A DNA stretch of 64,000 nt from Bryoerythrophyllum caledonicum (lineage: Eukaryota > Streptophyta > Bryopsida > Pottiales > Pottiaceae). Positions 1 to 64,000 of this stretch are shown here, piece by piece (position 1 is the first letter of the stretch; each line of letters starts with the position of its first letter). The stretch spans positions 18,666,990 to 18,730,989 of the forward strand of contig OZ020518.1 of assembly GCA_963971425.1 (NCBI GenBank), read 5' to 3'. Both the position numbers and the translations under genes were made by a program. The notes beneath the pieces were generated by a model that made no database searches, had not been told where the DNA came from, and worked only from the letters and a program-made list of their open reading frames with translations.

Positions 1-212
1 CTTTTATATCAATTTTTATGATGTCACAAAATTCTAGATGTAAGGCATAAAATTCTCAAAATTGCAATTTTAAGGAACGTGATGAGTATTGTAAATTAAT
101 TCAAACACAGGCTCCTTATTGAAACATTCTCTTGAAGATGATCTGTCATTGTGGAATTTATAATTGTGGATATACTTCAGCGCTTACAAGGGCACCTTGC
201 GGCACAAGTGGA
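1..212. other. AT-rich sequence, nothing recognised
   Basis: No reading frame, RNA gene or repeat was recognised before the TTAA-flanked element that begins at 213. Confidence 0.5.
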
Positions 213-1027
213 TTAACCCCTAAGGACCAATGTCCCCTCGGGGGACATTTTGAGTTTGGGTAAGGTACCACGTTCTCAATTCTAGGCATAATTTTCTGAG
301 ATTTTTTATTGAATGGACAACTTTTTATTAGCTTTGCGTAGACACAAATTTTGTAGAATTCCGACGTACGGTTCAAAAGTTACAATTTATTTTCACTTAC
401 ATATACAAATAGTGCAGCAGTTTAGTGTGACATATCACAAATACTGTCACCAAACTTTAATAACTTCTAAATTCAATAGAAATTCGAGTTTTTGTCCATT
501 TAAAAGAAAGAAAATGTCCTCTTGGAAAGGAAATTGAGATCTTTGCATCTACCGTACGGATTTGTGAATTCCAAATATTTGAGAAGGATATGATGCATGC
601 AAAATATCAAGTCTATTGTTGATTCTGAGCACAAAATTGCATTGCAGGATTTTTTAGGACATCTTCTACGCCTCTTCTACTTCAAAAATTTGGTGCACAT
701 GTGCCTAACATGATCCTTTTCAAGTTAACACAATAAATTCACGGCCCATAGTGCAAAAAGTTTCTATAGAAGGTGGTCGAAGTTTGTTGAAGGTGTATAG
801 TATGAACTGAAAAAGAGATTATGTTGCACTTCAAAGGCAAATATCTTTCAATCTGTGCGGCCAAACTTACCAAAATTTTTACCACACACTTTCATACAAG
901 TCTAGTACAAGATCCTACGGTTAAATTTTCAAAAAAAAAAAATTGTATCATTTTGCGTTGAATGTGCTGAAAATGGCAGTTTTGGAGTGTTTTTGAGGGA
1001 AAATTGCCTTGGTCCTTTAGGGGTTAA
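213..1027 (+). mobile_element. TTAA-flanked MITE with piggyBac-like ends
   Basis: The left end reads TTAA CCCCTAAGGACCAATG and the right end reads GGTCCTTTAGGGG TTAA, so the element sits between two TTAA copies (213-216 and 1024-1027). Just inside the left end is a short palindrome, TGTCCCC/GGGGACA. The inner right part (about 840-960) shares a sequence with copies near 44.5, 49.6 and 52.0 kb, around the words 'ctttcaatc..tgcgg' and 'gatcctacggt'. It is 807 bp between the TTAA copies and has no coding capacity. TTAA target duplication with CCC...GGG ends is the mark of the piggyBac superfamily; no piggyBac transposase is visible in the window, so the superfamily call rests on the ends alone. 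Confidence 0.7.
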
Positions 1028-1667
1028 ACACGGCATACTACTTCGGAAATTCATAATCAATTCACATAATACCTAGTTAACAATTAAGTAATAGATTAGT
1101 TAGATTCACATTTCATTATCGTTGAATAAATAACTATATTATTGTGCGTCCCTTCCAATTGGTCACACTGCTTATTTTGTCGGTAACAAGACAGCTTCAA
1201 TTACATGAAGTAATGAAACCGTCTTGACATAAGTGTAGTACCGGTAATGGTTTTCGCTAAAGCCAACGAGGAACAACACAGGTAAGCAGTTGGCTCGGAT
1301 GAATCATTTCGCACCTCGATGAACCAACAGATGCTGACATGGTCACAGATTCAAGACTGCAGGAATCAGAGTTTACTTTCAATCTCAGTGAAGCTAAACT
1401 TCCCGAATCTTACAAGCTCATTTCCCCTACTATTTTACAAAAACAAGATTCTCAAGAACCCGTCCAACTTCATACTTTACATCGATGAGCGCCAACAGTA
1501 TCGACATGGCAAAAAAGCCAGATACACGAATTCAAGGCAAAATCCGCATACAATCGTCACAACATCCACATCATACTCAGTAAACCATCTTAAGTAAGAC
1601 AAAATCCTCCATACAACAGACTCAAAAAGAAAGAATATCATCTAAGATTGGAGGAATGAATCAACAC
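1028..1667. other. Intergenic, no gene recognised
   Basis: The sequence is AT-rich. A short open frame at 1319-1597 has no recognisable motif and was not accepted as a gene. Confidence 0.4.
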
Positions 1668-1670
1668 TTA

Positions 1671-2872
1671 CGGGCTGTTTACATCTAGATGGTTTGGGTT
1701 GGAGCCCAAAGAATTCCCAAGTTCTGATTGGAGTAAAGAATTGGTACCTCGGAAATGGGTTTACATCAAGCAAAATGCGGGCTATGGTCCAAAGTATTTT
1801 CCGTGGATGAGAAACCTAGTTGGAATCCTACATGGTAGATTTGAATAGTGTTTTCCAGAACTTACGGAGACTTATTTCCTACAACCTCTAGGAGGTTGTG
1901 TTTCCGGAAGGCCGGGAGAGTATTTTTCAAAACCTATTTCACCCAATCATTCATAATATTTTAATGTTGGATTTTGACTATTTTAGGTCTGAAGTTTTTT
2001 GACAACATTCTTTTCCGTGAGTACTGTTCATCAAAGAAGTTAAATTTACTGTTGATGGCATGAGAATTGGAAGAAGAATAAAAACTCAAAGTATGTATTG
2101 AAATCTATCAATTTTCTAGAGGATCTACATATTTGCAATATTTCTGGACTTAGAGGAATCATGAGGAGCAAAAGTGCTTGAGCCTTCTTGAGCCTTTGCT
2201 CTCGCCTGGAGCCAAAAAGGGCCAATTCGGCCCGCTTGACGCCCCCATTTCCCCCCAAATTCCAGCCGGATCCGGTGCGGTGACCAAAACTCCACCACTA
2301 GGGATCGAACCAGCCACTGGTGGCCTCCCTTTCAAGGCCTTACACTACTCAAGCCACCAAGCCTACTAGATTCCGGTGTGCAAAAGTTGGATAAAAACCT
2401 TCCTATACTACTATTTCTGTGATTTATTGTGTACTGTCCAAACATTTTCAAGTCCATTTTTAGGCCTTTATTGATGTTTTTGAGCATTTTAGAGCACTCC
2501 TATGGCATGAAGATTGTACATGAGCATAACTAATAGTTCACATACTTTTTGGTCAAGGTCAAAATGCTTGGTTGAAGGTACAAGTGCATATGGCAACAAC
2601 AATTCGAGGATGTACTCGAACTACTCTATCTTTCTTTCACTATAGGGTAATTATGAAAAGAGCCCATTTTCATACAATTACTTAGAAATTCAGCCCAAGT
2701 GCACAATGGGCCACAACCCTTTGATTCAGGTTTACACCTAGACTTTAGGCCACAACCCACTTACAACTCCCTTGTTTGGTTGGAAGGTACCCTGCTTACA
2801 ATGGTTTCATCCTTCAAGCCAGGTACCATTTGTGTCTATGGGCTCCAACCCAAATCAGGTGTAAACAGCACC
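1671..2872. mobile_element. Harbinger/Tourist-like TIR element
   Basis: The left end (GGGCTGTTTACATCTAGATG, then TTTGGGTTGGAGCCCA) matches the inverted right end (GGTGCTGTTTACACCTGATT, then TGGGTTGGAGCCCA), giving imperfect inverted repeats of about 37 bp. TTA stands just outside each end (1668-1670 and 2873-2875), which fits the 3-bp TWA target duplication of the PIF/Harbinger group, and the G-rich ends with TGTTT also suit Tourist-type elements. The interior has no transposase. A tRNA-derived SINE sits inside it, so the element is older than the SINE. hAT was considered, but its target duplication is 8 bp. Confidence 0.6.
2175..2372 (-). mobile_element. tRNA-derived SINE
   Basis: Read on the minus strand, the segment starts near 2372 with a GGCTTGGTGGCTTGAGTAGT-type head resembling a pol III A box. 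A perfect B box GGTTCGATCCC follows (complement of 2301-2311). After the B box come GTGGTGGAGTTTTGGTCACC and a GC-rich body rich in CCGG and GGGGG. The A-box to B-box layout and the lack of a full cloverleaf point to a SINE rather than a tRNA gene. The 3' end is not sharp, so the low-coordinate boundary is approximate. It lies wholly inside the Harbinger-like element. Confidence 0.6.
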
Positions 2873-2875
2873 TTA

Positions 2876-4084
2876 CCTCAGCCACTGTCAAATAAAATAC
2901 CGGGAAAGAAAGCCAGCACATAAGAAATCACCCATCCAAAAATACGTTCCAAAACAACGCAAGAATCAACAGAGCGAGGACCTAGACAACAATAATCAGG
3001 AAGTCAATCCAAGAGACTAAATAAATACAAACAAATTATTGCAACCTAAAATCAGAAGAACAAGCCTCCAAAGACACCGATAAATATACAGAAGATAAAC
3101 AAGTCAGACATAAATACAGCTCGACCAACAAATGATTACAAGGTCCAAAATGCACAACGCTCCGTCATGGAAGACAGGATGATCTATCGGTTGATCGGCA
3201 ATAATGTTGCAATGCTATAAGAAATGGTGAAAAGAGAGGAGGGTCGGAACTCAGTCAATACCCGAACCACTACCCTTCCCGCGTGGTGAAGCACATGCAC
3301 TGCGCTAGTGTGCAAGCTACCAGCGGCCCCCCCGCCACAGGGGCGACGACGGGGCCACCGCTGCCGCTGCCTGGCCGCTTGCACACACAAGTGCACTCGT
3401 CCTCTCAAGACCTGCTCGAGACCAGGACTGCCCACTCCACCACGCGGTGAGGGCCATCATGGGTGGTTCGCTCTTGACTCACTTCCTACCCCTTTCTACG
3501 CCGCCGCGCCGTCGTCGTCGTCGTCGTTCCTTCTGTATAGTAATCCGGCTCTTCACTAATGTGCCACTCGGGACATCCAGCTCCCTGCATCCTTCCTGGC
3601 GGACCCTCCGCCAGCCCGCCTCGCCAACTTCCCTCCAAACCTCAGAATTTACACAACTCCACCCTCGCTCGCCTCGGTCGGGGCCCGGTCCACCTTCCCA
3701 CCCGCTGTCGTCCCGCTGCTCCACCCGTCTGCCGTCGCCTCCGACTTCCTCCCTCCTGAGGAGCGCTCAAGACCGCGCTCAATGTGAGATAACACACGAT
3801 CTTGAAGGCTCCTCAAAAATACACACCGCCAACCTGCTCACCGTCACGCTGCACCTCCTCTACGTACCCCGCACTCCAACCCCTCCCTACCCGACGCAAG
3901 CCTCCCCATGCATGCTGTACACCACGTACACGGAAAAGGAACCACATTCCGCACTCCCCGTTGTCACGCCCCGACACCTCCTCCTCCACGACTGCCCCGC
4001 CCGCTGCCCGCTGCAGCACGCGCCACCTCACCACCCACCGACCCACCCCGACCGCAGCACCAGCCCGTCGCCCACCCCCGACGC
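2876..4084. other. 3' flank of the HD-Zip gene
   Basis: AT-rich sequence to about 3.25 kb gives way to a GC-rich stretch, strongly C-rich on the plus strand, that runs into the stop codon of the minus-strand HD-Zip gene. The part next to the stop is probably its 3' untranslated region. Long open frames occur on both strands, but they show simple Pro/Ser/Arg-rich composition as expected from the base bias, and none carries a domain. Confidence 0.4.
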
Positions 4085-6559
4085 CTACGCATCGTCCACC
4101 AGCAGCGCCGCCTTGATCCGCTGCACCGTGCACGAGATCAGGTTGTTCACCGTCGCCACGCTCTCCAGCGACAGACGCGCCGATGGAATGCTCGACACCA
4201 GGATCTGGAACGCCACCGTCAGCAGCGAACCGCTCCCGCGACCGCCCCCCTCCGCCAGCGCCACCCCGCCCGCCCCCTCCCCCACGCCGCCCGCGCTCGG
4301 CCCATCCGGCAGGATCGCGAACCCCGAAGGCAGCAGCGCCACGTACGCAGGGTCCCCGCCCTGCAGCACCAGGTTCATCGCCGGGATGTCCACCGGCGCG
4401 TAGATCACCAGCGAACCCGACACGTCCGTGCAGCTCTCCTGCAAAATCAGCATGTTGCTCTGCGACGAGTTCATCGCGTTCACGCGCAGCAGCGACACGC
4501 TGTTCCCCGGGTCCTGACCCTTCGCGATGTGCGCCATCTCCGTCACCATCCCCCCGTTCGACAAAATGTCCCACTCCGACCGCAGCCGCTCATCGCGCAG
4601 AAACTGAAACACCCGCGCCGGACTCACCGGCAGCCACATCGACGTCGCCGCGCTCAGCACAATCCCGTGCGGCTCCCCGGGGTTGTCCACGCTCTTCCGC
4701 GTCATCACCCTCACATCGTCGTCCCCGCTCCCCGACAGCGTCGTCCACGTGTGCACCGTCGACGCGCTCACCCCCGCACAGAAGTTGTTCGTCATCCGCT
4801 GCGCCAGCTTCAGCATGCTCCGACGACCCGACGCGCTCGGCACCCCCCCCAGGTCGCGTGACGCAATGTTGCTCGCCAGCAGGCTCGCCAGACGCTCGCA
4901 CTGCCGCTGCAGCGTCGCCACCCAACGCTGCGCTCCGAACGCCATCCCCGTGTTCACCAGCTCCCGGTACATCCGGTGCACCGCGCGGTCGTCGTACTCC
5001 ATGTGCTCCACGCACGTCACCTTCGCGTACCCGTTCGGCGTGTCCTGGATCAACACCCCCGACGGCCGCCGCCGGCACCGCATCAGCGACGGCGGCGGGT
5101 TGTCCCGCAGCGAGTCCACCGACACGTCCACCACCGCCCACACCCCCTCCGCGTGCTGCTTGCAGTACCGCAGAAAGTATATCTCCCGCGTCGGCACCAG
5201 CGGCGACAGCACCTGCAGCTCCGCGTACATCAGCTGCAGCGCCCCGTTCCGGTTCCCCGCCACCCCCGTCGACAGCACGTCCACCGTCAGCGCCCGACTC
5301 ACCATGCACGGGAACATGTCCATCCACTGCGTCGCGTCCATCAGCGTCTCCACCAGATTCACCCCGTTCATCATCACCAGCGCCGTCTCGCGCGTCGCCT
5401 CCGTCTTCAGACCCGGAGGCCGCATCCCGATCCCCCGTGGGAACTGCCGCAGGTACTCCTCGTAGTTCACCTGCTCCTTCACGTCGCCCGGACCGCCCAC
5501 GCCCACCCCCACCCACAGAGGCTCCTCCGCCTGCGCCATCTGCACCAGCTCCTCCATCGCCATCACCGCCAGCTCCACCACCATCGGCTTCTCCGCCTCC
5601 GTCAGCCCCCCGGGCCGAGTCGCCACATCCGCCACGCTCGGACCCGCCACCATGTTGTCCAGCGCCTGGCCCCCCGCCCCGCCGTGCAGACCGCCCCCGA
5701 AGCTGCCCCCGCCCCCCACCTGCAGGTCCAGTGACGAGCTCGGCAGCGCCAGCGTCGGCGCCATCGGCGTGATCGGCCGCCCCAGGTACTTCGCCGCCAG
5801 CGCCGACACGCGGTCCAGCTCCTCCTTCAGCCGCCCATTCTCGATCCGCAGCTGCTGCTCGTCGAACGACATCTCGCCCACCGTCGCCGGCCCCCCGCAA
5901 TGCGGACACTGCGGGTTCTTCAGCGCCTCGCGCATCAGCAGGTTCTCCGACCGCAGCTTCTCGTTCTCCGCCCGCAGCATCGAGTTCTCCGCGCGCTCCG
6001 TGTGCGCCTTCATCTGCGTCCGACGGTTCTGGAACCAGAACTTCACCTGCCGAGGCTCCAGGCCCAGGTCCTTGCTCAGCTGCTGCCGCTGCTTGTCGTC
6101 CGGGTGCGGGCACTCCTTGAACAGCATCTCCATCTCCTGGATCTGCCGAGGTGTGTGACGGTGGTACCGCTTCTTCCGCGGCGGGTGGTCGGGGTCCTGG
6201 TCGTCCCCCGAGCCCCCCTCCATGTTGTCGCTGCCGGACCGCGACTCATACTCCTCCTCTTTGTTCTTCTGAAGCTGCTCGGTCTCCGCACTCTGGCTCA
6301 CTTCACGTTGCCTATCCATCCCGATGGGTGGCCCAAGTGACAGCGACGGCGACGTGTAGTGCTTCGGCGGGGGCCGCGACATGGCCAGCGGCGGGATGGG
6401 GCGGGGGGGCGCCATCGCACCTGCGGGCATACCACCCAGCTCCCCAAACCCCCGCCCCAGGTTGCTGTTCGGAGTTACTTGCACGGTCACTCCTCCTAGC
6501 CTCATCCGGCTCTGGCTCTCGCCCAACCAACGCTCCTGCTCCTCCAGCTTTCCTGTCAC
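4085..6559 (-). CDS. HD-Zip class IV transcription factor, intronless
   Basis: This is an uninterrupted 824-residue protein of the GL2/ATML1/PDF2 class, DNA-binding regulators of the plant outer cell layer. In order it has an acidic N-terminal region; a homeodomain at about 128-187 (starts [13 protein letters not shown], recognition helix [13 protein letters not shown]); a zipper-loop-zipper at about 188-260 with the class IV CPHCGG loop at 218-223 and [17 protein letters not shown]; a START domain from about 320 to 550; and the conserved C-terminal half ending in [17 protein letters not shown]. The length is normal for the family (about 700-850). The whole frame is open without introns, whereas angiosperm members usually have many. 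It has very GC-rich third positions. The start at 6559 is the first ATG of the frame; later in-frame ATGs (residues 19, 44, 60) cannot be excluded. It is apparently intact, and the only clear host gene in the window. Confidence 0.95.
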
Positions 6560-9050
6560 CGACTCCTACATTCCGCGCCCACTCTCATCGTTCGCCCACG
6601 CTCCCCTCCCTTCCTTCACCCCGCTCGATCGATGCCCGCCGGCTTCACGCTCCGATGCCCCCTCGCCGCCTTGACCTTGTCTCCTTCGACACTTGGCTGC
6701 CCTGCATCCAAGGTCTCTCGCGCCAGAACCTCGGCTATCTCCGCGCTCACCAATGCCGTTGCTTTTCCCGCCAATGCGTGCTTGATTTGCCAAACAACCA
6801 AGCTCCCGCCTCCTGCCTGCAACTCGGTACGTTTGTTCTGCTACTTCACTTGAGAATATGGTGCACGGAAGGCTATCCCCACAGGCTCCCAATATGGATG
6901 TCACGCTCCAGCTCGCACCTCGCACCCGGGTACGCCAAACCGAACCTTCGCCTTCGCCCTCACCCTCCCGCGTACCGTCTATCCGGAGGACGCACTGTAC
7001 CCGCCCGACAGCACGTACCACCTCCCGAGCCGACGCCCAAACCCCGACCGCCTCTCTCTCGATCTTACTCCAACCAGTGCAGTACACTATGCTCCACAAA
7101 CCGCCCCAGCTCGACACCGAAACGCAATACCACCTCACCGACGCTTGACGAATGGGCCGCTGCACAACCTAATCTGTACTCTATATCGCTATGCTACCGA
7201 TCCAATATGTAATGCTGTGTCACAACCAGAGTAACGTATGGCCAGCTGCTCACTCCCGAATCAGCGCCGAAGACCGAGACCACGGCCCAAACAACCAACC
7301 CCACCGACACAATGGGGATAAGGCAATATGTACAGCGCCGGACGCAATGGACACACTGCCCCACTGCTCCAGGAGAGTCAGTGCAGTGTCCAAGGCAGGT
7401 ACTTAACGACGCGAAGGGGGGAAGGGGGGGGGGGAAACCGCCAAAGAAACGGGAGCAACACCAAAACCGAGAGCAAGGGACCTGAGAGAAGAGGGAGGCA
7501 ATGTCAAGTGCACGCATGCACTGTGGAGCTCTGCCTCCCGCCCTCTCTCCTGCCGTCCGAAGAAAAGGAGGGAGAGAGAAGCAGCAGCCGCGTGCTGAAT
7601 CTCCCCTCTCTCTCGTTCTCTCCCTCTCGGAAACCGAACCTCCTACGCCGCCACCGCGCTAACCTCCTCACGCCCACCTACCTACCTCCGCTCGCTCGCT
7701 CACCCGCCCGCTTCCGACCACCGCCAACGCCGATCACAGCCGCCTCGACTCGCGAGCGCCCTCACTCACCAGCTCAATCACTCCCGACGGAACGCCTCCG
7801 ATCCCTCCCACCCCCGCACACAAGCCAGACCTCCCTCCCGTACTTCCCGAGCTGCACGCTGCTGCTCGGCCGCCACCGCTACGTCCCGCCCTCCCAAACC
7901 GCAACCTCGCACGCCGACGCCTCTGCCAACATACCAATGCCCACGCACACGATATGGTAAGCCTCCTCCTCCCAACCACACCACATTACTCCATCGACTA
8001 TCGCCTGCCGTCTACTCTAGACACTGCGCACATGCAGGCTGCCCACCGCAATGCGTGCACCGCACCACGCTGCGGCGCCACACTCCGATGATGCAGCTCC
8101 AGCAGCTCGCTGCACCGTCGCCCAGCCCCCTTACACGCGAACACAAGCACCAGGTAGCCTCACCTGGAAAACCACAAACTAGTCGAGCCCCGCATGCAGA
8201 CTACTACTCCCACGCATCCAGCTGCCTGCACCGCTCATCCAAAGCCAAAATCGAGGCGGGCGGGCAGCCGGCCTCCCCAGGGGCACGAGGACCACCTAGC
8301 CAACTCACGCACGCTAACGCAGCACACAGTCGCCCGCCCGCCCACCCGGACCAGCTCCCAAATAGTAAACTTACTCTTCCGCCAGGCCGGGCGCGCACTA
8401 TCACAGCCTAACCTGGAACGTCAGATATCATTCCCGGCCCTCCGCAAACCCCCGCGCACACCCACCAGTGCGGTGCAGTCGACTCACTATCCGCTCCGCT
8501 ACCAGCCAACTTACTAGTCAGTGCATTCAAGTGCATGCAGCAGCGCTCAGGGGGGGCCGGGTGCTGTACCTGGAGGAGACAAAGCGATGCTGCCGATGCC
8601 GCTGATGCTCCGCGGTTCCGACCTCGGCGTCGGTTGGGGGACTGGTGTCTGTGGACGCGCGGACCAGTCCAGAGTCCGGAGCTCCGCGCAAGAGAGCTGC
8701 TGCCGGGCTGCGATGCACAACGCAGAGCACAGCAGAGCAGTTCGGAGACGCGTGCTGTGTATGGCAGACGAGACGGAACCGGGAGGAGGCCTGGGAAAGT
8801 GGGGAAGGCAGCTGGTCAGCCTGGGGGATATGGCGCATTCAATGCGGTGCCGGAGCCGGGAAAGGTGGTGCCAAGGCGCGAGGTAGAGGACCGCGGAGGA
8901 CGAGGAGGAGCGAGTAAGGTAGTGGACGCTCCAGAGTCCAGTGGAATAGTGTAAGTTTAGCGGCCCGGCCCGGGCCCCGACCTACCTGCCAGCCCGTCCA
9001 CCCCCGCTTTCCCTCCACTTCCACTCCGCCCTCGCACTTCAAAATTGTGG
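6560..9050 (-). promoter_or_regulatory. GC-rich 5' leader and promoter region of HD-Zip gene
   Basis: GC-rich sequence continues for about 2.5 kb upstream of the HD-Zip start and stops abruptly near 9.05 kb. Up to about 8.52 kb the plus strand is C-rich (so the gene's sense strand is G-rich). From about 8.54 to 8.95 kb the skew reverses, and then turns C-rich again. A long leader or a CpG-rich promoter is the simplest reading. No TATA box or L1-box (TAAATGYA) was identified with confidence. A possible splice donor GTAAGT on the plus strand at 8950-8955 hints at a divergent transcript. Confidence 0.35.
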
Positions 9051-11390
9051 TCATGTGCGTGCCCGGAAAGCATCCGTTTATCCACCAGCTTCCCCAAATG
9101 CATCCAATACGGTGTCCTGCACAGTTTCTTGTGCCGCATTTTTCTCGAAACAGATGAAATTGAATGAAACCATCCGAGATGTATTGAGGTGAATTTCCGC
9201 TGCAGACTCGGGCGTCTCACATTTCGTCGTTCGTGCTTTCGAAGTCCGAGGAGACGCAAGGTTTGGCACCATTGCTTTCAGAATGGATTGCGCTCTGGAG
9301 TTTCTCGAGCTCTCCACTAAATATCCTCTGAACTCGTCTTCTATATTATCTTTTTTCCTTGCGTCTTGGAATTTGTATATGTTTTTTTTTGTTTTTTTTT
9401 TTGTTTCACTTCTTTTCAACCTTCTACTTGTCGATTGCGAAGCACGTGGAACATCATGATTGTCTGTTTGTGTGATTGTATGATTGGGAGATTTTGTTTT
9501 CCTATGTATTCAATTCTCTACTTTTGTATACATATACATGTTGAACCGTGCTTTTGCCCGTCCGTTTGGATATGCATTCGAGAAGGAATCAAGTTTGCAA
9601 AATATCAATATATGAATTGGCAATTCCTAAACCACCCTCCTTCGCTCAATTGTTTTGAAATGTTACACTCCTCGCCAACTTCTTCAAAATGCGTGTCCAA
9701 AGAACTAGCATTATGCATAGTATATTGCATAGTATCAATGTAGATCTTGTATAGTTCGACATATTAAATAGTCAAAGACTTATTTTTTCCTTCGGGTAGG
9801 CAAGAAAAACAACCTCTCTTTTTTCTTTCCATGCTTATTGACCTTCCAACCAATGCAGTTAATTGCATAAATGTTCAATGCACCTACTCTCATCCAAAGC
9901 CATCGAGACCCTACGAATGGAAATGGCGATGAAATCTTTTTTTGTTTCTTTTCAACTCCTTTCCACTAAAATGGATGATATTACTTAACAACTTCTTGTG
10001 GGAAACAATCAAGGAATGCTAGGGGTCAAAGAATATGCTTATAAAGCGTTGTTGTACAAAAAATCCATAGTTATTTAAATCATTGAATCTAAGAGTTGAG
10101 GCCAACAATAAGTACAGTCATATATTTGTGATGAAAAATTATTCAGCTATGGATTTTGAAGGACATTGATTCATATATGTTCGTTACTGAAGTCCAATTA
10201 AATCCCCAAGACGTGTATATGTCGACACATGGTCTTTCAAAGATTATTGTTTAGATTGAATGAGTCTTGGTGCAATATAAAAGAATGCACAAATTTTTTA
10301 TAACTCTCATGAAGAAGATTGTGAATACCTTTCAATCCCTACAAAGGGTGAGTGTCTTTTTCTAACTCTTTGTGTGAATAAGACGTTGAAGTGCTTTAGT
10401 AGACTGGAATTTCCAATCAAACCTATTAGATGAGATTTTAATCACGTGTTGTAAAAATCTTAGTTTGATCCAAGCCAATTTGAAACCTTGAAAACCATTT
10501 GAATACAAAGGGGCATAGTTTAGACTTTTCTCTATTATAAACTCTAGCCATTATGTGACAATCCAAGGATATTTTTGAATAAATGAACATCTTTGCCATC
10601 AGTTTCTCTTCATGAATCAACTTACTTTTACAAGAATCCGTCAATATTTTACAACTCTATAACCCAAAATCATTTGATGAGAAGAAGTTTACATGTGATG
10701 TTTCTATACCACAGTGCCTACACCAAAATGTTAGGCCAAAATTTTGACACTAAATTGTTATGATCCATTCATATATGTGGCGTTGAAAGTCTGTATAGGA
10801 TCCACATCATTCACAACAAGTCAACAACAAAATATGTAGGATTGGAAATTCCATGTCTAATTGGATTTTTACTCACAACACATTTAAATACACAAATTAC
10901 TTTAATGAAAAGGCCTTTGGCCATTACAAGCAATGTTCATATTATCGTGTTCTACATGTTGTTGACAAATATTTCCAAAATTATGACTAATGCATTAGCC
11001 TCTATGTATCAAACCATTCAAAGTCTTCAATGATGAATCTATCCAACCTCTTCTATCACTTGTGTGTGGTTGAATAATTCATACATCCAACGGCTCTTTG
11101 AAATCTTGTAAATAATGGCCACAATATGAAGACAGTTTGTATGACTATATTTTTTGAATATTCGTCCCTAACTTGTAGAGAGAACTTGGTTTGGAGCATA
11201 AATTACTAAATAATTATTCAGGATCCGCCAACATTGTCCGTTTCTAGTTGCGCAATTGCCCTTGTTATTTTGTAGTATTTGAAGTTTTACAGATAAAGGG
11301 GTGATGAAAACCATGTGGCTGTGAACATCGTTTGTAATGTCATCCTAATGTTTCCATCTATGTTTTTTCTGATAGTGTCGAGGTGGAAAA
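9051..11390. other. AT-rich intergenic, no gene recognised
   Basis: GC content drops sharply at 9.05 kb. There are poly(T) runs near 9.38-9.41 kb and scattered short frames without motifs. No RNA gene or mobile element boundary was found. Confidence 0.4.
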
Positions 11391-11705
11391 AGGTGGCTGA
11401 CTTGGATTGTGCTTTAGTAATTCATTAGTGATGTATACAAAAAAGATTATTGTGTCACCAAAAAATAACAAGCCGCAGTGATATATTTTATAACTCAAAA
11501 AAAACTTGTGGATACTTTTAGAAACCTACAGACATAGATGGGTGTCTATTTCCATCCGATAGTATTGATGTAGCAAGTAGGTTGGTGACTTGGATTATAC
11601 GCTACTAATTCATTAGTAACACATTCAAAAATAATTACTAAGTCACTGGAAAAAACAATAATTGCAGTAACATATTTTATAAGTGAAGAATAATTTGTGG
11701 ATTTA
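11391..11705. repeat. Two-copy direct repeat, offset about 188 bp
   Basis: Copy one (11391-11519) and copy two (11579-11705) share GACTTGGATT, ATTCATTAGT, GCAGT..CATATTTTATAA and TTGTGGAT in the same order. The copies are clearly diverged, so the duplication is old. Confidence 0.55.
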
Positions 11706-12849
11706 AAAAAAATTGCTAGTGTTATACCGTGTCTCGTGCCAATCCTTGCGAGTCACCGTGCAATCATACCACTTGTCGCTCCGTCAACATGAAGTTCCCC
11801 TACCATCCCTTGATTTGTAAGGCCTTGTATAGTACAGTAATCAAGAGGCATGAGAGGCGCTTGCAGCAATATCGTCGCTGTGACATCCGAGACACCATCA
11901 CTAGTGTGGTGTACTAGCTTTGTGTTCAAGGGGTTACATGTGTGGGTCTTCACGTGGAGCTGATTCATAGTTCTAGTTTTGTTTGATCAAGAAGAGGCGG
12001 AAAACGGAGGCCACCTAACTTCCTTGTACAAGTTGGGCTCCTTGCTTGGCATTGTGGAAGGAGACTACTAGGAGCTTGGGGAAGGAGTGGACCGGGAGAT
12101 GCTCATGAAATAGATGTTGTTTATGGGTGTGGAGGAGAAGCTTGGTTCGTCGTCTTAAAATCATGGCGAGATCATCATCAACACTTTGCACAAGCTCACA
12201 ACAGAGTTCCAGTTTCCCTCGGTGATAGTTAAAAAGGCCATAAACAGATGCAACGGGTGACACTTTTAGAGTCTGCTTTTATGCATCTTGTTATCTTGAA
12301 GTTGATTTCTCTGATGGCCCGGGGTTTGCAAATTGTCATGAATTGCAAGATGCAATGCACGACTTGGATGTTGTTCCACTAGTAACATTTCTTTCTCCTC
12401 AATCTGATGCATCTTGTTATGTTTCAATAAAGTCTCTTAATATTTTTAATACTATAGGGTTTGCAAAACGGCTTGGCGGCTTTGCCTTCATCACCACATT
12501 CTAATATGATCAATCTCCAAAGTCTGCACCTAGGAAAAGGAATCTTGGATGTGCATTTCGGTGATGATCTTATTGGCTTCTCGTCCATCACTGCATTTTG
12601 GTATCAATCTTGCTTGTATTGGTGCTTGGAAGAGGGTTTTCACCTAGGTTCACCATATTCAGTAGAACATGTATCTAATAATAGGATTTTGAGAGGTGCA
12701 TCATGGTGTCAATTTTAAAGTATTTTGGTGTGAATCTTGCTCATTCGGATGCTTACTCCCCTAAATACAGAGGTTGATTACAGTGGTTCCATATTGCATA
12801 TGGAAACTTGGCTAGTTTTGGTTTTAAATTTTAGATTTGTGTTGGGTTT

Positions 12850-12934
12850 CAGGTACTATCAGATGGGAATGTTGACCAAGAAGAGCAATGTGTATACTTT
12901 TGAGATTGTGCTCATGGAGATTCTGAGTGGATAA
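12850..12934 (+). pseudogene. Receptor-like kinase fragment
   Basis: The translation YYQMGMLTKKSNVYTFEIVL followed by MEILSG matches kinase subdomains VIII-IX of plant receptor-like kinases (usual form YMxTGxLTxKSDVYSFGVVLLEILSG). The invariant D of SDVYSFG is N and the G is E, so a working kinase is unlikely. It follows a polypyrimidine-AG (TTGGGTTTCAG) like the end of an intron. A stop follows at once and no other kinase subdomain was recognised nearby. A degenerate coding-like stretch at 11.95-12.26 kb could not be tied to it. Confidence 0.55.
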
Positions 12935-13035
12935 CATCACATGAAGCTAAGCATGAGGGTTGATTATTTATTTGGGCGTATGATGATGCACTTTGTAGTA
13001 GTTTCCGTGCTCGTAGTATATAATTGCATTGCCGA

Positions 13036-13235
13036 GGACTTCTTTAGCAAATGTTGTAGTCATTTGTTTTGTGCAACCACCTTTGAGTATTTGTTGAATA
13101 GGACATCTTTAGCGAATGTTGTAGTCATTTGTTTTGTGCAGCCACCTTCGAGTATTTGTTGAAATAGGACATCCTTAGCAAATATTGTAGTCATTTGTTT
13201 ATGTAGCCACCTTTGAGTATTTGTTGAATAGGACA
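13036..13235. repeat. 65-66 bp tandem repeat, three copies
   Basis: Units begin at 13036, 13101 and 13167, with a final GGAC at 13231. They share TTTAGCAAATGTTGTAGTCA, then TTTGTTT.TG..GCCACCTT and GAGTATTTGTTGAA. The copies are about 90% alike by eye. Confidence 0.85.
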
Positions 13236-15794
13236 ACAAATCATTGTGAATTCTATACTAGTCTTAAATTGATCACTATGGCTTTTACATTTCTTCTTGC
13301 TTATTATGTATACTCTTATCAAATATAACTATGCAATAATTACATGTATTGCTACAGTGATCTATATGACCAATAGAAAATCATTTTCTAATCACTACGC
13401 AATAATTAGAGAATAAGTATGTACTCACTATCTACGTGTACATGTCATCTACAATAACTAAAGATTTACAACAAAAATAGCTAAACAATTACTATGGTGA
13501 CACTGTACACTTACTATAAAATAACTCAACAATGTCATTGTTAACTTCATCCGATGAAACACAATCACTTAAGCTGCCACATATGATTACATGTCAGCGC
13601 ATGAATCACCCCATCGTTCACGTCATATGCCACTTCAAATTCCTCGTCACTCCAAAATGCACGTCAATAGCCACCTCAATTGCCACGTCTTACTCAAATT
13701 TCATGTCACACTCAAATCCACGCCATGAGCCACCTCATCATCTCCAAAGATGATGGTCCACGTATGCAAATGAATGAGTAACCAACATGGCAAAAAAATA
13801 ACCACAGAAAATAAATTATTCACAACAATTATTGTGCCCGTACCAAAAAAATTATTGCAATTTTCTAGTGATATGCGCCATTTATCACGGAACAATAACT
13901 AAAAATGCTAGTAATTTGTATTCCGATTTCTATTACTGTTAAAATCAAAATAAAACAAATCGGAACACATAAGGGACTAGAATGTGTAGATGCTTCAAAT
14001 TGAAATTATGGTGTATTATTCACATCCAATGAACTAGACCTACATCTTATGCATTATGCTAGGAGCATATGCAATTTGTATACTAGCAAAAAGTTGCCAA
14101 TTTTTGGGTATTCATATTTATGCTTCAAATATTACGTTTAGTGATATTTGTTTTTTGGCAAAACAAAATTGGCTAGAGGATGGTAGTTTATAAGAACTTT
14201 TTTTAAAGAACAATTCTCCATGGTTCATTTATATAAATTACTACGACGAAGGATCTTCAAGGCTTTTGCTCATAGAAAATATATCTCATATCATAGCTAC
14301 CAATAATCACATGAATCTCATTGGCTTACCTATAAATTTGATAATTATCCACTTGTTTTTATTGATGAATCTCATGAAATTAAATGGTTGACACACCTTG
14401 TTTATTCACCTCAAGTGCTAAGCCCAATGATTAGTGTAATTTCAATGTATTTATGTGATGGTAATGGTGGATGACCAATATGTGCATCTTTGGTTGAAAT
14501 TGCATGTCTTTCATTTCCACAAATTTAAGCACATGAACAATGTTTCAAATGCAAGTAGAAGGCTAGAGCCCAACCAATTCATTGCAACCATAAACTATGC
14601 ATATATTATCTACATGGTAGAATCAAATTGAAAAACTATAATTTTCATGTTTTTCATATTTGAGTTCATCATTATTGTCTTCTCTATCATGCTATCCATT
14701 CTTTTAAATTAATTATTGGTCTCTAATCAAGTTGATTTATTTCATCGGTAACAACCAATCTTAGTTGTTGATTTTTTTTCAACACAATTCACCTTTGCAC
14801 AATCTTTATTCTACTTTTGATAAAATGAATATTTTTTTGTAGTATCCACTCTTAAAATATCAGTATAATCGGTTTTATAAGTTAGAGTCTCTAATCTATT
14901 GTTTATATAAATTACTAGTCTTAATCATTGAACAACAATAAGAGTAGAAATTTTAGGATAGTTTATCATGCAATGAAATAAATTATGCCTCTATGACAAA
15001 TTTATAAATACTATTCTTCAATAATCTCTGCAAAAAATTATCATGAATAATCTTCATATTGGTGTGCATTTTTCATTTGTCTAGCTTAAATCCCTTGTTT
15101 GACAACACCCCATTTGACTATATTTCATCTAAGTCTCTTGTAGCACTGCAAATCTTTTGTTTATAGTTATTTGCAAATAAAATATGATGAAACACAATTA
15201 TATTATGCAATTCCTAGGTGGTAAGTATAATAATTTATTTAAAAGAGCGGAGAAGAGGTTGATCTCAATTCATAGACGGTCCTCTTGAATGCCAGTCTAG
15301 TAGATCTTATTATCCTCAAACAAACCATTAAGTAAATAAAAATTAAAAATAAAAAATTTCCTTCTTTTTTATGTGTCAATTAAAAATTCCATTATTTTAT
15401 ATTTTTTGTCCTACATTAGATGTTTCTTTTGGTCAAACTTGTAATAAATAAGGTGACATGCCTATATGAAGACTCTATACATAATAGTATGGAGACTCTA
15501 TGCATTATTAAATATAACAACAAAATCATCAATTCTACTCCATCACATATAGTTTATTGGAGTTATCTTGAATGTCTTGCTAAAAGAGGAAAAATAAGGT
15601 GAATTAGAGCAACACTTAAATATATCATGAAATAGAGGAAATGAAATTCAAAGTCTTTTTGGTTTCTTAAAATGAAATGCATGAATAGTAATCGATATTC
15701 TTAGGCCCAATTCAATGTAAAATGAAGCTCCTACATAGTACCCCATGTTTTTAACAAATTTATTACTTATATCAAGCCAAAATACATTCTCCAT
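13236..15794. other. AT-rich intergenic, no gene recognised
   Basis: Very AT-rich throughout, with short open frames only and none carrying a motif. No inverted ends or target duplications were seen. Confidence 0.4.
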
Positions 15795-15813
15795 GTAGTT
15801 CAGAAGAAGAAGA

Positions 15814-15839
15814 ACGCCGGACTCCGAAGGAGCCGGCGT
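15814..15839 (-). other. GC-rich hairpin in the LINE 3' region
   Basis: ACGCCGGACTCC-GAA-GGAGCCGGCGT folds into a near-perfect stem with one bulged base in very AT-rich surroundings. It lies 235 bp after the ORF2 stop and just before a TTC-rich run on the element's sense strand. Some LINE reverse transcriptases recognise a 3' stem-loop of their RNA; that role is inferred here from position only. Confidence 0.5.
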
Positions 15840-16073
15840 GAATAAAGTGTCCGTTCGTTCCACCACTAAGACCATGCCCGCCGGGCAAGGAATTAGTAAC
15901 ATGGAACTACTTCCCCCTTTCGAGGGTAGACACTATGTAACAAGTAACACGAGCACATAAGTATCCTATTGGTAGTTCAAAGAGTGGTCAGGAAAGAAGA
16001 GAAGGGGGGAAGGGGTGCTTTAAATAGAAAAAGAAGGGGGGGTTATAATGTTTGGAATTGTGAATGAGAAGTT

Positions 16074-16330
16074 CTAAAGAGGGTCGTGTGTATTGGGGAG
16101 AGGTTGGTTGTTTTCAATTTTGCGTTTATGAAGCAAGATGGACATGGCATATTGAATAGCGATGGTATTAATGTTGTTAAAGGTGGTTTTAATTCTATCG
16201 GTGGGTATTTTGAAGGTATCTTCTAGAGTTTTCATAGATGGGATTAAGGTGGTGGCACGGGCTCCAAATGTGATTACAATGAGGGGGTCCACATTCCATC
16301 CAAGGGTAATGATGACGTCAATGAGGGGTT
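16074..16330 (-). pseudogene. LINE ORF2, C-terminal half of restriction-like endonuclease
   Basis: The frame reads QPLIDVIITLGWNVDPLIVI, then TFGARATTLIPSMKTLEDTF, and ends at a stop at 16074-16076. The pattern (KY-QPL, GW-V, then GARG-like GARA, a helix, and a final A...S..LHKRK) is that seen after the catalytic core of R2/NeSL/Dualen-type restriction-like endonucleases. It begins exactly where the frame at 31827 stops: the upstream half ends IQNKKDKY and this half continues QPLIDV. Only the Mutator-like insertion and one copy of its 10-bp target duplication separate them. Confidence 0.75.
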
Positions 16331-16340
16331 GGTATTTGTC
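16331..16340. repeat. 10-bp target-site duplication, left copy
   Basis: GGTATTTGTC occurs here and again, identical, at 31817-31826, immediately outside the inverted ends of the 15.5-kb insertion. Mutator-like elements usually duplicate 8-11 bp. Confidence 0.85.
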
Positions 16341-16414
16341 GAGCGAAGCTAGTATGTGAGCGGGGAGCAAGGAGCAGTGAGCAGGGAGCAGGGAAAATGG
16401 GAGCAGAGAGCAGG
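16341..16414 (+). repeat. Left terminal inverted repeat of the Mutator-like element
   Basis: Begins GAGCGAAGCTAGTATGTGAG and continues as runs of GAGCAGGGAGC, GGGAAAA and GAGCAGAGAGCAGG. The inverted right end (31816 down to 31749) begins GGGGAAAGCTGTCGCATGAG and carries the same GAGC(A/G)GGGAGCAGGGAAAA core and GAGCAGGGAGCATGG. The similarity is continuous over about 70 bp with a few mismatches. Confidence 0.8.
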
Positions 16415-16939
16415 AACTTGCAAAAATCTCTCTTGAGATTTAAAAAATTCGGTTGTTAAATTATTAAAATCATGTGATTTATATTTCTTTAAAAATTAGC
16501 AAAAAGATGCCTATGATCGTGTACCACAGGGGGTCCTAAACCGCGAATAAAATATGGATTTGCACATTTAGAGATATTGAATCTGGTTTGAAAAAATTCA
16601 AAATTTCAAAAGTTTGAGGGGATTGGAATTTATTATTCACTACCTTATTTTGATACTCAATTGGTGAAAAGATAAAATTATAAACTTCAAAAAATAAGGT
16701 ACGGAAAATTTCAAAAACTTGGTAGTGGCCCTTTTCGTCGCACTCCATATTCAAATACAACTCAACAAACTTAATACACAATTTCAAACCCTACAATATA
16801 AAGGAAACTACAAATTACTTTCTACATCATGGTGATATGTGGCATAAAACCCCAGTTTCTAGAACACGCTTCACTTCATTGAAGCTAAAGCTCGGGGCAT
16901 GCATAAACACATCTACTCCGGAATCCAAACTACAGATAG

Positions 16940-19900
16940 TAGTAAAGATGTAGTAAAGATGCTTGCATTGGGTCCATTGTCCTCGTTTCCCTAAGGACTA
17001 TGTCAACATCTCTTTGAAGTATGGACATGAACAATCTGGAAATGAACCTATAGTCATCAAGTACTGTTGAGAGTTGGGAACTATACCAGATTCTAGAGTA
17101 ACGATACATCCAAATCCTAGATGATGTACCATGGTCACTTGATGAATGCGACACCTGAGGGTGACAGCTGATGCACAATTGTTGAGATGTTTTGTTGTAG
17201 GAGCCCTCATATTCCTACGAATACTCTTCCCAGATCTGATCTTAGGATATTTATAAGGGGAATCCATAGTGGGATGAAAATTCATATCAAGGGTAGGACC
17301 TTGACTACCAAAAAGTCGTCTTGGAGACATTGCCACACGTTGAGGTAGTTGAAAACCTGCATTCTCGAGTGCCAAAATTTCTTTCTTCAAAAGATTAGTT
17401 CCAATTTTAATTGGCCAGACACTTGGAACATCAGGTTTCGAGAGGACCCACTTGCGTTTGGTGCCCTTTACACAACGCTTGATGTCGTCATTGCAGAAGA
17501 AGAATTGCATGCGCTCCACCTTGTTCTTCTTATAATTGTCCATCATTCCACCATAGGTAGGAGCAGCAGTGCTTTTGTTGTCTTGCACAATTCTTGCAAT
17601 ACACTTCCTCTTGGTAAGTGCCTTTAATGCAAAACATGCTTTTGCAGAAGTCTTTGGCAATCTTGCAATGTGCCATTGTGGCTCATTGCATACAGTCTCC
17701 TGAACAGCAGTAATATGGCTTGAAAGAGATCTCAATGGAGATTGAATCACCTCTGTTGCCATGGAAACAATTTCTTCTTCAGGTACGGTAGAAAGAAACT
17801 CCTTGTGAACATTACTCATGCTAGGTGCACCCATACAAGCTCTGGATGTTCTGGTATTGATTCTTGGATAGGAATAGTTTACCTTGTCAGGCCGATGGGA
17901 CTCATGCTCGTCACCCAAAGGCATGTCGGGCTTGCGTTTCTGACTACCAAAGACTTCTTCTCCTTCCATGTGGAGATGACGAGTGCAAAATTCATCAGCT
18001 CCAAGCATTTTTGCTATAGCCTCGTTTAGAACCTTGGGGTTTCCAGAGCAAGAGACAGAACGTTGGGCAACCCTTAATAGCAACTCCTCCTTTCTAGGCC
18101 CATTGCCTCCACGTTCCCCTTTAAGAAACTGATAATACTTCACCACTTGTATAAATGCTCTAACAAAGTCATCCACAGTGGCCACATACAAGTCATTACG
18201 TCGATTTCCGGACTACTGGAGCCATTTGTTGTGAACTGTCTCTGCAAGATTGCATGAGGGCATCTCGGCAAGCTCAGCCTCAGTAAGATTCTATACACAT
18301 GCCATGGAATGAAGGAACAAAGGTGTTATTCAACCAATAACACGAAAATTGATGAGTACGAATATTTGAAGACAGAAATGAATGGTTTCATAAAACATGT
18401 TTACGGCTTTCGCTTACAAGTTGCATAAAGCCACCCTACTAGCGGTATCGAAAATGCCAAAATGCTAGCCACAGCTCCAAACAACTCAAGCTCTCCCCCG
18501 TTGCGGCACCTGAAGAATGCCACCATCCTATGATGGCGTGGTAGCGAGTTTCGGCCTCATTAAATGTTGTTGCATTCTTATATTGCTTGCAAAGCTGTTG
18601 ATGTTGATCTTGGAGGTCAGCCCTGATGTCGGCCTTCGTATGCTTCTCAAGAGATTGGGTCCAATGGAAGAGGCATGTTCGTTCTTGATTGGCCATTGGG
18701 ATGGATGCATCGCCACTTCCATAGATGACCCGCACTACATTCCAATTTGCTTGCGTGCTATGAGCCATGAATCCTTTGAACTTAGGATCCGGTATGTCAT
18801 GCCTAGCTGCTGCTGCATTTAGATTCTTCCAAAAAATGCATTGAGCAGCGGCATCCTCAGACTGCATATCACAAACCGCCAGAGTCATAACCCTACAGAA
18901 AGTTGAGTTGTACACATAGCAAGCCATCGTGGTCCACTGCTTTACACGCTTGACATGGTCAAACATCAACCATGCGTCTTCGAGGTCGCCGGTGGGTTGC
19001 ATTCGTCTTATTAAGTCAACTCCACTTCCTGGCCCCACTTCAGACATCTTGAAGACAAATACCTTATCTGAATCGGATCCTTGGCCCGGAAATTTATTTT
19101 CCTGAATGAAGGCCCAATTGCTGCAACCCCTCAACTTTGTGATACTATCCATGATGCCATACCGCCGTAGGTACTTGAAACTTGTGACCTAATTTCGAAT
19201 ACTAGGTGAACTGATGGACTTGCACATATCCAAAACATGTACTAACTCCTCCAGGTTCAAGGTCTTCAACGGAACATCTTCACGCCGTAGAAGAAGCTCT
19301 CCAAGAATATCTTTACTTGCCTCCAAAACAATTGCAGAGGTAGTAGCATTTGGGGTCCTTTCAACATGCTCCCCAATAAGGGCATTGGTCCTCTCGGTCA
19401 ACTCCCTATAGTCACCAACTTTGACAGGATGTCTGTAAACCCCTAAATGCACACATGCGCGAGTCATAATTGAACTGCCAAACACATTATATATTCTAGA
19501 ATCGCAGCTAGTAAGGCAAGAAGGGGGTGTCTTACAAATCTTACAAACGAGTGATGAACCGTTCGGTGGAAGACAACCAACCCCAAACTTTGCTGATGTC
19601 GAGCCCTCCCACTTTGTACTGTTGATGGAAGATGTTCGATGGACACGAGTCAAGTAGGCACAATTGCGGTTATTGCATTGGAGATGGCCCACGCAACTGG
19701 ATGTGCGAAATGTCAGTCCCGCGTCATTCTTGATATGCGAGGTAATTGTCTTTGTCCAAGCGTAGCCATCGTATCGCTTGTCCATTCCTGTCATCAACTT
19801 CGCTTGCGAGAGCATTCTAGAGGCTTGGACGGGAGGTAATTCAAAAATGACATCCTCATTGAAAACATGGGATAGACCATGTACTCTTTGAATACAAACA

Positions 19901-20518
19901 ATACTATAGTCGAGCTTCTTGAGCATGTTTCTAGATCCTTTTCCATCATGTAACTGCTTTAGTGAGTCAATAATACTAAGAGAGTCACTAAAGCTCGCAG
20001 GAGAAGATCCACTTTTACCCGAGATGCGATCAACCGATGAATCTGGCCTTGAGCAATCAACGGTGGTACGCGACGAATGAATCTTACGAGCAGGAGAGTC
20101 AGCATCGGAGTCATCACTTATGATAGTGACAAAGTTAGAATCAAGCTCAACCTTCACTTCAAAGAGTATGGGAGCATTTGAACAATGAGGAGTACCGTCC
20201 TCTGTCGATGGGTTCTCAGCATTGTAACTTACGCCATAGACTCTGAATCTACCTGGCTTAAGCAACCATTGCTTCTCATTATCAAATATATGTATGATGC
20301 TGACCTAGCGTATGAGTAATACGTCCTGAAGAACCATCAAACATTTCTTCGTCGAGATACAAAGAGTCTGCTTTCAAATGAAATCTCAGGCTCAATCGTG
20401 ACGCAGAAATATGAGCAAATCCATCTTCAGAGAGAGGGATTGTGAAAGGCAAACTATCATGAGATGCACGTATAACAGCCATACTGTAGTGACACTCATC
20501 TATCTCCTTTGCAGCCAT
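16940..20518 (-). pseudogene. SWIM-type Mutator-like transposase, decayed
   Basis: One gene of roughly 1,150 codons, likely starting MAAKEIDECHYS near 20518. It has a zinc-binding-like region (GHLQCNNRNCAYLTR, VCKICKTPPSCLTSC) at about 19.5-19.7 kb. A transposase core at 18.4-19.1 kb includes WTTMACYVYNS, MTLAVCDMQSED, GFMAHSTQANWN and ERTCLFHWTQSL. A SWIM zinc motif follows (DCSCPYF then, in a shifted frame, CKHLYY) near 16.95-17.0 kb. A 127-bp intron at 18417-18291 has GT...AG ends. Premature stops lie at N|V near 19185, at a TAG-TAG pair near 18437, and at Q|S near 18213, with frameshifts near 20.28 and 17.0 kb. GFMAH replaces what I expect to be GFMAD, a likely catalytic Asp (inference). 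I recall similar plant proteins but could not search for them. Confidence 0.7.
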
Positions 20519-22731
20519 TCCACCAGAGGTACTATCACACAATTGCAATCTGGAAAGGACTCTAGAAGTCAATGTCAAAGAATATATTCAGTGCCTATGA
20601 GAGGAAGTAAATCTGAAAGAGATCAAACGATTGAATTGACCACGAAGTAAATCAACAGCTGTGATACAAGAGATTGATGAGGTGGTAAATCGTAAGCCAG
20701 TAATGAACATGAATATTATTGGTCCCTATTTCTATAGTATAATAGGACTTGGTGACAAGGAATTGAAAGATATCTATGAAATAGATCTCTGGGCCTGATT
20801 GGCGGCTAGTGAAGCAATAATATTAGGGTAATCGACAAGATTGACAGCTTTGCCAGTGCACTGAATGGTCAATAAAAGACAAATAACTTAGACTGGACGC
20901 CGTCACCGATGTCAGTGACGGTTGAAAAAGGATAGTACTCGTGTACTATATAGAGTGTACTTTGAGCACTCTATATATAGAGTGTACTTTGAGTCGAATT
21001 CCATTTATGATGACTACTAAAGCACGCTGAGTACTTTGAGATGAGAATTAAACGAACAGTTACACAGTAGTATTGATTCATCATCCCTATCGGTAGTCTC
21101 CATAAAAGGACCCGCAGTTGTGGTGTTTCAATGGAGAGTGATGAGATGGTGATTGTGATCATGTTGGTAGGTTTCTAAGAAGGTGATTGAAAATATATGT
21201 ACTCAGAGGGGTTCGGTATTCTCTAGTTCAAATGCTTAATGGGCAGTTTAGGTCGCCATCAGCACGAGGTAGAAGAGGAAGAAGGAAGACCGGATTCAGA
21301 TTCTCCAGTAGAAAGACCATAACCAGATATAGATTGCAGAAAGAGTTGAAGTTGAGGGAATGTCAGAGAGTTGGAGAGTGTTCAAAGGGATCAAGCACAA
21401 GTGAAGGAAGTAAAAGGATTGAAGAGAGCAATGGAGATGACGGTGGAGCTTCTGAAACCATGATATCAAATTTGATGTCTACGGTGAAGGAGTTGAGATT
21501 TGAATCAAGTGCATCGGAAGAAAGTCACGGATCCCAACATATCGCACTGGCTGAGGTAGGTATTTTCTATTACCTTGTACTTTTGAAATTATTTCATTGT
21601 TTAATGAGAATTATACTGTACAAATCTAATGATTTGCATTGGTGCACCATTTTGCTAGTTGGACTTCAATTTAGAGAATTGAAGAAGTAACAACACTATA
21701 AACATTGAAAAGAAGCTGATTACAAGAAAGCTGATTACATTGATAAGAAGCTGATTTTGCAACTAGATTACAAGAAACTGAGAGGATGGCCATACTGAAT
21801 ATGGAGGCTCGCAATAAATAAACTAGATAATACTAGAAAATACAATAACCTTAACGCACATTTAGTGATTGAATTATGTCCCATAATTTGTCCAGTGTCC
21901 TAAATACATCAACTGCTTCATTGACCAAGAAGATTAAATAAATTTTAACTAATCACCAGTATGGACTTATCAAAATTTGGACTTGAAGTCAAATATTCAG
22001 TTCTGCAGGATCTAGAAGAATACTATTCGCTATTACTGCGGGTTAATGAGGATGCATTTAAGTTGTAAGTTTGCTATGCACCAATCTTCAAAATGACAGG
22101 TAACAAAATTGGACCGAACTTGAGGGCCTTGCATTTGTACCTACTGAATATAGTACGAATACTGAACTGAATGGTCGTCTTCCTTTCGAGCCGGAAACCC
22201 TTGGCCAGGCTAAATGCTCTTTCCCTTACTCAACTTGAGCGACGAAACCCCAGATTTCGCTTACCGCCTTATTCCTATCAAATCTCGAGCGTGGAACCCA
22301 GAGGTCGCAAGCAACTTCATATAATCTCTGTTTTTGGAACATGTGGTCTTATGGTCGTTCAGCTTCCATGTAGGGTTTGATCATTGCTTTGCTGAAAAAA
22401 TGAACTGTGATCTACGTGATTCTCAACAGAATGATGCTCATGCACGATTGGATTGGTGGGGATGCAGGAGTGTGGTCACAGTAAACGCGGCGACTGGGCA
22501 GCAATGCAAATTGACTACCGCGAGGACTTTGCAATCAGGAGCGGCGGTTTCGGCAAGGTACATTATCTCACAAACATTGTACAGCATGTTGAATTCAAGC
22601 TTCACTATTCTGATGCTAGGGTTTGATCGGGCTGAGTTCATTTGATAACTGAATATCGCTTTAGGGCACGTGCTATCACTTGGGAGCAACCCGGCATTAA
22701 TGGGTCGTCGATTAGGTTCAATTCTTGACTG
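20519..22731. other. Middle region of the Mutator-like element, left part
   Basis: Non-coding by appearance. A repeated CTCTATATATAGAGTGTACT motif lies at 20.95-21.0 kb. An open frame at 21187-21690 (167 codons, Arg/Ser/Glu-rich) has no recognised motif and may be chance or a captured fragment. Confidence 0.35.
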
Positions 22732-22866
22732 CGTCGGTGCCGACGTTGTTTGATCCTGAAGTCTCGTGAGTGGAGATTCGTGAGTTTGAATTCGGGAGTG
22801 TCGCCGACTGAATGTGCGCAGTAGGAGTTCGGATTCGAGAGTGTGGACTCGTTAGTCGTGACGTCT

Positions 22867-23036
22867 CGTGAGTGTTGCCAACTTCACGAAATCTGAACTT
22901 GTATTCATGACGTTCGAATCTGAACTTGGATTCGTGAGTGTCCATAACCCTACGAAATCTGAACTTGTATTCGTGAAGTTCGAATCTGAACTTGGATTCG
23001 TGAGTGTTGCCGACTTCACGAAATCTGGTTGTTTTT
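22867..23036. repeat. 66-bp tandem repeat, about 2.6 copies
   Basis: Units start at 22867, 22933 and 22999 and share CGTGAGTG, ACGAAATCTGAACTTGTATT and TCGAATCTGAACTTGGATT. The unit length is a multiple of three, so repetitive open frames appear on both strands; these were not accepted as genes. Confidence 0.85.
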
Positions 23037-23371
23037 TTGTGGTCGCCAACTGGTGTTTTTCTAAGTAGATAATTGCGTCGTATTCCAGAAGTTGACCGGG
23101 AGAGTGAGTGTTTTTTGGGGGGTGACGTTGGAGACGGTTGAGTGTCGCCGGAACATGATGGAGGGCATCACGTGGTGGGACCTGAGTCCAAGTTGAGTGT
23201 GCTGTTCGGGTTGTGCTGGGTTACGATCACATCAGGTGGTGGGGGACCATATGATAGTGGTGAGCACCCAACGCAACGATCGATAAAACTGGGACTTGAG
23301 TGTGTTGCGGCTTCTACCAAAAGTATGAAAGGAGTGAAGGAATGGGGGGACGTACATTGGAAAGGAATAGC

Positions 23372-23661
23372 TACCTGGTTGATCCTGCCAAGCCTGCATG
23401 TGTATGTATTAACTCTATTGTACTGTGAAACTACGAATGGCTCATTTAATCAGCTATAGTTGCTTTGATGGTACCTTGCTTCTCTGATAACAGTAGTAAT
23501 TCTAGAGCTAATACGTGCACAAACTCCTGACTCAGCTCGCCAGGAAGGGACGTATATATTAGATAAAAGGCCGATGCGGGCTTGCCCGGTATTTCAGTGA
23601 ATCATAATAACTTGTCGAATCGCACAGCCTCTTGCGCAGGCCATGTTTCATTCAAATTTCT
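23372..23661 (+). pseudogene. 18S rRNA 5' fragment
   Basis: The segment starts TACCTGGTTGATCCTGCCA, the first bases of mature 18S rRNA. It continues through ATGGCTCATTTAATCAG, AGTAATTCTAGAGCTAATAC, TTAGATAAAAGGCCGATGCG and CATTCAAATTTCT. It covers about the first 320 positions of 18S but lacks some 28 bases after position 19, and has many substitutions, so it is not a working rRNA. The similarity stops abruptly at 23661, before the palindrome at 23668. It lies between the two genes of the Mutator-like element. Capture from rDNA or by template switching of an RNA copy are both possible. Confidence 0.9.
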
Positions 23662-24528
23662 TGATCCAGCGTCGGTATCGACGCTGAATGTTCTCCATCA
23701 TTCTGCTGCCCGATGTACCAAAATGACTTAACGACTTCAGTCCATAGTTAATGGTTGTTATGACAGTTGGGGTCGATACATGAGCTGATTCATCCGGGAG
23801 ATGTTGTTATGTGAGAGTTGAATGCACTTCAAACATCCAGGGCGTTGGCTAGAAATCGTTGCGTCGGCACGGACGCACCTGCCTCCCCGATTTTTTTCAG
23901 TGAGGAACTCAATTTATTAATCGCATTAGATACATTTCCTGTTTCATTGAATGAGTAGTTTTCTTTCAAAATAAGATCATCTGGTTAGTAAGTTATCTTT
24001 CTCATGATCATTAGTCAGCCTCATATGGGCTCGTCGGTACCGACAATCTTCCTTAGCAGATCAAAAATGCCTCCAGATTATTGAAAAAGCTTTTGAGGGT
24101 CCAAGTTCACATTAATGTTCCGTCAAGATGCTGATTCTACTTTCATTGTATGAATATTTTGTTGAAATGAATCGATTAAAAGAAGTACCACCATGATTGT
24201 CGGTGCCGACATAGTCATCTCCGGATTGAAAGCACAAACATTTATATAATAAAAACAATGAAAGTGTCACTTGACTAAATGTTCTGGTTCCTTGGTTTAT
24301 AATGAATGGTACCGAGGTGAACTTTGGAAGGATCCGTTCAGTTCTTTTTTGTTTAGTTCATCACAGTGATGTTCGTTTGATCTTCAAATTGTACGAGTTA
24401 TATTGGACAACATTAGCCTAGTAACATTGTACTAGTTTAGGTTCATGAATGGAGGTCAGTACTTCTGCCATACACGTCGGTGAAGTAGTTTTCTATGAAT
24501 CGCCACCAGTGCCGCGATCCCTTCCTTT

Positions 24529-24888
24529 GTGAGCGCATTCCCGAGTAGATCCTCGCTGCGAGTTGCCAGCCAGTCCCCCCGGAAGCTGCAGCAGGGTTGT
24601 CGTCCTCTCCGATGTGCGGCGGATGCTAGTTCCACGGTGGCGACCGTAGTCGACGTGGGCAATGAGAATCTGACTGAGCTACCGCCGCCGCTGGCAACCG
24701 TGTTGGTCCCGGGGTTTCCACCGTGCCAAGGGAGCCCGTTCTTCGAGGAGGCGCTGGAGTACCTGAAAAATGTAAAAAGAGTATATGGCCGCTCCCGGAG
24801 TAGCATCGGTGCCAACGCTACTTTTTGGCAGCCCATGAAAACCGGATTGAATTGTGTATGGATTGAACTGTGTATGGATTGCCTATAA
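24529..24888 (+). other. Possible captured coding segment
   Basis: A GC-richer stretch in AT-rich surroundings with an open plus frame of about 119 codons, including VLVPGFPPCQGSPFFEEALE then YLKNVKRVYG, which reads like real protein. The opposite strand is also open over most of the stretch, so the sense strand is unsure. I do not recognise the product. It may be an upstream exon of the gene starting at 25021 or a captured host fragment. Confidence 0.3.
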
Positions 24889-25020
24889 TTTTGATTGAGT
24901 TCTCAGGTTGAGGTTGATTCTTGTCTGGTATTTGCCTTTGCTCTCGTCTCATTATATTGTCAACCTATGTCGAATTGTGTTGCTTAGAAACTAATTTTGA
25001 TATGACCCAAAATTCAGGTC

Positions 25021-28000
25021 ATGGACCCGTCATCAACTCAACGGTCTACCCGATCACCCAAATTCTCTGGTGGCACAAGTTCACATCCGGACGCGGATGT
25101 TTCGGTGGCGGATGAGGTGGATTGTCACCTACATCTTAACGAAGATGAGCTTCGTCAACACCATAGGGTAAATTGTATCTTTGCTATAGACAGCCTACGC
25201 ATTGCACCCAAGGCTTCCTCTCGCTTTGATGTGCCGTTGTGCAGGCTTGTGTACATGCCACTTGTCCGACCCACAATGTAGTCGGATATTAAGCGGTTGG
25301 AGGCTGAATTTACTCATGGATATCGTCCTGGATCTACCGTGTTTTACGTTTCTATTTCCAATGACCTCGGTGAGTACTATAAGAAACCCGTGTTTTTTGT
25401 AACGCGTTGAAAAACATGCCTGAACATCAAAATGAACATGCTGTGACATCAATGTTGATGTCACCTAAAATCCGTCTACCTTGACAGGCAAAAAACGTCC
25501 AAAATTTTGGGTGACATGGTTGATTTGGGGTTGTCAACCTCTTGACATCCAAATGAACGTGGTCTAAAAGACTTTGGAAAGGGCTCCGCGTGGAGGGGGC
25601 CCCACGTCCACATAAACAAATCCTTCATCAGAGCAATGCCACGTAGGATTTTTTTCATCCAACTCCATTTTCATAGTGGCAGTGATGTGGAATTTTGAAT
25701 TTGCTGACTTGGACCTCTCAATTTCTGATGTGGACAGTCTACGTCACCTAACGTCATGGTTTTAGGGCATATTCTGTCCACACAGGGCTGTTACTTTTGA
25801 CGTTTGTTATGACATGTTCGGGTTCTTAATGACATCGATCCTGACGTTGGCGCGTTCTGCCTATATGTTGTCAATGACCTTTTTCATGTCGGAGTTCATG
25901 TTCACTTGAACATCTAGCATGTTCTTGCGGACGTTTTTCTAAACATGTTTCTAAAAATGATCAAAACCCTAATGAGTGTGATTTGGCGCTTGCTCGGGCA
26001 ATTGATGAACGAGCATGGGCATTCCGGAAGGATTTAGGGTGCCTAAAAATTGTTCTTCAGACTACGTCATCGGTGTGCGACGACCTAGGTTAAAGCTTCA
26101 GCGCTCAAGAGGATCTACAGAACTGGAATTCGGGGCTGTGTGGATGGGAGAGCTGCGGTTTGCAGCTTGGCGCGACCTGCACCACAAGGAGGAATTTGGC
26201 GCGAAGATGATTGCAAGGTAGAGCTCCGCGCAAGTTCGTGTTAGAACCACATACCTGCAGTTCAATGCGAAGACCTCACGACATGCTTCACGAGTTCTAA
26301 GTAAGTGGAGTACATACCGGCCTTGCTGCTGCAGCGCCTCTCCGCGGTGGCGAATACCGAACTTGGCTATGGCTAGGGTTTCCTGGCCATGGCTGAGGTC
26401 AGCTATGGCTGGGGTTAGCCGGCTATGGCCAAAGCTCCCCTTGCCATCGATCTTCTTCCCTTTGAGCTCTCCCCTTGCCGTCTGGATCTGCCGTAGATCA
26501 CCTTCCTTGCTCCCAGCTAGCTCCGTTGTCACTGCTCCATGGCTCCCACCATAACCGTCGCCATAGCCACCGCCATAGCCGCCGTTGCTTTGTTCCATCA
26601 CCTTCAAGTTGCCTCTTTCTACTCCTTGTTGTTCTCCTAATCTCCTTCCTCTTAGCGTTGAAGTGAGCTTCGCCGCTCCCCACTTCCCACTTCTATCATC
26701 TAAGTTCAATTTGCTCTCACCCACACTCCCAAAACCAAAGTGTAGATGTTGTGGAGGTTGTTTTTCTGTAAGTCGTCCTTCGGCTCTTCCTTCCTTGCGA
26801 CATATTTCATCCACTACGGATGAAAGCTGCCCATTTCCTCACATTTTGGCTTTCGAGCACCGGGTTGCAGTCATTCCACAGTAAAATGAAATGCAACTGT
26901 GGCTGACGTGGACATCCCGTGTTTTCTATGACGTCACAGTCTGACGTGGTCACGTTTCTTTTGACGTCACCAAAAACGTGCATGTCTACGGTGACATCAA
27001 CGCGTTTTGTCTTTAACAAGAACACGTTTCATGCAATGTCAAACTAAATTTGAGGTACTGTAGCAATTTTTTGACTAACGTGTGACATCACAGAAAACAC
27101 AACACGTAATAGCGTTGACGACACTAAAAACATGGTTTTCTTATAGTGGAGGAGTCCTTTGTTTCCGAGGAGGATAAAGAAAAATGGGGCCCTTTGTGGA
27201 ACGCAGCCAATGATCGCTTTGAGTCAAATCTTTTGGCTACTCCCCAGTTGAGCTTTTTGAAGAATCGTAAACTCTTCATATGTGATGGAAATCATCGCTT
27301 CAAGGCATGGATGGGATATATTGAGAGAATGCATAATGCTGATGTAAACTGGCACATCTCCGTGGATTGCATTTGTTTGGATATCAAAGGCAGTGTCGGA
27401 TTGGCTCTTCATGTTATGCACGATATTAACAGGTGAGCATCATTCACTAATATCTTGCAATATTCATTCGGTACTTGCATCCTGGATTCATTGTTTGATT
27501 TTTGATTCTACTGTCCTTGTGTAGAGCCACAGAAAACTCACACGTCAAGACCAACTTCGTGCACATACTCCATCGAATTAAGGCGATTGGAAGTCAACCA
27601 CTTGAATCATTCAAGGATTTGTTGACTGCAGATGATTATCACAAGTGCTTGGCAAATCCTAGGAGAGGGAAGTCATGGTATCCATTAAAAGTCGATGTGT
27701 TTGTCTCTCTACTCTTTCGGGTAAGTATTTTCACTTTCAAGTTTTTTGGTTGTAAATGTATGCATTTACTGGTATTTTCTTATATTCTTACTTATTAATT
27801 ATGTTTGATATGGACTTATACCATTTCTCACCTCTTTAGCAATTGTTGATGGACCTCAGCAAGAGATTGCTGATGCATCAGATGAGGCTGCCAGAGTGTA
27901 CCACGATAATACTCCTGTGGAACTTCGGATTGACTCTGAGATTACCATTTCTATGCGAATTGCAGCAAAGGCAAAAATTCAGATGTACAAGGGTCAGTGG

Positions 28001-31000
28001 TCTAAATATTCGGCCGTTGCAAATCCAAAGCTTGGTGACCAGTTCTTTGAAGAGGTAAAAATGATTCTTGAGTATATTTGATATTTCATTTGAAGTGATA
28101 CATCTACATAGAGTGATTATTCAAAATAATTTCTCTTCTTGTAATTTCAGATTACAAAGCATTGGAGTTCGAATTCAAAACCAGAGATGACTTTGGATAA
28201 GTTACGGTTGATTGCAACTTCCAATGTCCCACCCCATTTCAAAGTTCGATGGCTTCAGTGGTGGAATTCTAGTAATGCCACTAGGGAAGCTCTCCACTTT
28301 CCTCCGAAAGGATTCAGCAATAAGGAGTTAGACTCGTGGTTAAACAAGGCATCATTTTGGGCCGGAGAAAGTTCTGTTTAGCAAATTTCTTTATTTCTGT
28401 GAATTTAGTTCATCATATTTTGGAATCAGTTCATTCATAAAATGCTTTCAACCCAGTTGAGCAAGTTAATGTTGCAAAATTTGATCATTGTAGCTTGAAG
28501 TCGCCATCTCTGAGGAGTTCGAGAGTGTACTTAAAGCCGACAAGCTGCTGCTGAAGTTGGACCTACCGGAGAGACCTCGATCTCCACAAGAGTTTGTGGA
28601 AGCATCGAGGGTTAAACTTTGGATGCATGCCTTTTCAACACTTTTAAGAAGCAAGACCACATTCTCAAGGTCAAAGGAATTTAAGAACCACAAGAATATT
28701 GACTTGGCTATGAAGCGAGTTGTTTGGAGGTGAGTTGGGTATTTTAGTGATATCAATTACAAATCATTGCCTTTAATTTATTTATCTGAATGTGTTATTG
28801 CAACTTACAGGTATTATATGAAAGAGCTCTTTGTTAAGGGTGCCCTTGAGAGACATCAGCTTCCATTGTTTCTTCAGACATGGATTGATAAAAATTCATG
28901 GCATTGTATGTTCACTCCTACTCAGCTTCAATTGTGGTCAACTTTGCATTTAAATGATGGATGTTGGTATCTCGATTGCACGAAGCCTTTTTGTCCATCT
29001 GAGGAGGAAGCGGCAAAGGCTTCTCATGACAACTCCGAGGTATCTGGAGTGGTTGGTGCCACCACTCAAACCACTGTTAACCTCAGTGATGAGGATATGG
29101 ACAGCGCTGGCGGGAGTACATTATCTGGGAAGGAGCACTTGAAGGTCCTTTCTAAGCGCACCAAGGAGGCTGAGAGAGAAGATCAAAGGAAAAAGAAAGA
29201 AGCAAGGCGGGTTGTGGAGAAAGCTCAGAGGGCTGCTGAATTGGCTACTGCGAAGGCAAAGGAGGCAGAGGCAAAGGCGGTAGCTCTTGGCTCAGCAAGA
29301 TCTGGCACTCTAGGAGATAGCCCCTCAACTGTTGGTGTGAGTCCAACCTCCTCAGATTCTTTATCTCGTCTACATTTGAAGCGAGATGCTACATTTGCAG
29401 GGCTATCAATGTCACGATTGGTTCAAGGTACTTCTCATGCACTTAAAGACATTGTGCAAGATACACAATTTGTCGATGAGTGCATTATTAATGCCTCTCT
29501 GCTCTCCATTGATGCACACCTTTCGAAGTTCAAGTCTTTTCCATCGGCATGGACAAACTTGCAGGCCTTCGTTGATAAGGTACTTTATTTTCATTATTTC
29601 TCTAATATTTTTGTCCATTCATTAATTGATAGTCAATCTAATTTCTATTTTTATTCCAGCACAAGCTTTTGATCGCCCTCGACATTTCTCAGGTCGTCCA
29701 AAGAAGACTTCTGGTGTTGATTTGATGGTTGTGGATATTCTGGAGAACTTGCCAGTTCCAAATATTTCCACGTCTATTCCGGCGTAGAATGTTTTGGATG
29801 AGAGGTTTGTGGATTTGATTTTTGACTTTGCCAACAATCACATCCATGACGATGGCGGCTTACTTCTCTTTCATGCTGATGATCAAAGTCTGAACTCCAA
29901 GTTGAAGGGCTTTATGAGAGCTTATCATTTCAAGATTTTCAAGGAGTGGATGGGTGTCAATCGGTTGCGTTTGACAAGTGCCAAGGATCCATTAAAAACT
30001 GTAAATATCCTGAATTATATAGATATTTTAATCCTTGTATTCGGATTTGAATTGTTGTTAGTCAGTTCGTTTCTTAATGTTTTTTTCTTTGCAGACACTT
30101 CGATTATGCATCAAGTTGTTAGTTCGAAATATCCCGAACTCCGCACCGTCTTTGTTTTCTTTGAAACCAGTTGACGAGTTGGAGGCTGTTGGAATCGACA
30201 TTGTGGCCGATGATGTGCTGCACAATTTCGTTACAAAAGACTCACAACTTATTCGGGACACTATTCCATAGAGAGGAGCACGGGAGAAGGACCCCATTCT
30301 TCTTCAGATGCTTATTGAAGCGAGTACTCATGTTGGAGACATTGTGATGGATTGTACTCCTTCAACTGGTATGTTGTCATTTCGTTACTTATTCTGATAT
30401 AAACTCTTTGGTGCAGTTGGGGTGTTTTCTCTAACTCATCTAACTGAAGTTTTTATTTACAGGTGCCTCCATTCATGCTTGTCATAAGGCCGGTCGCCAT
30501 GTTGCGGCGTTGGAGGATGATGGAGAGATTTTTAAGTCTATTTTGCAGCCGCTTGTTGTCTACGGGGTGAGCGACAGCTTGAAGAAGCAACGCATTCATG
30601 TAGAGCAGACAAGTGCTGATGATGATGAGGAGCTGATAGAGAAAGACGAGCCTATGATCGATATTGTTCCACGAAACCGATTCTGTGCGTAAGTCTTGCA
30701 TTTTGAATTTTAGTTACCAGACTCACCATTTTTCATGTAATTTTTATACATTTTTTTTATCTTCATTTGGTTTTGTGAATTTTGTTTCAATAGCTCACGT
30801 GTGAGGAAACCTAGAGATCGACAACACATTCTTTCTGATCGTTTGTTTTTTACTCCGGAGAAGTCATTTCACTTACCAGTATATGCAGAGGCGGTGGCTC
30901 AAGCATCTTTATTCACCTCGCGAACTTTTATCGCTCCTTCTCGCTTCACTGGAGATCCTAGAGTACTAGAATTTATGGATGTGTCAGCTGTAGAAGATAT

Positions 31001-31145
31001 TTAAGTTCTACAGCCTTCTATTGTGAGTGGAGATGTGAGTTGTGATTACTCTTCGCAGTCTTCTACCAGTATGTGTTCATTATCTCCTCGTGAATCTATT
31101 ACTGCTTTCGACGACGGCACTTCAACTTCATCTTCTTCTAGGTAG
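25021..31145 (+). pseudogene. ParB-like plus DNA-methyltransferase-like gene, multi-exon, decayed
   Basis: Exons read by eye: 25021-25374 joined after the CACTA-like insertion to 27149-27432; 27524-27720; 27840-28054; 28151-about 28380; 28494-28729; 28811-29579; 29660-30000; 30095-30368; 30463-30688; 30794-31145. Introns have GT...AG ends. The N-terminal part has LFICDGNHRFKAWMGY, like the DGNHR core of ParB/sulfiredoxin-fold proteins. A Lys/Glu/Ala-rich helix at 29.15-29.3 kb leads to GRPKKTSGVDLMVVD (position of a DPPY-like motif, degenerate here), GGLLLFHADD, and then GDIVMDCTPSTGAS with AALEDDGEIF, which resembles AdoMet-binding motif I placed last, as in beta-type N4/N6 methyltransferases. 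Premature stops lie at 25279, 29785, 30269 and 31002, and one-base offsets at the joins into 27840 and 29660. The fold calls come from pattern only. Confidence 0.6.
25375..27148. mobile_element. CACTA-like element inside the ParB-like gene
   Basis: The right end inverted reads CACTATAAGAAAACCATGTT and the left end reads TACTATAAGAAACCCGTGTT, matching CACTA-type termini with the first base changed on the left. The 3-bp duplication GAG flanks it (25372-25374 and 27149-27151), as usual for CACTA elements. Near both ends are repeats of TGACGTCAC/GTGACATCA type. At 1,774 bp it has no transposase. A GC-richer centre at 26.1-26.8 kb may be captured sequence. The host exon frame continues exactly across it (ISNDLGE then ESFVSEED). 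Confidence 0.75.
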
Positions 31146-31748
31146 TTATATCAATACACTATTTTGTGCTTGTCTAGTGACTTGACTTTCGCGAGTGACT
31201 TTACGGTGATGTACGTCATATATATATATATTTATAATGTAGTAGTGAGACTACAAGGGCCACTACTTTGGTTTTACAGTTTCTTGTTGTCATCCTTCCA
31301 TTCTATTTAATAGAAGTGCAATAGTTGAAATTTACTGAGTACTACATAAGTTTTTTCGCATATACTTTGACAATTTGCATGATTTAAGATCAACCGTGAA
31401 TAGACATCATTTAGTTTACTATTTAAAATAATTTAATTGTATAGACTATATAGATACATGATTAGAACAAAATTTAGTAATGTTTAAGCTGAATTGATGG
31501 TAGAGGATGGAATGCAAATTTCTGACTTTATCGATGTGTTTAATTGCATTTATTTATTCTGCTAGAAATATGCATTCATATTTTAGAAACTGCACCGTAA
31601 CTTCATTTTATTTTTGCAATATTCTTTTGTTATTTTCAAAAAACTCGCCCTAAACCCTAAACCCACTTTCACGGTGATAGGACCTTTATTATCCATTTGG
31701 TGTTTACTTCCACCTATTAGAGTTCTTCGGTTTAAAAAAAATATGAAT
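31146..31748. other. Right non-coding arm of the Mutator-like element
   Basis: AT-rich sequence after the ParB/methyltransferase-like gene, with an (AT)n-like TATATATATATA run near 31.22 kb and no recognisable gene. Confidence 0.5.
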
Positions 31749-31816
31749 CCATGCTCCCTGCTCTTCTTTTCCCTGCTCCCCGCTCTCTGCTCTAGGCTCA
31801 TGCGACAGCTTTCCCC
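31749..31816 (-). repeat. Right terminal inverted repeat of the Mutator-like element
   Basis: Inverted partner of 16341-16414; reading inward it starts GGGGAAAGCTGTCGCATGAG. It is followed outward by the second copy of the 10-bp duplication, GGTATTTGTC (31817-31826). Confidence 0.8.
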
Positions 31817-31826
31817 GGTATTTGTC

Positions 31827-32291
31827 TTTTTTATTTTGAATTGTTTCCGGGGAAAATCTATCCTTATAATATGTGAATTCAATGAATTGAATGGTGAGGT
31901 CTTGGTTTATGTGGTCGGGTGGTGGATTGTTATATGGTAAACCTCTAACGCAAAGTATATCCGGTTTGAGCCTAGCATTACAGTGACACCTTTGAGTCTC
32001 GCATGAACATGGAAGTAGCCAAGGAGGGACCGTATTTTCTTGTGGATTGTTATTAAAGGTGCCAACGTTCAGTAGTATAAAACATCTCGATTTGTTGTGG
32101 GAGGTGATTATTTTTTGGATTTCCCATACCGCTTTGTTGTGTCTTTTAACAATAAGGGAATGTATGTGGTGGTTTTGGCATTTGAGTAGAACATGAAGCC
32201 ATGTGTCGGGGTCCGTTGAAGGGCATATTGGACATGTTATGGATGGGAATCTTTCTATTCCAAAGAAGAGTTGCTTGCGAGCATGTCCCAT
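31827..32291 (-). pseudogene. LINE ORF2, CCHC motif and first half of restriction-like endonuclease
   Basis: CPICPSTDPDTWLHVLLKC gives a CX2CX8-9HX4C motif (about 32234-32178) of the kind found C-terminal to LINE reverse transcriptases. Downstream, KPDILCVRGLP...IQFIEFTYYKDRF...IQNKKDKY fits the PD...(D/E)-x-(K/T)...K...KY layout of the restriction-like endonuclease. In R2-type elements this enzyme cuts the target DNA to prime reverse transcription. The domain is cut at KDKY by the Mutator-like insertion and its remainder is at 16074-16330. Confidence 0.75.
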
Positions 32292-32484
32292 ATATTGGCC
32301 AGTACAAAATTTGATGAGGCATGTTATTTGTAAGTCTGATATGATGGGGTTTTTCCAAAAGTTTGTGGAGAGTTCATTGTCTATGTTATTATTATTGGTC
32401 CATTTTTCTATGTTAGGAATATTTTCGGCAATTGTGTCAAGGTTGTTGTAGAGGTCTTTTTTTTTGAGATATTTGTCCAGAAAT

Positions 32485-33582
32485 CTAATCGGGCTTTTGT
32501 CGGGGGTATCTTCTTTGGAAGGCCAATCTTCTTTTTGGAAGTAGTATGGAATGGCATGGGCGTGCTCGTGTGGGTCTTTGGCATTTTTGTGTGTTTTTTC
32601 TCGGCCTTCTTTTTGCTAGTTTATGAGCTTGTTCGTTGCCATCAATATTGGCATGGGCTCTCACTTTGTGAAGGGTTGTAATTTGTGTTCGGTTTTGTAA
32701 CATTTGGACCATAGACGTTAATATCGTTTGGTCTGGGTGGCTATTGTGAAGGGTAGGGTGTGTTATTTGGGTGTTTAGTAGGTAAAGTGCATTTATACAA
32801 TCTGTGAATATATGTGCGGGTTCATTGTTGTATTTTGTTGTGATGATTTGTAGTGTTTTGTAAATGGCCATGAGTTCTACTCTAAGGATATTTTGTAGTC
32901 CAAGAAGTCTTTTGGCTAGTTTAATTTCCTTGGTAGAGTTACATATGCCATAGCTTGCTTTTTCTCTGTGCCAAGAGCTCGGGCTAATTTGTTCTGGTGG
33001 TTTAAAAGAGCCATCGGTGTAATAACTGTGTGCGGGGTTAAATTTTGGTGTGGTATGAGCTGGATAATTTGGGAAGGGGGGCGGTGTGACGGAGTAGTTT
33101 AATGTATTATTGATATAGTTTAGTTTTAACCAATTTTTACTACGATTTATGGGGGTCTGCATAGGTGTCCGTGGGGCTGGTTTTGTATATAATCTGTGGA
33201 TGTTTAAATTGTCTGATATGGAGGTAATTTCGACAAGTTGCTCTAGGGTGCCAAAGGTTTGATTTTGATGATGGACACATAGTATTTGTAGTGTAGATGG
33301 CTCGATTCGGGGTTTTTTTAGCTCGGGTGGAATCGTAGGTTCTTCGTATGGTATTGAGTCTGCCTCAAATACTGCAATGATATAGAAATCTGGGAATGAA
33401 TTTGAGTGTTGGTTGTTGTTTTGGTACCAATTGTTGTTTGGTGTGATGATAATTGTGCTTGTGTTATTTGGGTCATGTTTGGCGGCAAGTCGAGCCCAAT
33501 GTATTGCTTGTTCTATTTCCTTATCGTTATGAGGGTGGGCTATACCATTACCGGTCCATTTGTAGTCAAAGGCCTTTCCCAA
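32485..33582 (-). pseudogene. LINE ORF2, RNase H segment
   Basis: An open frame of 365 codons. RNase H occupies about residues 187-324 (33024-32611), with the acidic active-site positions in YYTDGSF, ELMAIYKTL and IFTDCINAL and the terminal HKVRAHANIDGNEQAHKLAK. This enzyme removes RNA from RNA-DNA hybrids. The N-terminal 180 residues (WA..AAK.D..., IIITPNNNWYQN, FPDFYIIAVFEAD) are a linker I do not recognise. RNase H between reverse transcriptase and a C-terminal nuclease fits Dualen-type order. Confidence 0.85.
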
Positions 33583-33698
33583 GGATCCAAATATTTTGTC
33601 TCTTTCATAAGGTGAGTAGAGTTTTTTAAGTTTGGTAGAACAAGTGACCGGGGAAGAAAAGTATGATTGTTCGATGTTAAAAGATGAGATTAGTGAGT

Positions 33699-34873
33699 CT
33701 AGAATGGGTGTGGGTATTTGAGGGGGTCATTTTTTGGAATTTGGTATTTGTATCTTTGGTATAGCCAAATCAGTTCGGTTTCAAAGGATTGGGTCTTTAG
33801 TTCTATGTTTGTGGGAGTTTGTAGGTTTGTATTGTATTGATTCCATAACCATTGGAGTCGATTAATGGGAATAGTGTGTAAATGTCGGCCATTTTCTTCG
33901 TATATTTGTGCTTGGTTGTTATTTATTTTTATTGTGTTTGTGAATGTAAGGATATCATTTTCGGGATTGCATTCTGTTGTATTGATGTTTAAGAGTGGGA
34001 TAATTATGGGTGGTGTTACGGACCTTGAGTCTAAGAATTGTTCTTGGGGGTGGTGGGCTTGGATGATATTCAAGTAAGCTTTGTTATGAATTTTTTTGTA
34101 ATATTGTTTTAGTTTTTCAATGTTATGTGTGGAGGTATTGGTGTCGTGTCGTGGGAAAAGATCCCTTTGGGAAGCCATTTATTGTATGTATTCTCGTTGT
34201 GTTGCCATTGGCATAGATATTTTGTGTGGGTATTTTGTATTTTATTCTTGTCTGTATGTTGTATATGTTTATGTTGTGTGATGTTACTAATGGGGTATGT
34301 GATAGGATTTTTGGGAATGTATGTTGGAGGACGTAGGTGGTATGGATATGGGGGGTAAGGGGGATTGGTTGGTGGGGGGATATTTCTTGGGGTGATGCTA
34401 TTGTTGATGGTGATAAATGGGTCTTGAAGTATATAGGAGTATGGGTGTAAATTACAAGGGGTATGACATGTGGTGGGGCATGTTGGATGGCAAAAGAGTT
34501 GTTTTGCAACGTTTAGAGCACTTTTTAATAGTTTGGATGGGGTGAAGTGGTAGGCTTTGAAGTCCTCATTGTTCATGATGTGTGTGCCATTGGGTAAAGT
34601 AATTTGGCTTAATTCAAAAATATTTTTTGAGATGAGTTTTTGTAGAAGCTTTTGAGAGAGTTGAGCATTGAATGTGTTGTGATTTAGTGTTTCTTGACGC
34701 CATATTATTTCTAGTGATGTAGGATTGATGAGGAATTTTGGAAGCGTACTTCTAAGGTGGACTTTAGCTATTTGTTTTAATAAGAAGAATGTTCGTGTGA
34801 TTGGTGATCTTATGCAGTCACTTTTTTTAAATTCTAGGTATATTTTTGGCGCCCCCATATTGGGCAAGGACAT
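33699..34873 (-). pseudogene. LINE ORF2, region between RT and RNase H
   Basis: Two overlapping open segments on the element strand (34873-34109 and 34178-33699), Asn/Thr/Pro-rich in part, continue ORF2 from the reverse transcriptase toward RNase H. No named domain is visible. An internal HPTCPTTCHTPC run is Cys-rich but not a standard knuckle. Confidence 0.5.
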
Positions 34874-35099
34874 AGTGAGTTAATCCGTTATATATTTTCC
34901 CAAGTCTACCTTTATCATTTAAAGCATTTTGTAGTTGTTCTCCTATACATCTGAGATATGCGTTTATGAGGGAGAAAGCTTCAAGCCCGAATAGGTTATG
35001 TGGGAGTTGGGTTATCGCATTTGACATACATTTTGGCAGTCCACATATAGTTTTTTGGATGGCTATTATTTTTTTATCAAGTTTTTTGATAGTTGGCAT

Positions 35100-36270
35100 A
35101 GAGTATGCTACACTGTAGAAGCTGTATGCTACACCTGGGCGTAGTACGGTATCTATCATTTTTATTTTTTGTTTCATGGTGGCCGGACATGCTGTTAATT
35201 CTTTGCATTGTTTGATGAGTTTTGTGGTTGTAGTGTGTATTTGGATTTTCCATTTTAGTGAGGGGACAAGATTTGTACCTAGATATGTATATGGTTCATT
35301 TTGATGTAGTATAGGGATTGTTGATTGCGGTAGTTGATTTTAGAAGTTTGCATTAGGGCTTTGAAAGTGGTAGGGTTTAATTTGGATTTGTTTGGGCATC
35401 CAGTAGCAGTACATTTTGGGACACCTACGTCCATACCTGTCCATTTGCAATATCTATCAATTTTACTGAGTTGTATTTGAATAGATTTAATTTTGTTAGT
35501 TATGGCGGCGAGGTCATCAACGTATGCTGAAAGTTTATGGAATTTTGTAATGTGCCAAAAGCGTATCCATTATTTTGTCGTTCTAGCCATTTAAGTAGTG
35601 GTTCTAAGAATATAATGAATAAATATGGGCTAAGGGTGTCCCCTTGTATAGTTCCTCTTTGAATTGGTATAGGTTTTGTTTTTCCGAAGTGTTCACCGAT
35701 ACAGTAGGTGGATGATTGGGAGTATATGTTTCCGACAAGTGTAGTTGCATCTTTTGGGTAGCCAAGATCTGTCATTATTGCTAGTAGCCGAGCATGGTCT
35801 ATTGAGCCAAAGGCATTTTTGAAGTCCACGTATAATATGTATATATCTTGATTTGTAAACCGCGCGTCTTCTAATGCAGCTATTATAGTTTGTATTTGTC
35901 AAGTGGTACTTCTCTCTGCTCGAAAGCCTTCTTGGCTATTATGTAGGATTTTGAATTTTTCACTGTATGAGGATAGGATAGAGGTGAGTGTGCTAGTGAA
36001 GATTGTATATACTGTGTTAGCTAATGCAATTGGTCTATGGTTGGGTAGCATAGATGGGTCGCCTTTCTTATATAATAAAATTGTTGCGCTTGATTTCCAT
36101 GAGATTGGTATTTGTTTTTGTTTATAGCGGTGAGAGAAGAATAGGAATAATAATTTATGAAATCTTGGGGGCATGTTTTTTAGTATTGAGTTTGGTATGC
36201 GGTCTGGGCCTAGGGCTTTGTTGTTACCAAGGTTTTGGAGACATGTGTCGTATGTGGCTCTATTAAAGTA
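35100..36270 (-). pseudogene. LINE ORF2, reverse transcriptase
   Basis: Reverse transcriptase blocks appear in order: RPIALANTVYTIFTSTL, QEGFRAERSTT, DFKNAFGSIDHARL (first catalytic Asp), RGTIQGDTLSPYLF, EPLLKWLERQ, and AYVDDLAAIT (catalytic YVDD) near 35530. The frame is broken; for example a TGA follows ERSTT, and one frame change lies just before AYVDD. These blocks are characteristic of non-LTR reverse transcriptases. Confidence 0.9.
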
Positions 36271-37299
36271 TTTATGCAGTGGAATTTCTGGTTCGCCTCG
36301 TTTGTCAAGGGTAAATCCGTCAAGGTCATGCCATGGGTATTGGCGTACGGCACATGTACATTCAGTTGGATGATGTGGCTGATAATTGCATGTTGGTACA
36401 ATGGGTCTATTGTTTTTTTTTTGTTGGTTGAATATTTCATTCGCAATATCTTCAGGGCTGGTTAAAATATTATTATATTGATCTATAATACAATCTAGTG
36501 GTGGAGATTCTAGGTTTTTAAAGACTTTTTTGTTAATTTTTTTAGGGCTAATTTAATAAAATTGTCTGTATTTTGAGATGGCTTTCTTAATGTTATCTTT
36601 GGCGTATTTTGAGGTTATTTTCCTGGCTTGTATGTTGGCATTTTTGGCAATTAGTGCGATATCATTTATCCATGTATTATGGAATACATCCGGGGGCGGT
36701 GGAATGGGAATTTGGGTGTGTTGTAGAGTTAGTAGTTCATTGTATATGGGGTGGTTACGCCATTGAGGGTTGTTTTTTACAATTCTAATAGTTTTCCTTA
36801 TAACATGGTATGTAGTTAGGTGTTGTTTTCAAGTTTTAGAGAGTTTGTGGGGTAGATATCCACCTTGTTGGGATGATCTGTTTGTCATTTGAGGTATCGG
36901 GTGGGCTCTACAAGTTTTCCCCAGTGTGTCGGAAATTTTATTGATGAGTGAATCTAGGATGTGACATGCTTCTTGCCATTGTATTTGTGATAGTTGATTG
37001 TTATTTTGAAGAGTGTACATGAGGGAGTCGATTTGTATGGAGTTTTCTTCGAAGAATTTTGTGTTGAATTTTTCTAGGTTGTCTTTTGGGATGGGGTTGA
37101 GTATGCGTATAGTGTCATTGTTTAGGATTATAGGGGTTCTATTGATTAATGTGTTATTTGAGATGTGTAGTTGTATAGGAGAGTGGTCTGAATTGAGGAT
37201 AACATCTTTGTTTGTTGTAGAGGTGTATTGTGTATTGTTGTTGGTATTTATATAGAATCCATCTATTAGACTCCAGTCATTATAGTTGTAGCCCTTTTG
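36271..37299 (-). pseudogene. LINE ORF2, linker between endonuclease and RT
   Basis: Low-complexity-leaning, broken coding sequence on the element strand, with short frames only and no recognised domain. It lies between the endonuclease and reverse transcriptase and is assigned to ORF2 by position. Confidence 0.45.
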
Positions 37300-38019
37300 T
37301 CTAGAGAATTGTGTATCAGTGTTGATGTAAGTGAAGTTTAAGTTTCTTGTGAAATTGTGCCATTGGTGATCTATGGTTGGCGGGGGGTGTTATGATTTCC
37401 ATTTTGGTGTCCAATTAATGCTATGTCTCTATTAAAGTCTCCACATAGCAAGTATGTGTGATTGGGGTTGTTATTTGTGTGGAGTGTGATAGTGTTTTGT
37501 AAGTCAATGATAAATCTAGTATCTTCAGGGTTAAATGGCATATACATGTAAAAAATTAACCATGGTTGCAATGGATAATTAGTAATTTTGATAATTTGGA
37601 GGTAAGGAGATATGTGCATTGGGGTAGGAATTTTTTTGATGTTGCTCGGGAAAGCTTATTTTTTGTGAATTAGTGTAAGGAGCCCACCGCGGCCCGCTGT
37701 GTATGGTCTCTGTTGTTGAATACATCTTGTAAGTGTATGTGTGTTATTAAAAATGAGTTTATAGTCTTGGAATATATTTTGTATATATTTTGTGGATTTT
37801 GTGGCAGATAGTTTTGTTTCTTGGATAACTATAATGGTTGGCGGTGTATTTGTGTGTGACTATTGTTTGTAAGCTAGGAAGGGCAATGTTTAGTGAGGAG
37901 GCATTCCATGTGATTATGTATGTATTCTCTTGATTTGAGCTATTGTTTTGGTTTTGTGGGGGAAGGTAAGGGGGTGGGGGGGTGGGGGGGTGGGTGGATG
38001 TATTATGGTATTTGGTCAA
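37300..38019 (-). pseudogene. LINE ORF2, AP-type endonuclease
   Basis: TYIITWNASSLNIALPSLQT near 37.91 kb matches the N-terminal WN-S-L motif of the APE-like endonuclease of LINEs. YMPFNPEDTRFIIDLQNTI and YLLCGDFNRDIALIG near 37.55-37.42 kb match the central Y.P...D......L and GDFN motifs. Such nucleases nick the genomic target. The frame is broken between these blocks. Confidence 0.8.
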
Positions 38020-38310
38020 AACATTTTAGTGTTTCATTGATTAGGTTGTTGGGAAGGTATGGGAATTTTTGTTTCATAATATTTTGTAGTGGCGGTGTAT
38101 TATGATTGTGTATAAAGTCATATAATTCTTTATGTATTGATGTTTTATCTTTTATAATATTTTGGTTTTCATCAATGAATGATATATAAGGGTGTGGAGT
38201 GTTAATGTGTCTTTTGGGAGGGTTTTGTAAGTTAGCAAGGGTGTTTAATAGTGTATTAGTCCATTGTGTTGTATTTGGGTTTTGTGGATTTAAGAGGAGG
38301 TTGCATTTGT

Positions 38311-38690
38311 CTACGTTTGGGTGGATGTAGTCACTATGGCATATACAATATGTGATGAGGGGTGTTCATTTTGTTGTTGTATATATTGGGTAATGTGTGG
38401 ATGTGTGTTGGTGTGTTGTTGGTGTAATATATGCGTTGGTTTTAGTATAGGTGCAAATGATTGGGCAATGTGTCTGTATTCCGGTTGTAATTGTATTGTA
38501 TTTGGTATGAAGTAGATTTTGGCATTTTTTTTGTGTTGTGTTGGGTGTCTTTTTAGTGTGTTTGGCATAGGCGCTGGGTTAATTTCTATGTCTCCTCCTA
38601 GTATTAGTAGTAGTTTATAGTGTAGTGGTTTGTTATTATGTTTAAAGATTATGTGTTCTTTTGTTTGTCCTATATGTTTTTTTGTTTTGT
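38311..38690 (-). pseudogene. LINE ORF2 N-terminus with a 2A-like motif
   Basis: The element strand encodes LHYKLLLILGGDIEINPAPM at about 38.63-38.57 kb, followed by MPNTLKRHPTQ. The form LLxLxGD(I/V)ExNPGP is the 2A ribosome-skipping motif known near the N-terminus of some LINE ORFs. Here NPGP is NPAP. The frame is open back to a TAA near 38.69 kb. Whether translation starts at MPN or upstream is not clear. Confidence 0.6.
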
Positions 38691-38998
38691 TTTTTTATTT
38701 TATCTTTGTATTGAGAAGTATGCATGTATTTTCCTTTTTTTGGGTGAGTTTCCCTTGAAGTGATTTTATTTAGTGTATTTTGTTTCGATTTATTGTCATG
38801 TATGTTGTTTTTGTTAGTTGGTTTTGTGTTTGTTTGTGTATCTTGGTTTGTGTTAGTTTTTGTGTGTCGATATTGTTTTGTATTTTTGCATCTCTTTCCA
38901 TTTGCGGTGGGTGTTATGTTTATATGTATGTGTATCCGTGTATTGGAGGTAGTATTTTTATTTGTGTATGTATATGTATTTGTATGTATTTTTGGAGA

Positions 38999-39158
38999 GT
39001 TTGTATATATATGTATGTTTTGGAAGTTTGTATATGTATGTATGTTTTGGAAGTGTGTATTTATATGTATGTTTTGGAAGTTTGTATTTATATGTATGTT
39101 TTGGAAGTTTGTATTTGTATGTATGTTTTGGGAGTTTGTATTTGTATATATTTTGGTA
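38999..39158. repeat. 27-bp minisatellite between LINE ORF1 and ORF2
   Basis: About six units of GTTTGTATNTATATGTATG plus TTTTGGAA start at 38999, 39026, 39053, 39080, 39107 and 39134 (the last is degenerate). The plus-strand open frames over it encode a nine-residue repeat and are artefacts. It lies between the ORF1 stop and the ORF2 start of the LINE. Confidence 0.9.
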
Positions 39159-39381
39159 GTTGTATTGGTATATATGTATATGTACTTTCTTTTGTATGGA
39201 ATAATGTATTTGTATTTAGTATGGGATTTAATACATTATTTATACGCTCCATATATGGGTGTATGATTGTACACTACTACATATGGTGTACTAGTATAGT
39301 ATCTATAGTCTACACTACCTTTTAGTGTATGTATTTGGTATAGTGTATGGTCAATGATAGTTATGTTGTGGTCTTTGAAGT

Positions 39382-41001
39382 CTACAAGTTTGGCGGCTTG
39401 TCTTCAATCATTGGTATAGCCATACTTCCCGTGATGGCTTGCATTGAGGCAAGTGCGGCACTCATTGCTTGTTGGATGCTCATCATTTGAGTCTTCAATT
39501 CTTCATGTTTTTGATCGGCATACTCTCGTGCTTCCCTCCTCATCTTCTTGTTGCTTTCTTCCATAACCGATTCCACAATCTCCAATACATCTTGCTTGGA
39601 GATGTTGGATGATGGTTCTTGTATCTTAAAGGTCTCCAGTGTGTTGACCATGGCGGCGTTAACATCATCAAACCCAAATGTCTTCACTTGTGCTTTGGAG
39701 GGGGGTTCCGTTCGTTCTAGGCTCCTCCGGTGTAGTGCAAACTCTACAAGGTATCCTCCCATGGCAAAGGTTTTGTTCACAAATTGTTTGTAAATAATTG
39801 GGTTAACACAATGTACATTAGCACTACCATTGTGCCTAGTTCCACATTCTTTGTGGAACCAAATAGATCTAGTGTTAGCATCTCCAATGATCTTGCGAAT
39901 GGCATCACTTGTATCACAAGCACTCATAAGGATAGGCAAAGGGGAGAGAGTTAGAGTTAAGGCATCCTTTTTTGCCTTAGTCTCTTGTGTTACCTTCCCT
40001 CCGGTGATGTGTTTAGCTTTTATGATCTCATTGTGTGCGGTGACTTGATGGAGTTGGATCTTCTTTGCTTGTTGTGGTGTGGTGGTCATAATGAATGCAT
40101 GGGTGTCGTCGATGCTCTTTTGGACTCCGGTAATCTCAAACTCTTGCCCCCTTTGAAAGCTATTCAAGAGTGCCTCCTTGAAGAGAGTGTTGGCTGAGAT
40201 ACCCTTCAAGTTGTCACTTTTCACCTTGAGAGAGAGGTTAGAGTGCCTAGCAATGTTTTGGTAGCTTTTACAAACTGTTCCAATGATGTTGTGACCATCT
40301 AGCTTAAGAATGAAGAGTCTAAGTCCTTTAAGCATCATGATACCATCAATTTCGGATTTTAGCAAGTGTAATTTGATTATCCCCGCCCATACACCCTACT
40401 TTCCCGCATTTTTGACACTCAAGCATTGAATTGAGATAGGGTCTATGAGATCATTGCCAAGTTCTATACCCATTACTTCTAATATTTTTGTGACCATTAT
40501 TTTGATTTCATCATGCATGATTTGAGAGGAAGGGGGTTCAAAATGAATTGCAATGTAAAAGTCTAGAGCCAAACCTATGGAGGTGTTGATGTTGATATCG
40601 AAAGGGAGTTGGGTGATGTTGTAGTGTTGTCCCTCCACTCCATTTCTTGTGCTTGGATAGAGTAGTTGCGCGATGTGGGGAAATGCTACCTTTGCCGTGC
40701 TTGCCTCCTTTGCCTCTTCCTCCTTCAATCCTCTTGTTATCATGTCTTCGCCGGTTTCTCCACTATAGAGCTCTTGAAGTCCTTCAATTGCAAGAGCCTC
40801 CATGGTAGGATACCCCATCCAAAACTTGAGGTTCATACTTACCGGTTGAATGATGTGCGGTGGGTTTTCTTCTATCATGCCATTCTTCATTTTCTTGCAT
40901 GTGGTAGGAGTCCCTTCGGTTTGCCTTGGTACTTTCTCAATCACCATTAAGTCCTCGTCCCTCTTCTCATTGAAGTTGAGGAGTCTTTTGATGTTGCCCA
41001 T
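39382..41001 (-). pseudogene. LINE ORF1
   Basis: One frame of about 540 codons, likely starting MGNIKRLLNFNEKRDEDL at 41001 and ending PPNL at 39382, interrupted by a single in-frame TAG at 40396-40398. Beyond this stop the same frame continues KLHLLKSEIDGIMMLKG. In LINEs the first ORF makes an RNA-binding protein. No standard zinc knuckle or RRM was recognised in frame, though a +1-shifted reading at the stop gives CQKCGKVGC. The C-terminal 80 residues (VMEESNKKMRREAREYADQK) look coiled-coil-like. Its place directly upstream of ORF2 on the same strand supports the assignment. Confidence 0.65.
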
Positions 41002-41559
41002 GTACCTAAATGCACTTCTTCTTTTGAAGAGGTTAGTAGTTATTTTATGCACTACGTTTTTTAGTACTTGCCAATAATTATGTATTAAATAGTGGTGTAG
41101 TAGTACCATGCAGCTATGGAAGTTATGAGTTGTGTTTAATTGTTTTGTTTTGGATTCTAGTTTGAAACGCTGGATTTTTTTGACACTAATGCAATTATTT
41201 AGAGTTGTATTTGTATTTATTAGTTGTAGGAAATATGAATGCGAAACATAAGTGGTAAGGGCAAGAGAACTTACCTGGTTTGTCGAGTTGGTGCTGGAAG
41301 GAGGTAACCAGAGGGGGAGGGAGGTTGCTAAGGGAAGCTGTAGTGGGTCTCTACTCGAGTGGCAGTTATTGGTCGTGGGTCGCGTGGGAGGGGAGCCGTT
41401 GGGTGTAGGTTGCTCCAGGGGAGGGAGGTCGCTAATCACAGGTCGCTCCAAGGGCAGGAGGTCGCTACGTCCGGGTTTCTGCGGGGGGAAGGGGGTCGCT
41501 GAGCCACAGTGGCTCGCATTGTAGACAGTTGCTGGTTCGTTTTCTCTCGCTGGGAGGCT

Positions 41560-42460
41560 TCTCAGACTGTTTGCACGGGGGACTGTCTGGACGGGAGACT
41601 GTCTGCGCAGGGGGGTGTTTCGGGAAGGGGCGTTGGTCTACCTGCGGGGAGGGGCATTGATCTATCTACGGGGAGGGGCTGTAAGCTGCCTGCGGGGAGG
41701 GGTTTTGTACAGTATCCGGGGAGGGGTTTTGGGTAGTTTTCGGGAGAGGATTTTGGGTAGTCTACGGGGGAGTTGGGATCAGAGGGAGAGGGTTGGTAGT
41801 GGGACTGGGTTGGTGTTTTGGGAGTGGTTTGTGAGTGGGGAGGGTGTAGAGAGGTGAAGATGAGGGAAGTTGGTTGAGTGAGGAGGATGAGGGAGGTTGG
41901 GAGAGTGGGGAGGCTGTATGTACGTCATTGGTCCGGGGTGGGGGAATCTGGGGTTGGATTATGGGGAGCTTGGGATCAAGGGAGGGGCGGGGCTGTAATG
42001 TGAGAGAGAGGAACTATAGGTGCGGGGGTTGTATACATGGGAGGGGGTGCTGAATACGAAGGGTGGATCCTGTAGGGAGGAGGTCGAGAGCTGAGGTCGG
42101 GGAGGAGTCTGCAGGGAGGAGGTTGGGATCTGATGTACGGGTGGATTCTGCCGCGGGGAGGTTGGGAGCTGAGGGAGGGGCGGAGTCTGTAGGAAGGAGG
42201 TCTAGAATTGAGGGAGGAGCAGAGTTCGTAGGGAGAAGGTCTGGGGCTGATGGATGGGCGGAGTCTGTAGGGAGGAGTTCGGGAGCTGAAGGAGGGGCGG
42301 AGTCTACAGAGAGAGGGTCGGGATTTAAGGGAGAGTCGGGTTCTGTAGGGAGAAGGTCAGGAACTAAGGGAAGGGCGGAGATTACAGGGAGTAGGGCGGG
42401 GGGCTATGGGAAGGTCAGGGGTAGTGGTTTCAGGGAGAGGGGGAGGGAGGAGGGGATCTG
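41560..42460. repeat. Imperfect tandem units in the LINE 5' region
   Basis: The plus strand is extremely G-rich. At 41.58-41.78 kb a unit of about 33 bp recurs with CGGGGAGGGG and TCTACCTG. At 42.06-42.40 kb a unit of about 45-48 bp recurs with GGAGGTCGGGAGCTGAGGGA and GGGGCGGAGTCTGTAGGGA. The G-rich tract runs from about 41.25 to 43.25 kb, upstream of ORF1 on the element strand. Tandem 5' units drive transcription in some LINEs; that role is inferred here. Confidence 0.7.
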
Positions 42461-43250
42461 AGAGTAGGGAGGGAGTGGGGGAGAGGGGTGATGGGCTGGG
42501 GGGAGGAGGATGATGGTCTGGAGGGGGAGGAGGGGCGGTGGAAGGGAGGTGAGGTGGGCTGTGAAGGTGTGGGGTATAGGGGTGAGAGATGTGACGGGAG
42601 AAGGCTGTGGGGGTATAGAAGAGAGGATACAAATAGGGTTGAAGGTTCTGCAAGCGTGCTTACCTTTTCCGTTGTCTTCGATCTTGTTTTTCCGCGTGCG
42701 TGAGGTGTTTGTTGTTGTGTTGTTGCTGTTTGGCTGCTACTCTTCTGTGATTGTCCTCCTCCAGATCGCCTATTGCTGATGATGTGTGGGATTGTCACGT
42801 TGGTGTAGATTGCGAGTGGATGAGCGTAAATATGGGTCTTTTGAAGTGGATTGGCGTCTTTGTTTGCTCCTTGTGCTTGTTGTGTGAATCTACAAAAAAA
42901 TTCCACTGCTTCCGCGTGTGGTGTGCAAATACAAACTTTCTACTGATGTGCTTAAGGGTTAGAGGATTAGTGGCAATGTGTTGATGTGTAGTGTTATGAC
43001 TAGTGTTCATGAGATCTGAAGTATTGTGACTAGTAAAAGGGATCCATAATATGTAAAGGCAATGAGATGAGTAAAGTATGACCTGAACTGATGTGACGTC
43101 GTTGCCGGATAACAAATAGTTGCAAGAGATGGGAGGGTGAGGGGTAGCCTGTGATGGAGAGTTGAAGCTGCTCTTCAGTAGTATTCGGTGTTGTCCTCGC
43201 GCGATCTTGAAGTTTGAGTTCCTGGGTTGGGGAAGGGGGGACTTGATGGG

Positions 43251-44148
43251 AAGGTTTGCAGATCTAACCCTAGTACTCCAGATCTGGGATGGATTGTTAT
43301 CTATGTGGACTAAGTGTATATAGATCTGGCTCCAACACTAAGCTCCCCGCTTCAGACAAACTTGCACAGATCTGCTATTGCTTAGGGCCTCTTCAAACTC
43401 CCCACCTCAGACTTAGTGTTTGAGCCTTCCAACACATCTACTTTGTATCACAAATCTCACCATACTACCCCTAATCTGCACATTATGAGGGCTCACAATA
43501 GGGCCAACCAACTCCTATTGCACGTTGTTTGCAGTTCACAGGCTAAGTCCCACCTCCCCTCACCAGGAAATACAGAGCTCACACGCTAGACATCTCTCGA
43601 CGGGTTGTCCCATGTAGTTCACTTACTAGTAAAAGTATATAAATTAGAGGATGATCACAAAAGTTACACCTTGTAGTATGATTATTCTATCATGTGTTTG
43701 ATCTTTTGGTTATTTGGTAGTCATATCAAGTTGCTTGCATTTTGATTGAATCAAAATGTCTTATAATAAATTCTACCATACATTTGAATTTGGGCTAGCA
43801 TGCGAGACAAAATAAACACAAAAACCAACAAAACCATAACAAATTTAGAAGAATGTGTAAAAATAACCATAGCCAAATACATACAACTAGAAAATAACTC
43901 CAAACAAGTAAACTAGGAAGGTCTTCAAAAACCAAAAAAATCATTGGAGTAACATGCATCATATGGAGTAATATATGTAGTCCTCCAAATTTTTATTTAG
44001 ATATTTCCTCTATTAATTTTAATAATATTTTTTGTTTATTAGTAATGACCATCAAATATGGATCAAATTGTGAATATAAAGACTTTTATTGACTTTTTGG
44101 TGTAACTAACATTATTCTTTGGGCACAACTTGTCAATAATTGGTGTTA
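43251..44148. other. Intergenic, no gene recognised
   Basis: Between the G-rich LINE 5' region and the first TTAA-flanked end at 44149. The word AGATCTG recurs at 43.26-43.40 kb. No reading frame or element boundary was recognised. Confidence 0.4.
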
Positions 44149-44340
44149 TTAACCCCTAAAGGACCAAATGTCCACAAAGTGGCACTTTTTATACTTGAAT
44201 AGGTTTTTATTATGTCAATGTACATTGTAATTTTAAAAACTTCAAAGAATAACTATTGTAAAATCCTTTTTTGTTTTTCCCGCAAGACATGATGAAAAAA
44301 ATTATGCTATTCAAAGCAATTTTCTGCAAGGGCAAGTAGT
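44149..44340 (+). mobile_element. Left-end fragment of a TTAA-flanked element
   Basis: TTAA CCCCTAAAGGACCAAATG at 44149 matches the left end of the copy at 213. The matching right end is not found; a second element end begins at 44341, so this copy is truncated or interrupted. Confidence 0.55.
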
Positions 44341-45179
44341 TTAATCCCTAAAGACCCAAGGCATTTTCACACCAAAAACCCTTCAAAAGTGCTTGTTTTA
44401 GTGCAATGAGTAAGGAGGGAAACATAAACCTTTATTTCCACATCTAACCATAGGATCCCAATTAAGACTTGTTTAGTAATGTCTTCACAAAATTTCATAC
44501 ACTTTGAGGGCACGGGTTGAAAGATTATAAACACGCAATTAAGCAATTATGCACTTAGGCAAGTCACTTGTTGCTGGTAGAAAGCCGCAAGTTATTTGCT
44601 CATATCTTTAAAAAAAATCAAAATTTGGCAAGACTTTAGTATGTTTTTTGTCACAAAATTTTGATGTTTGTCGTGTCAAACATTGGCATCTTCATGTTCA
44701 TGTAAGCAATATATTTTTTACATTCGCTACCGTTTTTTAGAAAATATATGATTTCTAATCTAGTTTGCAAATCCTACTACAAAATTATAATCATGTGCCC
44801 AAAGAGATTATAAAGATGTTTTGAGTTAGAATTGGATTTTAGAGTACTGCACTAAAAATACAATGTGTAAGAGATATAAAAATACATATGCAATTTCCTA
44901 AGACAGTGTAAAGTACCTCAGTGTATTTTATTATGCAAAAACATACATAATCAAGCAATTCCACACTATTGCTGAGAGATTCTAAAATCAAACATATCAT
45001 ATGGACCACCCAATATATAAATATATACCACCCGCTGAACGATAGACACATCTTAAACTGCATTATACTAACGTACTTGCCACCTAAATTGCATGCATGC
45101 TCTACTATAATACATAGCTCGAGGGCTCAGAGCTCATCTTCTAGTGCAACGACTCCCTCCACATGTCCAATGGCGCTAC

Positions 45180-48100
45180 CTACCATGGTGGACAGTTCAT
45201 GATCATGCACTGCACGATCTTCCACATCTTCGATTCTAATGGACGCACACTCAACATATCGGTAATTGCCATGAATACCTCCCGCGTATGCCTTACGCTA
45301 TCATCATTGTAGAAAAAGCCATCCTCTGTATTGAAGGACATCTCTCGCTCTGAAGAGAAGGCCCCCTTAAATTCAATGATGTCCTCGGATATGCTAAATC
45401 TTGGAACAAAAGGCAAACTTGATCCGGTATCACTCTGAGTATCTCCGAACGTCTCATGTGTCACCAATCCTGGCTCTGATTGAAAAGGCATCGAAGGCTG
45501 TGGAATCCTCCTCCGCACCAAAAAAAATTCCGTTGAGTCCAATTCTTCTTCCCTAATCTCCAGCCTACGACCATCAAATGTACGCCCGCTTCTTGCCATT
45601 GCCGCCAAACTAATATCCACTATACCGGTATCTTGCATCCTCTCTGTAGGTATTGCAGACGTCTCCATTGAAGTATCTTCGACCGCCCGCTGCATTGATG
45701 GAATCCTCTGTCTCAGAAGAGACTAGTTCAATTCATCTTCATTGGTGTCTGAAGTCCTGTACCTCGGGCTACTACGAGATGAAGAATCTTCAGTGGTACC
45801 TGAACGCGACAATCTCTCATGTAAACCACCTCCATCCTCATTGTCGTCTTCATTCCTCACTCCACCAACCGCCTCTTCAGTCTCACGTACGATATTGCAA
45901 CCAATACTTGTTCCAGGAGTCCTGACGAGTAATTGTCCTTGAAAATTGTTGGACAACTCACTGTACAGGAATGAAATTCTGTCTGTACAATCGTCAATGA
46001 TAAAAATCTCAGATCCCTGGAAATCTCCTTGAAAGATCGTGGGAATGGCCGTAGATATGTTACACGCCATCAAACCCCAACCACGGGGCAAGTATGAGCC
46101 CACTAGTCTTGCCAGCTCTAATGGAAATCTCTCAAATGAATCAATTTCACAAGGTTGGCATGCCTCACTCCAGTGATCCAAGAATACAAGTGGAAGTGGA
46201 AGGTCTCCAGAAATATAGTTCGAGCCAGGAGAAGTACCTACATGGTGCTACATATAAATCACAGCATCGCCAATTGGCTGCACTACTTGCTCCAAACGCC
46301 CATTCTCTGTAAAATCAAGAGCATAGGGATTATTAGAGTTGGGTTCAAATGCCTAACATCCATGTTGCATAGTATATCCCTCTGGAAGCTTCACTTTTCT
46401 GAAAAACTCTTTGTTTGCATACACGGATGCTAGTAACAAGAAGATGACGTTCCATCGTTCAATATTTGCCATCCATGATGTCAATTGTGCAAAAGCTGCG
46501 GATAACTGGTCGTCTCCTCAATGACCATCTCAATGCCTCCCACCTCCACGCCGACAATCAATCACCCACAAACATGGTTTCCCCAACTCTATGTAGTCGG
46601 TGCAGAATAATCCTCTTCTACACCGAATCGGAAGAAGATTCTCTATGTCGTTTTGGCCTAGCATCTTGACTTCGATCTGCCATTCTCAATTAGCAGTAAC
46701 CAACCCTCCTACATCCACGGAGAGTCAAATGTATCCACGCCCCCCTGCTGCAATGTCACCATAATGAAATCTGATGGAAGGGGAGATGAGGTAGCCTGTG
46801 TCTTCTAGTTTAGACACCTTCCCCCGCACATGAGCAGTCCAAGTTGTTTTTGTGGTAGCATTTAAAAGCTTTCCAAAGGTATCAAGTTGTTCGTTACTCC
46901 TCCGAAAATACTTCCCTACACAGATACGAAAGAACTTCTCCATGGAATTAGGTATACTTTCCTTGTTCTCCACCATCAACCAACGGATGGAATTTATCAC
47001 AGCTTCTCGCCTCTGATACCGATCAACCACACCGGCAATCGTACGAGGATGTGGATTCGGGTCTTTTACACCGTTGAAGTAATATGCCTGACGAGGTCTT
47101 ACTCCGTCCTCCTTCATCAGCTTCACTTCAGCAGACTTTGCCAACTGAAGATAATATGGATTCGGAACCCTACCTAACGGCCTCAACCAATTCTGGGTCA
47201 TTTCCTTTCTTGTTAGTCGTACGTCTACATTTGGATCTAGCTCTTTCATGGTCGCCATGTCCTTCCACTTGTCCTCTTTCTCCTTGCTGTAAAAGAGAAT
47301 GTCATCTTTGTAGTCCTTGCATACTTGAATGATAGCCTCAAAGCAATCATTGCTCGGATTCCATGCATGATTGGTCAGATCCTCCATGTTTTTGGCCAAC
47401 CTATTCAACGTGACAACTCCATCCGCCTTGGACAATTTATATATTGCACTTGCCGCACTCACCAAAGCAACAGCCCTACGTGCATTGTCCGCACGTAGTG
47501 TGCTATACGACCTCCCGTGTAGATCTTGAAGCCAAGAATACTGGGATACATATAGATCAAGAAGCCAAGAATACGTCTGACATAATATGATCTTGAAGCC
47601 AAGAATACTGGGATCGTGTAGCACCTTGTGCAGAAGCACTCCCGTGTGCAATGAACATGCGCTCAAACTCTCATGCTGTTGCTACCAACGGAAATGACAA
47701 CTTCTACTTCTCGACGACACCATCATCGGTGGTAGTATGCACGATATCTGATTAGTCGAAGTACTAATCTACTCAACCGAGTCGTGGATTTTTGGTCTCT
47801 TAAGCGGTTAAATACTTCTCTTACCCTCTTCTATGATAAAACCCAGTGGTTCGTTTCCAGATTTTCCACAGAGACAATGCGGTCTATGTGTGCCTTAAAC
47901 ACGAAATTCCCTCATACTGATCCTTTTACAATCTCCTCCGTTGTAGGCACTGGTGCTTTTAAATTCATTGAAGTTGGAACATCTTATGGTATCTCCACAT
48001 TGTCTTCAAAATCCTCTAGTATATTATTTGATAGGTTGAATTTTTTTTTCTTCCGGCACCATGGCTGACAAATCAGCTAAATTCTGCGGTATAGATGTAG

Positions 48101-48911
48101 AGGCCCTACGATGACCATTAGTCATCCTGAGCCCCGACCTAGGAACCCTGCCACCCGATCCTAAATTTCTCTCAATCAACCTCCTATTGCTTGGATCTAA
48201 ACTTGAGAGGCCTTTTCTTGAACCAGAAGCTACATCCCTCTCAACACGCCGTGGCGTCATCGTAGGACGTCTCCTTGTAAATGGGGGATTGAGTAATGTT
48301 TGTACTTGAGAAGTTGTGGTGGGATGTTGGCCTCCACTTCCCCTCCCCCTCCATTGGTTGCCAATCCAATTGCAACGGCTCAGCAAGAATTTGACAAACT
48401 TCTGTTTCTTTTGGTTCCGCTGGTGGGCTTGATTTGTTGCACGTGATGGGTCTGTCTCCTATAATGCCTCATATCTAATATGTTCCTCCATAATCTTCTT
48501 AGTCTTCAGCACCATCTCCGGTGATAACGCAAAACAAGCTAAGACGTTATTGTGTCTAGCAGTACGTACCGTAAGAGAGATGTTTAACCAAAACGTCTTC
48601 AATGATTTGAGGAATTTCACTTCACCTAGATTTTGAAGAAGATTAAAAGGGACAGGTGCAAGAAGCAACTTCTTTAAAAGAGAAGTCTTTACCTCTGATT
48701 GATCTGGACCCAATGTGCAAGTTACATATACCATATCATCACGTCGAACAGTAATTGCATGGATTTTGCCAAAATTCTTCCCCAATGCTGATGTACGCTT
48801 CCCCAGCTCAAAGGGATAATCCGTCACTCACAAAAAGGCGCTCCACTCATCCACTTCCGCGATCCACCAGCCGTGGCTCTCCCAGATTCTATTAATTTTC
48901 GGTGGTGCCAT
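45180..48911 (-). pseudogene. Long decayed gene of unknown function
   Basis: Starts MAPPKINRIWESHGWWIAEV at 48911 and can be followed on the minus strand for about 1,240 codons to 45180. Most of it is in a single frame, with about ten stops and a frame slip in an A-rich run near 48.04 kb. Recognisable-looking stretches include YPFELGKRTSALGKNFGKIH, NARRAVALVSAASAIYKLSK, TQNWLRPLGRVPNPYYLQLA, RWNVIFLLLASVYANKEFF and LPRGWGLMACNISTAIPTI. The last 300 codons are Ser/Glu/Asp-rich. I do not recognise the family. The lack of introns and its place inside inverted TTAA-type ends suggest an element-encoded protein. Confidence 0.55.
47521..47625. repeat. Three-copy tandem repeat of about 34-37 bp
   Basis: AGATCTTGAAGCCAAGAATA followed by CTGGGATA recurs three times with small changes. 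It lies inside the decayed gene and is probably a late expansion. Confidence 0.8.
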
Positions 48912-49715
48912 AACACAACACTCAAAAAACCTGTATATCATTACAAAACCATAGTCACTATTAGTATGGAATAAGAATTTTTGAACCTCCACTCATTGCA
49001 CATTTTTTTTTAATATGCTACACCCCTTGTCTACCTCTAAAAACTTTTGGACTACACAAGATCTAAATCCAATACCATCGTGTTAAGCATGTTGTTAGTT
49101 CTTTGGTGAAATACATATTAATCCCGGTCAATTATTTTCACACATTGTCACACATTTTCAGCGAAGGTACCAAAAAATCTTCTACCTTTCGACATAAAAC
49201 TTTGAGATCTTTGTATGATTCAGTTTTGATTTTTCCTACGGCATTATGTGATGTAAACCTTCTTATTGAACATTTGGATTCTCATTTCAAACAATATTAA
49301 GTTCACAAAAAAATATAACGTGAATTGAGAATTTGTGAACCTCCACTCATTGCACAATTTTTTTGAATATGCTACACTCCTTGTCTACCTCTCAAAATTA
49401 GTATATAGCAAACTAACATCATGCTAAACATTATGGTAATTAATTGAGACCTTTTATAGTGCAAAAATCAAACACCAATTGAAGTCAAAGTCTGCTGATC
49501 TAGAAAACGCAAGGAAGAAAATGAGCCTTTTCACTACTTCGAACATTATAATCTTTCAATCCGTGCGGTAAAACTTTATGAATTTTGTGAGTATATTACT
49601 TAATAAGTCATATTTGAGATCCTACGGTCAAAACTACCAAAAAAACTTCATTTTTTCTTCTTTGCTAATTGCACTAAAACAAGCATTTTTAACGATTTTT
49701 GATTGAGATATTCTC

Positions 49716-51599
49716 TACATCATTTCTGGATCAAGGTACTTGGGGTATCAATATCGAGGGTATCACCACCAGGGTATGAGTTCCTGGATACCATAACCGT
49801 TTATCAACCAAAGTATCATCTTTGGGTATTAATTTAGGATTTGGGATTAGGATTTTGGAATTGAGGGTATCAACAAAGGATATCAATCCTTTGCACCCTT
49901 TGATAGTCCTAGGAGGGGTGTGCGCGTGCACACCATTGGCAATAGTTGTGATGGAGGCTGTGAGTGTGAGAGTGTAGGGTTTGGTGGAGGGAGACAATGG
50001 AGGTGCGGGAGAGAGGGGTTTGTGAGGGCGGAGGGTGGAGAGAGAAGAGTTGTGAGGGCGGAGGGTGGAGAGAGAAGAGTTGTGAGGGAGGAGAATTGAA
50101 GGGAGTTGAGAGGGAGGGGACGGAAGTTGTAGGCGGCTAGGATTTGGAAGAGATGGGTTTGGGAGAGATGGGTTAAAGAGAGAGGGGTTTGATAGAGATG
50201 GGTTTGGGAGAGAGGGATTTGGGAGAGAGGGATTTGGGAGAGGGGTTTGAGAGAAAGAGATTTTTGAGAGAGTATCAGAAAGGGGAGAGAGAGGCTTGGT
50301 AGGCCGTGCCAGCAGGCCCAAACTTTTCAAAAAAATCCAACCTCCCAAACCTCAAACTTTCCTTAACTTTTCTCAATCCTCGTTGCGCATCGCTGCTCTT
50401 TCTCGGCCCTTCTCCACACGTCACTTGTCCTTCTCGTCGCGCTCCACTGCCTGCTCCAACTTCGTCAGCGCACCGTCGAACTCATGAAGTTCTTTTATCT
50501 GGTTTTTGGCCTTTGGATATGTTGGATAGAAGAGCACCAACAGCTGGGGATGTGCGCGCGCACACCTCTAGTCTATCGAACTCCATGGGATCGTTTAGGA
50601 TCTCATGGGAACGCAACGGCTAGGGTTTTTAATTTAGGGTTTGGATTCCTAGTGGCGGCGGCTAGGATTTAGGTTTGTGGGCTGATTTATGTAGCGACAC
50701 TCGCGGATTCAATGTCACACTACGGACTACACTCACCGCTTTAGTTGTAGTAGTTTTGATGTCACTGAGTAGTTGATGTCTCTCATCATGTATAAACACT
50801 CAACTTCCTTTGAATTTGACATTTTGAACATATTATTCGGTGTCTTTTTTGTGTGCTGAGTTGCTTATTTCTAATTCACCAATGAAACAAGTGGGGAAGC
50901 TTACCTTGTTCACAAAAGTTCCCTCTAAGCACAAATTTCCTCCTATAGTTTCCACACCACACACAAAGCCCACAAAAATTAGTGAATGACATAAAAACTG
51001 ACATGGCTTCAACATGTTTGCGAGAAAGCTCACCTTTGAAAGTGGGAAGAGAAGAGACCTCTAGGATTTGTAAGGAAACCTTATATGCAAGTTCAAACCT
51101 TGTGCCTCAAGCTGATTTTTCCAATTTTGACTTTTGACTTTTGACTTTGTTTTTTCTACTGTATAAGCTTTTTACATAGTTTAATAATTCTTTGGGCTAA
51201 TATTATATAATACAAAGATACTTGATAGTTTTTATCACATGGTTTTAACAAATCACCATAAAAAATTTATGCACATTTTGCAGGTTTCTTGGAAGAGTAG
51301 AAAAACATGTCCAACAACAGGAATGGAATGGTGATTTAATGTTGAACGCCATCAAACAATGATGTCTGTACCGCTAACACCTGCAACGTACTTTGAGGTA
51401 ATCAATTATTTCTATACATATTTCATATTGATTCTTGATCAATTTTATATACTATGTTGTTTGTAGAATAACCATTATGTGGATGTACAATCCCTTTGTT
51501 TTTATTAGCGATTGTATCAAGTTCGAATGGTGTCAATAATAGTAAGTAATATTATTTATTTTTGTATCAGTAAAATACATTTGTTGTCTTTAGTGAAAA
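49716..51599. other. Repeat-rich intergenic stretch without a recognised gene
   Basis: Includes GGGTATCA words at 49.74-49.86 kb, two inverted-looking GTGCGCG(T/C)GCACACC words at 49.92 and 50.55 kb, and a purine-rich tandem block. Short frames at 50.3-50.67 kb have no motif. From 50.9 to 51.3 kb the sequence is AT-rich with nothing recognised. Confidence 0.4.
50020..50262. repeat. Purine-rich tandem repeats (30-bp and 15-bp units)
   Basis: A 30-bp unit with GAGGGCGGAGGGTGGAGAGA and AGAGTT repeats at 50.02-50.09 kb. From 50144 to 50262 a 15-bp unit, GGGAGAGATGGGTTT and variants, repeats about eight times. The opposite strand reads as NPSLP repeats, which is an artefact. Confidence 0.85.
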
Positions 51600-53020
51600 T
51601 TTCTACATTAATCTAAGTCAATTCCACATACACATGGTCATACATTGTTAGGCAAGGTACAAACTAAATTTCTTCCTTTCCACGTAAAGCTTAGAGATCT
51701 TTATATTATTTTTATTTGATTTTTTGTATCAAAAGATGTGGTGTAAACCTTCTTATTGACCACTTGAATTCTCATTCTAAAACATGATGAGGTCATCAAA
51801 AAATAAAGCACAACTTGATAAATTTTGAATCTCCACTCCTTGTACAATTGTTTCAACTATGCTACACCCTTTGTCTACCTCTTAAAATTCGTGTACCAAA
51901 AAATAACATCAAAATTCATAGGATGGTAATGAGCTTAAACATTATGTAGTGCAAAAACAAAAACTCCAACTATAGTCAAAGTTTGCTTATCAACACAACC
52001 TAGGAAAGAAAATTAACTATGTTCAGTACTTTGAACACTAAAATCTTTCAATCCGTGCAATAAAATTTACGAAATTTTGTGAGGACGTGCTTAATTCCTA
52101 AGGTACTGTGACAGTTTCACATCAAAAACACTTCAAACTGTTTGATTCTAGTGCAATGTATAAAGAAGAAAACAAAATTGTTTATCTCTTCTTTTGACCG
52201 TACGATCTAAATGAAGACGTGGTAAATTACAAATTCACAAAATTTTATAAAGTTGATGCTAGTTTCTTATACACAAATTTTAGATGTAGAAGAGGGCAGT
52301 AGCATATTTGAAACAACTATGCAAGAAGTCGAGGTTCAGAAATTCCCAATAAACGTTTTATTTTTTGTGAATTTCAGATATTACAGATTGACAATCCAAA
52401 TGGTCAATAGGAAGGTTCACACCACATATCGATGTGGAATAAATAAAGGCAAAAAAATACAACGACCTCTGAGTTTTATGAGCAAAGGGAGAAGTTTTTT
52501 GGGACCTTGCCCGACAATGTGTTACCATGTGTGAGAATGTTTGACATAGGCTAATATGCTATTTTTCACTAAAGACAATAAGTTTTAGTACAATATGAAA
52601 GGAAAAAATATTACTTGCTAGTCTTAAAATTCTTACATTCAATAGAATATCCTAGCAAATGTTTTTGAGGTGCCCGACGTGCCCAACGTGCCCGATTTTG
52701 CCAAATAAAATTGAAAACCCTAGAAATTTTTCATGAAAATCGGATACGAGGAAAATTTCATCTCCCATTTAGGTATTAGTAATGCCCATCTACAGTGCAT
52801 GTTTAATAGAAAAATGTTAGAAATTGACACCATAGGAGTCCGGCTGATCTTTCAAATTATCGATTCCGGACACTTCGTCCTTTAGTGGCTAATAAGTATG
52901 AATCGAAGTCATATAGTTAGATGTGTCAAAAAATTCCGTTTCCCTCAGTAATCATTGCACTAGAATGAACAATTGTGAAGTATTTTGTTCTAAAAATGCC
53001 TTGTTCCTTCAAGGGTTTAG
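51600..53020 (+). mobile_element. TTAA-type element, right part, interrupted by a related copy
   Basis: From 51.65 to 52.09 kb the sequence follows the copy at 49.1-49.6 kb (AAGCTTAGAGATCTTTATAT, CTACACCCTTTGTCTACCTC, ATCTTTCAATCCGTGC). It then breaks at TTAA, where a related 0.8-kb element is inserted, and resumes at 52.89 kb to end in a degenerate right end (GCCTTGTTCCTTCAAGGGTT) at 53020. The uninterrupted relative at 49.59 kb reads ATTACTTAATAAGTC at this point, so the insertion took place in an existing TTAA. Confidence 0.6.
52091..52892 (-). mobile_element. Nested TTAA-flanked MITE
   Basis: The right-type end TTAATTCCTAAGGTACTGTG faces the left-type end inverted (GGACACTTCGTCCTTTAGTG then GCTAA) at 52892. 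It is 802 bp including the flanking TTAA/CTAA, close to the 815 bp of the copy at 213 and in the opposite orientation. It has no coding capacity. Confidence 0.6.
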
Positions 53021-53305
53021 TAACGTACTCAGAAGCTTTCATAAGACTTGGCTGTACGGATTGAAAGATTAAAGTTTTTGTAATAGACAACATGGTTCAT
53101 TTTCTTCCTTAGGTTGAGACGATTACGAGAGTTCAGTTTATTTGGTTTCAAAAGTTTGCATTCCACATGGTTTAGATTCAATACTATCATGTCAAGCATG
53201 ATATTAGTATCTTGTACAACACTATTCAGGGATGGAAAGGGGTGTAGCATATTCAATGACACTGTGCAAGAGTTGACGCTCTACACATGTTTATTTTTTT
53301 GATTT
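53021..53305 (-). repeat. Inverted copy of the TTAA-family internal repeat
   Basis: Minus-strand counterpart of 49.3-49.6 kb: CGGATTGAAAGATTA, TTCATTTTCTTCC and GGGGTGTAGCATATTCAATG occur in order. Another copy in the same orientation lies at 57180-57500, so the DUF7869 gene is flanked by direct copies. Confidence 0.6.
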
Positions 53306-53473
53306 CAAAGCAGTTTTATCAAAAGGTCCAATATCATCATCATATTTTGAACAGTAAATATGTGTTTAGAAACATATCTTTTATCAGATGATTGGTGTTT
53401 TGAAGGTTAATAATTAGTACATGTATTTTTACTAATGTGCAGCCATAATGTTCATATTTTTTCAATAGTGATA

Positions 53474-56400
53474 ATGGAGAGCCGCACAATTCAAACTCCT
53501 TCGATACGGCCACACATCCAAAGGAATAATATGTTTTCCAATAGCTCTGTGGGGGCTCAATTAGTACGAGCAGCACCTGTAAGACAAATTCAACAAAGAT
53601 CTCTTGGGATCGCGACATCTGAATTGGAAAGGGTAGTAGAATTGCTTTCTGAAAGAAGAGATGTGGTGGGCTTAGCAACCAGGGAGCATGCATTCAAAAG
53701 TGGCATGGAATTGAATGGGTCAAAGTTGTTCCTATTCCTGGTGGCGGTGCATATCATTAGGATAGATGATACGTTGCATTGGACTGGAAGTTTTTGTCGG
53801 AGAACGCCTTCGCATGTGTGTCGGCTTGAACATTCATTGGCATCGGTCTTTGCTACGTGTAGTGGCTGTAGAAGCTAATATTACAAGTGTCCATGGTGAC
53901 ATTGGATCACGAATAGCGCCTACTCAAATGATGGCCTCAGAGTTTGATTTTTCTAAGTTCATCAACACACCAGGATCCATCGAGAGGTCTCGACGCAGTA
54001 GTCAAGCTTCAAACGCTATAGCTGAAAATTCTCCCTTTTCCCAATCTACTCCCTCAAATATCAAAGATTTGCCGCATGTAGATGGATTTGCTTATATTAG
54101 ACCAGCACGTCGTCTATATTCTATGCAAAATAGGAGAAGGAGAGATTCAAGAGAGCCATGATTGACAGAAGCTGCACCATCTAAGGTATCGCTTAAAAGC
54201 GTGCAAATTGCAATGGCACAAGGAGGATGCAAACGCAATTGTTTGAGGGACGTTCCAACAACGTATCTATTGGACATGCAATATAATGCATGGGCTAATG
54301 AGTTTTCAGTACGAAGTACGTGGATAAGACAGATGCTAGTTTCTTTTTGTATAAGGACGGAAGGAACTGGTCAAGACAAGTTTGTAACAAAGTTAGATGG
54401 GATAGAAGTTTGCAATGCTTGCTACGCTCTTGGGGTTGAATATTCACAGAGGCGCTTTAAGCAATTGAAGAAGGACTGTCTAATATATGGAAGAGTGACA
54501 TGATTCACGACAATATCCTTTCAGATCCGATCAAAGAAAGCACTAGAATGTCTGCGGCAGAGGCTTGCTTTAAATTGTTTGTCAATGAAGCTGGTTGTCC
54601 TCAATCTCATCGTTGTATTCGCCGAAAGAGTTACAACAAAGTGGTGCCTTTCATTCTCCTTCCTATGAGTACAACCAAATTTGATGTATTCAAATACGTG
54701 AACGAGGATGTCAAAAGAACCTGTACTGGGAAAACCAATTCTATGAGTTTGTTCCGGAGGATGTGGCGCATCAAGTGTCCCCACGTTCAGGTACCTCCAT
54801 TCTCAAGATTCTCAAAGTGTTATCATTGTTGGGAGTATAAATGTGCAATAGAGGGAACCACCAATGCAGATGCAAGGATTAAGATAAAAGAGTTGTTTAT
54901 GTTGCATTTGCGCAACCAAATAGAAGAACGTAGGCATTATTGGATATTCAAGAGGTCGTGTTATATTAGCCCTGAGTTGTACATGTGCATCATAGTGGAT
55001 GGCATGGACCAGAACATGACCATGGTACCAAGGATGCGTCAGACTGTGAAGAACATTGAACACCGGTTTGTGAAGATCCATCTGTGTGGTGCTCTTGTAC
55101 ATGGGATTGGTTTATATTGCGACGTTTGGTTTGGGGTTCACCACAAACATGATAGCAACCAAGTCGTGAGTACATTGTTGTACATGATAGGAGATGTGTT
55201 GCGGAGGAAAGGCTTTTTGCCACCAACATTGTAAATCTAGGCGGACAACTGCACACGGGAGAACAAAAACATTTATATGTTTGCTCTATGTGCTACATTG
55301 GTGGGATTGGGGTTTTTCAGGAGGTGGAACTATCTTTTCTCATAGTGGGCCATACACACGAAGATATTGATCAACGCTTCAGTTGTATATTAAATACGTT
55401 GAAGAGGTCGGACGTGGACTCGTTGAAGGAAACGATTAATCTTGTAGAACGAGGAACATCTCCCACGTAGGCATTTGTTAGCGCCCGGCTGCTAGAGAAT
55501 GTATGCGATTGAAAATTGTTCATAAGTCCTTACTTACTGACAAGTCCAGAATTATTAGTGGGCATAACTTTCCTGCACGACATGTGATTCTATATGGACA
55601 ATCAAGAAGGGACTTGTGAGGTTCGAGTGCAACACAAACATTATTGCAAGGATCCATGGGGACCGGAGGTAGGAACAAAAACTTTGAGGTCGTTGCCAAG
55701 TAGGGATGAGGGACCATCGTTTGCGCAAGTATTTGCAGCGGACGAACGGGAGTTGAAGGTGTTGGATGACTTCATTGTATATAAACAAAGGTGCATTCAA
55801 AGATTGCAGCATGAGGACAAGAATTGTGAGGCAAAAGTAGAGGTTGAAAGATTGAAACTCTGTATAGCTGAATTTCCACACAAAGACCATAGCAATGAGC
55901 ATCGTTCCTCAACGTTTCGGCCTTCAAAGTTCTCCAACACCGGACCTGCAAAGAGTGCATCTTTGGGTGTAATGGATGGTGCAAGTGAAGAAAATCGCGA
56001 GATAAATGTCGTAGAGTAGGTACTGGCGATGCTTTCAAATGCTAACGCTCGAGGATACTTTGGTCCTCGTAGAGAAAGACCTTCTAATCAAGCACTGCGC
56101 AGGGCACAACGAACAGAGCGCAACTATGTTGAGGAACGAGCCAAAGAAGGAGCAATGTATGAAGGTAATTATGACCCATTTCCACCATTTAATTCACAAT
56201 CTAATATCTATTGTGGACAATTTGTAGCCTTGAGTGTTGATCGAGCAGAAATAGAAGACGGTGTACCATTCTATGTAGGGAAAGTGATTGAAGAAAGAAA
56301 AAAATAATGGAGACTTAAGATAAAAGTTTGTTGGTATTGGCCCATCATCCAAAGAGGGGTTGTTGATGGACATGAGTCTTCTGCACAGCCGTATGCAAAT

Positions 56401-56640
56401 TGCATGGATTCATTCTGGGAGCCACTTGGGGAGAGCCATAGTTGGGTAGAGAAAGATGCATGCATTTTTTCATGGATAGACAGACCGGAAAGAACCATGT
56501 CCGTGGCTAGCGGGTAGAGAAAGCGCAATGTATTTGGAGTGAGGTTGAAAGCAAGATTTGCATTCTTCAATCGGCAAAGGTTCACATACTACAATATATT
56601 GCAATGCAAACCAAAGCTATCAATGACGATCATTTGCAAG
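53474..56640 (+). pseudogene. DUF7869-family gene, decayed
   Basis: Begins MESRTIQTPSIRPHIQ, after a likely intron end TAATGTGCAG. The middle third (54.5-55.47 kb) carries the diagnostic blocks VKIHLCGALVHGIGLY, HHKHDSNQVVSTLLYMIGDV, ADNCTRENKN and FLIVGHTHEDIDQRFS. As I recall them, these are the signature of DUF7869 proteins, common in plant and animal genomes and probably transposase-related, with D/DN/H-E-D residues like an RNase H fold (inference). The C-terminal part has YCGQFVALSVDRAEIEDGVP, FYVGKVIEE and, in a shifted frame, VCWYWPI...SFWEPLGE, a small sheet-like domain. The frame is broken at several points, including TAA and TAG after PPTL (55.23 kb), near 54.16 and 54.50 kb, and by shifts near 53.72 and 56.3 kb. 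Confidence 0.65.
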
Positions 56641-57179
56641 TAGCCCTAAATTCTATGGAGTAGATAGTGTGCCTTTATGAGAGTATACTAGTTGTATATG
56701 GTAATTGATTTATAGTGTATGTATAAGAGTAGTATATTTTAAGGGTGATGTAAGACACTATGTCATTAATCCTGTAGAGTAAAGGTGTTTTTACTATTGG
56801 TGTTAAGTCCAATTGTAGAATCATCTATATTTAGTTTCCACCATTATATGCATTATGTACTACGTAGAATTCTTTTAATCAACTGCCAACCCTTGCATAA
56901 AGTATGTTTTTTTGTGATTACGCCTGTTTGTATACTACAATCCTTCAAATATATCTTTGAAATATTGTGAAACTATATTAAATACACATTTATCTAGTAC
57001 TAACAAGGGGCCATCTCAAATTAGTTGAAAATGCCAAAAAATCGCTTCCAATATTAACAACCATGATTGTACATAATATTGTTGCACAAGCTCAATTAAT
57101 TTTTTTGAAAAACATTTTCTTTTTGCAATTTTGACACTTTTGTTTGCAATGGCCGCCATTGTACCTAAGTGCACTTTTA

Positions 57180-57600
57180 TTTGGTGAGGGCAAAATTGCT
57201 TAATTGCGTGTTTATAGTGTTTGAAGTAGAAAAAACGGTTCATTTTCTTCCCCGCGTTGAGTGGATCAACAGACTTTGACTTCACTTGGTGTCAAATGTT
57301 TACACTACACAAGGTCTAAATTCATTACCATCATGTTAATCTTGATAATATTACCTTGTAAACCAATTTTTAGAAGTAGAGAAGGATGTAGCATATTCAA
57401 AACACTTGTGCAAAGAATAGAGGTTCAAAAATTGCCAATTCACGTTTAATTTTTGTGTGAACTAAAATATGTTTTAGAATGAGAATGCAAATGGTCAATA
57501 AAATTACATTTGTATTCAACTTAACTTTACATTTTCCAAAAATTTCACATTGTAAGGAGTCAACGTTTTAAGGTATCAAGAAAAAACTTTCATTCTTCTA
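57180..57600 (-). repeat. Second inverted copy of the TTAA-family internal repeat
   Basis: Contains GGTTCATTTTCTTCC, CAGACTTTGACTTCACTTGG, GGATGTAGCATATTCAAAAC and GAGGTTCAAAAATTGCCAAT in the same order as 53.08-53.30 kb. The stretch ATAAACACGCAATTAAGCAA (inverted at 57.20 kb) also occurs at 44.53 kb, tying this copy to the element at 44341. Confidence 0.6.
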
Positions 57601-58671
57601 AAGTTGTAGGCATAAAAATTGAGATTGTTTGTTTTTTTTAAATTCCTTCCTCAAGGAAACATAAAAGTCTTTATATTCACAATTTGGATTATATATTTAT
57701 GTGGAGTTACACACAAAAAGAATGTATTTTGTATAGTTGTTGAATCCTTTTTGTTGCAAGATATTTTTGAGTATGTTTAACATCTTTAATACACTTAAAT
57801 TGTAATGAACAAGTACTTTACATCATGTACTATACTTTGTGATGGTGAAGAGTGGAAACCTTGCTAAATATAAAAGTTTATTTCATTAGAATAACTTAGG
57901 ATGTTGACCTTACGTAAACAAGGTGCAAAACAATTGTCAAACTTGCCTTCAAAAACATAATCTTTTAATTACTCTTGTTAAAAATTATATAGAGAAATTC
58001 ATGTGGTGTCTTAGAGGTACAAAACAAGGTTTTACAGTTGAAGTGGACCAAGCTCATTATGTGTGAGTGTATGTTTTAACCACACGATATGCAATAACAT
58101 TCATCCCTCTCATAAGTTTTAGTCAATTATGGCACCTATAAATGGATGTAGAAGTTAAAGGTTATGAATAGACTTAGTAAAGAATTTGGTATCTTTATTT
58201 TGTTTGCACCTCCGTCCACCGCCACCGTTCAAAGGTGCACTTGTCATCCTACTTTAGAGGCGCAGTGAGGTTAACATGGAGGCTAGAGAGGAAACTGGAG
58301 GCAATGGTGAGGCCGTCAATAGTGGTTATTAGTTAGCTCAGGTTATAGTTAGCTAAAATCATAAATTAGCAGCATCATAAGTTATTAGAGGTGTAACTTA
58401 CAGAGATACATGTAGGTATTTATAATGTATAATGTATTGTATGTGTAGGTGTTGGTAATGTATAATGTATTCATTAGTATTCAAATGTTTTTATTTTCAA
58501 ATTAAATTGTTGGTTGGATCAAATAAACTTCAACATGGCAGTAAATTCCTAGAGTAACTGCTTTGTGCATATAAGCAATGCCTTTCAAAAAAAATGAATT
58601 CCTTTGAAGGAGAATTTAATTCAACATGTTAACAATGTTCATTTCTATTTTTTTGTATCTTTTAATCCCTA
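57601..58671. other. AT-rich intergenic, no gene recognised
   Basis: No motif-bearing frame. A short GC-richer patch near 58.2-58.3 kb (CCGTCCACCGCCACC) and TATAATGTAT repeats near 58.43-58.47 kb were noted without interpretation. Confidence 0.4.
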
Positions 58672-58884
58672 AGGGACTAAGGTCTTTTAGAGGAATCTCT
58701 ACTCCATGGATTAAAAACTATCATGATGAACTTTTTAAGAATATAACCATAGGATCTTCTTCTAAACCTATTTGAGATGGTGTGGTATAGTTTATGTGAA
58801 TCTTGACCATATAAATTGAAAGATAGTTGCATTCAAAGTTAAAAAGTTTGTAACCCGTAGGTTCATTGGTCCTCTAGGGGTTGA
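58672..58884. mobile_element. Short TTAA-type MITE
   Basis: TTAATCCCTAAGGGACTAAG at the left and TTGGTCCTCTAGGGGTTGA at the right form inverted ends about 213 bp apart. It is probably a deletion derivative of the same family. Confidence 0.5.
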
Positions 58885-59150
58885 GAAGGGCCAAGGTGGA
58901 ATGACCCCCCCCGTTGACCTCTAAGGGAATGGAAGGGGTTGGATGAGATCATCTCCCTCCCAATTCCCATTCTGATTCTAGTAGTTGTGGTTCCTTGCCT
59001 ATTACCAAAGCCCCATTTAAACCCCAAACTCTAAATGTTACTAATAAACCTTAGATCATAAACACTAACCCTCAATCCCTAAGCTTTGTGGGTGAAACCT
59101 ATACCCTAAAATAAGGTCACTAGGGGGGATATGGAAAGGATGATCTTTAT

Positions 59151-60180
59151 TTAACCCTTAAAGGACAAAATGTGCCTCCTTGGACAATTTTTTTCCCTTT
59201 GACTACAAATATCTTTCATATGTACGGTAAAAACTCACAAAGTGTTTACCACATCATCTGAATAAGTTTATAAAAAGGTCCTTTAGTTACATTCTAAAAA
59301 TTCCATCGTCGCATTTTTTAACTACTAGATGAAAAAAGTCTAGAGGTGGGCTTTGGCACATCTCCAGCACGTTTCCATGGTTGCAATCTATTTGCAATTA
59401 TAAACATTTTGTACAGAGACGCAAGAAGACAAGAGGTATCCGGAGGTATAATTTTTATTCTCACCCAACTTATAGAAAAAAGTTATGCCATCTTAAAGAA
59501 AAAACTGTCAAGTACAGGCACGTCGGGCAACTCAACTTTTTTTTGCTACGACACTCTAGTAAATTTGAGATTCTCAAGAGTCAAAACTAGCAAAGAATAT
59601 TATTTCCTTTCATAATGTCAAAAACCATTTCTTGTCTTAAGTGGAAAAACGCATTTTATCCCAAGTCAAAGATTTTCACACATTGTCGGGCAAGGAACCA
59701 AAAAGGACTTTTTTTTTCCACATAAAACTTTGAGATCTTTATATTTTCCAATTTTTATTTTTTCTAGTACAAGAAGTGGTGTAAGCCTTCTTATTGACCG
59801 CTTGGATTATCATTCTAAGACAAATATTGTTTCCAAAAAATTAAACATGAATTGACACTTTTTGAACCTCCACTCCTTCCACAGTTTTTTTGAATATGCT
59901 ACACCCCTTTTCTACCCCTAAAAATTTGTGTACGGGGAGTTAATATCATGATCAACATGATGATATAAAATTTAGACCATGTGTGGTGCAAAACTTTGAC
60001 ACCAAGTGAAGTCAAAGTCTGTTGATTTGCTCTACGCACGGATGAAAATGAACAATTTCTTCTACTTCAAACACTATTAGCTTTCAATCCATGCAATCAA
60101 AGTTGATGAAATTCTATAAGTATGTCATTTATGAGGTGTTAAATGAGATTGTTAAAGGGAGGTTGATCTACAAACTCACT
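59151..60180 (+). mobile_element. TTAA-type element, right end missing
   Basis: Left end TTAACCCTTAAAGGACAAAATG at 59151. The interior follows the 49.1-49.6 kb and 51.65-52.09 kb copies (AAAACTTTGAGATCTTTATA, GCTACACCCCTTTTCTACC, GAAGTCAAAGTCTGTTGATT, CTTTCAATCCATGC). The match stops near 60.15 kb before a right end is reached. No coding capacity was seen. Confidence 0.6.
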
Positions 60181-60371
60181 TTCACATAAACCCTAGAAAC
60201 CCTAAGAAACCCTGATTTGCTCAAGAACACCTTGTAAAACCTCAAATCACGTCGGATTTTGTTGGCTAGTTTACATGTTGTACATGGCAAAGTCTCTCCA
60301 ACTCAATGTGACCTCAAAACACCTAAAACTCCTCAAACTCTAACGTGTCTAAGCTCTAACTCCAAGTTCCA

Positions 60372-60551
<180 letters not shown>

Positions 60552-60579
60552 CCAAGCTCTCCCTCCATGTGCACCAAAC

Positions 60580-60790
60580 CCTAACGAAAGTCATCCGACG
60601 GATGAACACAGGGTTGGATGGAAGTCATCCAGCTGCCTAGGTTCATCTGACTGACGAATGAAACTGGTCAGGACGGAAATCATCCGTTTGGCCATGTTTC
60701 ATCTGGCCAATCCAATGGATGAAAAGCTGTCCAGAAAGGAAATCATCCACCTGGTCAAGTTCATCCACTGGAGAGCTAGAAACTCAACTG
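60580..60790. repeat. Degenerate repeats around GGAAATCATCC
   Basis: GGAAGTCATCCAGCTG, GGAAATCATCCGTTTGGCC and GGAAATCATCCACCTGGTC recur about 60 bp apart, each followed by TTCATC. Three diverged units. Confidence 0.5.
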
Positions 60791-61008
60791 GAGTCCAAAA
60801 ATGAAAATTACTACCCGGGTCCGTTAATCCTGGTTCTCCGCTTAACATTATCCCCCTTCTAAACTACATTGGTCCTCCGATGTTCAAGAGTCCTGGGCTC
60901 CTGGCGATAGTAAGTGTCGCCGGAAAAAGTCTAAGTCTCAAAAAACAAAACTTGAGAGGAAGGGACTCCCGGCTAACACTTTTCAAAAAAAGTGTCACTG
61001 GAGTACTC

Positions 61009-63835
61009 CTAGCCACTAGTGAAGAAAACATTGCCGGAGATGTCGCCGGGTGCTCCAATGACTAGTGTCGTTGCCGGGCTTGGGGTACCTCTCTCCACTG
61101 CTCTGGGAGTGCCGTGGGGTGTCACTGCTCCGGGAGGAGGGCATACTTCAACTGATATCCATGCCGTGCCCTTCCTCCAGGGAGACAAGCCGGTCTGGAG
61201 AGCCTGATCGCCAGTCTGCACATCACCTAGAGTCTGAACACCAGAGCTCCCGGGGTCAGACATTGGCAGTGGTCGGGGCGGCACGGTCGGGGTGTAGTAG
61301 CTGTGGAAGCCCTCCCAGCCCTGCGGAGGATAACTTGACATATATCCGCCATCCAAAGTCACAGTAGAAGGGACCGGTGCACTACCACTGGTAGGCATCT
61401 GGGTCAAAATGAGGCCAAACTCCTCCTGCGACTCTAGGTCTCCAGCCAGAAAATCGAAGTCCGGGTAGACTGCTGAAAATCGGTTCAGGAACCGGCGGTA
61501 TCGGGCAACATCATCTGTGTAGTGCTTCCAAGAATCCCACAACAGCCGGTGAGAAGGATCCATATGGCTGAGCGGCATACCTGGGTGAGTCAGTGGAGTC
61601 AAGCCCCGGCGCCGGTAATCCTCCACCAAAAAGTAGTGATCCAACACCAACTGGTCGTGAGCCTTCAGTCGGGCGTTCACCAGCATCTCGATCTCCAGGC
61701 GCCTCAACCGGGAAGCAAAGTTGGTCGCCTCCGCTTGCCTGGATGCTTCCAGCTCCTGGCGTGTCCGGGTCAGCTCCGCCTCCAATGTTCCCATCCGATC
61801 CTGGAGCCGGTTATACTGTGGCCTAGGCATGGTCTGGGCCTGCTGCTCAACATGAAGGTCACGAAGCTGGGTTACCGCCGTCAAATTCTGCTCCAAGGCA
61901 GTCATCAGGATCTGGATGCCAACCATCACCGGGTCTGGGGTCAGATGCGAGGATTCACTCAGGGAGTCCGATGGCTGGCGGCTGGTGATGTCCGAGGTGT
62001 GGTCAGCCGGGGCTGTAACTTCCGTCTCTACTAGTGGTGAGAAGGCGTCCGAAGCCTCTCCAGGAAGTAGCTCACTGTTGGCTGTGGCATTGCTAGCCAG
62101 CCGTCCATCCCTAGTAGCTTCAGCCAACTGGTGAATCTCTGGCCTGGAGTCTAAGGAAAGAAGAATCCGCTGCAGGGTTTCCTCACTGAGGACCGGGTGA
62201 TATATATGTTGCCTCTTCGATGCTGGGCGTTGGTCGAATGGTGACCCCTAGAGTGGCTTTGAGCCGGAGTCAACTACTCCCTGCTCCAGGGCACCTCTCT
62301 CATGAGATCCATCCCATCGGTGGAGTCCGGGCCTGGTGACTGATCGGTGTCCAAAGATGATCCAGCCCAGGCTTGGCCAACGATGTGGGGCTCTTGAATG
62401 ACCTCCAAGTCCTAGTCAGGTCTAGGGCGCTCCCGGGTGACTGAAGGAATCGGTGTAGAGATTGATGTCCCTGGTCTTGTCTCCACCTTGGTTACTCTTC
62501 GATCTTTGGAGTCACCGTAACTCTGGGAGGTGCCCGTGATCATCCCTCTGTGGGGGCAGGAATCTCCACGTGAGTCTCTCGACTCCCATCCTCCACCTCC
62601 TGGTCGTCGCTTGATTCCAAGGCTTCCCGGGAAGGGCCGGCTCTAGTAGAAGAAGGCTCTCCAACAGCTAGGAACCACCGCCGGAGAATAGCCTCAATCA
62701 GGTGCGCACCTGGAATCTCCTTCATGCTCTTGCGTGCGTGAGCCAGAACCCGACGGAGGTTAGTGAGTACCAGCGGTGCCCAGAGTAATATCTCCTGCTT
62801 GGCTCGGACTGCTTCATACAAGTATTGAAGCAGGTTCAGGCCGGCGTGTGTGGTAGTATTCTTCAGGCACAAAACCTCCAGGAGTGCCTTGACCCGGGGC
62901 TGGTAGTGTTCCCGTAACCCGGACACCCGGAACCCATCCATTTCAAAATCCTCTTCAACCAAAGAAAACCTCCGTGCAATGTTGGACCTCTGCTCCTCAT
63001 CCTCCTTGTATGCCTTGAGCCGTCGGGTTCCGGTCAACCCAAACTCCTCCATGATCACTTCCGCCGACAATGCCACTTCCAGGCCTCTGATCCTCACCCG
63101 AATAGGAGCTAAAGCACCGTTGGCCTTGGTCTCCGGTGGGAGTATCCGTGCAATAAATTCCTGCACCAAATCCAGGCGGGGTACTGGCCAAGCATACTCA
63201 TACAAAACCCCCAACCCAACCTCACCGGCCCACTTGTCATCTCCGGCTTGCCTCCAGGGCACCCACTGAACCCAGGGTGTGAAGGTCCAGTCATAAGCCG
63301 GCTCCTCTGCAGCCAGTCTCCGTGCTCCCCGGGTATACTTCTTGGCGAACCGGAGCCGGGTTGGAGTAGAGTCTTCAGCTGTGCCTGGGGTTGTCGCACT
63401 GGACTGACGCCCGGGTGCTGTAGGTGTGGCAATCTTTGGTGAAAATAGCTGCATGGACCGGACTAGAGTGTGTCTTGTCACCCGCTAGTGGCAAATAACC
63501 TGGAATCCTCGGGCCTCGCTATCTGGTGTGTTGCCATCAGTGGTAGAAAGTAGAATAATACCTCCGGGCTGAGAAGCCGACGGTCCACTAGGTGGTGTGA
63601 CTAGCTCCGGTGGTGCGCCACGCCCAGGTTCAACGATGGCCAGGGGCTCCGGCCGGGGTGTAACTGGGCTCCCTTGAAGTGACTGAATCACTAGATCCCG
63701 GAGACAATTGTCCGGTAGCAGAGGTGTCTCCCCCGTAGCTTCAGCTGTCGCCATCAGCCCAAACTCGAGCCTAGTTCCGTGCTTCCTGGACCTGGGCCTA
63801 TCAAATTCTACAAGATTAGAGTTAGAATCCCCCAT
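61009..63835 (-). pseudogene. Broken reading frames of unknown, probably element-derived protein(s)
   Basis: Three successive minus-strand segments: 63835-63485 (starts MGDSNSNLVEFDRPRSRKHG), 63481-62540 (contains WTFTPWVQWVPWRQAGDDKW and RIRGLEVALSAEVIMEEFGL) and 62127-61009 (a Gln/Glu/Arg-rich coiled-coil-like part, LQDRMGTLEAELTRTRQELE). GC content is about 55%, well above the flanks. The set is interrupted in a few places. I do not recognise the family. Such proteins are often encoded by large plant transposable elements, LTR elements among them, but no LTR, primer site or polymerase is visible before the window ends. It is treated as a fossil of uncertain class. Confidence 0.4.
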
Positions 63836-64000
63836 CCAAGCTTGGAAAGTTAGTGCCGGCTCACCTGGCCAATGTTCCCCCGGGTCCAGCCCAGCCTAGT
63901 AATCAGATTGATCCTCGTCCCCAAGGCAAATGACTGGTTCTCCCTCTACTCGGTCCCGAGCCTCTTGATGGAAAAAATTGGTTTCCCGCAACTCAAATAG
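63836..64000. other. Window edge, nothing recognised
   Basis: GC-moderate sequence continuous in character with the preceding fossil region; it may belong to the same unit extending beyond the window. Confidence 0.3.

Follow-up and report, generated by a model that had tools for sequence, protein, structure and literature searches.

The window analyzed here, a 64,000-nucleotide stretch of contig OZ020518.1 from Bryoerythrophyllum caledonicum, contains a 15.5-kb mobile element (positions 16341 to 31816, including a 1.8-kb nested insert) that holds two divergently oriented genes, one transposase-like and the other, here called the cargo gene, on the plus strand at 25021 to 31145 (Table 1). The cargo gene has 10 exons separated by nine introns of 80 to 139 nt, all of which have GT..AG ends, and the GC content of its exons is 0.447, compared to 0.28 for its introns. 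The exon borders were set by hand from the reading frame and the GT/AG dinucleotides; exon 4 has a weak donor. The initial annotation of this DNA had proposed a spliced gene with the peptides LFICDGNHRF, GGLLLFHADD, and AALEDD, and this proved to be the case: the exons join via the nine introns, with GGLLLFHADD encoded in the exon at 29660 to 30000 and GDIVMDCTPSTG, followed by AS, crossing the exon border 30368/30463. The window also contains an HD-ZIP IV gene with an 826-amino-acid frame, which gave domain matches to PDF2_C (7e-102), START (2.8e-51), and the homeodomain (4.5e-20) and points to a plant.

Table 1. Features of the element and its cargo gene, in positions of the window
Feature	Positions	Strand	Remarks
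Left 10-bp target-site duplication GGTATTTGTC	16331..16340	.	Identical to 31817-31826
Left terminal inverted repeat	16341..16415	+	Core 16372-16415 vs 31748-31792, 84%, E 4.8e-4
Transposase-like gene	16830..20587	-	Broken in window; CxCx19CxH (SWIM-like) near C terminus
Cargo exon 1, first part	25021..25374	+	One TAG; other copies read alike
Nested CACTA-like insertion in exon 1	25375..27148	.	Duplication GAG at 25372-25374 / 27149-27151
Cargo exon 1, second part	27152..27432	+	Contains LFICDGNHRF 27272-27301 (ParB box II-like)
Cargo exon 2	27525..27720	+	
Cargo exon 3	27860..28054	+	
Cargo exon 4	28151..28375	+	Weak donor GTTTAG
Cargo exon 5	28494..28729	+	
Cargo exon 6, middle region	28811..29579	+	Pfam matches subthreshold only, e.g., DUF4398 3.1e-4
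Cargo exon 7	29660..30000	+	Motif IV position DILE 29734-29745, then HDDGGLLLFHADD strand; one TAG; frame change near start
Cargo exon 8	30095..30368	+	One TAG; motif X/I region; DCTPST 30350-30367
Cargo exon 9	30463..30688	+	Remainder of motif I and motif II-like AALEDD
Cargo exon 10	30794..31145	+	TAA at 31002; gene end 31145
Right terminal inverted repeat	31748..31816	-	Pairs with left arm core
Right 10-bp target-site duplication GGTATTTGTC	31817..31826	.	Identical to left one

When joined, the cargo exons comprise 1,149 codons, which contain a single frame change and four internal stops, three of them TAG and the other TAA. Exon 1 is split by a CACTA-like insertion that the initial annotation had missed, the terminal repeats of which are 88% complementary over 25 nt and which is flanked on both sides by the 3-bp duplication GAG; the cargo frame continues across the empty site, and in another copy of the gene (C9), which has no insert there, residues 1 to 214 read through in 642 nt. 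Because of the internal stops, the frame change, and the CACTA-like insertion, the window copy is broken and is a pseudogene. The spliced structure is retained in other copies. Reassignment of TAG to a sense codon was considered and rejected, since the corresponding positions of exon 7 and of the transposase piece are free of stops in other copies, and it is further disfavored by the HD-ZIP IV frame of the window, which lacks such codons.

The element was delimited at its two borders because the homology of other copies stops there and because 10-bp duplications flank the copies. Of five left flanks of other copies, three show homology from 16341 onward, one does so from 16338, and the fifth (L080) gave no match; of five right flanks, three lose homology after 31816 and two after 31817. 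All four of the other copies whose ends could be paired have 10-bp duplications, three exact and one identical at 9 of 10 positions, which with the window copy makes four of five exact; the copy at C2:2.97 Mb has two left-end matches, of which the outer forms the pair, and its right end was taken one base further in. As a control for the duplication in the window, 65-bp stretches of the window were paired at random 20,000 times, and 87 of these pairs had a 10-mer in common. The score of the match between the terminal inverted repeats (TIRs) was reached by none of 5,000 block shuffles and by none of 5,000 random window pairs. The TIR arms contain a GAGCAGG-like repeat, and their outermost 24 nt are weak; the borders are confirmed by the other copies. 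The TIR match, the duplications, and the borders of the other copies together place the cargo gene inside the same TIRs as the transposase, where it had been placed at the outset.

In other copies of the element the transposase-like gene has long open frames (732 amino acids in L057), and the SWIM-like CxCx19CxH pattern was spotted in them by eye. Neither the broken window copy nor the long open frames of L057 matched any Pfam family at the gathering cutoff, including any of Mutator-like elements (MULEs), and a transposase piece had no relatives in viral_contigs. The published range of MULE target-site duplications is 8 to 11 bp (PMC6446971), within which the 10-bp duplications of the element fall, and long TIRs, another MULE trait, are present. 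These results show that the element belongs to a large, multicopy DNA transposon family with 10-bp target duplications, of a Mutator-like kind. Since Pfam recognizes no transposase family, it is called a MULE for its duplication length, its TIRs, and its SWIM-like pattern.

The genome from which the window comes (437 Mb in 894 contigs) was searched for further copies. Loci were hand-picked among the matches listed, giving 51 cargo loci of the main families, including the window, and 12 of a family 38 to 40% identical; the transposase places used were the first 42 of the 150 listed. Among the matches listed, a transposase lies within 20 kb of 35 of the 51 cargo loci, compared to 0.2 expected by chance, and every one of these pairs is divergent, with no same-strand or convergent arrangement at any of the 51. 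The other 16 have no transposase within 20 kb among the matches listed. Counted in the same way from the transposase side, cargo is present at 35 of the 42 places and absent from 7, and none of the 42 listed transposases lies within 40 kb of the 12 distant cargo loci. Because both counts come from among the matches listed, the true pairing rate may be higher, and because some copies on small contigs (C521, C839, and C843) may duplicate chromosomal loci in the assembly, there may be fewer independent copies. The gene is therefore transposon cargo divergent from a transposase, as the initial annotation had it, and was not found to be a normal host gene occurring alone.

The pairing extends to diverged elements. 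Beside four transposases that are 76 to 77% identical (L075/L076, L091, L092, and L093), the N-terminal and middle part of the cargo was present in all four cases at approximately 25 to 42% identity, and the methyltransferase part described below was present at three of the four places (L075, on the other strand, L092, and L093); it was not seen in L091 within the 9.9 kb examined. From these diverged cargo genes, the association of cargo and transposase seems to be older than the split of the element families. A split cargo gene in the related family, suggested by the single case of L075, was rejected: the parts are in normal order in L093, and L075 was taken as a rearranged copy. A guessed DNA pattern had no match in the genome, the cargo gene had no relatives in viral_contigs, and the methyltransferase part had none in genome_contigs.

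The C-terminal region of the cargo protein, the METHYLTRANSFERASE part, had been described as DNA-methyltransferase-like with motif I last, and several searches agreed. The window copy matched Pfam N6_N4_Mtase with an E value of 3.9e-4, and two relatives from the same genome matched it at 1e-4 and 3e-5, all three below the gathering cutoff; the best of these matches spans positions 35 to 218 of the 221 in the profile. The same region matched a PHROG DNA methyltransferase at 1.3e-5, so the profile searches led to methyltransferases and not to an unrelated fold. Of five PDB matches (E values of 0.4 to 1.5), four were to beta-class adenine enzymes (MboIIA, DpnA twice, and CcrM) and one was to a glutaredoxin. 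Single-sequence hhalign against six phage ParB-methyltransferase proteins aligned the region from motif IV to motif II with a probability of 84 and an E value of 7.6e-6. Since these six proteins were picked because they or their kin had matched, the shuffle tests carry the weight. An HMM of the six proteins gave the cargo protein 24.4 bits, whereas none of 2,000 shuffles exceeded 5.8, and the block X-I-II gave 45.6 bits, compared to at most 3.9 in 2,000 shuffles. The motif IV block was matched by 272 of 5,000 shuffles when taken alone and by none of 5,000 when taken in order with the HDDGGLLLFHADD block that follows it. The cargo protein thus has the beta-class amino-methyltransferase fold and the motif order IV ... 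X-I-II, in segments that we take to be motifs IV, X, I, and II, and its C-terminal part resembles the beta-class amino-methyltransferases of phages and bacteria from motif IV to motif II. Single-sequence structure predictions had mean pLDDT values of 44.8 and 32.2, too low to use.

The ParB-like domain that the initial annotation placed at the N terminus fared less evenly, with its central motif conserved and its profile tests failing. DGNHR occurs in 12 of 13 rows of the cargo family, the most distant of which is approximately 36% identical to the window copy, and it fits the G[HN].R-type motif of ParB box II, which when scored alone was equaled by 26 of 3,000 shuffles. A three-block ParB test, whose matrix included the positive rows, was equaled by 1,206 of 3,000 shuffles, and a by-eye alignment to box I (RPT..SDIKRLEAEF..GYRPG), unsupported by this test, was dropped. 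Hhalign with the family profile found box II only (E value of 0.002 and probability of 14), and the best control among the 10 listed of 40 column-shuffled profiles reached 0.0043. Comparisons with 18 phage ParB rows by single-sequence and family hhalign, HMM, and ordered blocks gave nothing significant. Pfam searches with the cargo N terminus found no ParB family, returning only DUF1015 at 0.02 to 0.04, and PHROGs and NCBIfam gave no ParB match. We therefore use "ParB-like" as a lead, resting on the conserved DGNHR motif, and not as a finding.

The motif IV consensus of beta-class amino-methyltransferases is [DNS]PP[YFW]. The catalytic motifs were read in 37 loci, made up of the best 30 listed (window included), 5 of the 12 distant loci, and 2 of the 63%-identical loci. 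At motif IV, 26 loci have DIPE, 6 have DVPE, 2 have DILE, 2 have DVLE, and 1 has DISE, so that the pattern is D[IV][PLS]E with both D and E kept in all 37, and neither DPPY nor an aromatic fourth residue occurs in any. At motif I, 32 loci have DCT.S or a close variant and 5 have DVSVATG; the first Gly of FxGxG is absent from all 37, replaced by Ser in 32 and by Ala in 5, and the second is kept in the 32 loci where the alignment extended that far. The suggested check of whether less decayed copies retain DPPY and GxG was thus carried out, and neither was retained in any of the 37 loci. More distant copies have DLKD (L075 and L093) or DIPE (L092) at the place of motif IV; given the two that read DLKD, the D..E pair is not universal. 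All 12 phage methyltransferases compared, chosen by annotation, have both the first Gly of motif I and the aromatic residue of motif IV. Three of the 12 have DIPY or DLPY, and DPDY also occurs in the phage set; since the second position varies in this way, the telling loss is that of the aromatic residue. A decay simulation on the letters of the window copy was superseded, one of its motif IV residues being different from that of most copies, and for this reason the conclusion on catalytic loss rests on the 37 loci.

Selection on this domain was measured over 192 to 194 codons of exons 7 and 8 in 12 pairs of copies that are not independent of one another. The dN/dS ratio was 0.10 to 0.11 for three between-subfamily pairs with a dS of 0.8 to 0.9, 0.08 to 0.09 for two pairs with a dS near 2.8 (saturated, making these values rough), and 0.12 to 0.28 for five close pairs, and it was not computable for two. 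Taken together, these results demonstrate that the methyltransferase domain evolves under purifying selection without the usual catalytic letters. From its sequence, the cargo protein is probably a conserved, dead methyltransferase. Of the two possibilities first raised, an active DNA or RNA modifier and a catalytically dead derivative, the second is favored by the missing motifs and the purifying selection, and the first is less favored.

This kind of gene is already known, since one has been described in Ectocarpus, where a ParB-methyltransferase gene lies opposite the transposase of a Sola1 transposon (Sola1-1_Ec32); such genes are said to occur also in green and red algae, and the Ectocarpus protein is proposed to bind and modify its own transposon sequence (PMC12477816). 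The cargo gene matches it in size (1,149 codons compared to 1,104 amino acids), in its orientation opposite the transposase, and in its methyltransferase domain. Going by the published description, the two further share residence in a giant element and a ParB-like part, here a putative one, joined to an N4C/N6A methyltransferase (PMC12477816). They differ in that the Ectocarpus element is a Sola1 transposon and its domain is called a predicted modifier, whereas the element described here is a plant MULE-like one with 10-bp duplications and degenerate catalytic motifs (PMC12477816). Phage and prophage ParB-methyltransferase fusions (NatCom_3357, Javan320, T280, WOVitB, and phiH) have the same methyltransferase motif order and an upstream G[HEN].R-type motif, and a FHADxxxLN stretch is common to the cargo and the NatCom and Javan320 proteins. 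However, these fusions are approximately 400 amino acids long and have DPPY, whereas the cargo gene runs to 1,149 codons, contains introns and a long middle region, and has D[IV]xE. A ParB-methylase of Bacillus cereus has been reported to nick DNA nonspecifically (PMC5512222).

Like the cargo gene, VANC of the Arabidopsis VANDAL MULEs is the second gene of a MULE; it binds to a short motif of the element that encodes it and brings about a loss of methylation (PMC5735166). VANC has DUF1985/DUF287 and its anti-silencing activity has been demonstrated, whereas for the cargo such activity would be a guess (PMC5735166). No Pfam match to DUF1985 was found in cargo exons 1 to 9. We know of no methyltransferase fold in VANC. 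Fungal transposons carrying TET/JBP and retrotransposons carrying DNMT or Dam likewise encode DNA-modification folds, from other enzyme families and in other transposon classes (PMC12730594, PMC5890265). The word "methyltransferase" is absent from the main texts of a MULE survey (PMC6446971) and a gene-capture review. Among the titles and abstract openings searched, no such gene appeared beyond the Ectocarpus paper and none in a MULE or a land plant, which leaves its absence from the literature unproven.

Our main reading, to which we give a probability of roughly 0.5, is that the cargo is a pseudo-methyltransferase acting as a DNA-binding accessory of its own element, most likely with an anti-silencing benefit. 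The protein would keep a DNA-binding platform made up of the N-terminal ParB-like part and the C-terminal methyltransferase fold, might still bind SAM, and would act in trans for the element by recognizing DNA of the element itself. If VANC is a guide, the benefit would most likely be to shield the element from host silencing; alternatively, the protein might help the transposase at the element ends. As far as sequence features can indicate, the likeliest role is that of a DNA-binding accessory protein of the element; on the analogy with VANC, an anti-silencing role is plausible, and the protein is almost as likely to assist the transposase. We suggest tentatively, and with less than even confidence, that a widespread class of DNA transposons in a plant depends on a conserved pseudo-methyltransferase as a noncatalytic, element-specific DNA- or SAM-sensing factor that counters silencing.

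Several other explanations were weighed against this DNA-binding accessory with an anti-silencing benefit. The cargo could be an accessory of transposition that plays no part in silencing and, together with the transposase, binds the TIRs or the donor DNA, comparable to maize mudrB or to a subunit binding targets or ends. Its recurrent divergent pairing with the transposase, the ancestry of its fold among DNA-acting proteins, and the conservation of DGNHR in the cargo family would all suit such a role, which we consider rather unlikely. It is unlikely that the cargo has remained enzymatically active, methylating adenine at N6, cytosine at N4, or RNA through an unusual active site (D[IV]PE and an STG loop) to mark the element DNA. 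An enzyme would be expected to show the purifying selection measured on its domain, a motif IV with constant D and E, and a motif I whose second Gly is kept wherever the alignment reached it; DIPY or DLPY in annotated phage methyltransferases and the modification proposed for the Ectocarpus protein (PMC12477816) point in the same direction. However, the motif IV aromatic residue and the motif I first Gly, found in every phage methyltransferase compared, are missing from all 37 loci, and the DLKD of L075 and L093 departs further still. Chance capture of a host gene with no function for the element, in the manner of a Pack-MULE passenger, is very improbable even though MULEs often carry host fragments (PMC6446971) and 16 of the 51 loci have no transposase within 20 kb among the matches listed, because dN/dS is low between element subfamilies, relatives of approximately 35% identity adjoin the 76 to 77% identical transposases at four of four places, and other copies have the same spliced structure.

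Transposons equipped with DNA-modification folds of their own provide a test of how mobile DNA escapes silencing. Because selection maintains the fold although every copy read has lost the usual catalytic motifs, methylation itself is probably not what benefits the transposon. The question for the algal and plant relatives thereby shifts from which base is methylated to what the protein binds, and this genome, with its dozens of cargo-transposase pairs and its several subfamilies that have diverged, makes the binding question directly testable. The intergenic region, searched for a VANC-like motif array, contains a 66-bp tandem repeat of 2.5 copies at 22866 to 23027. The commonest 8-mer of the region occurs 6 times, compared to at most 5 in 100 shuffles, and its commonest 10-mers occur 4 times, compared to 3, an excess that is partly due to the 66-bp repeat.

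A family of more distant cargo genes, including the loci L068 to L072 elsewhere in the same genome, was 38 to 40% identical. The methyltransferase region of this family is a single long exon as far as motif I, and it is here that the best Pfam score, 3e-5 (L068), was obtained. The comparison took in the first 42 of the 150 transposase places listed in this genome, and none of these lay within 40 kb of any of the family's 12 listed loci. For the copies on the small contigs C521, C839, and C843, the gene spacing was close to that of the copies on C7 and C2 (for example, 8,452 versus 8,453 bp), which are chromosomal, and such copies may represent one locus that was assembled in duplicate.

Features within and around the transposon are listed in the table. 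In the adjoining LINE-like element, a profile search matched PCIF1_WW (E 5.2e-7; 29.8 bits, slightly below the gathering cut-off of 31.1) on the N-terminal side of an RNase H domain (E 2.7e-9) and in the same frame. The PCIF1_WW match could be a second methyltransferase-related domain borne by a transposon; a literature search gave nothing on it among the 10 papers listed. The DUF7869 region is probably another transposon.

Additional features of the window
Feature	Position	Strand	Location or evidence
Tandem repeat, 66-bp unit, 2.5 copies	22866-23027		Intergenic, transposase to cargo gene
18S rRNA fragment, divergent	23400-23669		Within the element, between its two genes; 90.9 bits
RNase H and PCIF1_WW profile matches	32488-33726	-	In the LINE-like element that adjoins the transposon
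DUF7869 match	54461-55231	+	E 1.4e-5, slightly below gathering cut-off
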